Source of the DNA: Paludibacter sp.
GTDB lineage: Bacteria > Bacteroidota > Bacteroidia > Bacteroidales > Paludibacteraceae
Assembly (NCBI RefSeq): GCF_009712605.1
Contig: NZ_WASO01000008.1
Coordinates: forward strand, 115,096-179,095
Direction of reading: 5' to 3'
DNA length: 64,000 nucleotides
This document shows, piece after piece, positions 1-64,000 of this stretch (positions within the stretch are counted from its first letter, which is position 1; the number at the start of each line of letters is the position of its first letter). The position numbers were made by a program, and so were the translations under genes. The notes under the pieces are model-generated. The model saw only the letters and a program-made list of their open reading frames with translations. It was not told where the DNA came from and made no database searches.

Positions 1-2
1 CT

Positions 3-65
3 TATAGCATATTGGGTATTCTAATGAGAGACAACTTGATATATAAGGATAGAGATCGTAAATAA
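3..65 (+). CDS. possible 3' end of a gene cut by the window edge
   Basis: Twenty sense codons followed by TAA are open from the left edge in one frame (ending ...NLIYKDRDRK). The hydrophobic-then-basic tail looks like a plausible protein C-terminus, but the stretch is too short to assign a family. It may equally be chance. Confidence 0.3.
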   Translation, partial: YSILGILMRDNLIYKDRDRK

Positions 66-128
66 AAAAAGAAATAATTGGACATAACAAGGGTCCCTGA
101 TGGTGCAAGTATGGCAGATTGAATAGTT

Positions 129-237
129 CAAGTTTGAGCGCAGCGGTAACTTGGACTGGAAAGATTACCAAGTTGTACTTGGTTGTGGTTGCAAACCACT
201 TTGGTTACCAGCACAAGTTACGCTATCGCTAAACTTG
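129..237. repeat. structured non-coding region with nested inverted repeats
   Basis: In the gene-free first 396 nt, 129-152 pairs imperfectly with 214-237 (CAAGTTT...GTAACTTG against its complement). Inside lie two perfect small hairpins: ACCAAGT at 167-173 with ACTTGGT at 177-183, and GTGGTT at 185-190 with AACCAC at 194-199. No ORF fits. It could be a degraded mobile-element end or a structured RNA. Nothing else is recognisable in 66-396. Confidence 0.4.
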
Positions 238-396
238 CGCTAAACAACAGGCAACCTTGGAACAAGAGGAGCAATTAACAATCAGCGATAGCTAAGTCCG
301 ACGGGACGGGCTGAAATGAAAGTAAAACCCTAAAATCGCTATATAACCGAAAGACTTTAAAACTTCTAATATTCTCTACTTAACAATCAATGACCC

Positions 397-1296
397 ATGA
401 AAACGCCCCATTTAATTCTGACGATTTGTATCACAACTATACTTTTTAGTTGTTCTTCAAAAAAAAGTGAAGAAGCGCCAAAAGCTGATTCTGTTGCAGC
501 TTATACTTCTTCGGCTCCACCTCCTCCGGTTTCATCTTCAGCTGCCGTTGAAAATAAAAATGACAGCAATCGAAAATTTGTGCGTACGGCTGATCTTCGC
601 TTCAAGGTTAAGAATGTAATTAAATCATCATACGACATAGAAGCAATTGTTGGTCAACAAGGAGGATTCATTACTTCGACTGAATTACACAGTGAAATCA
701 ATGACACTCAAAAAGAGCGAATTAGTCGTGATTCTATTCTGGAGATGACTCGTTTTTCGGTTATCAATAATATTACAATTCGTGTACCCAACACTAAGCT
801 CGACACCACCTTAAAACTAATTGCCCGAAACATCATCTTTCTTGATTACCGCAACATCAAAGCTAATGATGTGTCGTTGCAGTTGTTATCAAATAATCTG
901 ACCCAGAAACGAACAGCCAGACACGCAGACCGCCTCACAAAGGCAGTGGATGAAAAAGGTAAAAAACTTGCTGAATCAACAGATGCCGAAGAATTAATAC
1001 TTAAGCAACAAGAAGACGCCGACAATGCAAAAATAGCTAACCTCGATCTAACAGACCAGATAAAATTCAGCACAATAACTCTATGCATCTATCAAGATGA
1101 ATCGGTGAGAAAGGAAATTATCGCCAATACAATTGACAACAATGCACCTGGATTTTGTAGCAAAATCTGGGATTCCGTCCTCTTCGGCTGGGACATTCTG
1201 TCTTATCTCATCACGCTTATTATTAAGCTCTGGTCGTTTATCATAATTGGTGGAATAATAGTTTTTGTGTATCAAAAATTCTTCCGCAAAAAATAA
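397..1296 (+). CDS. DUF4349-domain lipoprotein
   Basis: This is a predicted lipoprotein of 299 aa with a signal peptide ending in lipobox LFSC (lipid Cys about residue 19). A low-complexity linker rich in Ser, Ala and Pro covers about 30-50. The body from about 60 (RKFVRTADLRFKV, then a GGFI segment) matches the DUF4349 family as I know it, with a helical middle containing charged repeats. A strongly hydrophobic membrane segment lies at about 265-292 and is followed by basic residues, typical of DUF4349 proteins. The protein is probably held at the membrane with most of its chain in the periplasm. Its function is unknown. It appears monocistronic, with a strong terminator directly downstream. 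Confidence 0.8.
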   Translation: MKTPHLILTICITTILFSCSSKKSEEAPKADSVAAYTSSAPPPPVSSSAAVENKNDSNRKFVRTADLRFKVKNVIKSSYDIEAIVGQQGGFITSTELHSEINDTQKERISRDSILEMTRFSVINNITIRVPNTKLDTTLKLIARNIIFLDYRNIKANDVSLQLLSNNLTQKRTARHADRLTKAVDEKGKKLAESTDAEELILKQQEDADNAKIANLDLTDQIKFSTITLCIYQDESVRKEIIANTIDNNAPGFCSKIWDSVLFGWDILSYLITLIIKLWSFIIIGGIIVFVYQKFFRKK

Positions 1297-1315
1297 AATA
1301 GATACATCAAAACCC

Positions 1316-1354
1316 AAGAAAACCTCTGATCAATACATGATCAGAGGTTTTCTT
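1316..1354. terminator. intrinsic terminator after DUF4349 gene
   Basis: A perfect 17-bp stem (1316-1332 with 1338-1354) with a 5-nt loop, with AAGAAAA/TTTTCTT at its base, starts 20 nt after the stop codon. The A/T-rich flanks would let it work in both directions. Confidence 0.85.
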
Positions 1355-1482
1355 GCTCCATGTGGCGCAAGTATTGCATATGCCGCACGATTAGCGAAGT
1401 GTCTCGTGTGTCAGCAGGGGTAAGTAAATCAATATTTTATACAACAATAATTTGAAATAATACTAATCTTAAAAAAAACATT

Positions 1483-1785
1483 ATGAAACGAATCCAAAAA
1501 ACAATCATTTTTCTTTTGACTTTATCTTTAGTATCAATTTACGCACAAAATCCAAAACAATTAAAATATTCCGTCAAAAAAACTGAACGAACAGAAACAA
1601 AGAAAGACTCAGATGGAACTCATTATATCTCAACACTTCAAATAGATTCAATTGTTGGTGATAGCCTTCATACGATAATAACAAAGAAAACCACAACTAC
1701 ACGCGTAAACGGAAACTCAACAGAAACAAAAGTCGTGAGTTCGACAACTAAAACGGTAAAGGAAAACAAAACGACTGAAAACTGA
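1483..1785 (+). CDS. small secreted protein of unknown function
   Basis: This encodes 100 aa. An N-terminal signal peptide (MKRIQKTIIFLLTLSLVSIYAQ) is followed by a polar chain very rich in Thr, Lys and Ser with no cysteine. Beta-strand-like alternation (ISTLQIDSIVGDSLHTIITKK) suggests a small secreted beta protein. I do not recognise a family. The gene stands alone between long A/T-rich spacers. The signal peptide is the main reason to accept it as real. Confidence 0.6.
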   Translation: MKRIQKTIIFLLTLSLVSIYAQNPKQLKYSVKKTERTETKKDSDGTHYISTLQIDSIVGDSLHTIITKKTTTTRVNGNSTETKVVSSTTKTVKENKTTEN

Positions 1786-1922
1786 TACACAAAATTTACG
1801 AATCAAACACCGACCCCGTTCATCGTAGCGTGTAAAGCAGATTGGTGTTCGGCGTATGGCTCCGGCCTTGCAGCATCAAAATTAACTGCTTAGCAATACA
1901 ATCCTCCCCTAAACAAAAATAT

Positions 1923-1984
1923 TTCGACTTTTTTGTCTCACATATTTCAAATGTGCATTGCCGGAGCTATATTTGAAAGTCGAA
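1923..1984. repeat. inverted repeat upstream of lipoprotein gene
   Basis: TTCGACTTT (1923-1931) is complementary to AAAGTCGAA (1976-1984). An inner ATTTCAAAT/ATTTGAAA pair adds to the fold. A -7-like TATATTTG lies at 1968-1975. It may be a regulatory hairpin for the gene at 2040. Confidence 0.3.
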
Positions 1985-2039
1985 TGATTGACCAAAGAGA
2001 AAACACAAAAGTGCATATTCCGCAACACACAAGGATGCA

Positions 2040-2780
2040 ATGAGAAAAATCGTTTATCTGTTATTTGCCGTACTGCTTTGCAGTTCCTGTTCAGGACTTA
2101 AAGAATTGCAAACCAGCTTCAGGCAATTCGGAGCTAACCTTGAGTATGTTCACGACAGGCCAATCAGTGGCTGCCTAAAAAAAGATTCGGTTGTAATTAT
2201 GATGCACGACTATCTGATTGACGGAAAAACAACTGTACGAAAAGGAAGCATGCTTATTCTCCCTTTTCTGTTTTTCAATTATTTCGAACAAAACTATTGG
2301 ATCACATTAGGACAGGAGGCATTGAACAACCGTTATGACGACTTTTTTAACGCCAACCTGACAGAAGAGTGCCATCGAAACGGATGTTTTAATCTGGCCT
2401 CCGTAATCTCGAACGATTCGACTTACACTCTCGAAATCGGAGTGGACACCTGTTACACAAGAGCAAAATACAAGAGATTCTCTTCCTTTGTTTATTTCGG
2501 ATACGGATACTCGTCTTTTAATGACGAATACGGCAAAACACCGAAAACGACACTAAAAGTTTCCGCCGTTTTACGACAAGCCGGAAATGTTATTTTTCGG
2601 AAACAGTATGTCAGCGAAAACAGCATATCGCGGGGAATAGAAGGCGGACAGGGAAAGAACGATCCAAGAGGCATCCTGATACGCAGCATGACCGGCTCAT
2701 TGTCTCTGAGCACCAAACAATGTATCGAAGAGATAGTAACAGACATAAACAAAGCACTTCTACTAAACACAAAGCAATAA
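2040..2780 (+). CDS. lipoprotein of unknown function
   Basis: This encodes 246 aa with a short signal peptide and lipobox (LCSSC, lipid Cys about 17), so it should be anchored to a periplasmic or outer-membrane leaflet. Beyond that I recognise no family. The mature part has few features: a Cys pair near EECHRNGCF, a Tyr-rich stretch (about 155-165) and a Gly-rich segment GIEGGQGKNDPRG. It is followed after 36 nt by a VOC-protein gene on the same strand and may be co-transcribed with it. Confidence 0.65.
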   Translation: MRKIVYLLFAVLLCSSCSGLKELQTSFRQFGANLEYVHDRPISGCLKKDSVVIMMHDYLIDGKTTVRKGSMLILPFLFFNYFEQNYWITLGQEALNNRYDDFFNANLTEECHRNGCFNLASVISNDSTYTLEIGVDTCYTRAKYKRFSSFVYFGYGYSSFNDEYGKTPKTTLKVSAVLRQAGNVIFRKQYVSENSISRGIEGGQGKNDPRGILIRSMTGSLSLSTKQCIEEIVTDINKALLLNTKQ

Positions 2781-2816
2781 ATATCATCAACATACAATTC
2801 ATTAAACATTAAAATC

Positions 2817-3251
2817 ATGATCAATATCAATCCATACCTGGCATTTCCGGGTACATGCGAAGACGCATTCAAATTCTACGAACAAGTTTTTAACGCCAAA
2901 ATTTCCAGACTGGAACGATTTAGCGATATGCCACAACAAGATGATCTGGTGGTACCCGAACCATTTATGAACAAAGTAATGCATGTTGCCCTGCCGATAA
3001 GCAACGAAGCAATACTGATGGGAAGCGATGGCGGAGACGAATGGTCGCCGAAAATGACAACCGGAAACAACGTCACTCTTTCGGTTGCTGTGGATACGAA
3101 TGAAGAAGCCGACCGCATATTTGAGGCATTGGCAGAAGATGGCAAAATTGCCATGCCCATGGGTATTACATTTTGGGGCGAATATTTTGGAATGTGTACC
3201 GATAAATACGATATAAACTGGATGATAAGCAGTAAGCAAAGAAGCAAATAA
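2817..3251 (+). CDS. VOC-superfamily protein, PhnB/YjdN-like
   Basis: This 144-aa protein has the vicinal-oxygen-chelate fold of the PhnB (3-demethylubiquinone methyltransferase-like) group. The start ININPYLAFPGTCEDAFKFYEQVF is the classic opening strand and helix of the family. The mid-region gMGSDGGDEW and the closing GITFWGEYFGMCTDKYDINWMI match the usual C-terminal signature. Members are cytosolic metal-binding dimers of mostly unknown substrate. It is full length for the family. A terminator follows 24 nt after the stop. Confidence 0.88.
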   Translation: MININPYLAFPGTCEDAFKFYEQVFNAKISRLERFSDMPQQDDLVVPEPFMNKVMHVALPISNEAILMGSDGGDEWSPKMTTGNNVTLSVAVDTNEEADRIFEALAEDGKIAMPMGITFWGEYFGMCTDKYDINWMISSKQRSK

Positions 3252-3274
3252 TCATCAGCTGTTTCCCTTATAGC

Positions 3275-3314
3275 AAGGTGTCTCCGCAGTCGAATAGCGA
3301 GAGGCACCTTTTTT
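3275..3314 (+). terminator. intrinsic terminator
   Basis: A stem AAGGTGTCTC / GAGAGGCACCTT with a short mismatch is followed by TTTTTT, just after the VOC gene. Confidence 0.7.
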
Positions 3315-3396
3315 ACGTTTGTCCGGAAAATATCGTCGTGACCTTTTAGAGCCAGCAAATATTTTTTGTACTTTTGACACAGCAATTGCCTTTATC

Positions 3397-4557
3397 ATGT
3401 TCACAAAGAAAAAACTCAAGATAAACCGTCACCTTTTTTATGAGACATCTCATTCCCCCTCTCTTGTTGATATTGTGGGAGAAAAGATGCTGTCGAAAGT
3501 AACCGATTTTTGTTTTATTGCCAACCCCTATTTCCCGGACAAACGTCTCACAAAAAAATTACAGGATCGTTTGCCCATGCTGATGAAGTCGTACCCATCG
3601 AGCAATCCGCGCCTGTCGCAGGAACTTCTGGCGAAAGTACTTCACGTCAAACCGGAACAGCTGCTTATCGGCAATGGAGCTTCAGAACTGATTACCATTA
3701 TCCAAAAAGAGTTCATCGACGACTTTGCCATCCCGGTACCAACGTTCAGCGAATATACCGATAAACTGAAAAAGCAGGAATGCGCGCATCTTTTTCAGCT
3801 TCCGCCGGAAAAGAACTATCAGCTCGATCTGGATGAATATGCCCGGTGGATTGACGAACACGGAATCACATCGGCACTGATTATCAACCCCGGAAATCCT
3901 ACAGGACAGTTACTGTCTCTCAACGATATGATTGTGTTCCTCAACCGAATGCAACACCTACGGTTAATCATTGTTGATGAATCATTTATGGATTTTGCAG
4001 CCGAGGATATTCCTTCGCTGTTGCCTCATGTAAAACATCATCCTAACGTAATTATAGTGCGTTCCATGAGTAAACATTGCGGAGTTCCGGGCTTACGTCT
4101 GGGCTATTGCTGCACGGCCAACATGGAATTATTGAAACGGTTGCGCGGACTTACTCCGGTTTGGAATATCAACACCATTGCAGAATATTTTGTATCGCAA
4201 TTACCGGCCACCGACGCGCAGTATCAAAAAGCACGGCTACGTGTAATAAAAGATGTTCGCTATCTTTACAACGAATTAAAGAATCTGGACGGCTTTCTGG
4301 CCTATCCTACCGCCAGCAATTTTGTACTGATAAAGATTCTTTGCGGGCTAAATGCGACCGAACTGCAACACAAGCTACTGGAAGAATACCATCTTTATGT
4401 GCGAGATTGCAGTAACAAAACAGGCATGGACAAGCTGCATATCCGGGTGGCTTCGCAGGGAATGGCAAAAGACAAATTGCTGATTGCAGCACTGAAAGGA
4501 ATAAGTGCGCAGTACACAGCAAGCAGTAAACAGCAGGAACTTCATCAGTCTAAATGA
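3397..4557 (+). CDS. class I/II PLP-dependent aminotransferase
   Basis: This 386-aa fold-type I aminotransferase resembles histidinol-phosphate aminotransferase and CobD. Visible motifs are GNGASELI (cofactor phosphate region), NPGNPTG (substrate/PLP loop), IIVDESFMDF (PLP-binding Asp) and RSMSKHCGVPGLRLGY, where the Lys forms the Schiff base. The Arg in HIRVASQGM is the usual carboxylate-binding residue. A longer reading frame begins at 3319, but a -7 element TACTTTTG at 3369-3376 lies within it, so I take ATG 3397. Close homologues in Bacteroidota often carry an N-terminal nucleotidyltransferase domain; here that domain is absent. It heads a three-gene set with an amidotransferase and a HAD phosphatase. 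The substrate is unknown. Confidence 0.87.
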   Translation: MFTKKKLKINRHLFYETSHSPSLVDIVGEKMLSKVTDFCFIANPYFPDKRLTKKLQDRLPMLMKSYPSSNPRLSQELLAKVLHVKPEQLLIGNGASELITIIQKEFIDDFAIPVPTFSEYTDKLKKQECAHLFQLPPEKNYQLDLDEYARWIDEHGITSALIINPGNPTGQLLSLNDMIVFLNRMQHLRLIIVDESFMDFAAEDIPSLLPHVKHHPNVIIVRSMSKHCGVPGLRLGYCCTANMELLKRLRGLTPVWNINTIAEYFVSQLPATDAQYQKARLRVIKDVRYLYNELKNLDGFLAYPTASNFVLIKILCGLNATELQHKLLEEYHLYVRDCSNKTGMDKLHIRVASQGMAKDKLLIAALKGISAQYTASSKQQELHQSK

Positions 4558-4623
4558 TGCCTGAACCACAGAAAAAAGCTAAATTGAAATCTTGAAATTT
4601 GAAATACTGAATCACATAAAAGT

Positions 4624-5340
4624 ATGTCGAAAAAGAAGAAAGTACTGATCGTCACACGACGTGAATTACGAAAAAACAAACTAATAAACTGGGTATCTGA
4701 AATATACCTTCAAATATTAGCACAGGGAGGTGTAATGCCCATCCTTGTACCTATTTCACAGGGCACCATTGCCAACCTTCCCGATTATCTCGAAGATTAT
4801 GACGGGCTATTAATGTCGGAAGGTGGCGATATTAGTCCGGCGTATTATAATGAGTCGTACAGCGTGAGCAAGCTGGACGAATACGATCCGATTAAAGACG
4901 AAATAGAAATAGCTTGTTGTCGCCATGCCATGGAACACGACAAACCAATTCTTGGCTTCTGCCGTGGCATGCACATGATTAACGTGGCTTTCGGTGGCAG
5001 CCTGCATCTTGATGTACACGAAGTGAACAAACGCAGCGTTGTCCATATCGACTATGACCATTACGACACGCATCGCCACCCGATTTCCATTTTTGAAAAC
5101 ACTCCACTGATGAATTGGTACAAACAAAAAGACCTTTTGGTAAACACTTACCATCACCAGGGCATTAAAAAACTGGCACCAGAACTGATCGCCATGGCAC
5201 AGGCACCCGACGGATTGATCGAAGGAATCTATCATCCGAAACACAAATTTGTGGTGGGTTTGCAATTTCACCCCGAACGCATGTATCAGGAACACCCGGG
5301 CAACAAACTGGTATTCAAATCATTTATAGATTCATTGTAA
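4624..5340 (+). CDS. class I glutamine amidotransferase / gamma-glutamyl hydrolase (peptidase C26)
   Basis: This 238-aa protein has the C26/PuuD-like fold. The nucleophile is Cys113 in GFCRGMHMIN, and the His and Glu of the triad are at about 216 and 218 in QFHPERM. The oxyanion-loop region SEGGDISP is typical of gamma-glutamyl-gamma-aminobutyrate hydrolases. It probably cleaves a gamma-glutamyl amide or moves ammonia from glutamine in the cytosol. It lies 66 nt after the aminotransferase and 36 nt before the HAD gene, so the three probably share a pathway. The family call is firm; the substrate is not. Confidence 0.85.
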   Translation: MSKKKKVLIVTRRELRKNKLINWVSEIYLQILAQGGVMPILVPISQGTIANLPDYLEDYDGLLMSEGGDISPAYYNESYSVSKLDEYDPIKDEIEIACCRHAMEHDKPILGFCRGMHMINVAFGGSLHLDVHEVNKRSVVHIDYDHYDTHRHPISIFENTPLMNWYKQKDLLVNTYHHQGIKKLAPELIAMAQAPDGLIEGIYHPKHKFVVGLQFHPERMYQEHPGNKLVFKSFIDSL

Positions 5341-5376
5341 CAACTCACATTTTATAATTCATAATTCACAATCACT

Positions 5377-6225
5377 ATGATGGGACTTGACGATTTTAAG
5401 GACGTTGCCTTGAAGTACAAGGTAATTTTTTTCGACGCTTACGGCGTATTGAAAAACTACAAGGGTATGTTACCTGGAGTGAAGGAGATGTTCCACTTTT
5501 TGCAGGAAAACAACATCGCTTTCTACATTCTGACCAACGATGCCTCTCGTAGCCCCGAACTACTGGCAAAATCATATATTGATGCCGGTATTGTGGAAGT
5601 CAACGAAAGCAAAATTATTTCGTCAGGCATGTTGGCCCGCGAATATATCCAAAACAAAGTGCAAAGAGGACGTATTGCTTATCTGGGAACCGAAGCTTCT
5701 GCCCATTACATCGAAAACGAAGGCCTCAACACCATCTCGATTAAAGACGTAGACCTCGAAAACTACATAGACATCAGCGCATTAGTACTGCTCGACGATG
5801 AAGGCTTCGACTGGAATGTCGATTTAATCAAGGCGCTTAACCTGATCCGCAAAAAACCGATTCCTGTGATTGTGGCCAATACCGATGGTACCTATCCTGT
5901 AACCAGAAAAGATGTGGCTATTTCTGTCGGCGCTGTGGGAGACATGCTCGAAGCTCTTGCTCGTAAAACATTCATCCGCTTTGGTAAGCCGGACTCTCAG
6001 ATGTTCAGTTTTGCATTCGATTATTGCGCTAAAGAACACGACGTTACCAAAAAAGACATTCTAATGGTGGGTGACTCTCTGATTACAGACATCATTGGGG
6101 GAAACAAATTCGGAATCGATACTTGTCTTGTTCTGACCGGTAACGTTCAGCCAGACAGTTATGAGCTGATGATTCGCTCGTACGGCATTATCCCTGATTA
6201 TATTTGTGAGTCTATTGTTTTATAA
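5377..6225 (+). CDS. HAD superfamily class IIA hydrolase
   Basis: This 282-aa NagD-like HAD phosphatase has motif I FFDAYGVL (nucleophile Asp20), motif II YILTND, motif III Lys in FGKPDSQMF, and motif IV MVGDSLITDIIGGNKFGIDT. The second residue of motif I is Ala rather than the usual acidic Asp, so the general acid D+2 is Tyr (D-A-Y); this resembles the HAD-IIA hypothetical subgroup 4. It is cytosolic and probably hydrolyses a small phosphomonoester. As the last gene of the aminotransferase-amidotransferase-HAD set, it may dephosphorylate the product of the other two. Confidence 0.85.
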   Translation: MMGLDDFKDVALKYKVIFFDAYGVLKNYKGMLPGVKEMFHFLQENNIAFYILTNDASRSPELLAKSYIDAGIVEVNESKIISSGMLAREYIQNKVQRGRIAYLGTEASAHYIENEGLNTISIKDVDLENYIDISALVLLDDEGFDWNVDLIKALNLIRKKPIPVIVANTDGTYPVTRKDVAISVGAVGDMLEALARKTFIRFGKPDSQMFSFAFDYCAKEHDVTKKDILMVGDSLITDIIGGNKFGIDTCLVLTGNVQPDSYELMIRSYGIIPDYICESIVL

Positions 6226-6304
6226 TCAAAATCGCAATAGTTTTTTTTAATGTTTGATTAATCTGATTAACACACTAACAAAAAGTGAATTAGAGAATCT
6301 GACT

Positions 6305-6312
6305 TATCTTTG
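6305..6312 (+). promoter_or_regulatory. -7 promoter element for secreted protein gene
   Basis: TATCTTTG fits the Bacteroidota -7 consensus TAnnTTTG. It overlaps the first possible (TTG) start at 6310 and therefore favours the ATG at 6370. Confidence 0.55.
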
Positions 6313-6369
6313 CAAGTCGACTTTCTCTTTATCATTATTAATCAACCAACTGGTTATCTTACGTTCAAA

Positions 6370-7020
6370 ATGTTGCGGCTAACAACTATTTTCTTGTTGT
6401 GCATTTTAGGTTTTCGTTTCTCAACTGCACAGGAACTTAAACCCGACTTTAAATTGCCTTCCATTGGGAAATGGCTCGAAAAGCAAGATGGAGCTCCGGC
6501 TAATTGGCTGGGGAGGAAATTTCAGCACAAAGAACTCCGTGAACCCATCAACGTGGTTATTATCGATCCTTTTGCCAAAAGCAAAGAAGAAGCGATCAAT
6601 AAACTGATGGCCGAATGCAAAAGGCATGGTTATAAGGATAAAATCGGACATTCGTCGGGCTATTGTGCAGAATTGGACAGCACGCGACTTTCCCAGTTAC
6701 CCGGCGAACACAAAAGAGCACTGGCTAACAAAGGATTTATCAGAACGAATAATCATGGCAGAATATTAGGTCCGGAATTTTTCGATGGAAAATATATTTT
6801 TGTAGGGGCGTTCAGCCGTGAGGCTTTTCAGCTTTTCACCAAAGCCCACCACGCATACCGGTCATTCCTGATTGCACGCAACGACTTTTGTCAAAAGCTA
6901 AGTAAGGGCGAAACCTATAAAATAGTTGGCCAATACAATCTCGGGAACAACATTAACACAAATGAAGTTACTACAGGAGATCATGACGGCAAAGCAATTC
7001 TGCTATTTGCCAACAGGTAA
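6370..7020 (+). CDS. secreted protein, distant LssY C-terminal-like; paralogue of 50584-51237
   Basis: This 216-aa protein has a cleavable signal peptide (MLRLTTIFLLCILGFRFSTAQ). It is clearly paralogous to the minus-strand gene at 50584: both share KLP.IGKW, PADWLG-type spacing, EPINVVIID.FAK, GHSSGY, NNHGRI.GPE.FDGKYIFVGAFSREAF, ARNDFC.KL and TTGDHDG.AILL. The pattern PINVVII ... NHGRI ... FVGA.SR.. ... H....ARND resembles the LssY_C family in order and spacing, which I offer as inference only. It is exported, and its function is unknown. It is monocistronic, with a terminator 20 nt downstream. Confidence 0.7.
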   Translation: MLRLTTIFLLCILGFRFSTAQELKPDFKLPSIGKWLEKQDGAPANWLGRKFQHKELREPINVVIIDPFAKSKEEAINKLMAECKRHGYKDKIGHSSGYCAELDSTRLSQLPGEHKRALANKGFIRTNNHGRILGPEFFDGKYIFVGAFSREAFQLFTKAHHAYRSFLIARNDFCQKLSKGETYKIVGQYNLGNNINTNEVTTGDHDGKAILLFANR

Positions 7021-7040
7021 ATAACGAATCATATCCATAT

Positions 7041-7082
7041 AAAACAGAAAGAGACATACGACCGTGTGTCTCTTTTTGTTTT
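7041..7082. terminator. intrinsic terminator (inverted twin of 7768-7807)
   Basis: A 16-bp stem with one mismatch (7041-7056 with 7067-7082) ends in TTTTTGTTTT. Its sequence, including the loop, is nearly the reverse complement of the hairpin at 7768-7807. Confidence 0.8.
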
Positions 7083-7290
7083 ACAATATGTTCATTTCGA
7101 TTTTACGCCTAAAACAAAATCTTTTCAACGCGCTGGGATTAATTTGTTTTTTGCCTGCGGCATGCCTTATTTTTTGGCACAAAAAGTAAACAAAAACAGA
7201 GACGGAAAGAATTCGATTGTCCCTCCAGGTCTGGCTTCACTAGAGGTTATAAAATAGACATTATATCGATTAAGCGTATATAAATTTTAA

Positions 7291-7465
7291 TTGCAGACCT
7301 CTCCTCTCACGACGACTTCGTGTCGGAGTCAGATATTTATCGTCTGACCCAACCTCCTCCCCCAAGGGGAGGAGGAGTAAGACAGTGAAACATTTAGTAT
7401 TTAGTTCATTTTGCAGATTTTCCCCCTCTCTTCGGGAGAGGGGCTAGGGGAGAGGTCAGATGCAA
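7291..7465. repeat. MITE-like palindromic element, copy 1
   Basis: The element is bounded by TTGCAGACCTCTCC (7291-7304) and GGAGAGGTCAGATGCAA (7449-7465), which are inverted copies apart from a 3-nt gap. Inside are further palindromes (CCTCC...GGAGG, CCCTCTC...GAGAGGG). A second copy in the same orientation lies at 21319-21452. No ORF is present. Such G/C-rich palindromes are dispersed in many Bacteroidota genomes. Confidence 0.7.
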
Positions 7466-7523
7466 AAATTAAGAAATGAATTAAACGGTATAATGTCTAA
7501 TATGAATATCGGATTTGACACCT

Positions 7524-7713
7524 AAACCCTGTTAAGGGTTTACAGTAAATAACCGTGCGTGCAACGCGCGGTAGGCAATAAGCAAGCCTTTCAACCCCAT
7601 AGTGGGTTGTCCGATTGTATAATAATGGGTAACCCCTAAAGGGTTGATAAATGCGGATGCTCTCTCTTCCCCGCACTACGTACGGGGTTATTCATAGTGA
7701 GTCCCTACAGGAC
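7524..7713. repeat. array of short perfect palindromes
   Basis: Successive small hairpins occupy this gene-free stretch: AAACCCT/AGGGTTT (7524-7541), ACCG/CGGT (7552-7572), CAACCC/GGGTTG (7592-7609), AACCC/GGGTT (7631-7645), CCCCG/CGGGG (7669-7687) and GTCC/GGAC (7701-7713). Spacing is irregular and arms differ, so it is not a CRISPR. The style matches 48103-48219. Confidence 0.55.
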
Positions 7714-7767
7714 AAACGTCTAAGCAAAATATCGGGATCCTATTCTAATTTTATAAGACTCACATTT

Positions 7768-7807
7768 AAAACAAAAGAGACACACGGTAGTATGTCTCTT
7801 TTGTTTT
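7768..7807. terminator. terminator of fumarase gene
   Basis: A perfect 15-bp stem (7768-7782 with 7793-7807) has a U-tract on the minus strand, 21 nt beyond the fumarase stop codon. Confidence 0.82.
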
Positions 7808-7828
7808 TATGAATCCATATGGTTCGGA

Positions 7829-9460
7829 TTATACTCTGGGACGAATCTGTTTGAAGAAGTCGTTGCCTTTGTCATCCACCAGAATGAAAGCTGGAAAATC
7901 TTCCACTTCGATTTGCCAGATGGCTTCCATACCCAATTCCGGGTATTCCACACATTTGATGCTCTTGATATTGTTCTTCGCAAGAATAGCAGCCGGCCCA
8001 CCGATCGAACCAAGATAGAAACCTCCATGCTTTTGGCAGGCATCTGTCACTTGTTGGCTACGGTTACCTTTAGCGATCATAATCATGCTTCCGCCTTTGC
8101 TCTGGAACAAATCTACGTAAGAGTCCATACGACCAGCAGTAGTGGGGCCCATTGAGCCACAAGCCATTCCTTCCGGAGTTTTTGCCGGACCTGCATAATA
8201 AATCGGGTGTTCTTTCAAATATTGAGGAAGATCTTCACCTCTGTCGAGACGTTCTTTTAGTTTTGCATGAGCAATGTCGCGACCTACGATAATGGTACCG
8301 CTAAGCAGCAAGAAGGTAGAAACCGGATATTGTGAAAGATCGGCCAAAACTTCGTTCATCGGACGGTTCAGGTTGATTTTCACACCGTGGCTGTGGCCTC
8401 CGGCTTGTTTGTATTGAGCAGGAATCAAACGGCCGGGGTTGCTATCCAGTTTTTCGATCCAGATACCGTCTTTGTTGATTTTAGCTTTCACGTTACGGTC
8501 GGCACTACACGAAACACCCATACCCACCGGGCAGGAAGCACCGTGACGAGGCAAACGTACCACGCGAATGTCATGAGCATAATATTTACCGCCGAACTGA
8601 GCGCCAAGACCAATATTTTGTGCAGCTTTCAACAATTTAGCCTCCATTTCAAGGTCGCGGAAAGCTTGACCACCGTCGTTACCTTCAGTAGGCAATTCGT
8701 CGAGATATTTCACTGAAGCAAGTTTCACGGTCTTGAGGTTAGCTTCGGCCGATGTACCACCAATCACAAATGCAATGTGATAAGGAGGACAAGCAGCTGT
8801 ACCCAACGTTTTCATCTTTTCAATCAGGAATTTTTCCAACGTATCAGGATTCAACAACGCCTTTGTTTCCTGGAAAAGATATGTTTTATTAGCAGATCCC
8901 CCACCCTTTGCGATGAAAAGGAATTTGTATTCGTTACCGTTAATAGAGTAAACATCGATTTGCGCCGGAAGATTACAACCAGTGTTCTTTTCGGTGTACA
9001 TATCCAGCGCTACGGTTTGAGAGTAGCGAAGGTTATCTTGTGTGTAAGTGTTGTACACTCCGTGCGAAAGAGCTTCTTCGTCGCCACCACCGGTCCATAC
9101 GTTTTGGCCTTTTTTAGCAACAATAGTAGCGGTACCTGTATCCTGACAGAAAGGCAACTGACCTTCTGCTGCAATTTCAGCGTTAAGCAACATTGTTAGC
9201 GCAACAGCTTTATCGTTCTGACTTGCTTCGGGATCGCTCAGGATAGATGCCACCTGTTCGTTGTGAGCAGGGCGCAACATAAAGGAAAGATCGTGCATGG
9301 CGGCACGAGCCAGCTTGGTCAAACCTTCCGGTTCAACTTTCAAAATTTCATTTCCTTCGAAATTGCTTACCGACACGTGTTCTTTAGTGAGCAGATAGTA
9401 CTCTGTTTTGTCTTTCCCAAGAGGAAACGGCTCCTGGTACTTAAATTCGGGAGTTGCCAT
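7829..9460 (-). CDS. fumA: fumarate hydratase, class I (iron-sulfur)
   Basis: This 543-aa enzyme interconverts fumarate and malate in the TCA cycle or its reductive branch. It is a class I fumarase in the long single-chain form with alpha and beta parts fused. Cluster cysteines are visible in PFCQDTGT (about 105), GTAACPPYH (about 225) and [13 protein letters not shown] (about 315). The C-terminal part holds [29 protein letters not shown] and [15 protein letters not shown] segments typical of the beta domain. The labile 4Fe-4S cluster makes these enzymes oxygen-sensitive, which fits an anaerobe. It is transcribed alone and ends at a terminator. Confidence 0.96.
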
Positions 9461-9601
9461 AAATTATTGATTTAGTTTTGATTATATTTTGAAGATAAAT
9501 GATAGATTTCCATCACAACACTTTATTATAAAAGTGTTTATGTAGTAGTAAATCAAGTTGATAGACCAAAAAATGACAAGTCATTTTTTCCTGCGGCTTA
9601 T

Positions 9602-9728
9602 TTTCTCTCGCAAAGACGCAGAGACGCAAAGCACTCATAAATGATTGAACTACACATATTATGATTTAAGCCGCTATAAAGAAAAACCGAAAGTTTTTCT
9701 TTGTGACTTTGCGGCTTTGCGTGAGAAA
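9602..9728. repeat. MITE-like element with 30-nt terminal inverted repeats
   Basis: 9602-9631 (TTTCTCTCGCAAAGACGCAG...) is an imperfect inverted repeat of 9699-9728 (...GGCTTTGCGTGAGAAA), about 25 of 30 positions matching. The 67-nt centre is A/T-rich. The motif CGCAAAGACGCAGAGACGCAAAG-type is a common dispersed intergenic repeat. The rest of 9461-9965 shows no gene. Confidence 0.6.
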
Positions 9729-9965
9729 CACATTTTATAGCGAACCATTGCATCAAAAACGAGTTCAAAATTACTAAAACTATTCCATTCGGATGGAATA
9801 TAAGTGGGCAAAATATACTTAAAAAAGACTTCCCTGTAAGTATTTCTGCTCGCTGAAAAAACATACACAATTGAATATCAATGCAAAACAGACAACCCCA
9901 ACTATTAAAACTGTTAAATTACCATAAATACACCCAAACTCAAACATAGATATAAAAACTTGCCG

Positions 9966-10009
9966 TATATTTGCAGTGTATTAATATAGTAATACACTAA
10001 TACGATAAC
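9966..10009 (+). promoter_or_regulatory. promoter and GntR operator of the ABC/GntR operon
   Basis: A -7 element TATATTTG (9966-9973) is followed after 2 nt by a perfect 8-6-8 inverted repeat GTGTATTA/TAATACAC (9976-9997) and an abutting third half-site TAATACGA (9998-10005). The block 9970-10009 matches 35223-35262 at 34 of 40 positions, including the -7 TTTG. Since a GntR/YtrA repressor is encoded in this operon, this is its likely operator. Confidence 0.7.
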
Positions 10010-10012
10010 ATT

Positions 10013-10840
10013 ATGATTGAAATAGAAAACATGTCATTTTGGTACAAAGAAAAATCGAAAGTATTCGATTCTTTGACCATGCAATTGGAACCCGGAAAAA
10101 TTTATGGACTTCTGGGAGAAAATGGCGTTGGTAAAACCACTTTTCTGCGTCTCATTGCCGGCTTGCTTTTTCCCGCAGACGGCAATTGCAAAGTGATGGA
10201 CTACACTCCGGGCAAAAGACAGCCGGGCTTTTTATCTAAGATATTTTACCTGCCGGAAGAATTTATGGTGACACACCAGAAAGCAGATGAATATGCCCGC
10301 AATGTCGGCCCGTTTTATCCCAACTTCGAATACAACCATTATGCGACTCTGATGCAGGAGTTTGGGGTAGATGGCGAAAAGAAACTGCACGAGATGTCAT
10401 TCGGACAAAAAAAGAAAGCGATGATTTCGCTGGCTCTGGCTTGTAACACGGAGCTGTTGCTGCTAGACGAGCCCACCAATGGCCTCGACATCCCATCAAA
10501 ATCAATTTTCCGTCGGGTAGTGGCGCGTGCCGCTGATGACAACAAGTGTATCATCATTTCTACTCACCAGGTGCGTGACCTCGAATTTCTGATTGATCCG
10601 ATTGTAATTCTCGAACGCAACAACGTGTTACTGAATGAATCGGTAGAATCGATTACCCGCAAACTGAAATTTGCAGTATTATCGTACGTTCCTGAAGATG
10701 CACTCTATTCGGAACCGATGATGGGTGGCTACGGAGTTGTAGTACCAAATACGGATGGAGAAGAGAGTAAAGTAAACATAGAATTGTTGTTTAACGCGGC
10801 GATTGCCAATCGTGCACGCTTTGCCGAATGGTTCAATTAA
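10013..10840 (+). CDS. ABC transporter ATP-binding protein (YtrB-like)
   Basis: This 275-aa ATPase shows Walker A GENGVGKTT (about 34-42), signature MSFGQKKK, Walker B LLLLDEPTNGLD and the H-loop STHQ. The signature is degenerate (SFGQ instead of SGGQ), as in the YtrB/YtrE type. It is cytosolic, bound to the permease encoded 19 nt downstream. The downstream neighbour is a YtrA-type GntR regulator, the usual partner of this transporter class, which in Firmicutes responds to cell-wall stress. The substrate is unknown. Confidence 0.9.
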   Translation: MIEIENMSFWYKEKSKVFDSLTMQLEPGKIYGLLGENGVGKTTFLRLIAGLLFPADGNCKVMDYTPGKRQPGFLSKIFYLPEEFMVTHQKADEYARNVGPFYPNFEYNHYATLMQEFGVDGEKKLHEMSFGQKKKAMISLALACNTELLLLDEPTNGLDIPSKSIFRRVVARAADDNKCIIISTHQVRDLEFLIDPIVILERNNVLLNESVESITRKLKFAVLSYVPEDALYSEPMMGGYGVVVPNTDGEESKVNIELLFNAAIANRARFAEWFN

Positions 10841-10859
10841 TTTTCAACACATTACGAAT

Positions 10860-11570
10860 ATGAACGAAACATTTAATATCCAGAGGTTTTTCCGTATTGT
10901 AAAAGCCGAGACGGTGGCATTTCGCCGTCACTATCTGTTTTATTTGATTTTTGCGGCAGCCTATGCTGCTTCGGACATTTTGATTAACCGTAACAGCTTT
11001 CATCCCAACGTTTTTGCCGGGTTAGGACTGTTTCTGATGATCATTTCTCCTTTTATGCTTTACAACGATGTATTCCATAAAATCAAAGGAGTGAATTACT
11101 CCATGCTACCAGCTTCAAATTTTGAAAAATGGCTTGCCTTCTGGTTTCAGAATGTAATTGTAGTTCCTCTCATAATCGGGACTCTCTGGCTCATCTTGTC
11201 GGGTCTTGAATTTGCCCTGTTTGGCAGATCGATTGACTTACACATCGGGACAAACGAATGGCATGCTTATTTTATCGGAGTCTTGGGCGGACAGGCCATT
11301 GCTATGATCGGCACAATGTCGTTTCGCAGGCTGAAATGGCTCAAAACGCTGGGGGCGATTTTTATTTTGCAAGTTACATTCGGGTTGCTTACCAATTTGC
11401 TTGTTTATCAATTCGACCTCAAAAGCTTTATCATGGAAGTACAAATGGCAAATATAGAGCCCTCAACCACTTCATGGCTTATTGACTATATCAAAATTGT
11501 TGCACATATCATCTTCCCATTTGGATTATGGCTGGTATCGTTCTTCAAATTACAGGAACAGGAGTTATAA
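10860..11570 (+). CDS. ABC transporter permease
   Basis: This 236-aa integral membrane protein has about six hydrophobic segments (for example YLFYLIFAAAYAASDILI, VFAGLGLFLMIISPFMLY, VIVVPLIIGTLWLIL and the C-terminal IVAHIIFPFGLWLVSFF). A longer frame begins at 10803 inside the ATPase gene; I chose ATG 10860 because MNETFNIQRFFRIVKAE is a typical cytosolic lead-in. It would form the membrane half of the ABC exporter with the preceding ATPase. No substrate is evident. Confidence 0.82.
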   Translation: MNETFNIQRFFRIVKAETVAFRRHYLFYLIFAAAYAASDILINRNSFHPNVFAGLGLFLMIISPFMLYNDVFHKIKGVNYSMLPASNFEKWLAFWFQNVIVVPLIIGTLWLILSGLEFALFGRSIDLHIGTNEWHAYFIGVLGGQAIAMIGTMSFRRLKWLKTLGAIFILQVTFGLLTNLLVYQFDLKSFIMEVQMANIEPSTTSWLIDYIKIVAHIIFPFGLWLVSFFKLQEQEL

Positions 11571-11604
11571 ATCCGTTCCATATCATTAACTAACCAAAAT
11601 AAAA

Positions 11605-11967
11605 ATGGAATTCGATAACAATAAACCAATATACCTGCAGATTGCTGATTTTGTATGCGAAAAAATTCTTCGCAACGAATGGAGCGCAGGTGGCCGCATC
11701 CCTTCGGTAAGGGAACTAGGAGCCGACTTGCAGGTCAATCCGAATACCGTCATGCGAACTTACGATTATTTGCAGGGAGAAGACATTATCTTCAACAAAC
11801 GGGGTATCGGATATTTTGTAGCAGAAGAAGCTATGCAAAATATTATAAAGCTTAACCGCACAGAATTCTTCAGCCATCAGTTGCCAATGATTTTCAGCAC
11901 AATGAAAGCATTGGGAATTACTTTTGAAGAGATCAAATCTCAATATGAAGCGTTTTTACAAAAATAA
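11605..11967 (+). CDS. GntR-family regulator, YtrA subfamily
   Basis: This 120-aa regulator has an N-terminal winged helix (KPIYLQIADFVCEKILRNEW; SVRELGADLQVNPNTVMRTYDYL) and only a short dimerisation tail of about 50 aa, which defines the YtrA subgroup. The segment RIPSVRELG...NPNTV is the GntR helix-turn-helix. It sits third in the operon it presumably represses, behind the operator at 9976-10005. The near-identical site in front of the MacAB-type operon at 35.2 kb suggests a second target. Confidence 0.92.
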   Translation: MEFDNNKPIYLQIADFVCEKILRNEWSAGGRIPSVRELGADLQVNPNTVMRTYDYLQGEDIIFNKRGIGYFVAEEAMQNIIKLNRTEFFSHQLPMIFSTMKALGITFEEIKSQYEAFLQK

Positions 11968-12002
11968 TCATCGGAGGCGTATCGTACTCCCCGAATAAAT
12001 TT

Positions 12003-12269
12003 ATGAAACTTATGAAACTTACGAAAATCATAAACAAACGCAGCAATATCACATTGATGATCATCCTCCTGCTTTTAATCAGCATTCCGTTTGCCGCATA
12101 CGCTTATTTTCGTCATCTGGTAAACGAAGCTGAAAAGAATCCTTTGAACAAAGGCTTACGGGAGATTCGTTTACAAACCAATGACAAAGACAGCATCAGC
12201 ATCAGTCTGGAAGGCAACGATGTAAAAGGAGTATCTGTCAAGACAAAAGTTGTAAAACACTCGAAATAA
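12003..12269 (+). CDS. small single-pass membrane protein, unknown
   Basis: This encodes 88 aa: a basic N-terminus, one hydrophobic segment (about 16-37, ITLMIILLLLISIPFAAYAYF) and a polar extracytoplasmic tail with beta character. I recognise no family. It lies 35 nt after the GntR gene and 43 nt before the outer-membrane protein gene, so it is probably part of the operon. A start four codons later (MKLTKIIN) is possible. Confidence 0.6.
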   Translation: MKLMKLTKIINKRSNITLMIILLLLISIPFAAYAYFRHLVNEAEKNPLNKGLREIRLQTNDKDSISISLEGNDVKGVSVKTKVVKHSK

Positions 12270-12312
12270 ACGCGATAAATTTATTTACAAACTAATTCAG
12301 GAACACAAAACA

Positions 12313-14829
12313 ATGAAAAAATTCCTCTTTGCAGTTTTATTTTTTATTCCGCTCTTGATGAGCGCTCAAACTGCAGCTACTAGGTATCAGGTAAAAGGAC
12401 AGGCAATTGACTCGGTAACTTCAGAAACAATGCCGTACGTGACATGCTCCGTCGTTTTGGCAAACAAGCCGCAACAGGTCGTTGCCCGTTTTGCCAGCGA
12501 TATTGACGGAAAATTTACCGGAGAATTGAAAAATCCGGGCAAGTATATTGTCATAGTATCTTTTGTAGGAAAACAACCTGCAAAGCGCACCTTTAGCGTT
12601 GGCCCCAATAACCGTATGATCCAACTAGGCAAAATAGGTCTCGCAGATAACCAACAATCACTCAAAGAAGTAAGCATTGTGGCTACACGTCCGTTGATTA
12701 AGGCCGAAGCCGATAAGATTACTTACGACACAGAACAAGATCCCGAAACCAAGACATCAACAGTGCTCGACGTACTGCGCAAAGTGCCTATGGTAACAGT
12801 TGACGGACAGGACAACATTCAGTTGAAAGGAGCTTCCAACTTCAAGTTCTTCCTCAACGGAAAACCTACCAACATGTTCAATAACAATCCGAGCATGATA
12901 TTGAAGAGCATGCCGGCCAATATGGTAAAAAACATTGAGGTAATTACACAACCGGGCGCAAAATACGATGCTGAAGGTGTAGGTGGTATTATCAATATTG
13001 TAACTGTTCAGAAAACCGCCGCCAAAGGATATTCGGCCACCATCAACACGCAGGTTTCATCCCGCGGTTCGTATGGAGGAGGACTGAACCTGATGGTACA
13101 AAGCGGCAAATTCAGTTTCTCTGGAAACTATAACTACAACTATAGCAAACAGTTCCCGCTGACCACCACTTCCGACAGACAGACTTATTTTGCCAATGCC
13201 CCCTACCCTAATGCGGCGCAGGTAGCAACAGTTAAAACGACAGCTCCAATGCAGTTCGGTAGCGGCCAGTTGAGCTTCGAGATGGATACTCTCAACCTGT
13301 TTACATTATCGTACAACCGTCGTTATGGTCTACCAAAGAGCGAAACAACTGCGTTTACCGATAATTATGACAAAAATATGAATCCGTTGTTTTCCTACCA
13401 ACAGGAAAGCACTCAGAAACAGACCTGGGGTTCTACCGACATTGGCCTTGACTACCAACATTCGTTCAAGAGAAAGGGTGAATTGTTTACCTTGTCATAC
13501 AAGTTGAGTAACACTCCGAATAATAGTAATTATGACGCAACAAATGTTATCAACTCCTCATATCATAGTTTGCCTCAACCTGGTTTGTTCCAGTCAAGCA
13601 CCAGCAAAAATGATGCAAAATCGAACGAACACACATTTCAGGCCGATTACACCACACCTCTGGCAAAAGGACACACACTGGAATTGGGAACTAAATATAT
13701 TATTCGTTTGAACGACAGTAAAAGTGATGAGACATATAATTATTTCAATGTTTTACAGCCGTATCCTTACACACCATATATTTCGGCCGACAGTATCACT
13801 AATTTCACAAACAATCAGGACATTCTGGGGGTATATGCAAGCTATGCCGGCAACGTAGGTAAATGGGGATTCAAGAGCGGTGTGCGCTATGAATACACCT
13901 GGCTGAAGGCTGAATTCGATAAAGCTGACAGAAATTTCACAACCGATTACGGAGTGGTAGTTCCTTCAGCTATTGTGACCTACAAATTATCGGATATGCA
14001 AAGCCTTAAATTCGGATATAATATGCGTATTCAACGCCCGAGCATCGGCTACCTGAATCCTTATGTAGACCGTAAAGACCCGAACTACATCAGCTATGGT
14101 AACCCGAACCTCGATCCGGAAAAAAGTCACAATATCACTTTGGGTTATAGCAATTTTGCTCCCAAATACAACCTTAGCGCCGAGCTGACTTATACTTTTG
14201 TGAACAATGCCATCGAGCAATATTCATTCATCCCGCAGGGAAGTTCTGTACAAGAAATGACCTATGCCAACATCGGGCACAACAAACAAGTGAACATGAA
14301 CCTGTTCGGCAACTATCGCGGCATCAAATGGCTCACCTTGTTTATGAACGGAAATGTCAGCTACATTAACATGAAGAGTGGAGCCTTTAACATGGCAAAC
14401 GATGGCTTTACCGGCCGTTTGTACGCAGGCGGAACAGTTATCCTGCCCAAAGATCTACGTATGAGCGTGGGCGGCGGCGGAATGCTTCCACAAATCAACC
14501 TGCAGGGAAGTCAGTCGGCATTCTACTATAGCTTCTTCTCTCTTTCGAAAGACCTGATGCAGAAACGTCTGAATGTTTCGATGAGCACTGTGTGGTTGCC
14601 TAAAACACATATCACAATGGATACTCACGGCACCAACAGTCAGACAGGTACACCGACATTCGATCAGCACACCGATATCCATATCGGACAACCGCTTGAA
14701 TTCCGCTTTAACGTATCATACCGCATCGGTAGCATGAATGCGCAGGTAAAGAAAGCGAAGTCTACGATCTCTAATGATGATCAGAAAGCAAAAGAGAATA
14801 GCAGTGCCGGGCAGAACCCGATGCAATAA
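12313..14829 (+). CDS. outer-membrane beta-barrel protein, TonB-receptor-like
   Basis: This 838-aa protein has a signal peptide (MKKFLFAVLFFIPLLMSAQ), an N-terminal carboxypeptidase-regulatory-like beta-sandwich (about 25-105), a plug domain (about 115-235, with QPGAKYDAEGVGGIINIVT) and a C-terminal barrel of the 'outer membrane beta-barrel family' type. I see no obvious TonB box. Barrel strands are rich in alternating Tyr, Asn and Gly. It is the last gene of the ABC/GntR operon, so it may give the ABC exporter an outer-membrane path, or may be co-induced by the same stress. A weak terminator follows. Confidence 0.85.
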   Translation: MKKFLFAVLFFIPLLMSAQTAATRYQVKGQAIDSVTSETMPYVTCSVVLANKPQQVVARFASDIDGKFTGELKNPGKYIVIVSFVGKQPAKRTFSVGPNNRMIQLGKIGLADNQQSLKEVSIVATRPLIKAEADKITYDTEQDPETKTSTVLDVLRKVPMVTVDGQDNIQLKGASNFKFFLNGKPTNMFNNNPSMILKSMPANMVKNIEVITQPGAKYDAEGVGGIINIVTVQKTAAKGYSATINTQVSSRGSYGGGLNLMVQSGKFSFSGNYNYNYSKQFPLTTTSDRQTYFANAPYPNAAQVATVKTTAPMQFGSGQLSFEMDTLNLFTLSYNRRYGLPKSETTAFTDNYDKNMNPLFSYQQESTQKQTWGSTDIGLDYQHSFKRKGELFTLSYKLSNTPNNSNYDATNVINSSYHSLPQPGLFQSSTSKNDAKSNEHTFQADYTTPLAKGHTLELGTKYIIRLNDSKSDETYNYFNVLQPYPYTPYISADSITNFTNNQDILGVYASYAGNVGKWGFKSGVRYEYTWLKAEFDKADRNFTTDYGVVVPSAIVTYKLSDMQSLKFGYNMRIQRPSIGYLNPYVDRKDPNYISYGNPNLDPEKSHNITLGYSNFAPKYNLSAELTYTFVNNAIEQYSFIPQGSSVQEMTYANIGHNKQVNMNLFGNYRGIKWLTLFMNGNVSYINMKSGAFNMANDGFTGRLYAGGTVILPKDLRMSVGGGGMLPQINLQGSQSAFYYSFFSLSKDLMQKRLNVSMSTVWLPKTHITMDTHGTNSQTGTPTFDQHTDIHIGQPLEFRFNVSYRIGSMNAQVKKAKSTISNDDQKAKENSSAGQNPMQ

Positions 14830-14853
14830 TTCACTTTGTTCTTTTATTTTGAG

Positions 14854-14885
14854 CGCCGGTTCCGTGAGGAGTCGGCGTTTTTTAT
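14854..14885 (+). terminator. probable terminator of the ABC/GntR operon
   Basis: A short CGCCG/CGGCG stem with a 14-nt loop is followed by TTTTTT. Confidence 0.5.
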
Positions 14886-15119
14886 AACTTCTTGCCGTTT
14901 TTAACCAAATAAACATTTTGTGCAAATATATTTTTCTAAATTTGGCGCGTGATAGTTGAATACTGGTTATCAGCCCCAAAGACAACCAGAATAGAGGTTT
15001 AACTCTTAGAAACATGATACTCTTTGATGACATAAGAATGCAGAAATTGCGGATATCGGTTCAAGCTCAACGAAGTGAAGTAAGATTCTACCCCTAATTA
15101 GCTCCGCTGATCTTCGATT

Positions 15120-15260
15120 CCCCTTAAAGGGACTTTGAGGTAGTGCAAACAAAAAAAATTTGCGACCATTTTTCAAAACGATCAAAATGTGTCAAATTGA
15201 TAAAACCAGAATAATTGACAATAGCAGATTAAAGCCCCTTAAGGGGTTTGGGGTAAATAA
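15120..15260. repeat. direct repeat, left copy, flanking DUF559 gene
   Basis: It opens with a CCCTTAAAGGG palindrome, then GTGCAAAC, a 23-nt block (15159-15181, starting TTTGCGACCATTTTTC) identical to 15757-15779, then CCAGAA.AATTGACA and AGATTAAAGCCCCTT. The right copy at 15719-15828 has the same elements in the same order. The gene-free 14886-15119 shows nothing more. Confidence 0.7.
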
Positions 15261-15302
15261 AATAGATCATCTATGCTTAAAAAGGACACTGTTGAACATA
15301 CC

Positions 15303-15662
15303 ATGTATTATAATGCTCAGCCAACTATTTTTGCACGGGCAAAAGAGTTGCGTGAGAACATGACGCCAGCAGAAGCAGTGCTCTGGGAAAGGCTAAAATG
15401 CAATCAACTTGGAGTTCGGTTCAAAGCTCAGCATCCAATCGATATTTTTATCGCTGATTTTTATTGTCATCGAGCAAAGCTCATTGTGGAAGTGGATGGG
15501 AAGATTCATGCAGCACAATTGGATTATGATGACGGACGTACAGCCGAGCTCGAACGCTTAGGTCTGATCGTGATTCGATTTACCAATAAAGAAGTGCTTA
15601 CGGACGTAGGCAGAGTAATACAACAAATTAAAGAGAGATTGAACAACCTAAATATCAAATAA
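15303..15662 (+). CDS. DUF559 protein, Vsr-like endonuclease fold
   Basis: This 119-aa protein is a full-length DUF559 protein. It opens with ARAKELRENMTPAEAVLWERLK, then VRFKAQHPIDIFIADFYCHRAKLIVEVDGKIH. The segment D(F)YC...LIVEVDG supplies the acidic and polar residues of a PD-(D/E)XK-like fold, as in Vsr mismatch nicking enzymes, and VIRFTNKEV closes the core. Activity is unproven in this family. The longer frame from 15273 adds only MLKKDTVEHT, so I chose MYYNAQP. The gene is alone, bracketed by direct repeats, which suggests a small mobile cassette. Confidence 0.85.
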   Translation: MYYNAQPTIFARAKELRENMTPAEAVLWERLKCNQLGVRFKAQHPIDIFIADFYCHRAKLIVEVDGKIHAAQLDYDDGRTAELERLGLIVIRFTNKEVLTDVGRVIQQIKERLNNLNIK

Positions 15663-15718
15663 ATAAGTATAACCCATGATGTAGTAAGCATAGTGACCTC
15701 CCATTTTTACCCCTATAT

Positions 15719-15828
15719 CCCCTAAAGGGGACTTTGGGCCGGTGCAAACGACAAGATTTGCGACCATTTTTCAAAACGAAATAAACCAGAACAATTGACA
15801 GCACTCAGATTAAAGCCCCTTGAGGCAA
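15719..15828. repeat. direct repeat, right copy, flanking DUF559 gene
   Basis: This is the same element as 15120-15260, in the same orientation: CCCCTAAAGGGG, GTGCAAAC, the identical 23-nt block at 15757-15779 and AGATTAAAGCCCCTT, with a short internal deletion relative to the left copy. Confidence 0.7.
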
Positions 15829-15929
15829 AGGAAAGTAAGCTTCCTGATTTATGCCCGAACAAAACTGCCTATTTTGGCATGAAAGTCGTGACAAACTAAG
15901 CAACAAAATTAACACCAATAAAAAGTATC

Positions 15930-16283
15930 ATGACTAAGGATTGTAATATCCCGTTTCAGGTAATCGGTTGGGACGAAGTTCCAAAAACCGAGCATAAAGG
16001 AGAGCATGGAACTGCATTCTGGCAAACCTTGCAGTTTCCGGGATTAAGAATTCGAATTGTGGAATATTCGAAAGGATATTTAGCTGATCATTGGTGCCGG
16101 AAGGGGCACATTGTTCATTGTCTGGAAGGTGAATTTGTAAGCGAGTTGGAAAATGGCGAACGCTTCACCCTGACGCAGGGCATGACTTATGTGGTTTCCG
16201 ACGAATTGAGTTCGCACCGGTCAAGCACAGAGCAGGGCGTGAAACTAATGATCATCGATGGTGATTTTTTGCAGTTGAAGTAA
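15930..16283 (+). CDS. cupin-fold protein, DHCW-motif family
   Basis: This 117-aa single-domain cupin has the motif GYLADHWCRKGHIVHCLEGEF (about 49-69), whose Asp, His, Cys and His are characteristic of the small 'DHCW motif cupin' family. The rest, with IPFQVIGWDEVPKTEHKGEHGTAFW at the start and a closing SSHRSSTEQGVKLMIIDG, also fits. It is cytosolic and probably metal-binding. I know of no reaction for it. It is transcribed alone and convergent with the DUF4395 gene. Confidence 0.85.
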   Translation: MTKDCNIPFQVIGWDEVPKTEHKGEHGTAFWQTLQFPGLRIRIVEYSKGYLADHWCRKGHIVHCLEGEFVSELENGERFTLTQGMTYVVSDELSSHRSSTEQGVKLMIIDGDFLQLK

Positions 16284-16343
16284 GTCGGAGAAAATAAGAA
16301 ACCGTTATTTGGAACAAACTCCTGACAAATTCGAGCAGATATG

Positions 16344-16391
16344 ATTCATCCTGTTTTTGTGTGCCAAATTAGCGTCAAAAACAGGATGAAT
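16344..16391. terminator. long perfect hairpin between convergent genes
   Basis: A 16-bp perfect inverted repeat (16344-16359 with 16376-16391, ATTCATCCTGTTTTTG) has a 16-nt loop. It sits between convergent genes and probably acts as a two-way terminator, though it lacks a long U-tract. Confidence 0.55.
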
Positions 16392-16432
16392 AACAAAAGC
16401 TCCTAATCTTCATTAACAAAACAGTAACCTCT

Positions 16433-16894
16433 TTATTGAATTGCTTTAGATATATTGAAATGAGTCAGTTTATAAGTGTAGGGATATATTTTGCAAGCCA
16501 GACAAAAACCGATTGCCGCCTCTAAAAAGGCACAAACTCCGAACACAGCACTAAACACGAATGCCAGTTGATTAAATCCCAGAAGCGCAGACACAAGGAT
16601 CGACAAGCTGAAGGCGGCTCCTATCTTAGCCGCAAAAAATTTAGGGCCTGCATTGATTACTTTTGGTTTGAGCGACAAAACTGACACTACCTTTTTCGAC
16701 ACGAAAGCCAAAGGACTATAAGCCGCAAGGTCAAACCCACGCAACAAAAAGTCAGCCAGCAGAAAAAGTGCTATCAGAGGATTAATGCTCAGTTGAAACA
16801 CGACTAAGAGTAGTACGGTAAGAGCGGCATTACTGCGAGCTACGTTTTCATCCACTTTTTTATTATTGATGGGGCATATTGCTTTGGTTTGCAT
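16433..16894 (-). CDS. DUF4395 membrane protein
   Basis: This 153-aa integral membrane protein starts with CPINNKKVDENVAR, the conserved entry of DUF4395 (Cys-Pro near the N-terminus). About four hydrophobic helices follow (LTVLLLVVFQLSINPLIALFLLADF; KIGAAFSLSILVSALLGF; LAFVFSAVFGVCAFLEAAIGF). A second Cys pair lies in CLACKIYP near the C-terminus. The paired cysteines could be redox-active or metal-binding, but the family has no known function. The upstream gap to the divergent gene holds a perfect palindrome at 16977-16994. Confidence 0.82.
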   Translation of the reverse strand: MQTKAICPINNKKVDENVARSNAALTVLLLVVFQLSINPLIALFLLADFLLRGFDLAAYSPLAFVSKKVVSVLSLKPKVINAGPKFFAAKIGAAFSLSILVSALLGFNQLAFVFSAVFGVCAFLEAAIGFCLACKIYPYTYKLTHFNISKAIQ

Positions 16895-16976
16895 ATCAGT
16901 TATTTTGTTGAGTTATTACTGACACAAAAATACGACCCTGCACATCCGGTATCAATCCCACACATTGAGTATTTAT

Positions 16977-16994
16977 ATACCACAAACGTGGTAT
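16977..16994. promoter_or_regulatory. perfect palindrome in a divergent intergenic region
   Basis: ATACCAC-AAAC-GTGGTAT is a perfect 7-4-7 inverted repeat between the divergent genes at 16894 (-) and 17065 (+), in the place expected for an operator. No regulator gene adjoins it. Confidence 0.4.
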
Positions 16995-17064
16995 GCCTAA
17001 CTCATCACGCAGCATCTCCAATTCAATTGCAAAATCGTATCTTTGCCCCTAAATCAATTCACCG

Positions 17065-17325
17065 ATGGAAACCAACCCAACATATTACGGCTTACCGCCC
17101 CGCGTTCAGCTGGAAGCGCTTGGAGACAATCGTCTGGGCATTCGGAAAGTGATTAAAAGCCGGATTATCCGCAAAGACGCAGAGAAGATAGTAGAAATGG
17201 CCCGACAACTGAAAAGCGTAAATCCTGAACTGGAAATTACGTTTATTTGCACCCGCAACATCTGCTCTAAATCGTTGGCATTGTTACACGAAGAGCATAT
17301 AAATATCTCATATATGGAGGTATAG
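17065..17325 (+). CDS. conserved small protein of unknown function
   Basis: This 86-aa protein has no signal peptide. A -7 element TATCTTTG lies at 17038-17045, 20 nt before the ATG. The sequence (RVQLEALGDNRLGIRKVIKSRIIRKDAEKIVEMARQL) alternates strand and helix and ends in two Cys (FICTRNICSKS). I do not recognise a family. It precedes coaA by 49 nt on the same strand and may be cotranscribed with it. Confidence 0.65.
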   Translation: METNPTYYGLPPRVQLEALGDNRLGIRKVIKSRIIRKDAEKIVEMARQLKSVNPELEITFICTRNICSKSLALLHEEHINISYMEV

Positions 17326-17374
17326 AAGAAAAAATTGTCTGCATAATTCATATTTAAAATTCAACAACTAGCAC

Positions 17375-18319
17375 ATGACCAGATCTTCCGAAAATCTCTA
17401 TATGCACTTCGACAGGGAGCGATGGGCTTCGCTTCGCAATATGCAGCCAATGTCTCTCACGGCAGAAGAGGTACAAAAACTGCGAGGCATTAACGATGAA
17501 TTGTCTATTGATGAGGTGAGGGATATCTATATGCCGCTTGCACGTCTTCTCAATTATTATCTCAATGCACGCCTCAACAGGCAATCGGCATTGATGCAGT
17601 TTTTGAATCAGCAAGAACAACATATCCCTTTTATTATCAGCATCAGCGGCAGTGTATCGGTAGGAAAAACGACGAGTTCGCGCGTATTGCAGGCTTTATT
17701 GAGCCATTGGAAAGAAAATCTGAAAGTAGTGTTGGTAACGACCGACGGCTTTTTGTATCCCAATGCCGTATTGGAAGAAAAGGGTTTGATGATGAAGAAA
17801 GGCTTTCCGCAATCGTATGACACGCACCGGCTGCTACAGTTTGTTATGGATGTCAAGTCGGGCAAATCACATTTACAAGCACCCAAGTACTCACATAAGA
17901 TATATGACGTGGTGCCCCATGAATTTCAGGAAGTTGACCGACCCGACATTTTAATTCTCGAAGGTCTGAATGTACTGCAAAGCAATCTCGATGCTCCGCA
18001 CCCGGATCAATCGCATGCGTTTGTATCAGACTTTGCGGATTTTTCTATCTATGTGGATGCAGATGAAACGTTGCTGGAAGAATGGTTTATATCCCGCTTT
18101 CTGAAGCTGCGCGAAACGGCATTTACTGACCCCGATTCTTTCTTTGTCAACTATTCAAAGTTATCGGTAGATGACGCCATAAAAGTTGCCCGCACGGCAT
18201 GGACGGAAATCAATCTGGTAAATCTACGGAAACATATTCTCCCTACGCGCAACCGCGCCAACCTGATCCTGCATAAAAGCGCCGACCATCTTGTTGATTA
18301 CGTCCAGCTTCGAAAATAA
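17375..18319 (+). CDS. coaA: type I pantothenate kinase
   Basis: This 314-aa protein catalyses the first step of coenzyme A synthesis, phosphorylating pantothenate with ATP in the cytosol. The P-loop is [11 protein letters not shown] (about 91-101) in the context [40 protein letters not shown] and SHKIYDVVP are typical type I (CoaA) segments, with [10 protein letters not shown] forming the Walker B-like strand. Length matches the bacterial family. CoaA enzymes are normally feedback-inhibited by CoA. Confidence 0.95.
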
Positions 18320-18369
18320 GAAATCAAAAATTGAATGGCATACAAAGCTCCCTGAGAGTCGGAAAATGA

Positions 18370-19074
18370 TTACTCTTTAGTCAATGTTATCAGTATAACA
18401 CCATGAGCCGATCTTGACCCGTAGATAGACGCGTCAGCTCCGGTAAGAACACTGATAGATTTCACCATACGTGGAAGGACACTGGATAGCGAGGATTCTA
18501 CACCATCGACCAATACCAACGCATCGTACGGACCTGTATTAGAGTCATAAGCACCTTTTAATATTATTTTGTCGCCTACTACCTGCACGTTCGAAAGTTC
18601 AGCCCGTATCAAATCATATATATTCTGATAAGCTTCGTATTTATTCTTTTTTCTGTCAACATTAGCAATATTAGAGGGCAAATCTTTTTTTTGAACCGTT
18701 CCGTAACCAACATTTACTTCTTCGTTTTCCGTATTTGTTTTTTGAACCACATTCTTTTGAGATACTGCATCTTCAAATTTAAAATTAATTACCACCCGCC
18801 CCTTAATCTCTTCGTTGATAAGTAAACCGTTAAATATAGAAAAGACAGAAAGTACTGTTGCTTCGGGTTTTACCTTCACCTTATAGTTTCCTTTTTCATC
18901 TGTAACAACATTAGTGCTTTTGCTATCGACTAACACAGTGGCTCCCGATACAGGTTTACTATTAGCATCAAGAACTTGTCCTGTTATAAAATATTTTTTT
19001 CCAGAGTTCTGAGCAAACGAACCGAAGGGTAATGACAAAATAAAAATCAGCAAAAGAATTTTGTTTGTTTTCAT
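18370..19074 (-). CDS. secreted barrel-less CarboxypepD-regulatory + TonB plug protein
   Basis: This 234-aa protein has a signal peptide (to about residue 21), a carboxypeptidase-regulatory-like beta-sandwich (about 28-105: ITGQVLDANSKPVSGATVLV), a linker with VNVGYGTVQKKDLPSNIANVD, which is the typical SusC-type entry into the plug, and a plug domain ending ADASIYGSRSAHGVILITLTKE. The chain stops where a receptor barrel would begin. It looks like an intentional short form, not a broken gene, because the stop falls right at the end of the plug domain and no barrel remnant follows. Its role is unknown. Confidence 0.8.
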   Translation of the reverse strand: MKTNKILLLIFILSLPFGSFAQNSGKKYFITGQVLDANSKPVSGATVLVDSKSTNVVTDEKGNYKVKVKPEATVLSVFSIFNGLLINEEIKGRVVINFKFEDAVSQKNVVQKTNTENEEVNVGYGTVQKKDLPSNIANVDRKKNKYEAYQNIYDLIRAELSNVQVVGDKIILKGAYDSNTGPYDALVLVDGVESSLSSVLPRMVKSISVLTGADASIYGSRSAHGVILITLTKE

Positions 19075-19270
19075 GGCATGTTTTTGTTTTAATTAGATCG
19101 ACGGAAGAGTACGACTTTCCTCTCTTCTTCATTATTCAGAGTTCTCTGAATTGATGTTTTATTTTCTACGCCAAAGGTAAAAATAATATTTTTAGATATT
19201 AACAATTATATCATTTTTAAAAACTTATCTAAGATTGAACTACATTTTTCCCGATGGGACAATAAATTAC

Positions 19271-19300
19271 AAAGGCGATAACCAAGAGGAAATCGCCTTT
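19271..19300. terminator. probable terminator of the ars-hgc operon
   Basis: AAAGGCGAT (19271-19279) pairs with ATCGCCTTT (19292-19300), starting 8 nt beyond the last gene's stop. The U-tract on the minus strand is weak. Confidence 0.55.
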
Positions 19301-19307
19301 TCTATCT

Positions 19308-19808
19308 TTAATCGACACCAGCCACCAGACTGCGCCTTTCCAGCATCGCCACATCGCGCCATACGGAGTGCATTTTGCCGATACGCTCTTTGATACCGAT
19401 GGTCCGGAACCCATGCTTTTGGTGCAACCGCATACTGGCTGCATTTTCGGGAAACACTCCCGCTTGCAGTGTCCAGACGCCCTGCGCTTCCGACTCTTCG
19501 ATAAGGGCTTTCATTAAAACATCGCCAACGCCCTGTCCGCGAAATGCCGAATCGACATAGATGCTTACCTCGGCAACTCCTGCATAAACAGGTCTTGAGG
19601 AAACGGCAGACAGAGCTGCCCATCCGGTCACTTTACCTTCGCTCAAAGCAACTAATCTGCAATCTTTACGGTGAGCGTTATCCCAGGCTTCCCACGACGG
19701 AGCTTCGGTTTGAAAGGTTGCATTGCCCGTGGCAATACCGGCTTCGTAGATGCGCGCCGCATCGGGCCAGTGTACAGCTGTAAGAGTTTGAATTGTAATC
19801 TGCTTCAT
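19308..19808 (-). CDS. GNAT acetyltransferase, phosphinothricin/ArsN1-like
   Basis: This 166-aa GNAT enzyme has acetyl-CoA loop VDSAFRGQGVGDVLMKALI (motif RGQGVG) and an N-terminal half with YEAGIATGNATFQTEAPSW, the pattern of phosphinothricin-type acetyltransferases. ArsN1, which acetylates the antibiotic arsinothricin, belongs to that type and is commonly encoded in ars operons. This gene begins 13 nt after the acr3 stop and ends the operon, so an ArsN1-like role is plausible but inferred. A frame from 19853 overlaps acr3; I chose MKQITIQTL at 19808. Confidence 0.8.
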   Translation of the reverse strand: MKQITIQTLTAVHWPDAARIYEAGIATGNATFQTEAPSWEAWDNAHRKDCRLVALSEGKVTGWAALSAVSSRPVYAGVAEVSIYVDSAFRGQGVGDVLMKALIEESEAQGVWTLQAGVFPENAASMRLHQKHGFRTIGIKERIGKMHSVWRDVAMLERRSLVAGVD

Positions 19809-19821
19809 TATGATATGGGAA

Positions 19822-20847
19822 TTAAAATCTTTTCCGGAACCAAAAGGCAACATTCACCAGCGCAATCATTACCGGCACTTCGATGAGTGGGCCAATAACA
19901 GCGGCAAAAGCTACTCCGGAGTTAATGCCAAAGATGGTAACGGCAACGGCAATAGCCAATTCAAAATCGTTACTTCCTGCCGTAAAAGCCATTGTTGTCG
20001 ATTTTTCGTATCCTTCGCCCATCCATTTGGCAACAAAAAAGGTAACAAAAAACATGAACGCAAAATAGATAGTATAAGGTATTGCCACCTTTATTACATC
20101 CATAGGTAATTCAATGATTTTTTCACCTTTTAACGAGAACATTACAAATATGGTAAATAATAAGGCTATTGGGGTCAACCACGATACTTTGGGGACAAAC
20201 TTAGAGAAATACCATTCGCTTCCTTTCCATTTACGCAATAGTATATTCGATATTAACCCTGCTACAAAAGGTATTCCGAGATAAATTAACACAGTAATTG
20301 CTATTTCTGAAATCGAAACTTCAACAACTACTCCATTTAAACCAAACAGTGGGGGCAAAAGGGTAATAAACACATAGGCATATACCGAATACATAAACAC
20401 TTGAAAAATGGCATTGAAAGCAACCAGTCCAGCAGCCAGTTCGGTATCGCCTTTGGCAAGGTCGTTCCAAACTAACACCATTGCAATACATCGGGCTAAT
20501 CCCACCAAAATAACGCCGACCATTAATCCCGGCTGATTATGCAGGAAAAGAATAGCCAAAAAGAACATGACCAACGGACCAACAATCCAGTTTTGTGTTA
20601 GCGACAAGCTTAGAAGTTTCAGATTCTTAAAAACCAAAGGTAATTTCTCGTATTTTACTTTGGCCAGTGGGGGGTACATCATAAGAATCAGCCCGATGGC
20701 AATAGGAATATTGGTAGTACCTGAACTCAAAGAGTTCCAGAAACCTGAAATTTTAGGGAACCCAAAGCCTGTGACAATCCCGGCAAACATGACCAGGAAT
20801 ATCCATAATGTAAGGTAGCGGTCGAAAAATTTTAGTTTTGTATTCAT
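19822..20847 (-). CDS. acr3: arsenite efflux transporter ACR3
   Basis: This 341-aa inner-membrane exporter of arsenite is of the ACR3 (bile-acid/arsenite transporter) type. About ten hydrophobic segments are visible. Landmarks are [47 protein letters not shown], which includes the conserved Cys of the transport site, and [44 protein letters not shown]. It works downstream of ArsC, which makes arsenite from arsenate. I chose [11 protein letters not shown] as the start (20847) over a Met six codons upstream. It lies 7 nt after arsN2. Confidence 0.95.
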
Positions 20848-20854
20848 ATTATTA

Positions 20855-21292
20855 TCAAATATCAAGTTTCATTACAATTGCAGATACAGGGCAGAGCGAT
20901 GCAAACTCGGTGGTAGCTCCAATTGCTTCGGGCACCTCATCGCGTCCGATACGTTGCCAGTTCATTCTGTCAAAATATTTATCGGCGGTAGTCGTTAGCA
21001 GGAAAAGATGAGTGATTCCCTTTTGTTTCGATTGGGTAACAGCTTCGCGATATAAACGCTCGCCTATTTGCTGACTACGGAAATTTGCATCAACCGCAAA
21101 CGAACGCAGCAAAGCGCTATTGCCGAACACTTCAAGTGCAATCGTCCCGATCACTGTCCGATCGTGCAGTGCAACTAGAAAGAGTTGTTTGTTCAGATCG
21201 ATATCGCTGGCTGGCAATTGACTCACTTCGAGCAAAGCGTTAATCTGTGGCAGATCATCTAACGCTGCCTCTTTGATTTTCAATGTATTCAT
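20855..21292 (-). CDS. arsN2: arsenic-operon N-acetyltransferase ArsN2
   Basis: This 145-aa GNAT-fold protein matches the ArsN2 group found with acr3 and ars[59 protein letters not shown] (acetyl-CoA loop) and [26 protein letters not shown] are its usual segments. The biochemical role is not settled. A longer frame runs up to 21385, but its extra 31 codons lie in the palindromic repeat, so ATG 21292 is chosen. The 212-nt gap to hgcB contains that repeat. Confidence 0.85.
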
Positions 21293-21318
21293 AATCGTTT
21301 TATATTGAGTTATACTAT

Positions 21319-21452
21319 TTGCAAAGACCTCTCCTCCTAGCCTCCTCTCCCAAGGAGAGGAGGAACACGACAGTAACAATATCAAGAAGATCTCATTTCG
21401 CTAAGGCAAAGCCTCTCTCTCTGAGAGAGGGGTTGGGGAGAGGTCTGATGTT
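21319..21452. repeat. MITE-like palindromic element, copy 2, inside the ars-hgc operon
   Basis: It shares ends with 7291-7465 (TTTGCAAAGACCTCTCC... and ...GGGGAGAGGTCTGATG) and the same internal palindromes. It sits between hgcB and arsN2, the only large gap in the operon, and may uncouple or attenuate transcription of arsN2-acr3. Confidence 0.7.
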
Positions 21453-21504
21453 TATAATTTTACAATCATTCAACTTATATATTTTCCATTCTCGTTTTAT
21501 TTAA

Positions 21505-21804
21505 TCAACAACAAACTTTGGTTCCGGCAGAACAATCACACGAAGGTTCGGTCCCTCTCAATATTCCGTTCAGAATGCCAGCGGCGCACCCTACCCCGGC
21601 CTTGACTGTGATAGCACCGAAACGACAGTTGTTGGAACAGGCTCCGCACTCCATGCAATCATTGATATCCACAATGCACGCTTTGCCATTCACCATCTCA
21701 AAAACCGCGTGAGGACATACGATGGTACACATACCACATCCGGTACATAAATCCGGGTTGAGTTTCAGCGTAACCACGTTCTTCAAATATTGTAACGTCT
21801 TCAT
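21505..21804 (-). CDS. hgcB: mercury-methylation ferredoxin HgcB
   Basis: This 99-aa protein supplies electrons for mercury methylation by reducing the corrinoid of HgcA. Two 4Fe-4S motifs are complete: Cys20, 23, 26, 30 (CTGCGMCTIVCP) and Cys50, 53, 56, 60 (CMECGACSNNC). The isolated Cys73 in GVGCAAG and the C-terminal vicinal pair Cys98-Cys99 are HgcB hallmarks, thought to carry Hg(II). Two more Cys (89, 91) precede the pair. The second cluster ends in CR rather than CP. The start at 21804 lies 1 nt after the hgcA stop (TGA-T-ATG), indicating translational coupling. A longer frame from 21858 is rejected, as it overlaps hgcA. Confidence 0.95.
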   Translation of the reverse strand: MKTLQYLKNVVTLKLNPDLCTGCGMCTIVCPHAVFEMVNGKACIVDINDCMECGACSNNCRFGAITVKAGVGCAAGILNGILRGTEPSCDCSAGTKVCC

Positions 21805-21805
21805 A

Positions 21806-22837
21806 TCATAGCAGTTTTGAAAGAATGAAAAGCAAAAATCCTGACGCGATAGTTCCAATCTGAATGGGAATGGCCCATTTCATCTCTTTTTGTACTCCCG
21901 ATAGCGAGGTAAAAGTGGATGAACCGGTGAAATTCATCGCCATAAACGAAGAGACGCTCAGGCTAATCAGTCCGATGGCAATAGCTTCAGGCAATGCGGG
22001 ATGCAGCAACACTATCCACAACAAGGAGGTAAGTACCCCCCCAAAAGTACCTTTCAGGGCAAACGGACGAAAAGGCACCCACGGCAAAAAGAGCGGCGTA
22101 AGCACGATGCCTGCAACATATGCACTGAAGATTGTGATCAGCGGAAAGGCCGATTCACTTACCATTTTACCGAACAACAAGCCGGTACGATCGAGTCCTG
22201 CAATCACAAAAACAGACGCCAAAATGGCCAGCAGTTTATACTTTTCGTACATAAAATCGACCGGAATCAGTTTAGCCCGCTCTTTCATGGGAAACCTAAC
22301 ACGCCGCATTTCGGGAGTCGCCTTGTATCCGGCATCAATAAACGGTTTGATATCTTTGGCCAATACCGGTCCAAAGGTAACCTTGAAACCGGACAGCTCC
22401 TTGACTTTATGAGCCGCCACCCCGCTTGCCGACAGTTGCGGTGCAATGATGCGACGATGCTGCACCACACTCTCCAATGATGCCGCTTTAATACCGCGTA
22501 CCACTACATCTGTGCCAAAATTTCCTTTTCCGGCGGCGCACCACACATTAACGCCCTTCGTATCGACCACCAAAATCCAGAGATTCCTACCACCAAGTTC
22601 TTTGCGTAGCATGTCGAAACTCAGTTTGTAATTGGCAGAGAGCAGCACATCCGACTGGCTGTCGGGATTGCCGACCTTGTAAAGTCCAGGGGTGACCTTG
22701 TACTCATTGCGCCCAATGCCAAAGCGGACCTTTAATGCTCCCAGCTTGTCAACAAGTGTCAACTGTTCGGATACGCTGGGAATACGGGCTGTCAACAGTC
22801 CGAGGTCTTTCAGATTTACAGAAGCTGCGATACTCAT
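21806..22837 (-). CDS. hgcA: mercury-methylating corrinoid protein HgcA
   Basis: This 343-aa protein transfers a methyl group from its corrinoid to Hg(II), forming methylmercury. The cytosolic corrinoid-binding domain (about 60-180) holds the diagnostic cap-helix motif NVWCAAGK at residues 97-104; Cys100 is the lower cobalt ligand. Five membrane segments follow at about 201-221, 231-251, 264-280, 284-302 and 322-341, with the conserved NFTGSSTFTSLSGVQKEM (302-319) between the last two. Length and layout match known HgcA. The ATG overlaps the arsC stop by 4 nt (ATGA), so it is translationally coupled to arsenate reductase. hgcB follows directly. Confidence 0.97.
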   Translation of the reverse strand: MSIAASVNLKDLGLLTARIPSVSEQLTLVDKLGALKVRFGIGRNEYKVTPGLYKVGNPDSQSDVLLSANYKLSFDMLRKELGGRNLWILVVDTKGVNVWCAAGKGNFGTDVVVRGIKAASLESVVQHRRIIAPQLSASGVAAHKVKELSGFKVTFGPVLAKDIKPFIDAGYKATPEMRRVRFPMKERAKLIPVDFMYEKYKLLAILASVFVIAGLDRTGLLFGKMVSESAFPLITIFSAYVAGIVLTPLFLPWVPFRPFALKGTFGGVLTSLLWIVLLHPALPEAIAIGLISLSVSSFMAMNFTGSSTFTSLSGVQKEMKWAIPIQIGTIASGFLLFILSKLL

Positions 22838-23256
22838 TTTCCTTTGATATTCTCTACGTAAAATTTATAAAAACCCTCTTTGATTTCGTCGCGCACCCGA
22901 AGAAATTCGCTCCAAATAAAATCGTCGCTACCGACGGCGTGACTCGGATCGTCGAACCCGATATGCAAACGATGCTTTACCTTGCCGAAAAAAGCCGGAC
23001 AACTCTCGTTGGCTCCACCGCAAACGGTTATCACGTAATCCCACTCTTCGTTGAGATACTTCTCCACCGAATCGGAGGTGTGATGACTGATATCGATACC
23101 GGCTTCGCGCATCACGGCAACCGCTTTTTCGTTGAGTTTGCCGCTTGCCTGCGTTCCTGCCGAGCAAACTGTGATGTTCGGATCAAAAGATTGTAACCAA
23201 CCGTGAGCCATCTGACTACGGCAACTGTTTCCGGTGCATAAAATAAGAACTTTCAT
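22834..23256 (-). CDS. arsC: arsenate reductase, thioredoxin-coupled
   Basis: This 140-aa enzyme reduces arsenate to arsenite in the cytosol. It is of the low-molecular-weight phosphatase fold: P-loop CTGNSCRS with nucleophile Cys7 and Arg13, then the relay pair Cys79 and Cys86 (TVCGGANESCP), equivalent to the Cys10/82/89 set of the staphylococcal pI258 enzyme. HIGFDDPSHA supplies the Asp general acid. It is 33 nt after the permease gene and overlaps hgcA by 4 nt. Confidence 0.96.
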   Translation of the reverse strand: MKVLILCTGNSCRSQMAHGWLQSFDPNITVCSAGTQASGKLNEKAVAVMREAGIDISHHTSDSVEKYLNEEWDYVITVCGGANESCPAFFGKVKHRLHIGFDDPSHAVGSDDFIWSEFLRVRDEIKEGFYKFYVENIKGK

Positions 23257-23289
23257 TTTTATAAATCGTTATATTGGTTTGCAAATGTG

Positions 23290-24309
23290 TTACATAATAA
23301 AATTGAACAGAAATCCCACCAGCATAATTCCCGTTGCCACAATAGCAGCGAACGTCAAAATAAGAGGCAATTTCAAAACCTTTTTAAGGATAATCATTTC
23401 GGGCAACGAGAGGGCAATGACAGACATCATAAAGGCCAGTGCCGTGCCTAAGGCGGCTCCTTTTTCGATGAGAACGGAAACAATAGGCACGATACCTGCG
23501 GCATTCGAATAGAGCGGCACACCGATCAATACCGACAATGGTACAGCATACCACACATCTTTTCCCATCAGCGAGGCCATAAACTCGGCGGGAACATACC
23601 CGTGCACTCCGGCACCGACCGCGATACCCAACGCCACATAAAGCCACACCTTACTCACAATCTCTCTTACTGCTGTCAGTCCCATTTCAATTCGCTGCGA
23701 AAAAGATATTTTCTCGTCTTCAGTCTCCCCTTTTTCAAAATGAGTGGCATAAACCCACTCTTCCACCCACTTTTCAAGTCGCAGTCGGCCAATAATCCAT
23801 CCGGCCACAATCGCAATAACCAGACCTGTAGAGATGTAGATCAATACCGTGTTCCATCCGAACATACCATAAAGCAGCACAACAGCCACTTCGTTAATCA
23901 TCGGCGCGGCAATCAGAAATGAGAAGGTGATACCCAAAGGCACTCCCGATTCCACAAAGCCCAGGAACAAAGGGATAGCCGAACAGGAACAAAAAGGCGT
24001 AACGATGCCCAGCATGGCTGCCATCACGTTACCGACAAAGGTATTTTTGCCTTCAAGTGCTTTGCGTGTTCGCTCGGGTGTAAAGAAGCTACGCACAATC
24101 CCCACAAAGAAAATGATGAGCACCAGCAATAGCAACACTTTGGGAAATTCGAATACAAAAAAGCGGAGCGCTTCGGTCAACGGAGCTCCGGCCGATAAGC
24201 CCGGAAATAATCCAACCAACCCGTCGGCAAAACGTTGAAGATTACTATAGAGGAGATACCAAACCGGCAACGCCAATAATGTCCAGCCAATTTTTCTGTT
24301 CCACTTCAT
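23290..24309 (-). CDS. ArsP-like permease (DUF318/UPF0718 family)
   Basis: This 339-aa inner-membrane protein has about eight to ten hydrophobic segments. The family core GIVTPFCSCSAIPLFLGFVESGVPLGITFSFLIAAPMINE is present, as is the second half-repeat PLYSNAAGIVPIVSVLIEKGAALGTALAFMMSVIALSLPEMIIL. ArsP, the exporter of trivalent organoarsenicals, and SO_0444-type metal exporters are in this family and share the CSC motif. Within this operon an organoarsenical or soft-metal export role is likely. The exact substrate cannot be read from sequence. Confidence 0.85.
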   Translation of the reverse strand: MKWNRKIGWTLLALPVWYLLYSNLQRFADGLVGLFPGLSAGAPLTEALRFFVFEFPKVLLLLVLIIFFVGIVRSFFTPERTRKALEGKNTFVGNVMAAMLGIVTPFCSCSAIPLFLGFVESGVPLGITFSFLIAAPMINEVAVVLLYGMFGWNTVLIYISTGLVIAIVAGWIIGRLRLEKWVEEWVYATHFEKGETEDEKISFSQRIEMGLTAVREIVSKVWLYVALGIAVGAGVHGYVPAEFMASLMGKDVWYAVPLSVLIGVPLYSNAAGIVPIVSVLIEKGAALGTALAFMMSVIALSLPEMIILKKVLKLPLILTFAAIVATGIMLVGFLFNFIM

Positions 24310-24324
24310 ACAATTTCTATCTGT

Positions 24325-25029
24325 TTATTTAAAGACAAACAAAATAAGCATATAATAAATCCCTACCACAATAAACACAACCGAGACAACTCTTCGGAAC
24401 CATAATTCAAAGATTTTTATCTTGTTATAAACAGAACCCACATTGCCCACAGCAAAAGCAAGCAACCAGGCAAACAAAATAACAGGCAAACCTTTAGCAA
24501 CGGCAAAAACCAACGGTAAGTATAACCCGGAAGCGCGTGAAATCGTCATGGGAATCAGCATGGCAAAGTAGAGAACTCCGCTATAAGGGCAAAACGCCAA
24601 AGCAAATACAATCCCCAAAAGAAGCGAGCTCCAGAGACTTCCGTTTTTGCGTTCTCCTATTTTGTCGGTCAGTTTATGTAAGCCGGGAAACTTAACCGAA
24701 ATCACCCCAAGCATCACCAGTCCGATCACGATCAACAGAGGACCGAGCACTTTCTCGCCCCACCCCTGAAAAAAGAGCGACACGTTCATTTTGCTGGCTC
24801 CGAAGTAGATGATTAGCGCCAGACCGACATAACTGACTGCCCGTCCAAGAGTGTAAATCAGACCATTGTAAAATACCCTTCGGCGATCGGTCAGATCGCG
24901 ACTGATAAATCCGATGGCCGTGATGTTGGTTGCCAGCGGGCAAGGACTGATGGCGGTCATCAGCCCCAACACAAACGCCGTCAGAAAGCCGTATTGAGAG
25001 TTATCCAGTATACCTTGGAAAAAATCCAT
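24325..25029 (-). CDS. arsG: ArsG-type aromatic arsenical efflux permease (CcdA/DsbD-like)
   Basis: This 234-aa membrane protein has about six helices and is related to CcdA/DsbD transmembrane domains. Paired motifs are AISPCPLATN (about 28-37) and FALAFCPYSGVLYFAMLIP (about 141-159), each with one Cys-Pro, as in CcdA. In the arsEFG system known from Shewanella, ArsG exports aromatic aminoarsenicals after ArsE/ArsF act on nitro groups. The immediate arsF and arsE neighbours (7-nt gap, then 4-nt overlap) support this over a cytochrome c biogenesis role. Confidence 0.8.
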   Translation of the reverse strand: MDFFQGILDNSQYGFLTAFVLGLMTAISPCPLATNITAIGFISRDLTDRRRVFYNGLIYTLGRAVSYVGLALIIYFGASKMNVSLFFQGWGEKVLGPLLIVIGLVMLGVISVKFPGLHKLTDKIGERKNGSLWSSLLLGIVFALAFCPYSGVLYFAMLIPMTISRASGLYLPLVFAVAKGLPVILFAWLLAFAVGNVGSVYNKIKIFELWFRRVVSVVFIVVGIYYMLILFVFK

Positions 25030-25035
25030 AATGCA

Positions 25036-25464
25036 TTAACGAATAAGCGGATCAATGATTTTTTTGAGCTCGGCCTTCAGTTTGTCCGGATTGTTTCGGG
25101 CATACATAAAACCCTGATCGGTCAGATCGAAGCGCTTGTTGCCACTAATCACCAACAACGCCTGACCTTCGGCTTTACAGCGCGCAGCCATAGCCTTACT
25201 TGCTTTATCATCCAAATTGAACGATTTGAAAACAATGACTCCCTGCTTCGATTGTGCAGGATAAAGCGCCACAACGGCCTTCTGCGATTCGGTTTCAACC
25301 GCCTGGCAAGTAACACAGCGACGGGTAAAATGGAAGTAATAAACCTCAACTTTAGTCTGTTTTACAGACGAAACCGGAGCTGAAACGCCTTTTTTTGCAG
25401 GTTGACTCCCGACAAAAGAGGCTGTCAAAAGCATAATCAATGAGAATAGGAGTGTTCGTTTCAT
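25036..25464 (-). CDS. arsF: ArsF-family secreted thioredoxin-like protein
   Basis: This 142-aa protein has an N-terminal signal segment (to about residue 20) and a thioredoxin-like domain. The signature YYFHFTRRCVTCQAVE contains the CxxC pair (about 50 and 53). ASKAMAARCKAEGQALLVI and the C-terminal KLKAELKKIID fit the ArsF family, described as a subunit of a nitroaryl-arsenical reducing system. It probably faces the periplasm or is membrane-anchored. It overlaps arsE by 4 nt. Confidence 0.78.
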   Translation of the reverse strand: MKRTLLFSLIMLLTASFVGSQPAKKGVSAPVSSVKQTKVEVYYFHFTRRCVTCQAVETESQKAVVALYPAQSKQGVIVFKSFNLDDKASKAMAARCKAEGQALLVISGNKRFDLTDQGFMYARNNPDKLKAELKKIIDPLIR

Positions 25465-25709
25465 ATCAGAAAAATTTTATTGGTTAATATCTGCTTCAGC
25501 TCATCGTTGGACGGCACACGTCCCTTTACCACCACTTTCCCATCGACAACCAATGCCGGAGTAGACATTACATTGAATTTCATGATTTCCATGATATCTT
25601 CCACTTTGGTGACCTCGGCATCGATGCCGTTTTGAGCCACTACTTCGCGCACTGCTTTTTCAAGCGATTTACATTTGGCGCATCCGGTTCCTAATACTTG
25701 AATTTTCAT
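25461..25709 (-). CDS. arsE: ArsE-like small thioredoxin (TM0996/MTH895 family)
   Basis: This 82-aa cytosolic glutaredoxin-like protein has the redox motif GTGCAKCKSLEKAV (CxxC at about 9 and 12), the thioredoxin cis-Pro loop MSTPALVVDGKVVVKGRVPS and the typical C-terminal helix SNDELKQIL. In arsEFG clusters the equivalent protein is called ArsE; outside that context it would be called a TM0996/MTH895 thioredoxin. It could also serve ArsC as a reductant. It is 18 nt after arsR. Confidence 0.8.
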   Translation of the reverse strand: MKIQVLGTGCAKCKSLEKAVREVVAQNGIDAEVTKVEDIMEIMKFNVMSTPALVVDGKVVVKGRVPSNDELKQILTNKIFLI

Positions 25710-25727
25710 TTGTATGTAATTAAAATG

Positions 25728-26060
25728 TTAGTCGCAACAAAGATCTTTTTCTTTTAATGAAGCAAAGAATGTGTTGAAATACACCTGCGCTTTTGCCCAG
25801 TTCTCCCGATGAATGCAGTATTTCACCTTGGGGACTTCGATGGTTCCGGTAATAAGTCCGGACTCTTTCAACTCTTTCAGATGTTGAGAAACGGTAGCCT
25901 TGGCAATCGGCAGTTCATTGTTGATATCGCCAAAATAGCAACTGTCGAGGTTGGCTAAAAAGCTAAGAATGGCAATACGTGCCGGGTGCCCCATCGCTTT
26001 GGCAAAGCGGGCAAGTTGCTCATTATCTATCGCATACTCTTGTTTTTCGCAGCAATTCAT
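25728..26060 (-). CDS. arsR: ArsR-family metalloregulator
   Basis: This 110-aa winged-helix repressor has ARFAKAMGHPARIAILSFL, then LPIAKATVSQHLKELKESGLI (recognition helix). Metal-site candidates are Cys in NLDSCYFGD, the N-terminal MNCCEK and the C-terminal LCCD; the usual ELCVCDL site is absent, so the arsenic site is of another type. It heads the operon and presumably represses it through the palindrome at 26085-26106. I prefer ATG 26060 because the other candidate at 26078 leaves almost no leader after the -7 box. Confidence 0.93.
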   Translation of the reverse strand: MNCCEKQEYAIDNEQLARFAKAMGHPARIAILSFLANLDSCYFGDINNELPIAKATVSQHLKELKESGLITGTIEVPKVKYCIHRENWAKAQVYFNTFFASLKEKDLCCD

Positions 26061-26084
26061 AGTGTAAATTATTTTCATTGTTCG

Positions 26085-26121
26085 TTGTTCGCAAAATTAC
26101 GAACAATATTCAATCTACAAA
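26085..26121 (-). promoter_or_regulatory. ars-hgc operon promoter with ArsR operator
   Basis: On the minus strand TTTG (26118-26121) lies 18 nt upstream of -7 TAATTTTG (26092-26099). A perfect inverted repeat TTGTTCG/CGAACAA (26085-26091 and 26100-26106) has the -7 box as its 8-nt spacer, so ArsR binding would block the promoter. A further direct TTGTTCG lies at 26078-26084. Confidence 0.75.
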
Positions 26122-26248
26122 GTTAAACAATGTTATCATTATGAATTCCACCCAAAAAACCGCAGTCGAATTATCTCTGCACTGAAAAATCTCATTACTA
26201 AACCGCTGCTATTTTGAGTCTGTTTAATGAAAAAGTCACAACTATTCG

Positions 26249-26256
26249 TATTTTTG
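26249..26256 (+). promoter_or_regulatory. -7 element for mgtC-like gene
   Basis: TATTTTTG (TAnnTTTG) lies 26 nt before the ATG, divergent from the ars promoter. Confidence 0.5.
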
Positions 26257-26282
26257 TACATCACATCTAATTCCCGTAAAAT

Positions 26283-26909
26283 ATGCAATTAGACTACGTA
26301 CCTTATGTGCAGATACTGGCAGCCTTTGCAGCAGGCGCCACACTCGGACTGGAACGGGAGTACCACAACAAACCGGCCGGGTTCCGTACCATGATTTTGA
26401 TCACCGTGAGTTCCTGCCTGTTTACCATCCTGTCGGTATCCTGGACCGGCGACGACCGGATTGCCTCCAACATAGTGACCGGCATTGGTTTTATCGGCGC
26501 CGGTGTGGTGTTCAAAGAAGGGGCTAACGTGAAGGGAATTACTTCTGCAGCCATTATCTGGATGGCGGCAGCTATCGGAATGTGTATCGGGTTGCAGCAT
26601 TATGTACTGGCGGCTATGGTGGTAGTATTGGTAATGTTGGTATTGTTGGCTCTGTTCAAGTTCGAAACGGCATTCGACAACCTTCATCAAATGAAAAGCT
26701 ATGAAATCCGATTTGTCGCCGAAGAATACTCCATCGACGAGTTGGAAAGAGAATTTACCGGCATGCACATTAAGTTTCTTCGTACCAAAACCAGTAAACA
26801 AATGGGCATTGTGAGCGTGGAATACAACATTGAGATTCATCCGGGCAAGCGCGATCAATTTGAATCGTTTCTGATTCGTAATTCTCACATTTCCAGTTTC
26901 GAAGCCTAA
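26283..26909 (+). CDS. MgtC/SapB family membrane protein
   Basis: This 208-aa protein has the MgtC/SapB membrane core: LAAFAAGATLGLEREYHNKPAGFRTMILITVSSCLFTILS, then IVTGIGFIGAGVVFKEG and ITSAAIIWMAAAIGMCIGL, all highly conserved. A soluble ACT-like C-terminal part covers about 135-208. The protein sits in the inner membrane. MgtC-type proteins act in low-magnesium or acid survival and F-ATPase control, but the role of this environmental form is unknown. An unrelated DNA-repair-like gene follows after 17 nt. Confidence 0.93.
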   Translation: MQLDYVPYVQILAAFAAGATLGLEREYHNKPAGFRTMILITVSSCLFTILSVSWTGDDRIASNIVTGIGFIGAGVVFKEGANVKGITSAAIIWMAAAIGMCIGLQHYVLAAMVVVLVMLVLLALFKFETAFDNLHQMKSYEIRFVAEEYSIDELEREFTGMHIKFLRTKTSKQMGIVSVEYNIEIHPGKRDQFESFLIRNSHISSFEA

Positions 26910-26926
26910 CAATCACCCTTACTACA

Positions 26927-28012
26927 ATGACTCTTCAGGAGATAACTACCCTGCGTTTACAAAATCAACAGATTATCACCAACCATTCGGGAAACATTGT
27001 TTCTCTGGTAGAAAAGATGGGCGCTTTACAGGCTCAGGATTATGCCATGGCAAAATGGGCTTTAGGTGTACGCATGTCATCTGTTTCGGACGAGAGCGTC
27101 AATGAAGCGATTGCATCTGCATCAATAATTCGCACTCATGTACTGCGCCCTACCTGGCACTTCGTTCCGGCACGTGATGTTGTTTGGATGACACGACTCT
27201 CGGCTGACCGGATTAAAACCTCCATGCGAACCCGCGACCGTCAACTGGAATTAACGGAAGATGTTTTCACCTCATCCAACAACATCTTAGCTACTGCTCT
27301 GGCTGATGGAAAATCTATGACCCGGGAAGAGATTGCCCTGCTTCTGCAACAAAAAGGAATCCGGACAAATGAAAACCGTTTGTCGCACCTGTTGATGCGT
27401 GCCGAACTGGAACTGATTATCTGTAGCGGAGCTTACCGGCGAGGAAAACCGTCATTCAGATTATTGGAAAAATGCATTTCCAACCCCATAGAACTATCCA
27501 GAGAAGAATCTCTGTCCACTCTGGCAAAGCGTTATTTTTCGGCTCACGGGCCGGCAACAATTGCCGACTTCGTATGGTGGTCGGGGCTCTCGCAAAGTGA
27601 AGCCAAACAAGGAATAGAAGCAAACAAACACGCATTTGAATCACTAACAATCAACGGGCAAATCTATTGGATGAATCGGGATAGTCAAGCAGATACAACT
27701 GCAAATTCCCTTGTTCACTTACTACCCGCCTTCGATGAATATCTGATCAGTTACCGCGACCGTTCGGCAATGATTGCTTCCCATCATAATCCCAAAACGA
27801 TCTACACCAACGGCGTTTTTCGGCCTGTGGTGGTAGTCAACGGAAAAGTTGCGGGACTGTGGTCTCGAACAATTAAAAAAGAAGTTGTCACGGTAAGCAT
27901 TGCTATGTTTGATGATTTTTCAGACGATGTCAGGAGTTTGATTAAAAAGAGTGTTAAACCGTACGGCGTCTTTCTTGGAAAAATTGTAGATTTGACGATA
28001 AAAGCAATATGA
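26927..28012 (+). CDS. winged-helix protein, AlkZ-like (HTH_42) DNA glycosylase family
   Basis: This 361-aa protein is of the HTH_42 family that includes AlkZ and YcaQ. The diagnostic entry MGALQAQDYAMAKWALGVRM has the QxQ pattern (QAQ) of the AlkZ catalytic motif. The segment RTHVLRPTWHFVPARDVVWM and the late LLPAFDEYLISYRDRS are also family hallmarks. AlkZ unhooks interstrand crosslinks and is tied to azinomycin resistance; most relatives are uncharacterised glycosylases. It is cytosolic. Its stop overlaps the downstream VOC gene by 4 nt. Confidence 0.85.
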   Translation: MTLQEITTLRLQNQQIITNHSGNIVSLVEKMGALQAQDYAMAKWALGVRMSSVSDESVNEAIASASIIRTHVLRPTWHFVPARDVVWMTRLSADRIKTSMRTRDRQLELTEDVFTSSNNILATALADGKSMTREEIALLLQQKGIRTNENRLSHLLMRAELELIICSGAYRRGKPSFRLLEKCISNPIELSREESLSTLAKRYFSAHGPATIADFVWWSGLSQSEAKQGIEANKHAFESLTINGQIYWMNRDSQADTTANSLVHLLPAFDEYLISYRDRSAMIASHHNPKTIYTNGVFRPVVVVNGKVAGLWSRTIKKEVVTVSIAMFDDFSDDVRSLIKKSVKPYGVFLGKIVDLTIKAI

Positions 28013-28391
28013 AGATCCACCATATAGCCATCTGGGTGAAAGACCTGGAAAACATGAGGAATTTCTACCTGAAATACTTTGACTGTCAATCGGGAGAACG
28101 TTACGAGAACCCAACTAAGGGTTTCTCTTCTTTTTTTATCCGGTTTGATGGCAGAGCATGCCTTGAGCTGATGCCCGCAATGATATTTCGGAGAATACCA
28201 GCAGGGATGCTTTCGGATGGACTCATCTGGCGATTCAGATTGGCAGCAAGACTGAAGTTGACCGCATGACACGCAGGTTCGAAGAAGATGGACTGACAAT
28301 TGAGAGTCGTCCTCGTGTTACCGGCGATGGGTATTACGAGAGTGTAATTCTCGATCCGGAAGGAAATCGAATTGAACTGGTTGGCGAATAA
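28009..28391 (+). pseudogene. VOC-family protein, frameshifted
   Basis: The first frame reads MKIHHIAIWVKDLENMRNFYLKYF...ACLELMP (28009 to about 28176), a clear glyoxalase/VOC start. It then runs into unrelated sequence. From about 28176 another frame continues the same domain: RNDISENTSRDAFGWTHLAIQIGSK...VTGDGYYESVILDPEGNRIELVGE, ending with TAA at 28391. One nucleotide lost in the CCCGC stretch at 28173-28177 explains it. The two parts together make a full VOC domain of about 127 aa. It is a recent pseudogene or a base-calling error. Confidence 0.85.
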
Positions 28392-28428
28392 GGACGAACG
28401 ATATACGTAAAAAAATTAGACATTAAGC

Positions 28429-30873
28429 ATGAAGAAATTGGTTTTGTTAGTTGGTTTATTGGCAAGTATGACTGTCTTTGCACAGACACCTCAGGCGACA
28501 CCAGCAACCGCTACAACAGACACGAGTAACATTAGCAAAGGTCCTAAACAGGAAACACCGCGCCATCGTCGCAAAATGATGTGGGCCTCCGCTGACACGA
28601 TTACCTCAGGCGACTACATGATGAGTATCGAACGGGTAAACGATAAGCTCAACGCCATTCGCGACAGTGTAAAATTGAGTCTGGAAGTGATGGGAGCCGG
28701 TCGTCAGTTGGACAAAATTGCCAAAGATATTGCAGAAATAAAGGAACGTCTCGGTGGACGGCGAGCACGAGTCAATTTGCGCAACCTGTACCTTTATCAG
28801 AGCTTTCTCGACAACCTCGATGAAGACAACCTACTGATAAGAAAGTATCTTACATCTACCTACAACCGCTTTTATCGTTCCAAACTGGGGCTAAAGACGG
28901 TGATGAAAGACTCTATTTTCAAACGCCTGGACAAGGATACGATCATGGCAAAACAGTTTGACCAACGCCTCGATCGTATGCAACGCAAATGGGTGCGTAC
29001 CGACAGCATGACACGTGTCGGCCTAAATCTGCTGAACGAATTGAAGATGAAAGTGTCTGACAATTCGATGAATATTGGCAACATGCTTAATATGATTGAC
29101 AACCGGCTTGATAAAGCCGACATGCAACTGTTCGGCAAAGAAGCTCCCTGTTTATGGCAATTCAATGTTCCCGACACGGTTAATTCAAAACTGTATAAAT
29201 CGGCCGCCTCCATCTCGCTCCTTGAGCAAAAAGCTCTTGCCTATTATTTCGACAAAACATCGCTAAGACGGATTGTGATGTTGGTGGTGGCACTATTACT
29301 TTTGGGTTGGTGGTGGTTCAAACGACGCCAGTTTAAAAATTTCCGCAATCAGAAAGCTGAATTTGCATTCCTTCACCTGAAATATATCAATACCCATCCT
29401 GTTTTATCGCTGTTGATGGTTCTTTTTGCATTGATACCTTTCTTTGATGCTTACGCCCCTACCCTCTATCTGACAGGCGAATACCTTATTTCGTTCATAA
29501 TCGCATCGATGATTTTCTATTCGCAATGGGATCGCAAAACATGGTACGCATGGATTGTACTGGTTGTTATGTTTGTAGTAGTTTCCGTATCTTACGTATG
29601 GGTAGAACCTAAATTGTTGCCACGCTACTGGCTGGCCTTGTTGCAAATCGGTGTCATTGTGTTTGCACAACGATTTTATAACCGTAGCAATGATAAAGTA
29701 TCGTACCGCCAATGGATTCGCGTGTCGATGTATGTAACGCTTCTATTGGCCGGATTATCCATTTTGACGAATATTTTCGGACGTTTCTCACTTGCCGGAA
29801 TCATTGGTGTGGCTTCGATTTTTACGCTGATGCAAGCAATCATACTCCCGCTTTTCATCGACACTGTTCTGGAGATAATCGTATTGCAGATTCAATCAGG
29901 TCGTTTACGCAAAGGTATAAAAACGCCTTTCGATCCTACGGAGGTTATTAAAAAGCTAAAATTGCCATTAATTGCTTTTGCTATTTTACTATGGGTAATG
30001 ATGTTGGCTTCCAATCTAAATGTTTACCACGGCATTAGCGAATGGATAAACAACCTGTTGACGTCTCCACGTACGGTAGGAAGCATTTCGTTCAAACTGT
30101 CGAGCGTATTGTTATTCTTTATTATTATCTGGTTTGCACATATTTTGCAGCGACTTATCAGCTTCCTGTTTGGTGAAACGGGCAATGAAGCCGAAGATGG
30201 ATCCATTTCTAAAGGACAGCACTCCCGTTTGCTGATGCTTCGTCTGTTGGTACTTTGTGGTGGTTATCTCCTGGCCGTGGCGGCTTCGGGATTGCCTATC
30301 GACAAAATAACTATCGTGCTCGGCGCTCTGGGCGTTGGTATCGGTATGGGCTTACAGAACATCGTCAACAATTTCGTTTCTGGTATCATTCTGATTTTTG
30401 ATGGTTCACTGCAAATTGGGGATGTGATCGAAGTGAGCGGACAATCAGGGAAGGTAAAAGAAATTGGCCTGAGAGCCAGCACACTTAATACCGCCGACGG
30501 TGCCGAAGTAATTATCCCAAACGGCACTATTCTATCACAAAACATTGTAAACTGGACATTTAGCAACGAACAACGCAGAGTAATGATAGAATTTTCTCTC
30601 GCGGGAAACGAACTTGATGCAAATGTAATTAGTGCAACCATCAATACCACAATCAGCGAAATAAAGAATGTAATTGTCCAAAAGCAACCAGTCATTCTAT
30701 TTACACAGGTTCAGGAACACTCCTGCCGCCTGACAGTTCGATTCTGGAGCAATGTAGCCAATACTGATCAGGTAAAAAGCGATGCGCTATTGCATCTCAA
30801 TGCTGCATTTCTGAAAAAGGATATTAAAATGGTTTACGACAATTTTGTTATTCAGGCAGTCAATGTCCGCTAA
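28429..30873 (+). CDS. large MscS-family mechanosensitive channel
   Basis: This 814-aa protein has a signal peptide (to about 19) and a periplasmic helical domain with coiled-coil character (about 60-260). Many membrane segments follow (about 285-560 and later), and the MscS core is LGALGVGIGMGLQNIVNNFVSGIILIFDGSLQIGDVIEVSGQSGKVKEIGLRASTLNTADGAEVIIPNG. The Gly/Ala-rich pore helix and beta domain are typical. It should open on membrane tension at osmotic downshock, in the inner membrane. The long periplasmic domain is like MscK/MscM types. It is monocistronic. Confidence 0.92.
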   Translation: MKKLVLLVGLLASMTVFAQTPQATPATATTDTSNISKGPKQETPRHRRKMMWASADTITSGDYMMSIERVNDKLNAIRDSVKLSLEVMGAGRQLDKIAKDIAEIKERLGGRRARVNLRNLYLYQSFLDNLDEDNLLIRKYLTSTYNRFYRSKLGLKTVMKDSIFKRLDKDTIMAKQFDQRLDRMQRKWVRTDSMTRVGLNLLNELKMKVSDNSMNIGNMLNMIDNRLDKADMQLFGKEAPCLWQFNVPDTVNSKLYKSAASISLLEQKALAYYFDKTSLRRIVMLVVALLLLGWWWFKRRQFKNFRNQKAEFAFLHLKYINTHPVLSLLMVLFALIPFFDAYAPTLYLTGEYLISFIIASMIFYSQWDRKTWYAWIVLVVMFVVVSVSYVWVEPKLLPRYWLALLQIGVIVFAQRFYNRSNDKVSYRQWIRVSMYVTLLLAGLSILTNIFGRFSLAGIIGVASIFTLMQAIILPLFIDTVLEIIVLQIQSGRLRKGIKTPFDPTEVIKKLKLPLIAFAILLWVMMLASNLNVYHGISEWINNLLTSPRTVGSISFKLSSVLLFFIIIWFAHILQRLISFLFGETGNEAEDGSISKGQHSRLLMLRLLVLCGGYLLAVAASGLPIDKITIVLGALGVGIGMGLQNIVNNFVSGIILIFDGSLQIGDVIEVSGQSGKVKEIGLRASTLNTADGAEVIIPNGTILSQNIVNWTFSNEQRRVMIEFSLAGNELDANVISATINTTISEIKNVIVQKQPVILFTQVQEHSCRLTVRFWSNVANTDQVKSDALLHLNAAFLKKDIKMVYDNFVIQAVNVR

Positions 30874-30927
30874 AATTTTCATTACGAAGGACTGGTCAAA
30901 CAACGAACATATTTCATTTATAAACCA

Positions 30928-31500
30928 ATGCACACAACAATTCACGACGATAAAGAATTTACAAATAAAGCATTTACGCAGGATGAACTCCGCAATTGCG
31001 AGTTCGATAATTGTACATTTACAAACTGTGATTTTTCAGAAGCTGAATACATGGCCGGCACATATATCGATTGCCGGTTTGTCGGTTGCAATCTGAGCAT
31101 GGTTAAAATGAACAACTGTCAGCTAAACAGTGTTGATTTTAAGGGTTGCAAGCTGATGGGAACGTCGTTTATCGACTGCAACGATACGCTTTTTAATGTC
31201 CGCTTCGACGATTGCATGATGGACTATAGCCTGTTATCCGGAAAGAAGTTAGCCAAAACTCCATTCGTCAAATGTTCGCTCCGCAACGCCGACTTTACCG
31301 AATGCGACCTGAGCAAAGCCCGCTTCACGGAATGTAACCTTGAAAATACGGTATTTCTGCACACGAACCTGAAAGAGGCCGATTTTCAGACCGCATTTAA
31401 TTACACCATTGACCCTGACGCCAATATACTTCGTAAAGCAAAATTTTCGTTGCAGGGTGTTCCCGGTTTATTGGCGAAATACGGAATTATCATCGAATAA
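30928..31500 (+). CDS. pentapeptide-repeat protein, Qnr-like
   Basis: This 190-aa protein consists mainly of A(D/N)LXX-type repeats: CEFDN CTFTN CDFSE, then CNLSM and CQLNS VDFKG CKLMG, and later ADFTE CDLSK ARFTE CNLEN. They form a right-handed quadrilateral beta-helix. The interruption at about 90-110 and the tail FNYTIDPDANILRKAKFSLQGVPGLLAKYGIIIE resemble Qnr/MfpA proteins, DNA mimics that protect gyrase. It ends 11 nt before a GNAT gene. Whether it affects quinolone action is not shown. Confidence 0.88.
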   Translation: MHTTIHDDKEFTNKAFTQDELRNCEFDNCTFTNCDFSEAEYMAGTYIDCRFVGCNLSMVKMNNCQLNSVDFKGCKLMGTSFIDCNDTLFNVRFDDCMMDYSLLSGKKLAKTPFVKCSLRNADFTECDLSKARFTECNLENTVFLHTNLKEADFQTAFNYTIDPDANILRKAKFSLQGVPGLLAKYGIIIE

Positions 31501-31511
31501 ACAGCCCGGAT

Positions 31512-31973
31512 ATGTTGAAACAGGAACGAACTACCAATGAAAACGCAGCGTTTCGTCGTCTGATTGCCGAACTGGACGAGGACCTGAACAGTCGCTACGG
31601 AGAGTTGCAGAAACAATACAATGGGTTTAACCGGGTTGATAAAATCGACACCGTGGTAATTGCCCGGATAGAGAATGAAGCCGTAGGCTGTGGTTGTTTC
31701 AAACCGTTTGATAACGAAACGGTAGAAATAAAGCGGGTGTTCGTTCAGAAAAGCTTCAGAGGCAAGGGTATTGCCGATGCCATTCTGAAAGAATTAGAAA
31801 CATGGGCTGCCGAACTTGGATTTACCTCAGCTATCCTCGAAACGGGCAAAAGTCAGCCGGAAGCCATTCGATTCTATACAAAACAAGGTTATGCTGCCAT
31901 CCCCAACTTCGGACAGTATGTTGGCAATGATAATAGCATCTGTATGAAGAAAGCATTCGGGATTATGTTTTAA
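31512..31973 (+). CDS. GNAT-family N-acetyltransferase
   Basis: This 153-aa GNAT enzyme has the acetyl-CoA loop VFVQKSFRGKGIADAILKELETWA (RGKGIA). EAIRFYTKQGYAAIPNFGQYVGNDNSICMKK is the usual end. NAAFRRLIAELDEDLNSRYGELQKQYNGFN at the start is characteristic of a subgroup related to YjdJ or PAI-type enzymes. The substrate is unknown. It is likely cotranscribed with the pentapeptide-repeat gene. Confidence 0.88.
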   Translation: MLKQERTTNENAAFRRLIAELDEDLNSRYGELQKQYNGFNRVDKIDTVVIARIENEAVGCGCFKPFDNETVEIKRVFVQKSFRGKGIADAILKELETWAAELGFTSAILETGKSQPEAIRFYTKQGYAAIPNFGQYVGNDNSICMKKAFGIMF

Positions 31974-32025
31974 TCTACAGATTAAATTTTTCACCGAAAC
32001 AGCATTTTGTTAATATAAATTTTTA

Positions 32026-32033
32026 TATATTTG
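32026..32033 (+). promoter_or_regulatory. -7 element of the MORN/TonB gene
   Basis: TATATTTG, with TTTG 16 nt upstream (32006-32009). It lies inside a longer reading frame and places the start at 32055. Confidence 0.5.
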
Positions 32034-32054
32034 TCGGACATAAAATTAAACAAT

Positions 32055-32933
32055 ATGTCGACCACAAAACGCATTTTCCTCTCTGTCTGCCTTCTGACCA
32101 TTGTTCTCGCTATACACTCGCAAACGATAGTATATCTGGATGCGAATGACAAGCCGGTTAAAAAACCGTCCAAAGCCTCTAAATACATGACCATGACCCG
32201 GGATTCCGTAAATCCCGACAAAGCTGAAACCCGACTTTATGACATGGGCAACCACCTGCTGAAACTTAATCATTTTGCCTCTTTGATCCTTTCAAAACAA
32301 GATGGCATCCAACGGGAATGGTATCTGAACGGCCAATTAAAAAGTGAGTGGATTATGCAGGACGGCAAGTTAAATGGTTATAACAGAACCTGGTTTGAAA
32401 ATGGACAGATCAAAAGCGATTCCTATTTCAAAGACAATTTGCAGTACGGGTCTGATAAAGAGTGGTATCAAAACGGACAACTGTTGAGATATACTGAATA
32501 TACCAACAATAAAATTCACGGCAAATTATTGACATATTGGCAAAACGGACATTTAAGAAGAGTTGATATTTATGACATGGGGGAATTAAAGGAAGGACAA
32601 TGTTTTGATTCGTTGGACAATAAGATTCCTTACATAAAATACCTGGAAATGCCTCAATTTCCGAACGGAGATGTCTCTGCATTTTTAGCTCGCACAGTTC
32701 AATATCCTATTATGGCTCAGAAAAACCGCATTCAGGGACGGGTAATTGTACAATTCGTTGTTGATAAAAATGGCACTATTTCGGAGATAAAAGTGGTAAA
32801 ATCTGTCGACTCATCATTGGATAGAGAGGCTGTCAGGGTTGTGAGCAGAATGCCCAACTGGGTTCCCGGAAAAAGAGAAGGAGAGCCAGTAAACGTAAAA
32901 TATACCTTACCTATAAATTTCAGATTGCAATAG
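32055..32933 (+). CDS. MORN-like repeat protein with C-terminal TonB domain
   Basis: This 292-aa protein has a signal peptide (about 1-23). At least five YwqK/MORN-like repeats lie at about 95-185 (EWYLNGQLKSEW, TWFENGQIKSDSYF, EWYQNGQLLRYTEY, LTYWQNGHLRRV). A TonB C-terminal domain covers about 205-292 (VQYPIMAQKNRIQGRVIVQFVVDKNGTISEIKVVKS...NWVPGKREGEPV). There is no membrane anchor apart from the signal, so it is probably secreted to the periplasm. TonB-C domains usually touch outer-membrane receptors or peptidoglycan. Its 3' end overlaps the convergent TatD-like gene by 14 nt. Confidence 0.85.
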   Translation: MSTTKRIFLSVCLLTIVLAIHSQTIVYLDANDKPVKKPSKASKYMTMTRDSVNPDKAETRLYDMGNHLLKLNHFASLILSKQDGIQREWYLNGQLKSEWIMQDGKLNGYNRTWFENGQIKSDSYFKDNLQYGSDKEWYQNGQLLRYTEYTNNKIHGKLLTYWQNGHLRRVDIYDMGELKEGQCFDSLDNKIPYIKYLEMPQFPNGDVSAFLARTVQYPIMAQKNRIQGRVIVQFVVDKNGTISEIKVVKSVDSSLDREAVRVVSRMPNWVPGKREGEPVNVKYTLPINFRLQ

Positions 32934-33588
32934 TTTTATCGTGCGTATGAATATCGATGAATTGACTGTCCATATTTGCGATTAACCGATTGGTTTGGCT
33001 GAGCAATAATTCAACCGAAATTCCTTTCACTTCGGCAATTTGAAAGCAAATTTCTTCAATCGGCAACTTGCTTTCATCCGTCTCAGTGCAGAGCCGTTCC
33101 AAAGGTGTAATTCTAACGCTTTCTGCATTGAATTTTTCACCATACGAGAGATAGAAACCCAACTCCAGCAACTGACGAGCCAGTTCCGGTTTACCCCGAA
33201 AGCCGTGAATAATCCAGGGTACTGATGGCAGCACTTTTTTGCGGATGGTAATCAACTCCTGCCATGCCTTCACGCAATGGATAATCAGAGGCTTTTGAAT
33301 CTCTTCGGCTAGTTCTATTTGCCTCAAAAAGACCGTCTGCTGCAAAGCAAAATCGGTTTTGCAAACTTTATCCAACCCTGCTTCACCAATCAGCACCACC
33401 CGTTTTTTGCCCGCTACTTCACTCTGCATCCGCAACTGTTCTTCCCAATCAGCAGCCACATACCACGGATGCAAACCGACGGAAATCAAGCGATCGCTTT
33501 GTTCCGTCAAGGCTTCGGCAGGAAATAAATTCCAAATGGTTATCATCGTTTCTGGTTTCAAAGTTTCAAAACTCTTCGCTTTCATCAC
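32920..33588 (-). CDS. TatD-like metal hydrolase, apparently circularly permuted
   Basis: This 222-aa TatD-family protein shows ISVGLHPWYV, VLIGEAGLDK, KPLIIHCVKAW, PWIIHGFRGKPELARQLLELGFYLSYGE and ETDES, all typical. The metal-binding opening strand (IDIHTH) is missing from the N-terminus, where the chain starts directly with PETMITIWNLFP. It appears instead at the very C-terminus as FIDIHTH (His214, His216). In a TIM barrel first and last strands adjoin, so the site could still form. The start is GTG 33588 or the next ATG. The gene follows the RecD-like helicase by 33 nt. Confidence 0.85.
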   Translation of the reverse strand: MMKAKSFETLKPETMITIWNLFPAEALTEQSDRLISVGLHPWYVAADWEEQLRMQSEVAGKKRVVLIGEAGLDKVCKTDFALQQTVFLRQIELAEEIQKPLIIHCVKAWQELITIRKKVLPSVPWIIHGFRGKPELARQLLELGFYLSYGEKFNAESVRITPLERLCTETDESKLPIEEICFQIAEVKGISVELLLSQTNRLIANMDSQFIDIHTHDKTIAI

Positions 33589-33621
33589 TGAGTACTGTTT
33601 ACGGCATACTGAGTACTGCTT

Positions 33622-35034
33622 CTATTGTTTGAAAAACTCTTTGGCAAAGCTCACCAAATAGACTTTTTCGGTGGCACGGGTCAATGCTGTGTAGAGCCAG
33701 CGGTAATAATCGGTGTTGAGTTGCTCTTCGGGAATGTTTCCCTGATCGATAAAGACCGTTTGCCACTGTCCGCCCTGCGCTTTGTGACAGGTAACCGCAT
33801 ACGCGAACTTCACTTGCAAAGCATTATAAAATTCGTCTTTTTGCATCTCTTTGGCTCGTTCGCGTCGGTTGCCAATATGAGCATAATCTTCGCTCACAGC
33901 TTCGTAGAGTTTTTTATTCATCTCGTTCAGACTGGCAGGCGTTTCGGCTTGAAGGGCTTCCACCAGTATACGCGCCTCTATCTCGCAATCATAATCAATA
34001 AACCGCAGTAACACATCGGCAAAACGGAAGCCGTACAATTCTTTGTAACGAAGAATGCGCTGCACTTCGGCCACATCGCCGTTGGCAATAAATTCCATTT
34101 CGGGGTAATCCTTGCTCCAGAAATAGTTATTCTTCACCACCATCACCAGATCGCCCCCGCTGAGTTCCTCCTCTTTTTGAAACACGCGGGCACGAATGCC
34201 GTTGTTGTAGAGATTGGCCCGCTTATTAGAACGGGTAATGACAATGGTCTCCTCCACTCCGGTTTTGTTATATTCCGCCTGTAATGTATCGATTAATTCG
34301 TCTCCCGGAAGATTCCGGATATCGGAGAACGATGCAACATCGAATTGAGGATGGAGGTGAGTGCGCTCTTCCAACAGGTTATTCCGTAAAGCAGTGGCAT
34401 TAAAAAGTATTCCGCTCTCTTCTGCCTGACGCACTACCTGCGTAAGTGTAAAATCCGTTACATTCAACCCGAAACTTTGCAACTTTGAGAGTTCCAGTGC
34501 CGGACTCACGGGTTGCATCACCGGAGGCAACTGTGCCGTATCACCCAGCAAAATCATGCTGCAACCATCACTGCCGTAGACATATTGCACTAAATCATCG
34601 AGCAGCTGTCCCGAACCGAACATACTTCCCTCGCCGGACAAGTTGGCAATCATCGAAGCCTCATCGACAATGAATAGCGTATGCTTGTGCAGGTTATTAT
34701 CAAGTGTGAAAATGAAATCGGCTGCCGATTTCTGGCGGTATATTTTTTTGTGGATGGTAAATGCCGGATGACCTGAATAGTGAGACAAAACCTTAGCTGC
34801 ACGCCCCGTGGGAGCCAGCAGCATCACCTTCTGCTGAAGTTCATCGAAAGTCTTGACAAGAGCGCTCACCACCGACGTTTTTCCCGTACCTGCATATCCT
34901 TTCAGCAGAAAAGCTTTTTCCCGTTCTTGCGAAGTAAGAAAAACCGACAGTGATTCGATAAGAGCAGCTTGTTGTGCAGTAGGCTCGAAAGGAAGATGGG
35001 AGCGGATTTTATCTATAAGGAAACGATTAAGCAT
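33622..35034 (-). CDS. RecD-like SF1B DNA helicase
   Basis: This 470-aa ATP-dependent 5'-3' helicase of the RecD/Dda/Pif1 type has Walker A GYAGTGKTS (about 45-53), motif Ia LLAPTGRAAKVL, Walker B FIVDEASMI, motif III ILLGDTAQLPPV, and late motifs TCHKAQGGQWQTVFID and YTALTRATEKVYLV. Stand-alone forms of this size are common in Bacteroidota and are often annotated as AAA ATPases. It is cytosolic and likely acts in repair or recombination. It is followed by the TatD-like gene, another DNA-repair-associated family. Confidence 0.92.
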   Translation of the reverse strand: MLNRFLIDKIRSHLPFEPTAQQAALIESLSVFLTSQEREKAFLLKGYAGTGKTSVVSALVKTFDELQQKVMLLAPTGRAAKVLSHYSGHPAFTIHKKIYRQKSAADFIFTLDNNLHKHTLFIVDEASMIANLSGEGSMFGSGQLLDDLVQYVYGSDGCSMILLGDTAQLPPVMQPVSPALELSKLQSFGLNVTDFTLTQVVRQAEESGILFNATALRNNLLEERTHLHPQFDVASFSDIRNLPGDELIDTLQAEYNKTGVEETIVITRSNKRANLYNNGIRARVFQKEEELSGGDLVMVVKNNYFWSKDYPEMEFIANGDVAEVQRILRYKELYGFRFADVLLRFIDYDCEIEARILVEALQAETPASLNEMNKKLYEAVSEDYAHIGNRRERAKEMQKDEFYNALQVKFAYAVTCHKAQGGQWQTVFIDQGNIPEEQLNTDYYRWLYTALTRATEKVYLVSFAKEFFKQ

Positions 35035-35196
35035 AAACCTGAACTCTTTCTGCGTGCAATATAGCCAGCATCTCTAAAAGAAAATCCGACTAAATATGAC
35101 GACATAAAAAACAATAAGAAAGCCGATTAAGCGAGTCAAGCGCCAACAACCCCAAGATTTGTTTGGTTAAAGTAAATTAAAAGATAAACCACAGAG

Positions 35197-35262
35197 TTTG
35201 AAGCTATAAAACTTCCTTTATCTTTGCAGTGTATTATTGTAGTAATACAATGGTACGATAAA
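35197..35262 (+). promoter_or_regulatory. promoter and second GntR operator, MacAB-type operon
   Basis: -33 TTTG (35197-35200), 18 nt, -7 TATCTTTG (35219-35226), then GTGTATTA-N6-TAATACAA (35229-35250) and TGGTACGA. The block 35223-35262 matches 9970-10009 at 34 of 40 positions. The rest of the 363-nt gap is A/T-rich leader with no gene. Confidence 0.7.
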
Positions 35263-35397
35263 ACACATTAACCTTAATTCGTTGTTGAATTACCGGCCAG
35301 AACTACAAATGTACGGTTTTATTCGTAACCTGCATTAAAGGCTCTAATTATTCAGGCGAAAAGTGCTATTTCAATCGAAAGCAAATATTTACACTCA

Positions 35398-36072
35398 ATG
35401 ATAACACTACGCGACGTAAACAAAACCTACTACACTGAAGCAACATCGCTGCATGTATTGAAAGGCATCGACCTTCACATCGAACAGGGTGACTATGTGT
35501 CGATAATGGGTGCTTCGGGTTCCGGCAAATCCACTTTGCTGAACATTTTGGGTATTCTGGACAATTACGACACCGGCGATTACTACCTCAACAACAAACT
35601 CATCAAAGACCTGTCGGAGACGCAGGCTGCCGCTTACCGCAACGAAATGATCGGTTTTGTGTTTCAATCGTTCAATCTGATCAACTTTAAAAATGCGATG
35701 GAGAATGTTGCGCTGCCACTTTACTACAAAAACATCAGCCGCAAAAAGCGCAATGCCATCGCTCTGGAATACCTCGACCGCATGGGTCTGAAAGATTGGG
35801 CATACCACCTTCCTAACGAGATGTCGGGAGGACAAAAACAACGGGTAGCTATTGCACGTGCCATCATATCACAACCCAAAATTTTGCTTGCCGACGAACC
35901 AACCGGAGCGCTTGACAGTCAAACCACTGAAGAGGTAATGCAGTTGCTCGGAGAACTCAACCAGACCGGCATTACGACCATCATCGTTACGCACGAAAAG
36001 GCTGTAGCCGACGAAACCCGTAAAGTAATCCACATCAAAGACGGGCTGATACAGAATATCCAACACAACTAA
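35398..36072 (+). CDS. MacB/LolD-type ABC ATPase
   Basis: This 224-aa ATPase has Walker A GASGSGKST (about 39-47), the Q-loop FVFQSFNLI, signature MSGGQKQRVAIARAI, Walker B ILLADEPTGALD and H-loop VTHE. It is of the class that pairs with FtsX-like permeases. It is cytosolic, bound to the two permeases encoded next, and would power a MacAB-TolC-like mechanotransmission pump. It is the first gene of a five-gene efflux operon behind a probable GntR operator. Confidence 0.94.
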   Translation: MITLRDVNKTYYTEATSLHVLKGIDLHIEQGDYVSIMGASGSGKSTLLNILGILDNYDTGDYYLNNKLIKDLSETQAAAYRNEMIGFVFQSFNLINFKNAMENVALPLYYKNISRKKRNAIALEYLDRMGLKDWAYHLPNEMSGGQKQRVAIARAIISQPKILLADEPTGALDSQTTEEVMQLLGELNQTGITTIIVTHEKAVADETRKVIHIKDGLIQNIQHN

Positions 36073-36106
36073 CCTTTCAACCGGACACATCCACAATCTT
36101 CATTCG

Positions 36107-37360
36107 ATGAATATACTTCAGGAAATATGGTCGAGTCTCCGACACAATAAACTACGCACCATGCTTACGGGCTTATCCGTTTCATGGGGCATCTTTATCC
36201 TGATTGTGCTGCTCGGTGCCGGTAACGGCTTAAGCAATGGAGTTCGCAGCAACTTCAATTCAAGAGCTACTAATTCCGTACAATTATGGTCGGGCAGATC
36301 TTCGATGCCTTATCACGGCTTAATGGCCAACCGCACGCTGGATTTTTCGGACAGACAGGTGAAAGACATTGACGAACAGTTGCGCGAACCGGAGAAAAAG
36401 AGCGGCATTATCGACAAACAATCGACAGTGACCTACGGAACAGAATATGGCAACTATTCACTGCGTGGCGTCGATCCCACCTATAAAGATATTTTCAATT
36501 TGAAATTCGACCCGGATGGTGGACGTTTTATCAATAAAAACGATTTGAAGGATCATAGCAAAGTGGTGGTTATCGACAAGAAAATAAAAGAGGTGCTTTT
36601 CAAGAAGGAACCGGCATTGGGTAAATACGTCAAAATCGGGTCGGTCATGTTTCGCATTATCGGTATCAATTCAAAGAAAGAGCAATATGGAAATCCTACC
36701 TGCTACATTCCTTTTACTACGGCACAACTGATTTACAACCCCAACCAAAAGTTCGGCAGCATCGCCATGACGGTAAACGGGCTGGATTCGAAAGCAGAAA
36801 ACGACTCGTTCAACAAAAAACTGATTGGAGTAATGTCGCGCAGCCTCTATTTCGACCCAAAAGATGAACAGGCCATCTATATCCGCAACGCGCAACGCGA
36901 TTATCTTCAAACGATGAAAATTTTCAGAGGCATCACGCTGTTTGTCTTTATTATCGGAATATTCACCCTCATTGCGGGTATTGTCGGCGTAAGCAATATT
37001 ATGCTGGTATCGGTTAAAGAGCGTACCCGCGAAATCGGCATCCGCAAAGCAATAGGCGCTCCGCCGGGATCGATCCTGCGCTCCATCATCATCGAATCGA
37101 TTCTGATTACCGGCATATTCGGATACCTCGGCATGGTTTTAGGCATCGGACTGACGGAATTGGTCAACTATATTATGGTGCAGACGGCAGCTCACAGCAC
37201 CTCGGAAAACGACATGACTATATTTATGAATCCGACCGTGTCGCTGACCTACGTATTCATCTCGACCTTTATTCTGATTATTTCCGGTATCATTGCCGGA
37301 TATATGCCGGCTCGCAGAGCCGTACGCATCAAGCCTATCGAGGCAATGCGTGAAGAATAA
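36107..37360 (+). CDS. MacB-type FtsX-fold ABC permease 1
   Basis: This 417-aa inner-membrane protein has one N-terminal helix (about 15-42), a large periplasmic MacB_PCD domain (about 50-270) and three C-terminal helices of the FtsX domain, with SNIMLVSVKERTREIGIRKAIGAPPGSILRSIIIES. It ends with ARRAVRIKPIEAMREE, a family signature. It likely pairs with permease 2 as a heterodimer. It starts 34 nt after the ATPase gene. Confidence 0.94.
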   Translation: MNILQEIWSSLRHNKLRTMLTGLSVSWGIFILIVLLGAGNGLSNGVRSNFNSRATNSVQLWSGRSSMPYHGLMANRTLDFSDRQVKDIDEQLREPEKKSGIIDKQSTVTYGTEYGNYSLRGVDPTYKDIFNLKFDPDGGRFINKNDLKDHSKVVVIDKKIKEVLFKKEPALGKYVKIGSVMFRIIGINSKKEQYGNPTCYIPFTTAQLIYNPNQKFGSIAMTVNGLDSKAENDSFNKKLIGVMSRSLYFDPKDEQAIYIRNAQRDYLQTMKIFRGITLFVFIIGIFTLIAGIVGVSNIMLVSVKERTREIGIRKAIGAPPGSILRSIIIESILITGIFGYLGMVLGIGLTELVNYIMVQTAAHSTSENDMTIFMNPTVSLTYVFISTFILIISGIIAGYMPARRAVRIKPIEAMREE

Positions 37361-37523
37361 ACTTCAATATGCGAATAAAAATTTGAAGATGTGGAGATTT
37401 GAGAATGTGAAAATTTGGAGATTTGAGGATAAGTTAATTGTAACCTCCTTCGCTTCTCTGATGCTTCGGTGGTTTCAGATTTCAATCGTAAATTGTAAAT
37501 GATTAAATTGTAAATAAAAATTT

Positions 37524-38771
37524 ATGTTTGATTTAGATCGCTGGCAAGAAATATGGTACACCATCAAGCACAACAAATCGCGAAGTGTGATGACGGCGTT
37601 CGGTGTATTCTGGGGCATGTTTATGCTCGTCTGTATGGTGGGTGCCGGTTCTGCGCTCAAAAACGGAATGGAATCGACCATCGACGGATTTGCCACAAAC
37701 TCCTGTTTTGTCTACGATCAACAGACAACAGAACCCTACAAAGGCTTCAAAAAAGGGAGAAATTGGTCAATTCAAAACGAAGACATTCCGTTGTTACAGC
37801 AAGGAGTCCCCGAAATACAGTATCTGGCTCCCGTGCTTTTTGGCGGACAGGGTGCCAATAATGTAGTACGCAAGGATAAATCAGGAACGTTCAATATAAA
37901 AGGTAACTACCCGAGCTACAACAAAATAGAAGAGAACAAACTGATTTACGGACGTTACATCAACGATATCGACATTGCCGAAAAGCGGAAAACCTGTGTA
38001 ATCGGCGAACGGGTAAGCGAGGTGTTGTTTGGCAAAAATGTCAACCCGGTAGGACAGAACGTGAAAGTGATGGGTATCTATTTTCAGGTGATCGGAGTAG
38101 CGCGCAGCATTTCGCAGGTAAACCTTGGTGGACGCGGCGAAGAATCGGTTGTATTGCCGTTTACCACCATGCAACAAGCCTTCAATATGGGCAACAAGGT
38201 GCACTTCATTGCCGCTACGGCCATACCCGGCGTTCGCGTAAAAGTGATTGAAGAGAAAATCAATCAGATTCTGAAAAAGCAGCACAATATCGCCCCCACG
38301 GATAAAGCTGCGATAGGCGGATTCAACATCGAAGAGCAGTTCACTATGTTCCTCTACCTTGGAATCGGCATCGCAGTACTCATCTGGATTGTGGGAGCAG
38401 GAACGCTGTTTGCCGGAGGTATCGGTGTAAGTAACATCATGCTGGTAACGGTTCGCGAACGAACCAAAGAGATCGGGATACGCCGCGCACTTGGAGCAAC
38501 GCCCCGCACCATCATCCGCCAGATAATCAGCGAAAGCATCGTGCTCACACTGATAGCCGGTATTGCAGGACTAATGCTCGGCGTGGGACTACTGTCTTTG
38601 GTGGGTATGGTACTAAGTCAGTCTGACAGTTTCTTCCAGGAACCCCAAATCAGTTTTGCCGTGGCCATTGTATCGTTAGTGATACTGCTCGTTATCGGCA
38701 TATTGGCCGGACTCGTTCCTGCCAACCGGGCCATGACTATCAAACCGATAGAGGCAATCCGGGAGGAGTAA
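37524..38771 (+). CDS. MacB-type FtsX-fold ABC permease 2
   Basis: This 415-aa paralogue of permease 1 has the same layout: an N-terminal helix, a periplasmic domain (about 50-275), then three helices with SNIMLVTVRERTKEIGIRRALGATPRTIIRQIISES, ending NRAMTIKPIEAIREE. The 163-nt gap before it contains A/T-rich near-repeats (GGAGATTTGAG twice) and no gene. Two unlike permeases suggest a heterodimeric pump. Confidence 0.94.
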   Translation: MFDLDRWQEIWYTIKHNKSRSVMTAFGVFWGMFMLVCMVGAGSALKNGMESTIDGFATNSCFVYDQQTTEPYKGFKKGRNWSIQNEDIPLLQQGVPEIQYLAPVLFGGQGANNVVRKDKSGTFNIKGNYPSYNKIEENKLIYGRYINDIDIAEKRKTCVIGERVSEVLFGKNVNPVGQNVKVMGIYFQVIGVARSISQVNLGGRGEESVVLPFTTMQQAFNMGNKVHFIAATAIPGVRVKVIEEKINQILKKQHNIAPTDKAAIGGFNIEEQFTMFLYLGIGIAVLIWIVGAGTLFAGGIGVSNIMLVTVRERTKEIGIRRALGATPRTIIRQIISESIVLTLIAGIAGLMLGVGLLSLVGMVLSQSDSFFQEPQISFAVAIVSLVILLVIGILAGLVPANRAMTIKPIEAIREE

Positions 38772-38779
38772 AAACATTG

Positions 38780-38830
38780 TTGAATTGTGTAATCGTGTAA
38801 TTGTTTAATCGCTTAATTGTAAAATTGTTC
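38780..38830. repeat. A/T-rich short-period repeat
   Basis: About five near-repeats of a TGTAATTGTTTAATCG-like unit occur between permease 2 and the adaptor gene. It is intergenic padding within the operon. Confidence 0.4.
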
Positions 38831-38847
38831 CAAATAATAGTTTTCCC

Positions 38848-39984
38848 ATGAAAAAATTCTTCAAAATCTTTTTTTTAGTACTATTGGGCGTTATAGTACT
38901 CGGTACTTTTTTCTTTCTCTGGAAAAAATCGCAACCGGTAGTAAAGAAATATGAAATTGCCGAAGTAACGATAGGCAATATTGAAAAACGCATCGTGGCT
39001 ACCGGTAAAATATCTCCGCGCAACGAAGTGTTGATCAAGCCGCAAATGTCGGGTATCATTGCCGAAATCTATAAGAAAGCGGGCGACAAAGTGAAGGTCG
39101 GCGATTTAATTGCCAAAATCAAAGTTATCCCCGACATGGTAAGCCTCAACAGCGCTGAATCGAGGGTAACACGGGCACAATTGGCCTACGACCAGTCGAA
39201 GAAAAATTACGACCGCGACTCCAAATTAATGAAAGAAAAGGTGATATCGAAAGAGGAGTTCGACAAAACCCGCTTGCAATACGAAAACGACAAAGAAGAG
39301 TTGGGTGCCGCCAAAGACAACCTTAGTCTGGTTCGCGACGGGATCACCAGCAGCAAATCGCAGGTGAGCAATACGCTGGTTCGCTCCACTATCAACGGTA
39401 CGATTCTCGACATTCCGGTAAAAGTAGGAAATTCAGTGATTCAATCCAACAGTTTCAACGACGGAACGACAATTGCCACCGTAGCCAATATGAGCGACAT
39501 GCTTTTTGTGGGAAAATTGGATGAAACGGAAGTGGGTAAATTGCAAACCGGCATGACAATGGACATTACCATCGGTGCCATGCAGGATCAGAAGCTGACC
39601 GCAACTTTGGAATATATCTCTCCGAAAGGAACTGAAGAGAACGGTGCTATTATGTTCGAGATGAAAGCAGCCCTCAAAATACCTTCTTCGGTATTCGTAC
39701 GTGCCGGTTACAGTGCCAACGCAGAGATATTGCTCAACAAACTGAGCAACGTGCTGACTCTCCCCGAAAACTGCATCGAATTCAGCGGCGACACCTCTTA
39801 TGTCTATGTATTGAAGACCAAAGAGCCACAGGCATTTGACAAAAAAGTAGTCAAAGTTGGCCTGTCCGATGGCATCAAAATCGAAGTAAAATCGGGGTTG
39901 AAAGCAAAGGATAAAGTACGCGGAGCCGAAATTTTAGCAAAGAAGAAAGAGCAAAAATCGGATGAAAAGTCGGACGATCGATAA
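38848..39984 (+). CDS. periplasmic adaptor (membrane fusion protein), MacA-like
   Basis: This 378-aa protein has an N-terminal membrane anchor (about 5-25), a lipoyl half (KPQMSGIIAEIYKKAGDKVKVGDLIAKI), a long coiled-coil hairpin (about 90-165) and a second lipoyl half (LVRSTINGTILDIPVKVGNSV). The beta-barrel and membrane-proximal domains follow, with a Lys/Glu/Ser-rich tail (KKKEQKSDEKSDD). It would link the ABC permeases to the TolC channel encoded next. Confidence 0.93.
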   Translation: MKKFFKIFFLVLLGVIVLGTFFFLWKKSQPVVKKYEIAEVTIGNIEKRIVATGKISPRNEVLIKPQMSGIIAEIYKKAGDKVKVGDLIAKIKVIPDMVSLNSAESRVTRAQLAYDQSKKNYDRDSKLMKEKVISKEEFDKTRLQYENDKEELGAAKDNLSLVRDGITSSKSQVSNTLVRSTINGTILDIPVKVGNSVIQSNSFNDGTTIATVANMSDMLFVGKLDETEVGKLQTGMTMDITIGAMQDQKLTATLEYISPKGTEENGAIMFEMKAALKIPSSVFVRAGYSANAEILLNKLSNVLTLPENCIEFSGDTSYVYVLKTKEPQAFDKKVVKVGLSDGIKIEVKSGLKAKDKVRGAEILAKKKEQKSDEKSDDR

Positions 39985-40071
39985 CCTGACAACCGGAGCA
40001 TACTGTCCCTTGCAGCAAAAACAAGGCAGTCCTGCTCCGAAGTTACATCACTTCATTAACACACGCATCTC

Positions 40072-41370
40072 ATGATAAAGAAAATTATTCTGATCGGTCT
40101 GATCTTCCTTCCATTGACCTCGTTTGCTCAAAAGGCGTGGACGTTGGAACAGTGTGTCGATACTGCCTGGAACAACAACCTGAAAATACGGCAGCAGCAA
40201 AACACGTCACAAAACCGCGAAATCAATTACCGGCAGGCACGACTCAACCTTCTGCCCAACCTCAACGGATCGATCGGTCAAAGTTTTATGTTTGGACGTT
40301 CGTTAACGGCGGCCAACACCTATGCAAGTTCCAACTCGAAACAAACTTCGTTTAACCTATCGAGCAACGTAACACTTTTCGACGGACTGCGAATGAAGTA
40401 CAACATCGATGCACGCAAGGCCGACTGGATGGCATCCAAAGCTGATCTGGAAAAGATTCGCACAGACATCGCCCTGAGTGTGGCAACGGCATACATGCAG
40501 GTACTGCTCAACAAAGAGCTGCTGCAAATTGCCAACGATCAACTGGCGCTGACCAAAACAAAGATAGAACAACGCCAAGCTCTGGTCTCCAACGGTAAAA
40601 TGGCCGAAGGCGAAATGTACGAATTGCAGGCGCAGGCAGCCAAAGAGGAGTTGAGCCGCACGCAGAACGAAAACGCGCTGAAACTGTCATTACTCGATTT
40701 GGCTCAAATCATGGAGATCGACAACTTCGAACAGCTGGATGTGGTGATACCGGAAAATCTTATAGACAAAAACGCCATGATTCTCTCGGCACAATCGATC
40801 TACGAGAGTGCTATCACCCATCGCCCCGAAATTAAAAGTGCCGAATATCGTCTATTGAGTGGATCGAAAGATGTGCTGGCCACCAAAGCAGAACTCTACC
40901 CTTCCCTGAGTTTGGGAGCCAATTCGGGCACCGGATATTACAACATGAGTCGTGCCAGCAACGATGCGTTCGGGAAACAATTGAAAAATAACCTCACGAC
41001 ATCCGTCGGACTAACTCTCTCCATTCCCATCTTCAATAAATTCGACGTACAAAACCGGGTGAAGATTGCGCAAAACAGTGTGGAGAACAGCAAACTCGAC
41101 ATCCAGAATACCAAACTGGATATGAAGAAATCGATTCAACAGGCCTACTACAATGCCCTGGCAGCACAAAGCCGCTGGGAAGCTGCTCAGAAATCGGAAA
41201 TAGCCAGTCAGGAAGCATACCGTTTTGCCAACCAGAAATACGAAGCCGGACGGGCATCGGTCTACGAACTCTATCAGGCCAAAAGCAACCTTACACAGGT
41301 ACTTTCAGAGAAAACACAGGCCAAATACGAATATGCCTTCCGCGTAAAAATTCTGGAATTGCTGAAATGA
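40072..41370 (+). CDS. TolC-family outer-membrane channel
   Basis: This 432-aa protein has a signal peptide (MIKKIILIGLIFLPLTSFAQ) and two OEP repeats, each with a long helical hairpin: about 25-215 (WTLEQCVDTAWNNNLKIRQQQ) and about 235-432 (AITHRPEIKSAEYRLLSGSKDVLATKAELYPSLSLGA). It is the outer-membrane exit duct of the efflux system and the last gene of the operon, closing at a large hairpin. Confidence 0.94.
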   Translation: MIKKIILIGLIFLPLTSFAQKAWTLEQCVDTAWNNNLKIRQQQNTSQNREINYRQARLNLLPNLNGSIGQSFMFGRSLTAANTYASSNSKQTSFNLSSNVTLFDGLRMKYNIDARKADWMASKADLEKIRTDIALSVATAYMQVLLNKELLQIANDQLALTKTKIEQRQALVSNGKMAEGEMYELQAQAAKEELSRTQNENALKLSLLDLAQIMEIDNFEQLDVVIPENLIDKNAMILSAQSIYESAITHRPEIKSAEYRLLSGSKDVLATKAELYPSLSLGANSGTGYYNMSRASNDAFGKQLKNNLTTSVGLTLSIPIFNKFDVQNRVKIAQNSVENSKLDIQNTKLDMKKSIQQAYYNALAAQSRWEAAQKSEIASQEAYRFANQKYEAGRASVYELYQAKSNLTQVLSEKTQAKYEYAFRVKILELLK

Positions 41371-41379
41371 TTTTATAAG

Positions 41380-41445
41380 TCTTCAGTAGACAGTACGCAG
41401 TACTCAGTAAATCTGACTCAACAGTTTTTTACTGAGTACTGAAGA
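41380..41445. terminator. large inverted repeat ending the efflux operon
   Basis: CAGTACTCAGTAAA (41398-41411) pairs perfectly with TTTACTGAGTACTG (41428-41441). An outer AGTCTTCAGT...ACTGAAGACT pair extends the stem after a 14-nt insertion in the left arm. A related ACTGAGTACTG motif recurs at 33588-33619. Confidence 0.6.
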
Positions 41446-41467
41446 CTGTGTACTGCTTACTTTACGC

Positions 41468-41498
41468 TTGCTTCGCTTCGCCTTTTTACCTACCTTTG
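41468..41498 (+). promoter_or_regulatory. hisS promoter
   Basis: TTG at 41468-41470, 20 nt, then -7 TACCTTTG at 41491-41498. It overlaps the start of the longest frame and so supports ATG 41516. Confidence 0.6.
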
Positions 41499-41515
41499 CG
41501 GAAAATTTTACAGCG

Positions 41516-42880
41516 ATGCAAAAACCCTCCATACCCAAAGGAACGCGCGACTTTTCGCCCGAAGAGATGGCGAACCGCAACTATATTTTCAATACCATTA
41601 AGTCTGTTTTTCAACTCTATGGCTTTCGCCAGATCGAGACTCCTGCACAGGAAAATCTTTCGACCCTGATGGGAAAATACGGCGAAGAGGGCGACAAGCT
41701 TTTGTTCAAAATATTGAATTCGGGCGATTTTGCCGGTGGCGTTGCCGATGAAGAATGGGCGGCTAAGAACAGCGTGAAGCTCACATCAAAGATTTCCGAA
41801 AAGGGACTTCGTTACGACCTCACCGTTCCTTTTGCCCGTTACGTGGTGCAACACCGCGACCAGATCACCTTTCCTTTCAAACGTTATCAGATTCAGCCGG
41901 TATGGCGTGCCGATCGTCCGCAAAAAGGGCGTTATCGTGAGTTCTATCAGTGCGATGCCGACGTGGTGGGCAGCAATTCGCTGGTGAACGAAGCCGAACT
42001 GCTGCAAATGATCGACGAGGTTTTTCATCGTCTGAACATTAACGTTACCATTAAACTCAACAACCGCAAAATATTGGCTGGTATTGCCGAAATCATTGGA
42101 CAGTCCGACAAGATTGTCGACATCACCGTGGCCATCGACAAACTGGATAAGATCGGACTCAACAACGTCAATGCCGAACTGATCGAGAAAGGCATTCCGC
42201 AGGATGCAATCGACCGCCTGCAACCGGTACTGCTGCTTCAGGGTAGCAACGCCGAAAAGCTGAACACGCTGAAAACCGTGTTGGCAGCTTCGGAAACAGG
42301 TCTGAAAGGTGTCGAAGAACTGGAAACCATCTTCGATCTGGTATCGCTGACCCAAATTGCCACTACCATCGAACTCGACCTGACGCTGGCTCGCGGTCTC
42401 AACTACTATACCGGTGCCATCATCGAAGTGAAGGCAAATGACGTACAGATCGGAAGCATCAGCGGTGGCGGTCGTTACGACAACCTGACCGGCGTATTCG
42501 GTATGGACGGCGTTTCGGGCGTGGGCATCTCCTTCGGTGCCGATCGTATCTACGACGTACTCAACCAGCTGAACGGCTTCCCGGCTATGTCGGAAGAGAA
42601 TACCCGCCTGTTGTTTATCAACTTTGGAGACAAAGAGCAACGCTTCTGTCTGCCGTTGCTCAAAGCTGTACGTTCAGCCGGTATCAATGCCGAAATTTTC
42701 CCCGAAGCGGCAAAAATCAAAAAACAGATGAGCTATGCCGACGGCAAAAAGATCCCGTTCGTGGCCATTGTCGGCGAAAATGAAATGAACGCCAATGCCG
42801 TTATGCTCAAAAACATGACGAGCGGCGAACAGCAATTGGTTCCGGTCGACGAGCTGACCGACAAGATCAACGCTCAGTAA
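41516..42880 (+). CDS. hisS: histidyl-tRNA synthetase
   Basis: This 454-aa class II aminoacyl-tRNA synthetase shows PKGTRDF at the start, motif 2 around [29 protein letters not shown], the histidine-A loops [15 protein letters not shown] and [10 protein letters not shown], and motif 3 [17 protein letters not shown]-terminal anticodon-binding domain covers about 365-454. It charges tRNA-His in the cytosol. The start follows the promoter at 41491; a longer frame from 41468 is not used. Confidence 0.96.
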
Positions 42881-42889
42881 AATACAGAG

Positions 42890-42917
42890 AAAGGATAACG
42901 AAGGTTATCCTTTTTTT
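42890..42917 (+). terminator. intrinsic terminator of hisS
   Basis: A perfect 10-bp stem AAAGGATAAC/GTTATCCTTT with a GAAG tetraloop, followed by a run of T, starts 9 nt after the hisS stop. Confidence 0.9.
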
Positions 42918-42972
42918 ATATCACAAGATGATTTTACCATTAAGGTATTTAGATAATTGAGAACACGACTTC

Positions 42973-44316
42973 ATGTTTCTTAATTTCTTAATGGTTTCAA
43001 ATATGAATTGGTTGAAGATGAAGCAAAAAGGATTGGTAAAAAGATGTGTGTTGTTAGTGGCCGGGCTATTTATTATGGCTCTCGGGGTAGTGTTGTCCGT
43101 AAAGGCAAACTTAGGTACGTCGCCCATCTCCGCCCCACCCTACGTCTACAGTCAGGCCTTCCCGCTCACCATGGGAACTACTACCATCATTATGAATCTG
43201 GGCATCATCTTGCTTCAAATCATTCTACTGCGCAAACGATACGAATGGATTCAGCTTACCCAGATCATTGCTGTCTCTGTTTTTGGTCTGTTCATTGATC
43301 TTACCATGCCTCTGGTGGCATGGATACACTCCTCCAACTATGTTATACAATGGCTCCTTTGTCTTTTAAGTTGCATTGTACTGGCATTCGGAGTCTTTCT
43401 GGAAGTCAAAGCCAAAGTGACTTACCTTGCCGGCGAAGGTCTGGCTCTTGCGATCACCAAAGTGTCTCGGTTAGAATTTGGCAAAGCGAAAGTAAGTGTC
43501 GATTGCTCGCTGGTCATCCTGGGCGTTGGCAGCTCGCTTTTGCTGCTGCATCGACTGGATGGAGTACGCGAAGGCACGGTGGCGGCAGCGCTCCTGGTGG
43601 GTACCATCGTCCGTTTTTATGCCAAAAACCTCTCGTTTGTTGACAAATGGTTGGGCAATAAACCGGCTGTGAAAGCAATAGCTCCTGTCGTAACAGTTCC
43701 CGAACAAAAACAGCAGCTCGTCATCACCATTGCCCGCGAATACGGCAGCGGCGGACACGAGATTGGCGAAATTCTGGCCAAGCGATTGGGTATTGCATTT
43801 TACGACAGCAAACTGATTGACCTTACTGCACTCGAAGGCGGATTCACGCCGGAATACGTAAAGGAGCACGAACAAAAGCTGGCCAATACGCTGCTCTACG
43901 ACCTGTACGAACAGAACTACGCTTACGTCAACGAAGAGATGCCGCCGCTTGACAGCCTGTTTATGGTACAAAGCAAGGTGATTCGTGACATTGCCGAACA
44001 CGAAGCCTGCGTAATTGTAGGTCGTTGCGCCGACTTTATTCTCAAGAGTCAGTCCACTTTCAATATCTTTGTCCACGCCGGCAAAGAGTTCCGTATCGAC
44101 CGCATTATCCACAACTACCACATTGCACCCGAACTGGCCGAAAAAGAGCTGGAACGCAAAGACCGTGAACGCATCAACTATTGCCGTCACTACACCCACA
44201 AAACCTGGGGCGACGCGGCGAATTACCACCTCACCGTCGACAGTTCACTCTTCGGCACCGAAGCCTGCGCAGACCTCATTATTCAGGCGTTGGAGCAATG
44301 GGAAGGCAACAGTTAA
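42973..44316 (+). CDS. YczE-like membrane domain fused to cytidylate-kinase-like domain
   Basis: This 447-aa two-part protein is unusual. The N-terminal half (about 20-215) is a YczE/DUF6198-like membrane domain of five or so helices, with MALGVVLSVKANLGTSPISAPPYV as signature. The C-terminal half (about 235-447) is a cytidylate-kinase-like domain: ITIAREYGSGGHEIGEILAKRLGIAFYDSKLID, then CVIVGRCADFIL and DRERINYCRHYT. The kinase part would face the cytosol. A role as a regulated nucleotide kinase at the membrane is only a guess. Starts at M11 or M16 are possible. Confidence 0.82.
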   Translation: MFLNFLMVSNMNWLKMKQKGLVKRCVLLVAGLFIMALGVVLSVKANLGTSPISAPPYVYSQAFPLTMGTTTIIMNLGIILLQIILLRKRYEWIQLTQIIAVSVFGLFIDLTMPLVAWIHSSNYVIQWLLCLLSCIVLAFGVFLEVKAKVTYLAGEGLALAITKVSRLEFGKAKVSVDCSLVILGVGSSLLLLHRLDGVREGTVAAALLVGTIVRFYAKNLSFVDKWLGNKPAVKAIAPVVTVPEQKQQLVITIAREYGSGGHEIGEILAKRLGIAFYDSKLIDLTALEGGFTPEYVKEHEQKLANTLLYDLYEQNYAYVNEEMPPLDSLFMVQSKVIRDIAEHEACVIVGRCADFILKSQSTFNIFVHAGKEFRIDRIIHNYHIAPELAEKELERKDRERINYCRHYTHKTWGDAANYHLTVDSSLFGTEACADLIIQALEQWEGNS

Positions 44317-44945
44317 TCTGCAAGCATCTTGAAGAAATTACTCATTTCGCTATAGGTGTACTCCCGGTTATCTTCTTCTTTAGTTTGTAATGATTTAGCA
44401 GCATTGATCTTTGCCTTATCGAAGTCTCCTCCATGTTTGAGTAGAAGCCGATGAAGCCCTCCTTTGGTTGACAGAAAGAATTTCTCTGTTTTCTGATACC
44501 CGCAAAGGGTATTCAACTCTTTTGTGAGAACATCAGATGTAGGATATAGCGCCGTAGTATATTTGAAATGGTATAAAAACCATAATTCGAGACAACGTTC
44601 ATTTTCAAAGAAGATAATTTTGCATTTGATACCTTCTTTGGGTTTGGATACTGTTTGATTGTGGTACTTCTCTTTCAGTCGGATATAGTGTGTTTTATTT
44701 TTTCCTTCCCCCTTGTTATCCATATCAATCAGACAATACACATGAGAATAACCAGCGGCAATACATTTCTCAATTTCTTCTTTGAGATATTGCATACCGG
44801 TCGAATGCTTCGGCAATTTAGGTTCGATTTGTGCTCCTATAACCCCTTTAAGCGACAGTAAATAATATTGTTCTGTTATTCCTTCTCCAATTACAGCAAT
44901 CGATTTGGAATGTTTTTGTCCTCGGGTTGCAATCTTTCGTGTCAT
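44313..44945 (-). CDS. rloB: RloB-family protein (Toprim-like), partner of AAA ATPase
   Basis: This 210-aa RloB-like protein has IAVIGEGITEQYYLLSL, with the E-G-x-T-E motif, and HVYCLIDMDNKGEG, with the acidic D-x-D pair. Both fit the Toprim-like active site predicted for RloB/AbiLii. NERCLELWFLYHFKYTT is the third common block. It lies 1 nt after the ATPase gene (TGA-T-ATG), indicating coupling. Such pairs (AbiL, RloAB) act, or are suspected to act, against phages. The last 4 nt overlap the convergent kinase-fusion gene. Confidence 0.85.
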   Translation of the reverse strand: MTRKIATRGQKHSKSIAVIGEGITEQYYLLSLKGVIGAQIEPKLPKHSTGMQYLKEEIEKCIAAGYSHVYCLIDMDNKGEGKNKTHYIRLKEKYHNQTVSKPKEGIKCKIIFFENERCLELWFLYHFKYTTALYPTSDVLTKELNTLCGYQKTEKFFLSTKGGLHRLLLKHGGDFDKAKINAAKSLQTKEEDNREYTYSEMSNFFKMLAD

Positions 44946-44946
44946 A

Positions 44947-46212
44947 TCATTGCTCTATAAAGATAGAACCTAAACTGGGTTTTGCCCCTAACCGTCCCGA
45001 CTTGTATGCCTTATAGAGTGACAGGTTTTTGTGTAATCCAAATTCAGCGGCAGAATAGAGCTCCGTAGCTCCCGTATCATTTGATTTTTCGGTAAACCAA
45101 ACCATATCACGGCGAACAAACTCCTCATCAAGCAGCATCTGATCATGGGTAGTAAAAATAATTTGAGATGCATTGGTATTCATCATAAACAGACTCAAGT
45201 AGTGAAGCAAAAGATCGTAATGAATGCCTCTTTCTATCTCATCGAAGATATAAATATGATTTTCAATTGTCATATTATACAATCGCTCTAAAAGAGGTAT
45301 ATACTTTCGAGTTCCGTTTGATTCCAATCTTACACTTAGAGCAAAATCCCCATCGTTTGTATGATGTGTAAACTCTAAATCCATTTTTTTTTCTTTCAGC
45401 AAATCTGTTTTAATAGAATCTGGAATACTATCATCATTTTTAATACGTTCTTTAATCTCAGTTGGAATTTCATTCGGAATTTCCTTTATTTCTAAATTAG
45501 AAATATTAAAATCAGCTTTACATAATGCTGTAAGGACAAATTTTTTCTTAATATCATTACTAAGAATATTTTCTGCTATATCCAATATGCTTAAATCCTC
45601 GTCTTCTTCATGAACATATTTTTTTATCCACGTGTGCACAACATTGAATGGCTTTGCATCAACAGAAATTTTAGCATAAGTAGACAACACTGTATGATTA
45701 TTTAATGTGTTATCAATAAATGCTCTTTTTGCTTTTGCAGACAATTGTAATAGATCGCCAAATTTAATCTTAGGCGCTACACTTTCATTTACAAACTCAC
45801 GAACATAGAATGTTGACATGATTCCATTAGGAGCAAAGCTGAATATCTCATTTAAAACATATGAGTCATTAAACGCTACTTTATATTCATATTTTACAGA
45901 ATCAATATAAAATTGAATAGCAAAGATTGTTGGTTTGTCTTTATCCAAGGCAAAAGGTTCATACAAAATTTGCCTATTCTTATCTAGCATTGGAGCAAAC
46001 AGCATTCTCCAAAGGCTCTCTAATGCAATCAAAATATTTGTCTTCCCAGAAGCATTAGCTCCATAAAGAACAGCCATCTTCAATAATCGCAAATTCGGTT
46101 TTACCTCATATGTCAAATATTCCAGGGAAGTAGTATCTTTGGTTGCCTCAAAAGAGAGTGTCTGTTCATCTCTAATGGACATGAAATTTTTGACTCTAAA
46201 CTCCTGAATCAT
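44947..46212 (-). CDS. AAA_15/AAA_21 ATPase, AbiLi/RloA-like
   Basis: This 421-aa OLD/SMC-like ATPase has the opening FRVKNFMSIRDEQTLSFEA, Walker A YGANASGKTN (about 52-61), a charged middle, Walker B HIYIFDEIERGIH with Glu, and a late switch FTTHDQMLLDEEFVRRDMVWFTEK. It lacks its own Toprim domain; the nuclease-like function is in the adjacent RloB gene. Base composition is more A/T-rich than neighbouring genes, as often in acquired defence genes. Start MIQEFRVKNF at 46212 is the conserved one. Confidence 0.87.
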   Translation of the reverse strand: MIQEFRVKNFMSIRDEQTLSFEATKDTTSLEYLTYEVKPNLRLLKMAVLYGANASGKTNILIALESLWRMLFAPMLDKNRQILYEPFALDKDKPTIFAIQFYIDSVKYEYKVAFNDSYVLNEIFSFAPNGIMSTFYVREFVNESVAPKIKFGDLLQLSAKAKRAFIDNTLNNHTVLSTYAKISVDAKPFNVVHTWIKKYVHEEDEDLSILDIAENILSNDIKKKFVLTALCKADFNISNLEIKEIPNEIPTEIKERIKNDDSIPDSIKTDLLKEKKMDLEFTHHTNDGDFALSVRLESNGTRKYIPLLERLYNMTIENHIYIFDEIERGIHYDLLLHYLSLFMMNTNASQIIFTTHDQMLLDEEFVRRDMVWFTEKSNDTGATELYSAAEFGLHKNLSLYKAYKSGRLGAKPSLGSIFIEQ

Positions 46213-46409
46213 GATTTGAAAGATTAAATTGGTAATTTTTCTACAAATATAGGGCAAAAATAACAATTAATATCTATTCGAAGAAAAAAATTGAACAACC
46301 TTCATTTTTTCGAACACAACACTCTCTTTCTGTTTGTCGGCTCGAAGCGTTACATTGCGCAAAATGTAAATTATTCTCATATTTTCAAGGTGTTACTGAA
46401 AGGAAAATA

Positions 46410-46417
46410 TATATTTG
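46410..46417 (+). promoter_or_regulatory. -7 element of the esterase gene
   Basis: TATATTTG, inside the longest reading frame, which supports the start at 46502. Confidence 0.45.
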
Positions 46418-46501
46418 CAGAGAAAGAACAATCGAATCTGTTATAAAGATTACTGTTATCTTTTATTTCAGGTCTCTTATCTTGATTCTAAAAATACTTC
46501 C

Positions 46502-47986
46502 ATGAAAAAACTCACTCTACTTTGTCTGGCCGGAATGCTCTTTTCGGCAGTGGCATCGGCTCAGGTGCCTGCACTCAGTGACCTGAAAACGGAACCGGTA
46601 ACGGTAACCACCGGCTACTCGCTGAAATTTCACTCGAACATTCTCAACGAAGATCGCACCGTTATGATCGCCCTGCCGGAGGGCTACGAGAAGAGTACGA
46701 AGAAATACCCGGTGCTCTATATGCTCGATGCACAGTGGAACTTCAACCATACGGCTCAAAACCTCGGCTGGCTCTCCAATTCCGACATCAAGAGCATTCC
46801 GCAAACCATCGTGGTGGGCCTTGCAACCGGTGGCGACAGGCGCGAACACGACCTCACCCCCACGCCGGGCAACGGCCACAAGGGTGGCGGTGCCGACAGC
46901 CTCTACCGCTTTATCAAAGAGGAGCTGATGCCGTTTGTAGAGAAAAACTACCGTACCTACAACTACCGGATTCTGGGTGGTGTGTCGTACGGAGGCCTGT
47001 TTGTGATGAACGCCTTTGTCAAAGATCCGCTATATTTCAATGCTTATTTATCTCTCAGTCCGAGTATGTGGTGGGAAAACAATATCATGCTGGACAAAAC
47101 GAAGGAGCTGCTTACCAAATCACCCGAGTTCCCCACGCGCCTCTACCTGACCATGGCTAACGAAGGATTGTCGATGGGTGTCGATTCGCTGGACGCACTA
47201 CTAAAGAAGTATGCTCCAAAAAACTTTGCCTGGAAATTCGACAAACACCCCGACGAGGTACACAATACCATCCACTTCAAAGGCATCTGGGACGGCATGA
47301 AATTTCTGCTGGCCGACTGGCATTACCCCTTTATCGATTTCGGAACAAAGGAGAAGCCGTTTTCGGTTCCCAATACAACGGGATCTGCCTCGGGTACTCC
47401 TAAAGCTGTAAAGCTACCGGCTACGGTTATTGCCGGTTGCACTGGTGTCTATCTTGATTCGTTCGGCAGACTGTTGTCGCTGACAAAGGCCGACAACACG
47501 TTGCAACTGTCGAACGAACAGCTACCACCGCTTTCTCTCTACCCCGAAGCTTCGGGCAAGTTCTTTCTCCCTATCAATACTGCGCTTGAAGAGCTTCATT
47601 TGAAAAATGCACTGATACGTTTTGATTTCACGAAAAACGACTCGCTGATTGTGACGACAAACGGCAAAATTGAGTTCACGGCCAAAAAATTGACGCATCT
47701 TCCGCTTGTAGCATTATCCGACAAGGTCTTGCAAGAGTTTGTGGGAGCATACACCTCTTCGGTGCCCAACAATAACTTTCGGATCGAGAAGAAAGAACAT
47801 TCGTTGCTGCTGTTTGTTGATACCACACCGTTCACTTTATACCCAATGAGCGCCAATAAACTCTTTGTTTTTGTCAAGGGAACGGGATTGGATCTGGAAT
47901 TTTTGAAAGACGCATCGACCAACACAACCAAAATAAACGTAGCCAAAGACGGTAAAGTGATGATGGAAGCAAAAAAGACGAATTGA
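46502..47986 (+). CDS. secreted alpha/beta-hydrolase esterase (esterase D/Fes-like)
   Basis: This 494-aa protein has a signal peptide (MKKLTLLCLAGMLFSAVASAQ) and an esterase domain (about 30-275). Its nucleophile elbow GVSYGGLFVMN carries the Ser; HNTIHFKGIWDGMKFL near the end of the domain supplies the His. The TPTPGNGHKGGGADSLYRFIKEELMPFVEKNYRTY stretch is typical of putative siderophore-type esterases. A C-terminal extension (about 300-494) of mostly beta structure has no clear name. It is periplasmic or secreted. Confidence 0.87.
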   Translation: MKKLTLLCLAGMLFSAVASAQVPALSDLKTEPVTVTTGYSLKFHSNILNEDRTVMIALPEGYEKSTKKYPVLYMLDAQWNFNHTAQNLGWLSNSDIKSIPQTIVVGLATGGDRREHDLTPTPGNGHKGGGADSLYRFIKEELMPFVEKNYRTYNYRILGGVSYGGLFVMNAFVKDPLYFNAYLSLSPSMWWENNIMLDKTKELLTKSPEFPTRLYLTMANEGLSMGVDSLDALLKKYAPKNFAWKFDKHPDEVHNTIHFKGIWDGMKFLLADWHYPFIDFGTKEKPFSVPNTTGSASGTPKAVKLPATVIAGCTGVYLDSFGRLLSLTKADNTLQLSNEQLPPLSLYPEASGKFFLPINTALEELHLKNALIRFDFTKNDSLIVTTNGKIEFTAKKLTHLPLVALSDKVLQEFVGAYTSSVPNNNFRIEKKEHSLLLFVDTTPFTLYPMSANKLFVFVKGTGLDLEFLKDASTNTTKINVAKDGKVMMEAKKTN

Positions 47987-48102
47987 TCCGACTGTTCAAT
48001 TTCTTTTGAAAACGGCCTCCATGTTGTATAACAATAGTCCCGGGGCAATATTTTCATCTATCTTTTCGTAGCTTTGCCTGTATAGCATTCTATAAACCTG
48101 CC

Positions 48103-48219
48103 GTGCCTATGGCACTATGATTACAAACATTATTCTGTTTGTATTTACAGATTAATCCCGATAGGGATGGCATGTTTATAGCTGTAATACACAGAACTAA
48201 TTCCAAGTCCCGTAGGGAC
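48103..48219. repeat. short-palindrome array
   Basis: Four perfect small palindromes in a 247-nt gap: GTGCC/GGCAC (48103-48115), ACAAACA/TGTTTGT (48123-48142), ATCCC/GGGAT (48155-48168) and GTCCC/GGGAC (48207-48219). It is similar in style to 7524-7713. It adjoins the start of the lipoprotein gene at 48234. Confidence 0.5.
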
Positions 48220-48233
48220 GAAACGGTATACAA

Positions 48234-48845
48234 ATGCGGAAATTTCTCTTCATTTTTTTAAGTTTGGTAATGCTCATTTCCTGTGGGAAAACCAAACCAA
48301 TAGAGCAAATAAATGAATTTGTTTTGTTTGCATATCCGGGCTTCAACTATCAAGATAGCGATCGTATAGTACTGGATTCTACATCCCTTAATATCAGAAA
48401 ATACTTTGAGTTAAGCAGAAATAATTTTATCTGTATTGCTAATGCGAAGGATTATAAAAGTAAGCCCCAAAAGTATGTTGAAAGTAATAAAGCAGATACT
48501 TTGGGGCTGGATAGATTACTAAATCGAGTTCTTCTTTCAAAACACTATCGCCACGAATACTACCCGAAATCGGATAGTTGGTACGAAGGTTTTACATATA
48601 CTATATATTATCGGACGTCTTCAAATAATGAATTTACAATAAGTTATTACCCGGATTATTTACCGGACAGTCTCAAAGCATTGCACAATTATATCATTAA
48701 CGTAATCTCATATTATAGAACACCGCGTAACGATCAATTCCAATTTCATACTATCACAAAAAGTGTGGCTGGTGATCTTTGGAAAAAGCATAAACCTGCG
48801 GTGGCACAAAGCAAGATTGAAGAAGTTAAATTTGAATTGAGGTAA
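48234..48845 (+). CDS. lipoprotein of unknown function
   Basis: This 203-aa protein has a signal peptide and lipobox (LISCG, lipid Cys about 17). The mature part is rich in Tyr, Asn and Asp and looks soluble. No family recognised. The beta-CASP hydrolase gene follows after 42 nt, but there is no functional link that I can see. The A/T-rich composition and repeat-filled upstream region suggest an accessory gene. Confidence 0.65.
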   Translation: MRKFLFIFLSLVMLISCGKTKPIEQINEFVLFAYPGFNYQDSDRIVLDSTSLNIRKYFELSRNNFICIANAKDYKSKPQKYVESNKADTLGLDRLLNRVLLSKHYRHEYYPKSDSWYEGFTYTIYYRTSSNNEFTISYYPDYLPDSLKALHNYIINVISYYRTPRNDQFQFHTITKSVAGDLWKKHKPAVAQSKIEEVKFELR

Positions 48846-48887
48846 AATATAATACATCAACCCTTAACGCGCATAAACACTCATCCT

Positions 48888-50309
48888 ATGAAAATAAAAT
48901 TTATCGGCGCTGCACGCGAAGTAACCGGCAGCAAGCATTTGATAACAACAAAAGAGGGCAAGAAAATCCTGCTCGACTGCGGAATGTTTCAGGGCAAGGG
49001 AATGGAAACCGATGCCATGAACCGTAACCTCGGATTCGACCCGGCAGAGATCGACCACATCATCCTGACTCACGCCCATATCGACCACTCGGGACTGATT
49101 CCCTACATGTACAACAACGGCTTCGAAGGTTCGGTGATCTGCACCAATGCCACCCGCGACCTCTGTGCCATTATGCTCTCCGACAGCGGCCACATTCAGG
49201 AGCTCGATGTGAAATGGTACAACAAAAAGCTGGCAAAAAAGGGTTTGCCACCCGTGCATCCCATCTATAACGACAAAGATGCCGAAGAGTGTATGAAACT
49301 CTTTATCGGAGTGGCCTACAATCGACGCTTCTATTTCAACGACAAAAAGAGCCACAACGGCATCAACGTGAAGTTCACCAATACCGGTCACATGCTGGGC
49401 AGTTCGGTAGTGAACCTCGAAATCAAAGAGGGCGATAAAACCATCCGGTTAGCTTATACCGGAGATATCGGACGTCCGCGCAACCGTATCATCCAACCGC
49501 CTGCACCCTTTCCACAATGCGATTACCTGATTACCGAATCGACCTACGGCGACCGTCTACACCAGGCTGATAAAGAATCGGAAGAAGATTTGCTGCGCAT
49601 CATTACCGAGACCTGCGTCGACAAAGGAGGCAAGCTTATTATTCCTTCGTTCTCCATCGGGCGTACTCAGGAGATTGTCTTTGTGCTCAACAACCTTTAC
49701 AACGATGGCCGATTGCCCAAAATAGACATCTTCGTTGACAGTCCACTGTCGGTCAACGCCACCGACGTGTTCCGCATGCATACCGAATGCATGAACGAAC
49801 ATGTAAAAGAGGTGCTGAAATACGATCCCGATCCGTTCGGATTCAATACCCTGCATTACATCAAAAATGTGGACGACTCCAAAAAGCTCAACGATTACAA
49901 GAAACCCTGCGTTATTATCTCTTCGTCGGGCATGATGGAAGCCGGGCGCATCAAGCATCACGTGGCCAATAACATCTCCGACCCAAAGAACACTTTGCTT
50001 ATTGTGGGTTACTGTTCGCCTACCTCTTTGGGTGCGCGCATCCAGCAACCGGGGTTGAAAGAGATCTCCATTTTCGGAGAAATGCATCCCCTTAACGCTA
50101 AAATTGAAAAGATAGAAGCCTTCTCCGGCCACGGCGATTACAATGAAATGAAAGAGTTTCTTCATTGTCAGGATACGGCCCAATTAAAGAAAACCTTCCT
50201 GGTTCACGGCGAGTACAAAACACAACAGACCTACCGTGATATTCTCAACAAAGATGGTTTTTCTAACATCGAAATTCCGGCTCCGGGAGAGGAATTTGAA
50301 CTATCGTAA
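48888..50309 (+). CDS. MBL-fold beta-CASP metallo-hydrolase (RNA specificity domain)
   Basis: This 473-aa protein has a metallo-beta-lactamase part (GAAREVTGSKHLITT; zinc motif THAHIDHSG, about 60-68; then NTGHMLGSS and AYTGDIGR), an inserted beta-CASP domain (about 190-330) and a late RMMBL domain (FSGHGDYNEM; VHGEYKTQQTYRDIL). This is the CPSF-73/RNase J-like set used for RNA cleavage or exonuclease action. It is probably a cytosolic RNA-processing enzyme. Confidence 0.93.
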   Translation: MKIKFIGAAREVTGSKHLITTKEGKKILLDCGMFQGKGMETDAMNRNLGFDPAEIDHIILTHAHIDHSGLIPYMYNNGFEGSVICTNATRDLCAIMLSDSGHIQELDVKWYNKKLAKKGLPPVHPIYNDKDAEECMKLFIGVAYNRRFYFNDKKSHNGINVKFTNTGHMLGSSVVNLEIKEGDKTIRLAYTGDIGRPRNRIIQPPAPFPQCDYLITESTYGDRLHQADKESEEDLLRIITETCVDKGGKLIIPSFSIGRTQEIVFVLNNLYNDGRLPKIDIFVDSPLSVNATDVFRMHTECMNEHVKEVLKYDPDPFGFNTLHYIKNVDDSKKLNDYKKPCVIISSSGMMEAGRIKHHVANNISDPKNTLLIVGYCSPTSLGARIQQPGLKEISIFGEMHPLNAKIEKIEAFSGHGDYNEMKEFLHCQDTAQLKKTFLVHGEYKTQQTYRDILNKDGFSNIEIPAPGEEFELS

Positions 50310-50321
50310 ACAGGGGAAAAT

Positions 50322-50477
50322 ATGAGTTTATTCAGAGTTATTCTTGCAATTATTTTCCCTCCGCTTTCGGTACTTGATAAAGGCTGCGGCAGCTTTCTTA
50401 TTATCCTGCTTCTCACTCTTTGCGGGTGGGTTCCGGGAGTAATCGGAGCATTGATTATTCTCAACAAACGGAAATAA
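50322..50477 (+). CDS. YqaE/Pmp3-family membrane mini-protein
   Basis: This 51-aa gene is too short for common length cut-offs. The protein MSLFRVILAIIFPPLSVLDK... then LLTLCGWVPGVIGALIIL has the two hydrophobic helices and the IFPPL...GCGSF...LTLCGWVPGVIGA pattern of the YqaE/Pmp3 (UPF0057) family, small inner-membrane proteins linked to salt and membrane-potential stress. It starts 12 nt after the beta-CASP gene and is probably cotranscribed with it. A 10-nt tandem duplication (GGAAATAAAC) spans its stop codon. A terminator follows. Confidence 0.9.
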   Translation: MSLFRVILAIIFPPLSVLDKGCGSFLIILLLTLCGWVPGVIGALIILNKRK

Positions 50478-50508
50478 ACGGAAATAAACGCATATACCGT
50501 AACGCGGA

Positions 50509-50554
50509 AAACGGGATAAACAATTATACATTGGTATTTTTGTTTATCCCGTTT
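50509..50554. terminator. two-way intrinsic terminator
   Basis: A perfect 15-bp stem AAACGGGATAAACAA/TTGTTTATCCCGTTT (50509-50523, 50540-50554), between the YqaE gene and the convergent secreted-protein gene. Confidence 0.8.
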
Positions 50555-50583
50555 CTATTATGCATCATTTTATCTTTTATGCT

Positions 50584-51237
50584 TTATCTGGCAGCATAAA
50601 GCAATATAGCTTCTCCATCGTGATCTCCCGTCGTTATCCATCGTGTATTTATCCGGTTTTCGAGATTACATTCTCCTATAATCCGATAGATATGACCGCG
50701 CCCGAGTTTTTCGCAGAAATCGTTTCTGGCAATGGTAAACGATTGGTAAACATGGTGAGCTCTGCTAAAAAACCGGAATGCTTCACGGCTGAAAGCCCCA
50801 ACAAAGATATATTTGCCGTCGAAATATTCCGGTCCCATTATTCGTCCATGATTGTTGGGAAACAAAAAATTACGATCGGAAAGCGCCCTTCTGTGTTCGT
50901 CCGGCAGCTGGCTTAACCGACAAGTGTCTATCCTTGCGTAATATCCGGAAGAATGCCCTTCACGATCTGTGTAGCCTTCTTTCTGACATGCTATCATCAG
51001 CTTGCGGATTGCTTCCGCCCTGGTTTTAGCGAATGCATCAATGATTACGACATTAATAGGTTCGATAAGTTCCTTATTTTGGAATCTGGTACCTAACCAG
51101 TCTGCCGGTTTGCCATTGCTTCTTTCCATCCACTTACCAATATCGGGCAGTTTAAGCTCTTTCAAGGTATTTGGCTGAGAATTGGAAACACAGAAAGAGA
51201 GCAATAACAAAGCAAAAAGAATCAAGAATTTAAGCAT
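50584..51237 (-). CDS. secreted protein, paralogue of 6370-7020 (distant LssY_C-like)
   Basis: This 217-aa protein has a signal peptide (MLKFLILFALLLLSFCVSNSQ). It matches the gene at 6370 through its full length with about half of residues identical by eye: LKELKLPDIGKWMERSNGKPADWLGTRF, EPINVVIID, GHSSGYYARIDTCRLSQLP, NNHGRIMGPEYFDGKYIFVGAFSREAF and TTGDHDGEAILLYAAR. All charged and Gly/His landmarks are kept, so both copies look functional. The role is unknown; the LssY_C resemblance is inference. Confidence 0.7.
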   Translation of the reverse strand: MLKFLILFALLLLSFCVSNSQPNTLKELKLPDIGKWMERSNGKPADWLGTRFQNKELIEPINVVIIDAFAKTRAEAIRKLMIACQKEGYTDREGHSSGYYARIDTCRLSQLPDEHRRALSDRNFLFPNNHGRIMGPEYFDGKYIFVGAFSREAFRFFSRAHHVYQSFTIARNDFCEKLGRGHIYRIIGECNLENRINTRWITTGDHDGEAILLYAAR

Positions 51238-51362
51238 AGAGCAAAAAAATAACGAATCATATACATTATCAGTTAAGTCATTGCAAATATCCGTTAGTTT
51301 TTAGCAATTTGTATTCCCCTTCTCAAAAAAACAACAAAAAAGCATCCTGTCCCGGCCAGTAA

Positions 51363-51395
51363 CAAAAAAAGCCTGCAACTCGACCGAGTGCAGGC
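51363..51395 (-). terminator. terminator of the porG-bamA-skp operon
   Basis: Stem GCCTGCA-a-CTCG / CGAG-TGCAGGC (51371-51395); the adjacent A-run on the plus strand gives the U-tract for minus-strand transcription. Confidence 0.85.
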
Positions 51396-51418
51396 ATTTA
51401 TATTTTAGAAGAAATCTA

Positions 51419-51922
51419 TTATTTGATATTCAATTTCTTTTTAACCAAAGGCAGAACATCTACACTCTGATCTGAATGATAAAGAATTGCAGGAACCTGC
51501 AAGTCGAATATGTAAATAAAGCCGTTTTCAAGACCAACGTCGTTGATAGCTTTCTTAATTTTATCAACAATAGGCTGAACTAATTCTTGTTGTTTTTTTT
51601 GCAGGTCGGTTTGAGCTGTCTGGTTCAAAGTACTGATACGTTGTTCCATTTCCACAATCTCACTCTGACGAGCTTGCAAGATAGATTGAGGCATGCTATC
51701 TTTTTTGTCCACAAATTCTTTTACTCTTTTGTTATACTCGTCACGCATTTTGTTAATCTCATTTTCATAATTTGTAGCGAGATCCTGAAGAGTTTTTTCT
51801 ACAGTTGCTTTTTCTGGCATTGCATTATACACATCCTGAGAATTGACATGGCCAAATTTATTTTGAGCAAAAGCCATAATAGGTGCAACGCACAAAACCA
51901 GCACAATAATTTTCTTAAGCAT
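51419..51922 (-). CDS. OmpH/Skp periplasmic chaperone, copy 2
   Basis: This 167-aa protein has a signal peptide (MLKKIIVLVLCVAPIMAFAQ), then the Skp start FGHVNSQDVYNAMPE and a long charged helical hairpin (about 40-130) forming the tentacles. The C-terminal GFIYIFDLQVPAILYHS closes the body. Skp trimers hold unfolded outer-membrane proteins on the way to BamA. It is the last gene of the operon, 42 nt after copy 1. Confidence 0.92.
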   Translation of the reverse strand: MLKKIIVLVLCVAPIMAFAQNKFGHVNSQDVYNAMPEKATVEKTLQDLATNYENEINKMRDEYNKRVKEFVDKKDSMPQSILQARQSEIVEMEQRISTLNQTAQTDLQKKQQELVQPIVDKIKKAINDVGLENGFIYIFDLQVPAILYHSDQSVDVLPLVKKKLNIK

Positions 51923-51964
51923 AAGTTGATGTTTTAATGATAAAATTTTCGCAAAAATAGGGAT

Positions 51965-52480
51965 TTATTTTGAATATCCAAGTTTAACTAGCACTTCATC
52001 GCTTATGTCTATTTTAGGCGATGAGAAGATAATATTCATAGATGAAGACTTATCCAGAATCAGTTGGTAGCCTTTATCATTTGAAATGGTTTGAATCGCA
52101 TTATAGACTTCGTCCTGAATAGGTTTCATAAGACTTTGTCTTTTCTTGTAGAGTTCTCCTTCCGGACCAAAATACTGGCGTTTCAAATCCTGAGCAGCCT
52201 TTTCTTTTTCTACAATTTCGTTTTCTCTTTTAGTCTTCATCTCAGGCGACATAAACACAACTTCTGTCTGATATGTCTTGTAGAGATTTTGTACCACCTG
52301 CATCTTTGCCTCCACTTCCGCCTGCCATTTTTTTGACACCTGGTTTAGCTGCTCATTTGCCGATTCATAGGCTGGCACATGCTTCATGATATATTCCATG
52401 TCTACTATAGCAAATTTCTGAGCGTGAGAAAAGCTGAAGGCTCCCATCAAAAACACGAACAAAATAATAAGCTTTTTCAT
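51965..52480 (-). CDS. OmpH/Skp periplasmic chaperone, copy 1
   Basis: This 171-aa protein has a signal peptide (to about 20), then KFAIVDMEYIMKHVPAYESANEQLNQ, the standard OmpH opening, a coiled hairpin (about 40-130) and the closing GYQLILDKSSSMNIIFSSPKIDISDEVLVKLG. It lies 39 nt after bamA. A tandem skp pair downstream of bamA is the rule in Bacteroidales. Confidence 0.93.
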   Translation of the reverse strand: MKKLIILFVFLMGAFSFSHAQKFAIVDMEYIMKHVPAYESANEQLNQVSKKWQAEVEAKMQVVQNLYKTYQTEVVFMSPEMKTKRENEIVEKEKAAQDLKRQYFGPEGELYKKRQSLMKPIQDEVYNAIQTISNDKGYQLILDKSSSMNIIFSSPKIDISDEVLVKLGYSK

Positions 52481-52519
52481 AGTCTTCTGATTTTAGTTGC
52501 ACATTCAAAAATCTATATT

Positions 52520-55171
52520 TTAGAACTCTTGTCCGATAATAAAGTGGAAGTGGCTTCCACCATATGAAGTACTGCCGTTAATCTTGTCAAAACCATATGC
52601 CCAGTCAATACCCAGCAATCCGAACATTGGAAGGAAGATACGAACACCGACACCAGCCGATCTCTTCAAATCGAAAGGATTGAATTCTTTGCCGGTGCTC
52701 CAGCAGTTTCCTGCATCAACAAATGCAAGAGCATAGATATTGGTCGTTTGTTCCAATACCAACGGATATCGTAATTCAGCCCCAACCCTTGTATATACAT
52801 AACCTATCTGAGCACTTTGTAAAGCTCCATTTCTATAATAAGATGCAGTTGGTGTCAATGAACCGTTTTCATAACCACGCAAACCAATAGTCTCTGTTCC
52901 GTAAGTGGTATAACCAGTCATACCGTCACCACCCATGTAGAATGTTTCAAATGGAGAACGTTTGTACTTGTTATAATAACCAAGGTATCCATATTCAGTT
53001 CTCCCCATCAACACAAATGTACGATTGGCATTGGAAAGAGGAATGAAGAATTTACCTTTGAATTTCAGTTTATAGAATTCAACCATATTGTATCGATCCT
53101 GATCACTCATCGTTGCTGAGTAGTCTTTATGATCAAAAGAAGAATACGGCGGAGTAAACTGGCCTGATAAAGTAAACGTTGAGCCTTGACGTGTATAGAT
53201 CGGATTGTCTGTTGAGTTACGGCTTAAAATTACGTTCAGACTGGCAAGGTTAGCTATACCATCAGACATCAGGAAGTAGCTCCAGTTCTTCAATGAATAG
53301 CGCTGATATTCAAGTCCAAGATTTAACTGAAAATAATCATCGGGCCATTGTAAACGCTTACCCCAGCTTGCAGAAATACCAAAGGTATGAATATATTTAT
53401 CCGGGTCTGCTTCATAGGCATAGCTGTTGCCATAATTACTTCCATAGCCGCCGTAGCCACCGTACCCGCCATAACCACTGGAATATGAATTATAATAATT
53501 ACCCAGATAGCTTGAATAACGGTTGCTAACACCAGTCTGGATAGAATAATATGCTGATAGGGACAGCGAATTAGGACGTTTACCGCCTAACCATGGTTCA
53601 ACAAAAGAAACGCTATACGATTGATAGTAGCTACCGTTAGTCTGGCCTGATATAGAAAAAGTCTGACCTTCACCCTCTGGCACGAAACGATAAGTTGACG
53701 GTTTGAATAAATTTTGAATAGCGAAATTACTGAACTTCAGACCCAGACTACCAACCACCCCGGTTTGTCCCCATCCTGCAGAGAATTCAATCTGGTCATT
53801 CGATTTTGAAACCAAAGGCCAACTGATATCAACATTGCCTTCTTCAGGATTAGGTTGTACATCCGGCATCAGTTTTTCCTGCTCGAAGTTACCCAATTGA
53901 GCCAACTCGCGCATGGTACGCATCAAATCCGATTCACTGTAGTATTGTCCGGGGACAACATACATTTCACGGCGAATCACATGCTCGTATACGTGGGTAT
54001 TTCCGCTTATCTTAACTTCATTGATTGTAGCCGGTTTTCCTTCATAAAGACGCATTTCAAAGTCAATAGAGTCATTCGCTGTATTAACTTCAACCGGGTC
54101 TACATTCATAAAGAGATATCCTTTATTCTTGTAGAATTTTCCAACGGCATCTTCATCGCTGGACAAACGTTTGTTCAATAATTTGGCATTGTATGTATCG
54201 CCCTTTTTGATACCCAACACCATACTCAAATATTCACTCGGGTAAATCGTATTTCCTACCCAAGAAATATTACGTATATAATATTTTTTACCTTCGTCCA
54301 CTTTAAGGTAAACATTGACACTCTGATCGTCATAACGGGCTACGCTATCCCAGACTACGGCTGCATCACGAAAACCTTTTTCATTGTACCGTTCAACGAT
54401 AAGATTCTTATCTGCGGTGAAGTTTTCATCCACAAATCTTTTAGTTTTGAACAGGTTAACCAATTTTGGCTCGTTGGTTTTTTTCATTGCGCCTACCACC
54501 TGATTGAACGATAAAGCCTGATTTCCTTCAAGAAAAATTTCATGAACTTTCACCTTCCGGCCCGGATCGACATCAATGTCAACCGTCACCATTCCTTTTT
54601 GAAGCGTATCATTTTTTTGAACGACAGAAACCGTTGCATAACGAAAACCCTTATCATTCAAATATTTCTTTATTACGGTCACCGCTTTGTCTTTCAAGTC
54701 AGGAGTCAACTGACTACCTTTAACCATTCCGATTTTAGGATCAACATCTTCGATATACGATTTCTTGAGTCCTGTATAATTAATTTTGGAAATGCGTGGA
54801 CGTTGCTGAACAACAATTTCTATCCAGACTTTATTACCTTCAATCTTAGATGCTAAAACCTTTACATCTGAAAAGAAACCCTGTTTCCAAAAACGTTTTA
54901 AGGCACCGGTCAGTTCGTCCCCGGGCACTTTCACTTTTTGGCCTACAGTAAGACCTGAGAATCCTACCAATACATAATCTTCATACATCGAAGAACCCGA
55001 AATTTTAATTCCGGCAATTTCGTATTCTCTGGGATTCTGTGAATAATAAATATTCGGGATAAATGCTTTAACTGTATCTTTTGCGGTTTGCTGACTTGTT
55101 GCAGGTTGTTGAGCAAAAGCTGTTACGGATAAAATCAGGGAAGTGAACGCGAATAATGTTCGTTTTAACAT
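52520..55171 (-). CDS. bamA: outer-membrane assembly factor BamA
   Basis: This 883-aa protein folds outer-membrane proteins. It has a signal peptide (MLKRTLFAFTSLILSVTAFAQ), five POTRA domains (about 45-455) and a 16-strand barrel (about 470-883), with the C-terminal GGSHFHFIIGQEF ending in Phe as expected. One barrel loop carries a Gly/Tyr insertion (GYGGYGGYGGYGSNYG, about 560-590). It is the third gene of the operon behind porG and uppS. Confidence 0.95.
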   Translation of the reverse strand: MLKRTLFAFTSLILSVTAFAQQPATSQQTAKDTVKAFIPNIYYSQNPREYEIAGIKISGSSMYEDYVLVGFSGLTVGQKVKVPGDELTGALKRFWKQGFFSDVKVLASKIEGNKVWIEIVVQQRPRISKINYTGLKKSYIEDVDPKIGMVKGSQLTPDLKDKAVTVIKKYLNDKGFRYATVSVVQKNDTLQKGMVTVDIDVDPGRKVKVHEIFLEGNQALSFNQVVGAMKKTNEPKLVNLFKTKRFVDENFTADKNLIVERYNEKGFRDAAVVWDSVARYDDQSVNVYLKVDEGKKYYIRNISWVGNTIYPSEYLSMVLGIKKGDTYNAKLLNKRLSSDEDAVGKFYKNKGYLFMNVDPVEVNTANDSIDFEMRLYEGKPATINEVKISGNTHVYEHVIRREMYVVPGQYYSESDLMRTMRELAQLGNFEQEKLMPDVQPNPEEGNVDISWPLVSKSNDQIEFSAGWGQTGVVGSLGLKFSNFAIQNLFKPSTYRFVPEGEGQTFSISGQTNGSYYQSYSVSFVEPWLGGKRPNSLSLSAYYSIQTGVSNRYSSYLGNYYNSYSSGYGGYGGYGGYGSNYGNSYAYEADPDKYIHTFGISASWGKRLQWPDDYFQLNLGLEYQRYSLKNWSYFLMSDGIANLASLNVILSRNSTDNPIYTRQGSTFTLSGQFTPPYSSFDHKDYSATMSDQDRYNMVEFYKLKFKGKFFIPLSNANRTFVLMGRTEYGYLGYYNKYKRSPFETFYMGGDGMTGYTTYGTETIGLRGYENGSLTPTASYYRNGALQSAQIGYVYTRVGAELRYPLVLEQTTNIYALAFVDAGNCWSTGKEFNPFDLKRSAGVGVRIFLPMFGLLGIDWAYGFDKINGSTSYGGSHFHFIIGQEF

Positions 55172-55210
55172 ATGCTTTTTAGATGAAGTATGCGTAAGTA
55201 AAATAATCTA

Positions 55211-55960
55211 TCAATCTGTTTTCAGTTGAAGTCCAGTCTTTCCGAAACGACGTTCACGGCTTTGATAATCACAGATTGCTTCATAAAATTGTTCTTTGTC
55301 AAAATCAGGCCAAAGCGTATTCGTGAAGTAAAGTTCGGAATAGGCTAATTGCCACAGTAAAAAATTACTAATGCGCATTTCGCCACTGGTACGAATCAAC
55401 AAATCAGGGTCCGGTATGCCTTTGGTTGTAAGATAACTGTCAAACATCTTATCATCAAGGTCTTCAGGCTTTGCCTTGCCGGACTGCACATCCTGACAAA
55501 ATAATTTTACCGCATTAATTATCTCCCATCTTGCAGAATAACTCAGGGCTAATACCAAGGTTAAACCTGTATTTTGTGCAGTAATCTCAATACTATTTTT
55601 CAATCTTCGTTGTGCATCTTCAGGCAAACGGTTATGATCCCCGATTGACACTAAACGCACATTGTTTTTATGTAGATCGGGTGTCTCTTTTTCAATAGTT
55701 ACTGCGAACAATTCCATTAGAGCTTTTATTTCATCCTCCGGCCTGTTCCAGTTTTCAGTCGAAAATGTATATAATGTCAAATACTCAACACCGAGTTCAG
55801 AGGCTGCTGCGGTCACATCGCGCACAGCACCAATTGCACTTTGGTGTCCAAAAGCACGAGCCATACCCTGTTGCATTGCCCATCGTCCGTTTCCGTCCAT
55901 TATAATGGCTACATGTCTCGGTACACGGGCTCTGTCTATTGTATCTAAAAATGAACTCAT
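55211..55960 (-). CDS. uppS: isoprenyl transferase (undecaprenyl diphosphate synthase)
   Basis: This 249-aa cis-prenyltransferase makes undecaprenyl diphosphate, the lipid carrier for cell-wall and surface glycans. Motifs are VAIIMDGNGRWA (Asp22 catalytic), GHQSAIGAVRDV, TLYTFSTENWNRP, LALSYSARWEI and the C-terminal PDPDLLIRTSGEMRISNFLLWQLAYSELYFT. It is cytosolic at the membrane face. The operon position between porG and bamA is conserved in Bacteroidales. Confidence 0.96.
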   Translation of the reverse strand: MSSFLDTIDRARVPRHVAIIMDGNGRWAMQQGMARAFGHQSAIGAVRDVTAAASELGVEYLTLYTFSTENWNRPEDEIKALMELFAVTIEKETPDLHKNNVRLVSIGDHNRLPEDAQRRLKNSIEITAQNTGLTLVLALSYSARWEIINAVKLFCQDVQSGKAKPEDLDDKMFDSYLTTKGIPDPDLLIRTSGEMRISNFLLWQLAYSELYFTNTLWPDFDKEQFYEAICDYQSRERRFGKTGLQLKTD

Positions 55961-55982
55961 GTTTGTGTTATCTAATTAATAA

Positions 55983-56681
55983 TCAGTATCCTTTTAAGAA
56001 ACCTGATCTACATTCACATTTCTGTGTATAAATTGCAAAGGTGACTGCAATTGTCAGTGTCGAATAAAAATCGTTATTAAATGACATATTTTGATTCAAC
56101 AAATACGGATTATTGAGTTCCGCAACTCCTTCCAGCCTATCGGACAAAGCTTTATTAATTGTCCACTCTACATTCAAATCCACTCTACTGCTCAACTTCA
56201 ACTTCCCTCCTACTCCACAACTTAATACCACTGCCCGTGCAGGAAAAATTGGTTCGGTGAGCAAGGTTGCATTCTTCTTTTGTTTACTGCAGGCAATGAA
56301 TCCAACACCTCCTAATATGTAAGGAGTTACTATCGAACTTTCAATGTTGTAATCAGATCGCTCATACGGAAAAAAGTTAAACTCACCCTGTATGGTTGCA
56401 AATAAATAATTGTGATTAAATGCAACCTGATACGTATCCGAATAACCTTTTATTCCACTGAAAGACAATGCGCTCTTTAGCGCTAATCTGTTATTTAATG
56501 GATAACGGACTAACCCGCCAATAACGCTTCTGTTATAAGCAAACAATTTCTGATTGGCATCGCCAAGGTAAAATGATGTACCTGCAAGAGGACCTACCTC
56601 TATAGTATGTTCAAAATCCTGACAATACGCCAATTGAGTGACACCTAACAGTCCCATCCAAAAAATCAATTTTCGAATCAT
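55983..56681 (-). CDS. porG: DUF6089 outer-membrane protein, PorG-like
   Basis: This 232-aa predicted small beta-barrel has a signal peptide (to about 20), then EVGPLAGTSFYLGDANQ and PYILGGVGFIACSK typical of DUF6089. In Porphyromonas the equivalent gene is PorG, a part of the type IX secretion complex, encoded directly before uppS-bamA-skp-skp; the order here is the same. Other type IX genes are not in the window, so the secretion role is inferred from synteny. Confidence 0.82.
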   Translation of the reverse strand: MIRKLIFWMGLLGVTQLAYCQDFEHTIEVGPLAGTSFYLGDANQKLFAYNRSVIGGLVRYPLNNRLALKSALSFSGIKGYSDTYQVAFNHNYLFATIQGEFNFFPYERSDYNIESSIVTPYILGGVGFIACSKQKKNATLLTEPIFPARAVVLSCGVGGKLKLSSRVDLNVEWTINKALSDRLEGVAELNNPYLLNQNMSFNNDFYSTLTIAVTFAIYTQKCECRSGFLKGY

Positions 56682-56910
56682 GTGACTTGCTTTTAGTATT
56701 TCACTTCAATAACGTAAAAATGCCCGTCCAAGTATTATTTCAATAAAAATTGCCCACAAAAGTAGCAAATATCTTTCTATCAAAACAGGTGCTCTTTTCT
56801 TTTGCCCTGATATTTAACATAAAATCACAAAGAAAAAAATATCCTGTTTGCGCAGCTTTATGGCCTCACTGCTTTTTTTCGAATGCCATCATTCAGCAGC
56901 TTTCAGCTTT

Positions 56911-58380
56911 TCAAAGCTTCCACTCAAAACCGTCTTTCGTATCTTTAACGTCGAACCCAAAGGCAGCTAACTGGTTACGGATTTTGTCAGCTGTCGCCCA
57001 ATCCTTATTTGCTTTCGCTTCCAGACGAATGCTAAGCAACAAATCTATCGCTTTTTTGTACGCCTCGGTAGAAGAATCCACATCTGAGAGTTGAGTTTTC
57101 AAGCCAAGAATATCTTCAATAAAGAGTTTCATAACAGACTTTAACTCATCCAGATCTACCTGCGAAATAGTTCCCTTGCCGTCATGAACGGTATTAATCG
57201 CTTTGATAGCTTCAAACAACTGTGCAATTACAATCGGTGTATTCAGGTCATCACACATGGCAGCTTCGCATTTATCACGCAAACCTGCCACATCCACTGT
57301 GGTTTCAGCACCAGCCTGCAATTTCTGCAAACGCTCATACCCTTCCACTAACCTGGACAATCCTTTTTCTGATGCCACCAACGCTTCGCTGCTAAAATCG
57401 ACCGTACCACGATAATGTGCCTGAAGAATAAAGAAACGAATAGTCATTGGACTGAACGGCTGGGTAAGCAATTTATGGTTTCCTGTAAAGAACTCTTCAA
57501 GTGTAATAAAATTACCAAGCGATTTTCCCATCTTCTGTCCATTGATGGTAATCATATTGTTATGCATCCAGTAACGCACCGATTCGTGGCCGAGAGCCGC
57601 CGTTGACTGAGCTATTTCGCACTCGTGATGCGGAAATACCAAATCCATTCCGCCTCCATGAATATCAAATTTTTCGCCTAAATATTTTGTTCCCATTACC
57701 GAACATTCAAGATGCCATCCCGGGAAACCGTCACTCCAGGGTGAAGGCCAGCGCATTATATGTTCCGGCATTGCTTTCTTCCAAAGGGCAAAGTCAACAC
57801 TTTTACGCTTTTCGTTCTGACCATCCAAATCGCGCGTTGTTTCCAACAACTCATCAATATTACGCCCGGATAATTTTCCGTAATGGTGTGATTTGTTATA
57901 CTTCTCAACATTGAAATAGACTGATCCGTGGCTTTCGTAGGCAAACCCGGCATGCAGAATACTCTTCACAAATTCAATCTGCTCAATAATATGACCCGAA
58001 GCATGAGGCTCTATGCTGGGTGGAAGCACGTTAAGAGCCTCCATTGCTTTATGGTAACGATTGGTATAATACTGCACAATTTCCATGGGTTCCAATTGCT
58101 CAAGCCGTGCTTTCTTAGCAATCTTATCTTCTCCGGCATCAGCATCATTTTCGAGGTGCCCCACATCAGTTATATTTCTCACATAACGAACCTTATAGCC
58201 AAGGTGCGTCAGATAACGGTAAACCAAATCAAAAGTAATAGCCGGACGAGCATGTCCCAAATGAGCATCACCATACACTGTAGGACCACACACATACATC
58301 CCCACATGAGGTGCATGCAGCGGCTCAAAAAGCTCTTTTTTTCTACTTAATGTATTATAAATAAACAGTTTATTATCCAT
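56911..58380 (-). CDS. cysS: cysteinyl-tRNA synthetase
   Basis: This 489-aa class I aminoacyl-tRNA synthetase has [18 protein letters not shown] with the HIGH-type motif HLGH, Zn ligands in the GWHLECS and [10 protein letters not shown] region, and KMGKSLGNF (KMSKS loop, with Gly for Ser). A C-terminal helical domain binds the anticodon. It charges tRNA-Cys in the cytosol. Length is normal for the family. It has its own promoter. Confidence 0.96.
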
Positions 58381-58415
58381 ATCTTTAATGCTTACATCGT
58401 ATTAAATTGAAATAA

Positions 58416-58446
58416 CAAAGATAACTCATTTTTTTAACCCCTGCAA
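58416..58446 (-). promoter_or_regulatory. cysS promoter
   Basis: On the minus strand TTG (58444-58446), 20 nt, then -7 TATCTTTG (58416-58423), about 36 nt before the ATG. Confidence 0.6.
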
Positions 58447-58621
58447 TCAAATATCATACAAGCCTGATTATTAATACCTTTTATAAAAACATCACCTTAC
58501 AAACAACTTCCTGGTATCATTCTTTTATCCAATGGTATTCTTCGTTCACATCTGTGTGGAAAACTAACAAAAATGTGCCAATTTGTTGTATTAAAATGAT
58601 AGAAAAACGGCGAAAAAAGTG

Positions 58622-58629
58622 TACATTTG
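58622..58629 (+). promoter_or_regulatory. -7 element of dapA
   Basis: TACATTTG, 23 nt before ATG 58653 and inside the longest frame (58554), which it rules out as the true start. No clear -33 is visible. Confidence 0.55.
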
Positions 58630-58652
58630 CACCCGTATTCCCACTATATTGT

Positions 58653-59546
58653 ATGACCAAAAGTAAATTAACCGGGATGGGCGTTGCCCTGATTACCCCA
58701 TTCAAAGCAGACGATTCGATTGATTTTGAAGCTCTTGCAAAACTTGTGGAGCATCTGATAAAAAACGGCACCGATTATCTGGTTGTTTGTGGAACAACAG
58801 CTGAAACAGCTACCATGACCAAACAGGAAAGAGATGAAGTTACCCGCTTTGTCATCAGAGTCAATGCCGGAAGATTGCCTATTGTTCTGGGAGTCGGAGG
58901 AAACAATACTCAAGCTGTTATAGATCAACTTCAAAACGACGATTTGAGTGGTGTCGATGCAATCCTTTCGGTTACACCTTATTACAACAAGCCATCACAG
59001 GAAGGTCTATACCAGCACTTCAAGGCAATTGCAACAGCATCAAGACTGCCGATTATTCTTTACAACGTTCCGGGCAGAACGGGTGTCAACATGACGGCAG
59101 ATACAACATTGCGTTTAGCTAATGATTTCAAAAATATCGTTGCAATAAAAGAAGCTTCTGGCATCTTCACGCAAATTGATGATATTATCAAAAACAAACC
59201 CGAAAATTTTGTGGTAATTTCAGGAGATGACGGCATCACTTTTCCTCTGATAACATTAGGAGCTGTTGGTGTAATTTCTGTTATCGGCAACGCATTTCCA
59301 TACGAGTTCAGCCGGATGGTACGATTGGCTCTTAATGGACAATACGATGCCGCCCGTGAAATTCATTATCGTTTCAACGAACTCTTCAAACTCCTGTTTG
59401 TAGATGGGAATCCGGCTGGTGTAAAAAGCATTTTATCAGTAATGGGTATGATAGAAAACAAATTACGTCTTCCATTAGTTCCAACCACCATTACAACATT
59501 TGAAAAAATAAGAGTAGTACTCAACAGCTTGAATGTTAAGTGCTAA
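58653..59546 (+). CDS. dapA: 4-hydroxy-tetrahydrodipicolinate synthase
   Basis: This 297-aa TIM-barrel enzyme condenses pyruvate and aspartate semialdehyde, the first step of the lysine/diaminopimelate branch. Landmarks are GMGVALITPFK, VVCGTTAETATM (the active-site Thr pair), VTPYYNKPSQEGLYQHF, ILYNVPGRTG (Tyr) and NIVAIKEASG, where Lys forms the Schiff base with pyruvate. It is cytosolic. frr follows 42 nt later. Confidence 0.96.
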   Translation: MTKSKLTGMGVALITPFKADDSIDFEALAKLVEHLIKNGTDYLVVCGTTAETATMTKQERDEVTRFVIRVNAGRLPIVLGVGGNNTQAVIDQLQNDDLSGVDAILSVTPYYNKPSQEGLYQHFKAIATASRLPIILYNVPGRTGVNMTADTTLRLANDFKNIVAIKEASGIFTQIDDIIKNKPENFVVISGDDGITFPLITLGAVGVISVIGNAFPYEFSRMVRLALNGQYDAAREIHYRFNELFKLLFVDGNPAGVKSILSVMGMIENKLRLPLVPTTITTFEKIRVVLNSLNVKC

Positions 59547-59588
59547 TCAAAATAAAACTCATATCCTTCACCTAAAATAACAATTGCT

Positions 59589-60149
59589 ATGACAGATGTA
59601 AAGGTATTTTTAAAAGCCGCAGAAGACAAAATGGAAGGTGCGGTACGCTTCTTAGACGAATCGTTGGCTCACATCCGTGCAGGAAAAGCTAACCCCCGTA
59701 TTCTTGACGGTGTATTTGTTGAATATTATGGAAACCATCTTCCCATCAGCGGAGTAGCTACAGTTACCACTCCTGATGCGAAAACGATCAACATTCAACC
59801 GTGGGAAAAAGCGATGATCAGTGTTATTGAAAAAGCTATCATGGCATCCGAAATAGGCATTACTCCTGCCAACAACGGAGAAACCATTCGATTGGGAATT
59901 CCTCCACTTACAGAGGAACGCCGTAAACAGCTTGCAAAACAGGCAAAACAAGAAGTAGAAGATGCAAAGGTTAGCATCCGTAACGCCCGTCGTGATGCCA
60001 TTGAGCACATCAAAAAAGCAGTAAAAGACGGACTTCCTGAAGATTCTGCCAAAGATGCAGAAAATGATGCTCAGAAGCTGCACGACAAGTTTGTAAAAAA
60101 AGTAGAAGATATGATGGTTGCCAAAGAAAAGGAAATTATGACTGTGTAA
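59589..60149 (+). CDS. frr: ribosome recycling factor
   Basis: This 186-aa protein splits post-termination ribosomes together with EF-G. The family blocks are clear: [88 protein letters not shown] and the closing coiled-coil helix. Length is normal. A good terminator follows. Confidence 0.97.
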
Positions 60150-60172
60150 TCTTCTCAAAAACCTATATGAAC

Positions 60173-60210
60173 AAAAAATGCGAATCGGCACGACCGGTTC
60201 GCATTTTTTT
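60173..60210. terminator. two-way terminator between frr and xerD
   Basis: AAAAAATGCGAA...TTCGCATTTTTTT (60173-60184 with 60198-60210), a symmetrical stem with A and T tails. Confidence 0.88.
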
Positions 60211-60218
60211 ATTCTGGG

Positions 60219-61112
60219 TCACTTTCTTGCATTTCTTGGATGAAAGCTCAACACTGTATCTCGCAGCAATTCAACATCAATATGGGTATAAATTTCTGTT
60301 GTCATAATTGACTCATGCCCCAAAAGCTGCTGAATCACCCTGAGATTTGCGCCTCCTTCGAGCAAATGAGTAGCAAACGAATGCCGGAATGTATGCGGAC
60401 TAATATTCTTCTTTATTCCAGCCATTTGGGCAAACTGTTTGACAATCGTAAAAATCATCACTCTGGTCAGCTTGGCTCCCCTACGGTTTAGAAACAGATA
60501 ATCTTCAAAGCCTTTCTGTATCTTCATTCCGTTACGAATTATCAACCACAACTTCATTTGAGTTTCAGCTTCTTCTGACAAAGGAACCAAACGCTGTTTG
60601 CTACCTTTGCCTTCCACCTTCATAAAAGAATGTTCAATATCAATATTTGAAAGCTGTACATCAATCAATTCCGAAACCCGCAAGCCCGATCCATACATCA
60701 TTTCTATAATGGCACGGTTTCGCTGGCCCTCCGGCGTGGAAACATCAATAACATCGACTATGGCATTAATTTCTTCAACGGAGAGAACTTCTGGCAAATG
60801 AAGTCCTATTTTAGGAAGTTCCAGCAATTCGGTCGGATCATCTTCCAGTTTATTGGTCAGGATAAGAAAATTATAGAATGATTTTATACCGGAAACGATA
60901 CGCGCCCGTGAGCGTGGAGAAATTCCCAAATCAGACAGTTCTATCAAAAAATCCTGCAAATGGTCGATGCGCACAGTCAAAAAATCGACATGAGCATCCG
61001 AAAGAAAGCTCAAAAGCTTTTCTATATCACTCAAATAAGCGGATACCGTATTGGAAGATAATGACTTTTCGAGTTGAAGGAATGCTTTATACTCTTTTAA
61101 TACCGGTTGCAT
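60219..61112 (-). CDS. xerD: tyrosine recombinase XerD
   Basis: This 297-aa protein has an N-terminal SAM-like core-binding domain (about 5-90) and a catalytic domain: Arg in YGSGLRVSELI, Lys in EGKGSKQRLVPL, HTFRHSFATHLLEGGANLRVIQQLLGHESI (His-x-x-Arg and His), and nucleophile Tyr in IYTHID. It matches the XerD type that resolves chromosome dimers at dif with XerC. It is not next to integrase-like or mobile genes, so a housekeeping role is likely. Confidence 0.93.
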   Translation of the reverse strand: MQPVLKEYKAFLQLEKSLSSNTVSAYLSDIEKLLSFLSDAHVDFLTVRIDHLQDFLIELSDLGISPRSRARIVSGIKSFYNFLILTNKLEDDPTELLELPKIGLHLPEVLSVEEINAIVDVIDVSTPEGQRNRAIIEMMYGSGLRVSELIDVQLSNIDIEHSFMKVEGKGSKQRLVPLSEEAETQMKLWLIIRNGMKIQKGFEDYLFLNRRGAKLTRVMIFTIVKQFAQMAGIKKNISPHTFRHSFATHLLEGGANLRVIQQLLGHESIMTTEIYTHIDVELLRDTVLSFHPRNARK

Positions 61113-61152
61113 GGGAAAAGTTTTACCGGATGCTATCGAAATTTATGAAGTT

Positions 61153-62046
61153 TTATTTGGCTAAACGAAAGCTGGCTTGGCCTATCAAATTACCATCAGC
61201 AAAAAGGTCTACTCTGTAAGAACCCGGAAATAACAATTCGTTGACTTTCCAGTATAACACATCAGAAAGATCCTCTCCTTGGTATTCAATCGTTTTTTTA
61301 CAGGAATATTGAATTTGACGATTCTCAAATGGAAAAACGTCGCCTTGGCTTCTGGCAAGGACTCCGTTATCAGGAGTCATGATCCGTGCATACACATGCT
61401 TATTTCCGGGAGCTGCAGTAACATTTTTAGCTATCGTAAAATTGATCTTTATAGTCGCAGTTTTATTGACTTTATCGGTTTTTTTATTGCGATCTGTCAA
61501 TGTCTCGACATTCAAAGACTTTACATCTAACCGCGCCGCACGAGTTACCTTTTCTTCAAGGGAACTCTTTTCCTTTGACAATTGTTCCACATGTTGCGAA
61601 GCCTGATTGAATTTTTGCTTGACCTCCTGATTTTCGGCTGTCAACACCTGATTTTGATGGTTCAAAGAATCTACCATTATCACGTATTGGCGCAATACTT
61701 TACGTACGGTTGCAAGCTCCTGTTTCAATTGGTTAATCTTCTGAACATCTGTTACTCTAACCGTTTTCAGTTCTTCCATCAATGACTGAATACGCTGCTT
61801 CTGTTTCACAATCTGATGGGCAAGAGAATCATTGGTCGTCTTAAACTGCAAACCGTCTGTAGACTTGGCAAAATCTTCATATTCCTGTTGCAATTGGCTT
61901 TTCTCATACGTCATCTGCGCAACCATTCCCTTCATTTCAGAATCTTTATCCGAAGATTTCTTCACAAAGAAAACAAGTGCAATTACCAATCCAAGAACCA
62001 ATGCTCCTACACTACTATAAATTATAATATTTTTTCTTCCAGACAT
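61153..62046 (-). CDS. single-pass membrane protein with coiled coil, unknown
   Basis: This 297-aa protein has a membrane segment (about 7-28), a long coiled coil (about 30-165; heptad-rich LQQEYEDF, IVKQKQRIQSLMEELKTV and QNQVLTAENQEVKQKF) and a C-terminal beta domain (about 190-297). The membrane segment is followed by Lys-rich sequence, so the orientation is uncertain, but the tail domain (PGNKHVYARIMTPDNGVLARS) looks periplasmic. Homologues are common in Bacteroidota, to my knowledge without a function. Confidence 0.72.
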   Translation of the reverse strand: MSGRKNIIIYSSVGALVLGLVIALVFFVKKSSDKDSEMKGMVAQMTYEKSQLQQEYEDFAKSTDGLQFKTTNDSLAHQIVKQKQRIQSLMEELKTVRVTDVQKINQLKQELATVRKVLRQYVIMVDSLNHQNQVLTAENQEVKQKFNQASQHVEQLSKEKSSLEEKVTRAARLDVKSLNVETLTDRNKKTDKVNKTATIKINFTIAKNVTAAPGNKHVYARIMTPDNGVLARSQGDVFPFENRQIQYSCKKTIEYQGEDLSDVLYWKVNELLFPGSYRVDLFADGNLIGQASFRLAK

Positions 62047-62185
62047 AATAAATAAAACTTTGAAAAACAGATATTTTACAATCGCAGATCAGTTCTTTTT
62101 CCAACCTGCAAATCAGAGTACAAAAGTAGAAATATTGTGCGATACTTCAAACAAAAAGCGCCCTGCATACCACTTAATACAGGGA

Positions 62186-62219
62186 ATAAAAAATGGCTGA
62201 CATTTCAGAAATATCAGCC
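62186..62219 (-). terminator. terminator after tsaC
   Basis: Stem GGCTGACATTT/AAATATCAGCC (62195-62219) with one wobble; the A-run at 62188-62193 gives a U-tract on the minus strand. Confidence 0.7.
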
Positions 62220-62243
62220 GTATATGGAGAATTATTCTCAATA

Positions 62244-62807
62244 CTATTCACGAATAACCTTAACCAGACTTCCCGGCCCAAGTTTGATAATTGAAGACGG
62301 GGCTGGCTCTGACAGATCATCCTGACGATATTGCACGACATAATCGACCGCATCGATAATTTCCTGCGAAATCTGCGCAAAATTACGAGGAGTCGGTTCG
62401 CCGCTAATATTCGCAGATGTTGAAACTATTGGACGACGGAACATTTCGCACAACTTTTTTGAAAACTCCTCATTAGACACACGTATACCTATGCTTCCAT
62501 CTTCTCCCATCAAATTTGCAGCCAGATTTTTCCCCTGCGAATAGATTATTGTCAATGGCTTGGTACTCATATCTATCAAATCATACGCAAGATCAGGAAT
62601 TTCCGACACGTACCCCTGCAATTTTGCGGTACTATCCATCAGTACAAGCATCGCTTTATTGTCAGCCCGCTGCTTAATCTCGTAAATACGTTTTACCGCA
62701 TCCTCGTTTGTTGCGTCGCAACCCAATCCCCACACTGTATCCGTTGGGTATAAAATAACACCTCCTTTGCGCAGCACATCTATCACTTGCTTTATTTCTT
62801 GTATCAT
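62244..62807 (-). CDS. tsaC: L-threonylcarbamoyladenylate synthase
   Basis: This 187-aa YrdC/Sua5-fold protein makes threonylcarbamoyl-AMP for the t6A modification of ANN-decoding tRNAs. Family marks are LRKGGVILYPTDTVWGLGCDA, IYEIKQRADNKAML (KRP-type loop), GSIGIRVSNEEF and PIVSTSANISGEPTP. It is the short single-domain form. It lies 15 nt after the glycosyltransferase gene. The function is well supported by motifs. Confidence 0.93.
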   Translation of the reverse strand: MIQEIKQVIDVLRKGGVILYPTDTVWGLGCDATNEDAVKRIYEIKQRADNKAMLVLMDSTAKLQGYVSEIPDLAYDLIDMSTKPLTIIYSQGKNLAANLMGEDGSIGIRVSNEEFSKKLCEMFRRPIVSTSANISGEPTPRNFAQISQEIIDAVDYVVQYRQDDLSEPAPSSIIKLGPGSLVKVIRE

Positions 62808-62822
62808 TTATCTAAATTTTTA

Positions 62823-63872
62823 TTATTTCCATTTTACCTTACAGAATAATCCCGGGACAGTAACGTAAAGTACATAAAAAGGGTACAACATTGCTAATGG
62901 AATTATCCTATTTACAACTTGTTTTCCTTTAAAGAACGATGCAAAATTAAGAACAAACAATGCATCTACAAACGTTTTGCATCCCCAACATATCAATGCC
63001 TGCATCCATAAACCAGAAAAGAGTAGAAAAACGGGCATAACAGTGACAGCAAACGTTACTAACCCTAGAAGAACTATACCAGAGTCCCGATACGATTTAC
63101 TTTTTGACACCCAGCGCCGCCTTTGATTTCTAAACTGTTCAATGGTATTATTAGGCTCTATGGTCACCATTGCTTCCTGAGACTTCAAATAGACGATAGA
63201 TTCGTTATGCTTTTTACAGTACATCAGAAAAAACATATCGTCACCGGAAGGTTCGTCAACGCGCAAATCATCAAAGGCTCTGAGCCAAACACTACGGTTA
63301 AAAATCAGGTTGGCACCATTGCACATCATCGGCTGCTTCATAACCGCAGATCCGGCCGTAACAGCAGCTAACGACAGAAATTCCAACGCCTGAATCTGCT
63401 GCCAGAAAGAAGTATCCGATTGCATCCTGACTGGGGCTATTAAAAGCGTCACTTCCTTGTGCGCTAATGAAGAAACTACAGCCTGCAACCAGGTTGACGG
63501 TACACGACAATCAGCATCTGTACACACAATAATATCACATATTGCTGCTTGTATTCCACATTTAAGAGCTTGTTTTTTCCCGTTCCCTGTATTTTGTATG
63601 AACCTGACATTCGGAAAAGAGGCTACAATTTCTGCTGTTTTATCATCGGAGTTATCATCAACAACAATAATTTCTTTTGCCTTATAGGATTGGTTATCAA
63701 GATCACTCAGTAATAATCTTATATTTTTTTCTTCATTGCGGGCACATATCACAACAGAGAGGCCTGTCTGCATACTACTATTTAGTTTTTCTCTCTTTGT
63801 TCTATGCCATGCGTAAACACAACAACATAAAAATAAAGCATATAAGCACAATAACAAATAGAGAACCGGCAT
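62823..63872 (-). CDS. family 2 glycosyltransferase, membrane-bound
   Basis: This 349-aa protein has an N-terminal hydrophobic helix, a GT-A domain with SVVICARNEEKNIRLLLSDLDNQSY, VVDDNSDD, CTDADCRVPSTWLQ (D-x-D), then SGDDMFFLMYCK (acceptor-site acidic residue) and QFRNQRRRWVSKS (QxxRW). At least three C-terminal helices follow. This is the processive-type GT2 layout, but without a product clue. A -7 box on the minus strand lies at 63889-63896. It probably adds sugars to a lipid or surface glycan at the inner membrane. Confidence 0.88.
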   Translation of the reverse strand: MPVLYLLLCLYALFLCCCVYAWHRTKREKLNSSMQTGLSVVICARNEEKNIRLLLSDLDNQSYKAKEIIVVDDNSDDKTAEIVASFPNVRFIQNTGNGKKQALKCGIQAAICDIIVCTDADCRVPSTWLQAVVSSLAHKEVTLLIAPVRMQSDTSFWQQIQALEFLSLAAVTAGSAVMKQPMMCNGANLIFNRSVWLRAFDDLRVDEPSGDDMFFLMYCKKHNESIVYLKSQEAMVTIEPNNTIEQFRNQRRRWVSKSKSYRDSGIVLLGLVTFAVTVMPVFLLFSGLWMQALICWGCKTFVDALFVLNFASFFKGKQVVNRIIPLAMLYPFYVLYVTVPGLFCKVKWK

Positions 63873-63958
63873 AATGACTAAATTTCTTCAAAGATACTAT
63901 TTCTGACGGATAGCAGAAAGATGTAATCCTCCAAAATAGCTTCAGTATATAAACGCAA

Positions 63959-63990
63959 AAACGCTTCACATCGTAAGATGCAAAGCGTTT
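63959..63990 (-). terminator. terminator of an upstream minus-strand gene beyond the window
   Basis: AAACGCTTCACATC / GATGCAAAGCGTTT (12 of 14 paired) with a T-run on the minus strand. It probably ends the next gene, which lies off the right edge. Confidence 0.55.
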
Positions 63991-64000
63991 CGTAAAAGTG

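Follow-up and report, generated by a model that had tools for sequence, protein, structure and literature searches.

An hgcAB gene pair in the arsM position of an arsenic resistance operon of Paludibacter sp.

Introduction

It has long been an open question why cells retain hgcA and hgcB, whose products form methylmercury. Methylcobalamin bound to HgcA with a cysteine as lower ligand favours transfer of a methyl carbanion to Hg(II), while HgcB reduces the cobalt and binds the metal via a cysteine pair. The cap-helix motif of HgcA is defined as N(V/I)WCA(A/G)GK, with the cysteine lying within it. To our knowledge, published HgcAB activity concerns mercury alone.

Among the described systems, the arsR-hgcA-hgcB cluster of Pseudodesulfovibrio mercurii ND132 is close to the locus studied here. 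An hgcAB mutant of this strain reportedly shows raised sensitivity to As(V), and the ND132 regulator is said (Gionfriddo 2023) to be akin to repressors that respond to S-adenosylhomocysteine (SAH). According to the accessible part of PMC10349881, hgcAB of ND132 is under ArsR control and responds to arsenic.

Linkage of hgcAB to arsenic resistance (ars) genes has been published previously. In the accessible part of McDaniel et al. (2020; PMC7438021), hgcAB is flanked by acr3 and arsC, with arsM lying close by (their Fig. 6). As far as the available portions of two other papers go, the linkage is not general, since an ars gene was present on just 4 of 35 hgcAB contigs in PMC10349881, and in PMC12953829 nearly all hgcA-positive MAGs had ars genes, including arsM, with arsR not close to hgcAB. 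In the portion available of PMC8017159, the Paludibacteraceae are treated as lacking hgcAB, though the family correlated with methylation. For arsM itself, the accessible part of PMC11653729 describes methylarsenite as the product of the anaerobic enzyme and ArsP as its exporter.

Results and Discussion

Identity of the hgcA-hgcB pair

The DNA analyzed was a stretch of 64,000 nucleotides from a contig of Paludibacter sp. (the window), and the assembly (3.70 Mb in 15 contigs) was 97.8% complete. It gave no 16S rRNA match, and genomes of the same genus served to place the host. HgcA and HgcB both scored above the curated cut-offs of their profiles (table 1), excluding chance matches and confirming that this Bacteroidota genome carries a genuine hgcAB pair, as a preliminary description of this DNA had proposed. 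Neither frame contained internal stops, and hgcB started 1 bp past the end of hgcA.

In HgcA, NVWCAAGK was located at residues 97–104, with C100 inside it, in agreement with the motif definition, and the same letters were found in 91 of 96 HgcA rows. A corrinoid-binding domain of the CFeSP fold was followed by a five-helix membrane domain, with five hydrophobic segments starting at residues 202, 233, 260, 281 and 322. The predicted HgcA model (pLDDT 88.7), which was built from a 56-row alignment and superseded one from a 13-row alignment (pLDDT 74.4), had helices at all five segments and resembled both the deposited HgcAB model 9a0b and CFeSP. HgcB, whose gene adjoins hgcA, contained the two 4Fe-4S motifs CTGCGMCTIVC (from residue 20) and CMECGACSNNC (from residue 50), Cys73, and Cys98-Cys99 at the C terminus. 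The motif, the C-terminal membrane segments and the HgcB cysteines of the preliminary description were thus all recovered, as was its view that HgcA is not a corrinoid subunit of CO dehydrogenase: the model for the CFeSP gamma subunit (CdhE type, NF003195) gave 67.9 bits against a cut-off of 306. Counted from the alignment, Thr374 of that subunit (2ycl, 2h9a) takes the place of C100, and the membrane domain is an extra feature of HgcA.

Identity as an HgcAB-like fusion was also rejected (NF043039, 191.9 bits, cut-off 285), the two genes being separate. As to membership in ArsM, the only Pfam match of HgcA was to CdhD, and no NCBIfam ArsM model matched at E 0.001; HgcA is therefore not an ArsM family member, though it could work in an ArsM-like way. 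A mobile or viral setting was rejected because a single-protein query of viral_contigs gave no relative of the window HgcA.

The window pair is an ordinary, intact hgcAB, and it is its location that is informative. A host capable of methylmercury production, as proposed earlier, is a reasonable prediction. The description of Bacteroidota as minor and little-studied methylators is doubtful, given that the accessible part of PMC7438021 assigns the top hgcA expression in a thawing fen to Bacteroidetes and names three Bacteroidetes strains with hgcA, in Paludibacteraceae and Marinilabiliaceae.

Organization of the ars run

Table 1. Features of the ars run containing hgcAB, with window positions and profile scores (bits).
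Feature	Position	Strand	Product or description	Profile match	Score	Cut-off
arsR	25728..26078	-	ArsR/SmtB-type repressor, heads the run	PF01022	44.3	22
arsE	25461..25709	-	small thioredoxin-like protein	TIGR00412	125.4	62
arsF	25036..25464	-	ArsF family	NF040494	101.3	60
arsG	24325..25029	-	ArsG-family membrane protein, DsbD/CcdA type	NF040495	309.4	200
ArsP_1-family permease	23290..24309	-	possible exporter of methylated metal(loid)	PF03773 (ArsP_1)	238	
arsC	22834..23256	-	arsenate reductase of low-molecular-weight-phosphatase type; overlaps hgcA by 4 bp	PF01451	66.4	
hgcA	21806..22837	-	343 aa; corrinoid protein with Cys100 and five-helix membrane domain	NF040863	407.5	275
hgcB	21505..21804	-	99 aa from ATG; 4Fe-4S ferredoxin, two clusters	NF040864	115.2	99
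Inverted repeats in hgcB-arsN2 spacer	21325..21446		possible terminator or insertion scar			
arsN2	20855..21292	-	arsenic-resistance N-acetyltransferase	NF040501	146.4	125
acr3	19822..20847	-	arsenite efflux transporter	TIGR00832	417.2	282.8

The preliminary description overlooked the arsenic gene cluster in which the pair is set, and this setting changes its likely purpose. On one strand, the genes are ordered arsR-arsE-arsF-arsG-permease-arsC-hgcA-hgcB, followed by arsN2-acr3. The run thus combines arsR, an arsenate reductase gene and an arsenite efflux gene, as in an ars operon, with ArsC and ArsR named from Pfam and their best matches, as both scored below the NCBIfam cut-offs (ArsC 128.1 bits with TIGR02691, cut-off 174.3; ArsR 54.6 bits with NF033788, barely below its cut-off of 55). 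ArsR has cysteine pairs close to both termini (C9-C10 and C114-C115). For the permease, the nearest NCBIfam models (SaoE, 134.8 bits; SO_0444, 100.3 bits) were far under cut-off, so that its family leaves the substrate unfixed. The acr3 gene was the single match in the window genome.

From arsR to hgcB the gaps were 18, -4, 6, 15, 33, -4 and 1 bp (maximum 33 bp), and from this spacing we infer that these eight genes form one transcript. The spacer between hgcB and arsN2 was 212 bp long, with terminator-like consensus matches on both strands at 21412-21443, and arsN2 and acr3 were 7 bp apart. The region had 18 promoter-like matches (shuffled sequences, 11.5 +/- 3.5), which lack the specificity needed to locate a promoter.

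Acr3 of the window shares 66% identity with Acr3 of the congener G005, against 87–98% for the products from ArsR to ArsC, and is nearer (84%) to Acr3 of an operon that carries arsM (L244). The downstream end of the window operon seems to have been exchanged.

The gene content also bears on a role of HgcAB in one-carbon or cobalamin metabolism, where the arsenic linkage would reflect sensing of SAH, and so of the methionine cycle, by regulators of the ArsR/SahR-like type. The reported kinship of the ND132 regulator with SAH-responsive repressors favours this explanation. Against it, the pair is surrounded by ars genes, among them those for arsenate reduction and arsenite efflux, and not by methionine genes; we consider it highly improbable. 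The window genome encodes MetH, a methyl-folate/cobalamin enzyme (1600 bits), which we count in favour of the function proposed below. At E 0.001 the HgcA model matched no other protein of this genome; since the CFeSP of genome G364 reaches about 60 bits with this model, CFeSP would seem to be absent from the window genome.

Linkage of hgcAB to ars genes

A locus counted as ars-linked if arsC or acr3 lay within 5 kb of hgcA, or arsG up to 9 kb away, on the strand of hgcA. Of 393 genomes drawn across the order, 24 had hgcA above the cut-off, and 15 of these, the window included, were ars-linked. No arsC, acr3 or arsG was found near the other nine, four of which lie beside a contig end.

A larger set of context loci (L035–L142, n=108) was reduced to 97 by removing ten duplicates and L062, a CFeSP locus with no HgcA above 100 bits; an HgcAB-like fusion that is not HgcA (L061) still stands among them, counted within the 67 Bacteroidota as a locus without ars genes. 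Linkage was found in 45 of the 67 loci labelled Bacteroidota versus 9 of the 30 others, in a sample that is biased with respect to HgcA overall because 80 loci were the best 80 of 286 matches to a Bacteroidota alignment. Two loci counted outside Bacteroidota probably belong inside (L119, from G075, and L065), and moving them changes the numbers to 47 of 69 versus 7 of 28. The full arrangement, with arsC upstream and acr3 downstream of hgcA, was present in 27 of 67 Bacteroidota-labelled loci and in 3 of 30 others.

In a quick tree of 96 HgcA sequences, which omitted L059 and L061, the window HgcA grouped with 13 other rows (SH-aLRT 100, stem 0.55), and all 14 members of this clade are near ars genes. 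Across the whole tree the linkage label changed 17 times (raw count). The clade had 13 specific columns, among them 54, 188, 216 and 232; only 54 and 188 precede residue 215, and none lies inside the Cys motif.

One of the loci mentioned above, L065 (JAENWI010000026.1), was binned as Peptostreptococcaceae. It has an arsC-hgcA-hgcB-acr3 run, and its HgcA is 67% identical to that of the window and within its clade. Misbinning of a Bacteroidota contig, or else a recent transfer, is the likely explanation.

Exchange of hgcAB and arsM between arsC and acr3

The slot between arsC and acr3 that holds hgcAB in the window holds arsM, the arsenite methyltransferase gene, in some relatives. HgcA was found in three of eight genomes of the window's genus, the window included. 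In this genus, the slot contains hgcAB in G000 (the window genome), G005 and G006, arsM in G003 (arsC-arsM-acr3; ArsM 316.4 bits, cut-off 263), and nothing in G007 and G001 (both arsR-arsC-acr3) or G004 (arsC-acr3). The flanking genes match: compared with G003 and G007, G005 was 83 and 84% identical in ArsC, and 78 and 81% in Acr3. No hgcA match was obtained in the family member G008, whose locus reads arsR-arsC-arsN2-gshF-acr3, with a gshF-type gene.

The same position of arsM was seen beyond the genus. Among the best 30 ArsM loci of the order draw, viewed with flanks of about 1.5 kb, 19 had arsC upstream and 21 had acr3 downstream, with 17 showing both. Larger ArsM loci (n=22), hand-picked and partly from genera or families having hgcA, contained acr3 in 18, arsC in 17, arsG in 10 and the permease in 5. 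The arsR-arsC-arsM-acr3 operons of Bacteroidales (L206, L208, L219, L244 and others) share neighbours and order with the window, with arsM replacing hgcAB. In L244 (G253), the order arsR-E-F-G-permease-C-arsM-acr3 is that of the window with arsM in the hgcAB place, and the permease, ArsC and Acr3 are 74, 83 and 84% identical to their window counterparts. The proteins in the slot are unrelated: ArsM is a SAM-dependent methyltransferase, whereas HgcA would use methylcobalamin.

A quick Acr3 tree was built from 70 rows, of which 41 were near hgcAB, 17 near arsM, 11 near neither and one near both. At least 13 changes between hgcAB and arsM were required, compared with 15.0 on average in 200 shuffles (from 10 to 17), on a tree with weak inner support and flagged long branches, in which the ArsM loci came partly from genera or families containing hgcA. 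Simple inheritance of the slot content together with acr3 was rejected, as the states were almost as mixed as shuffled labels. Two rows were labelled hgcAB by convention: G203, with its broken hgcA, and L094, whose arsM lies more than 5 kb from acr3.

The broken gene of G203 (L059, 3349-3798) lies between arsC and acr3, with a longest piece of 149 aa and no hgcB. Three other genomes of its genus (g93; G099, G295 and G363) carry arsM, and its Acr3 is sister (support 97) to that of G295. The hgcAB of G203 is apparently a pair undergoing loss.

These comparisons also bear on whether the slot simply takes up accessory genes of any kind, with hgcAB a passenger that has no functional tie to arsenic. 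The slot is otherwise empty (G007, G001, G004) or filled by arsN2 and a gshF-type gene (G008), and the divergence of acr3 between the window and G005 noted above indicates that the region recombines. Against a passenger, arsM, gshF, arsN2 and hgcAB would all suit a role in dealing with thiol-seeking toxicants, the arsC and hgcA frames overlap, and the identical order was found again in distant genomes. We regard a passenger role as improbable.

The association of hgcAB with ars genes and its acr3 and arsC flanks belong to McDaniel et al. (PMC7438021, as far as its accessible part goes); the order-wide counts, the exchange at the arsM slot, the congeners with an empty slot and the swaps on the Acr3 tree do not figure in that part. 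No report of hgcAB occupying the arsM slot was found in the literature searched, which left most subscription papers outside, and within that literature the hgcAB/arsM exchange, including the empty-slot congeners, appears to be new.

Co-occurrence of HgcA and ArsM

ArsM exceeded its cut-off (263 bits) in 103 of 386 order-draw genomes, the ArsM draw being slightly different in size from that for HgcA (393). All 24 hgcA-positive genomes were tested directly and none had ArsM above cut-off, versus 6.4 expected (hypergeometric P 4.4e-4, uncorrected for kinship). In a wider test, ArsM was again missing from all 27 hgcA-positive genomes at this cut-off, whereas one of six hgcA-negative members of the family had it (G003).

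Absolute exclusion is ruled out. Three of the 97 loci (L094, L097 and L098) carry arsM within the same run as hgcA, and two of the 23 genomes of family f42 hold both genes. In that family hgcA was found in eight genomes (seven over cut-off), ArsM in ten and both in two (G425 and G428), an overlap not significantly under chance (P 0.195); in each of its two main genera the overlap was zero (P 0.119 and 0.167). No arsC or acr3 was found in the short hgcA loci of the two genomes with both genes (L266, 2.7 kb; L267, 4.0 kb). In L267, arsR, arsE and arsF begin just upstream of hgcA on the opposite strand. The two gene types are therefore exchangeable at the slot, and their exclusion is a tendency and no rule.

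The hgcA-positive genomes were also searched for MerA, which exceeded its cut-off in none of the 27 (matches below cut-off occurred in 23), so that no standard mercury reductase is to hand. This result, which we also count in favour of the function proposed below, fits an alternative in which HgcAB methylates mercury only and has borrowed the regulation of an arsenic operon, with methylmercury leaving via the permease or passively. ArsR-type sensors and thiol chemistry answer to several soft metals, in motifs and fold the pair agrees with bona fide HgcAB, and the published activity that we know of is all on mercury. By itself, this alternative leaves unexplained both the alternation of hgcAB and arsM at one slot and the constant ars proximity of the 14-row HgcA clade. 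We consider it a real possibility, short of probable.

Proposed function

Set against these alternatives, the arrangement suggests that the window pair is the metal(loid) methyltransferase of its ars operon and replaces ArsM, a proposal for which we judge the chances to be evenly balanced. HgcAB would then serve the arsenic response as a corrinoid methyltransferase, with As(III), Hg(II) or both as substrate, and it is likely, judging from gene context, that it acts on arsenic besides, or in place of, mercury.

In the proposed mechanism, ArsR would be released in response to arsenic, or to a different thiol-seeking metal, and the run would be switched on. A folate donor would methylate the cobalamin ligated by Cys100 of HgcA, and HgcB would reduce the cobalt and supply HgcA with As(III) or Hg(II) in thiol-bound form. 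Transfer of the methyl group as a carbanion would give methylarsenite or methylmercury, thiol-bound As(III) possibly accepting the methyl group in the same way as Hg(II). The adjacent ArsP_1 permease may export the product, by analogy with the export of methylarsenite by ArsP, and Acr3 would export plain arsenite.

A more specific form of this proposal, that HgcAB constitutes a second, cobalamin-dependent route of arsenic methylation, is tentative and in our view rather unlikely. Here HgcAB would be a non-homologous replacement of ArsM that methylates thiol-bound As(III), with methylarsenite exported and methylmercury a by-product. If true, it would answer the question of the native purpose of HgcAB; no demonstration of HgcAB activity on arsenic was found in the literature searched.

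The ND132 cluster shares with the window the two proteins and an ArsR-type gene, and is reported in the accessible part of PMC10349881 to be ArsR-controlled and arsenic-responsive. The window pair differs in lying additionally among arsE, arsF, arsG, the permease, arsC, arsN2 and acr3, the likeness being drawn from the published description of ND132. Because hgcAB alternates with arsM at one place of the ars operon, in congeners with matching flanks, the native function can be tested in culturable relatives. An arsenic role would mean that, in paddies and sediments, the formation of methylmercury is tied to exposure to arsenic.

Additional observations

A membrane protein, from a protein cluster that mixes DsbD-like (weak matches) and ArsG-type members, is encoded upstream of hgcA at a distance of one or two genes in 23 of the 97 loci (e.g. 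L100:8934-9949, a Bacteroidota locus), and a small Cys-rich membrane protein was near hgcA in 16 of 97. It is possible that these proteins supply thiol electrons or deliver metal to HgcAB. In L039 (G043), HgcA has only 269 aa (4766-5572, 352 bits), its membrane domain being about 70 residues short (model positions 200-270 missing), and neither HgcB nor an ars gene was detected across this 15.5-kb locus.

In two of the loci with arsM in the hgcA run (L097:7513-8808 and L098:444-1862), ArsC and ArsM are fused in one open frame upstream of hgcAB. It was also found that 12 of the 27 hgcA-positive genomes encode, on another contig, a short ArsM-like protein (180–196 bits, below the cut-off of 263), which might methylate arsenic, a point against the proposed replacement of ArsM by HgcAB. 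In three hgcA-positive genomes examined (L176, L178 and L187), an ArsM-like methyltransferase of about 216 aa, scoring under the ArsM cut-off, lies beside a protein in which a CxxxCxxC motif of the radical-SAM type was identified by eye.
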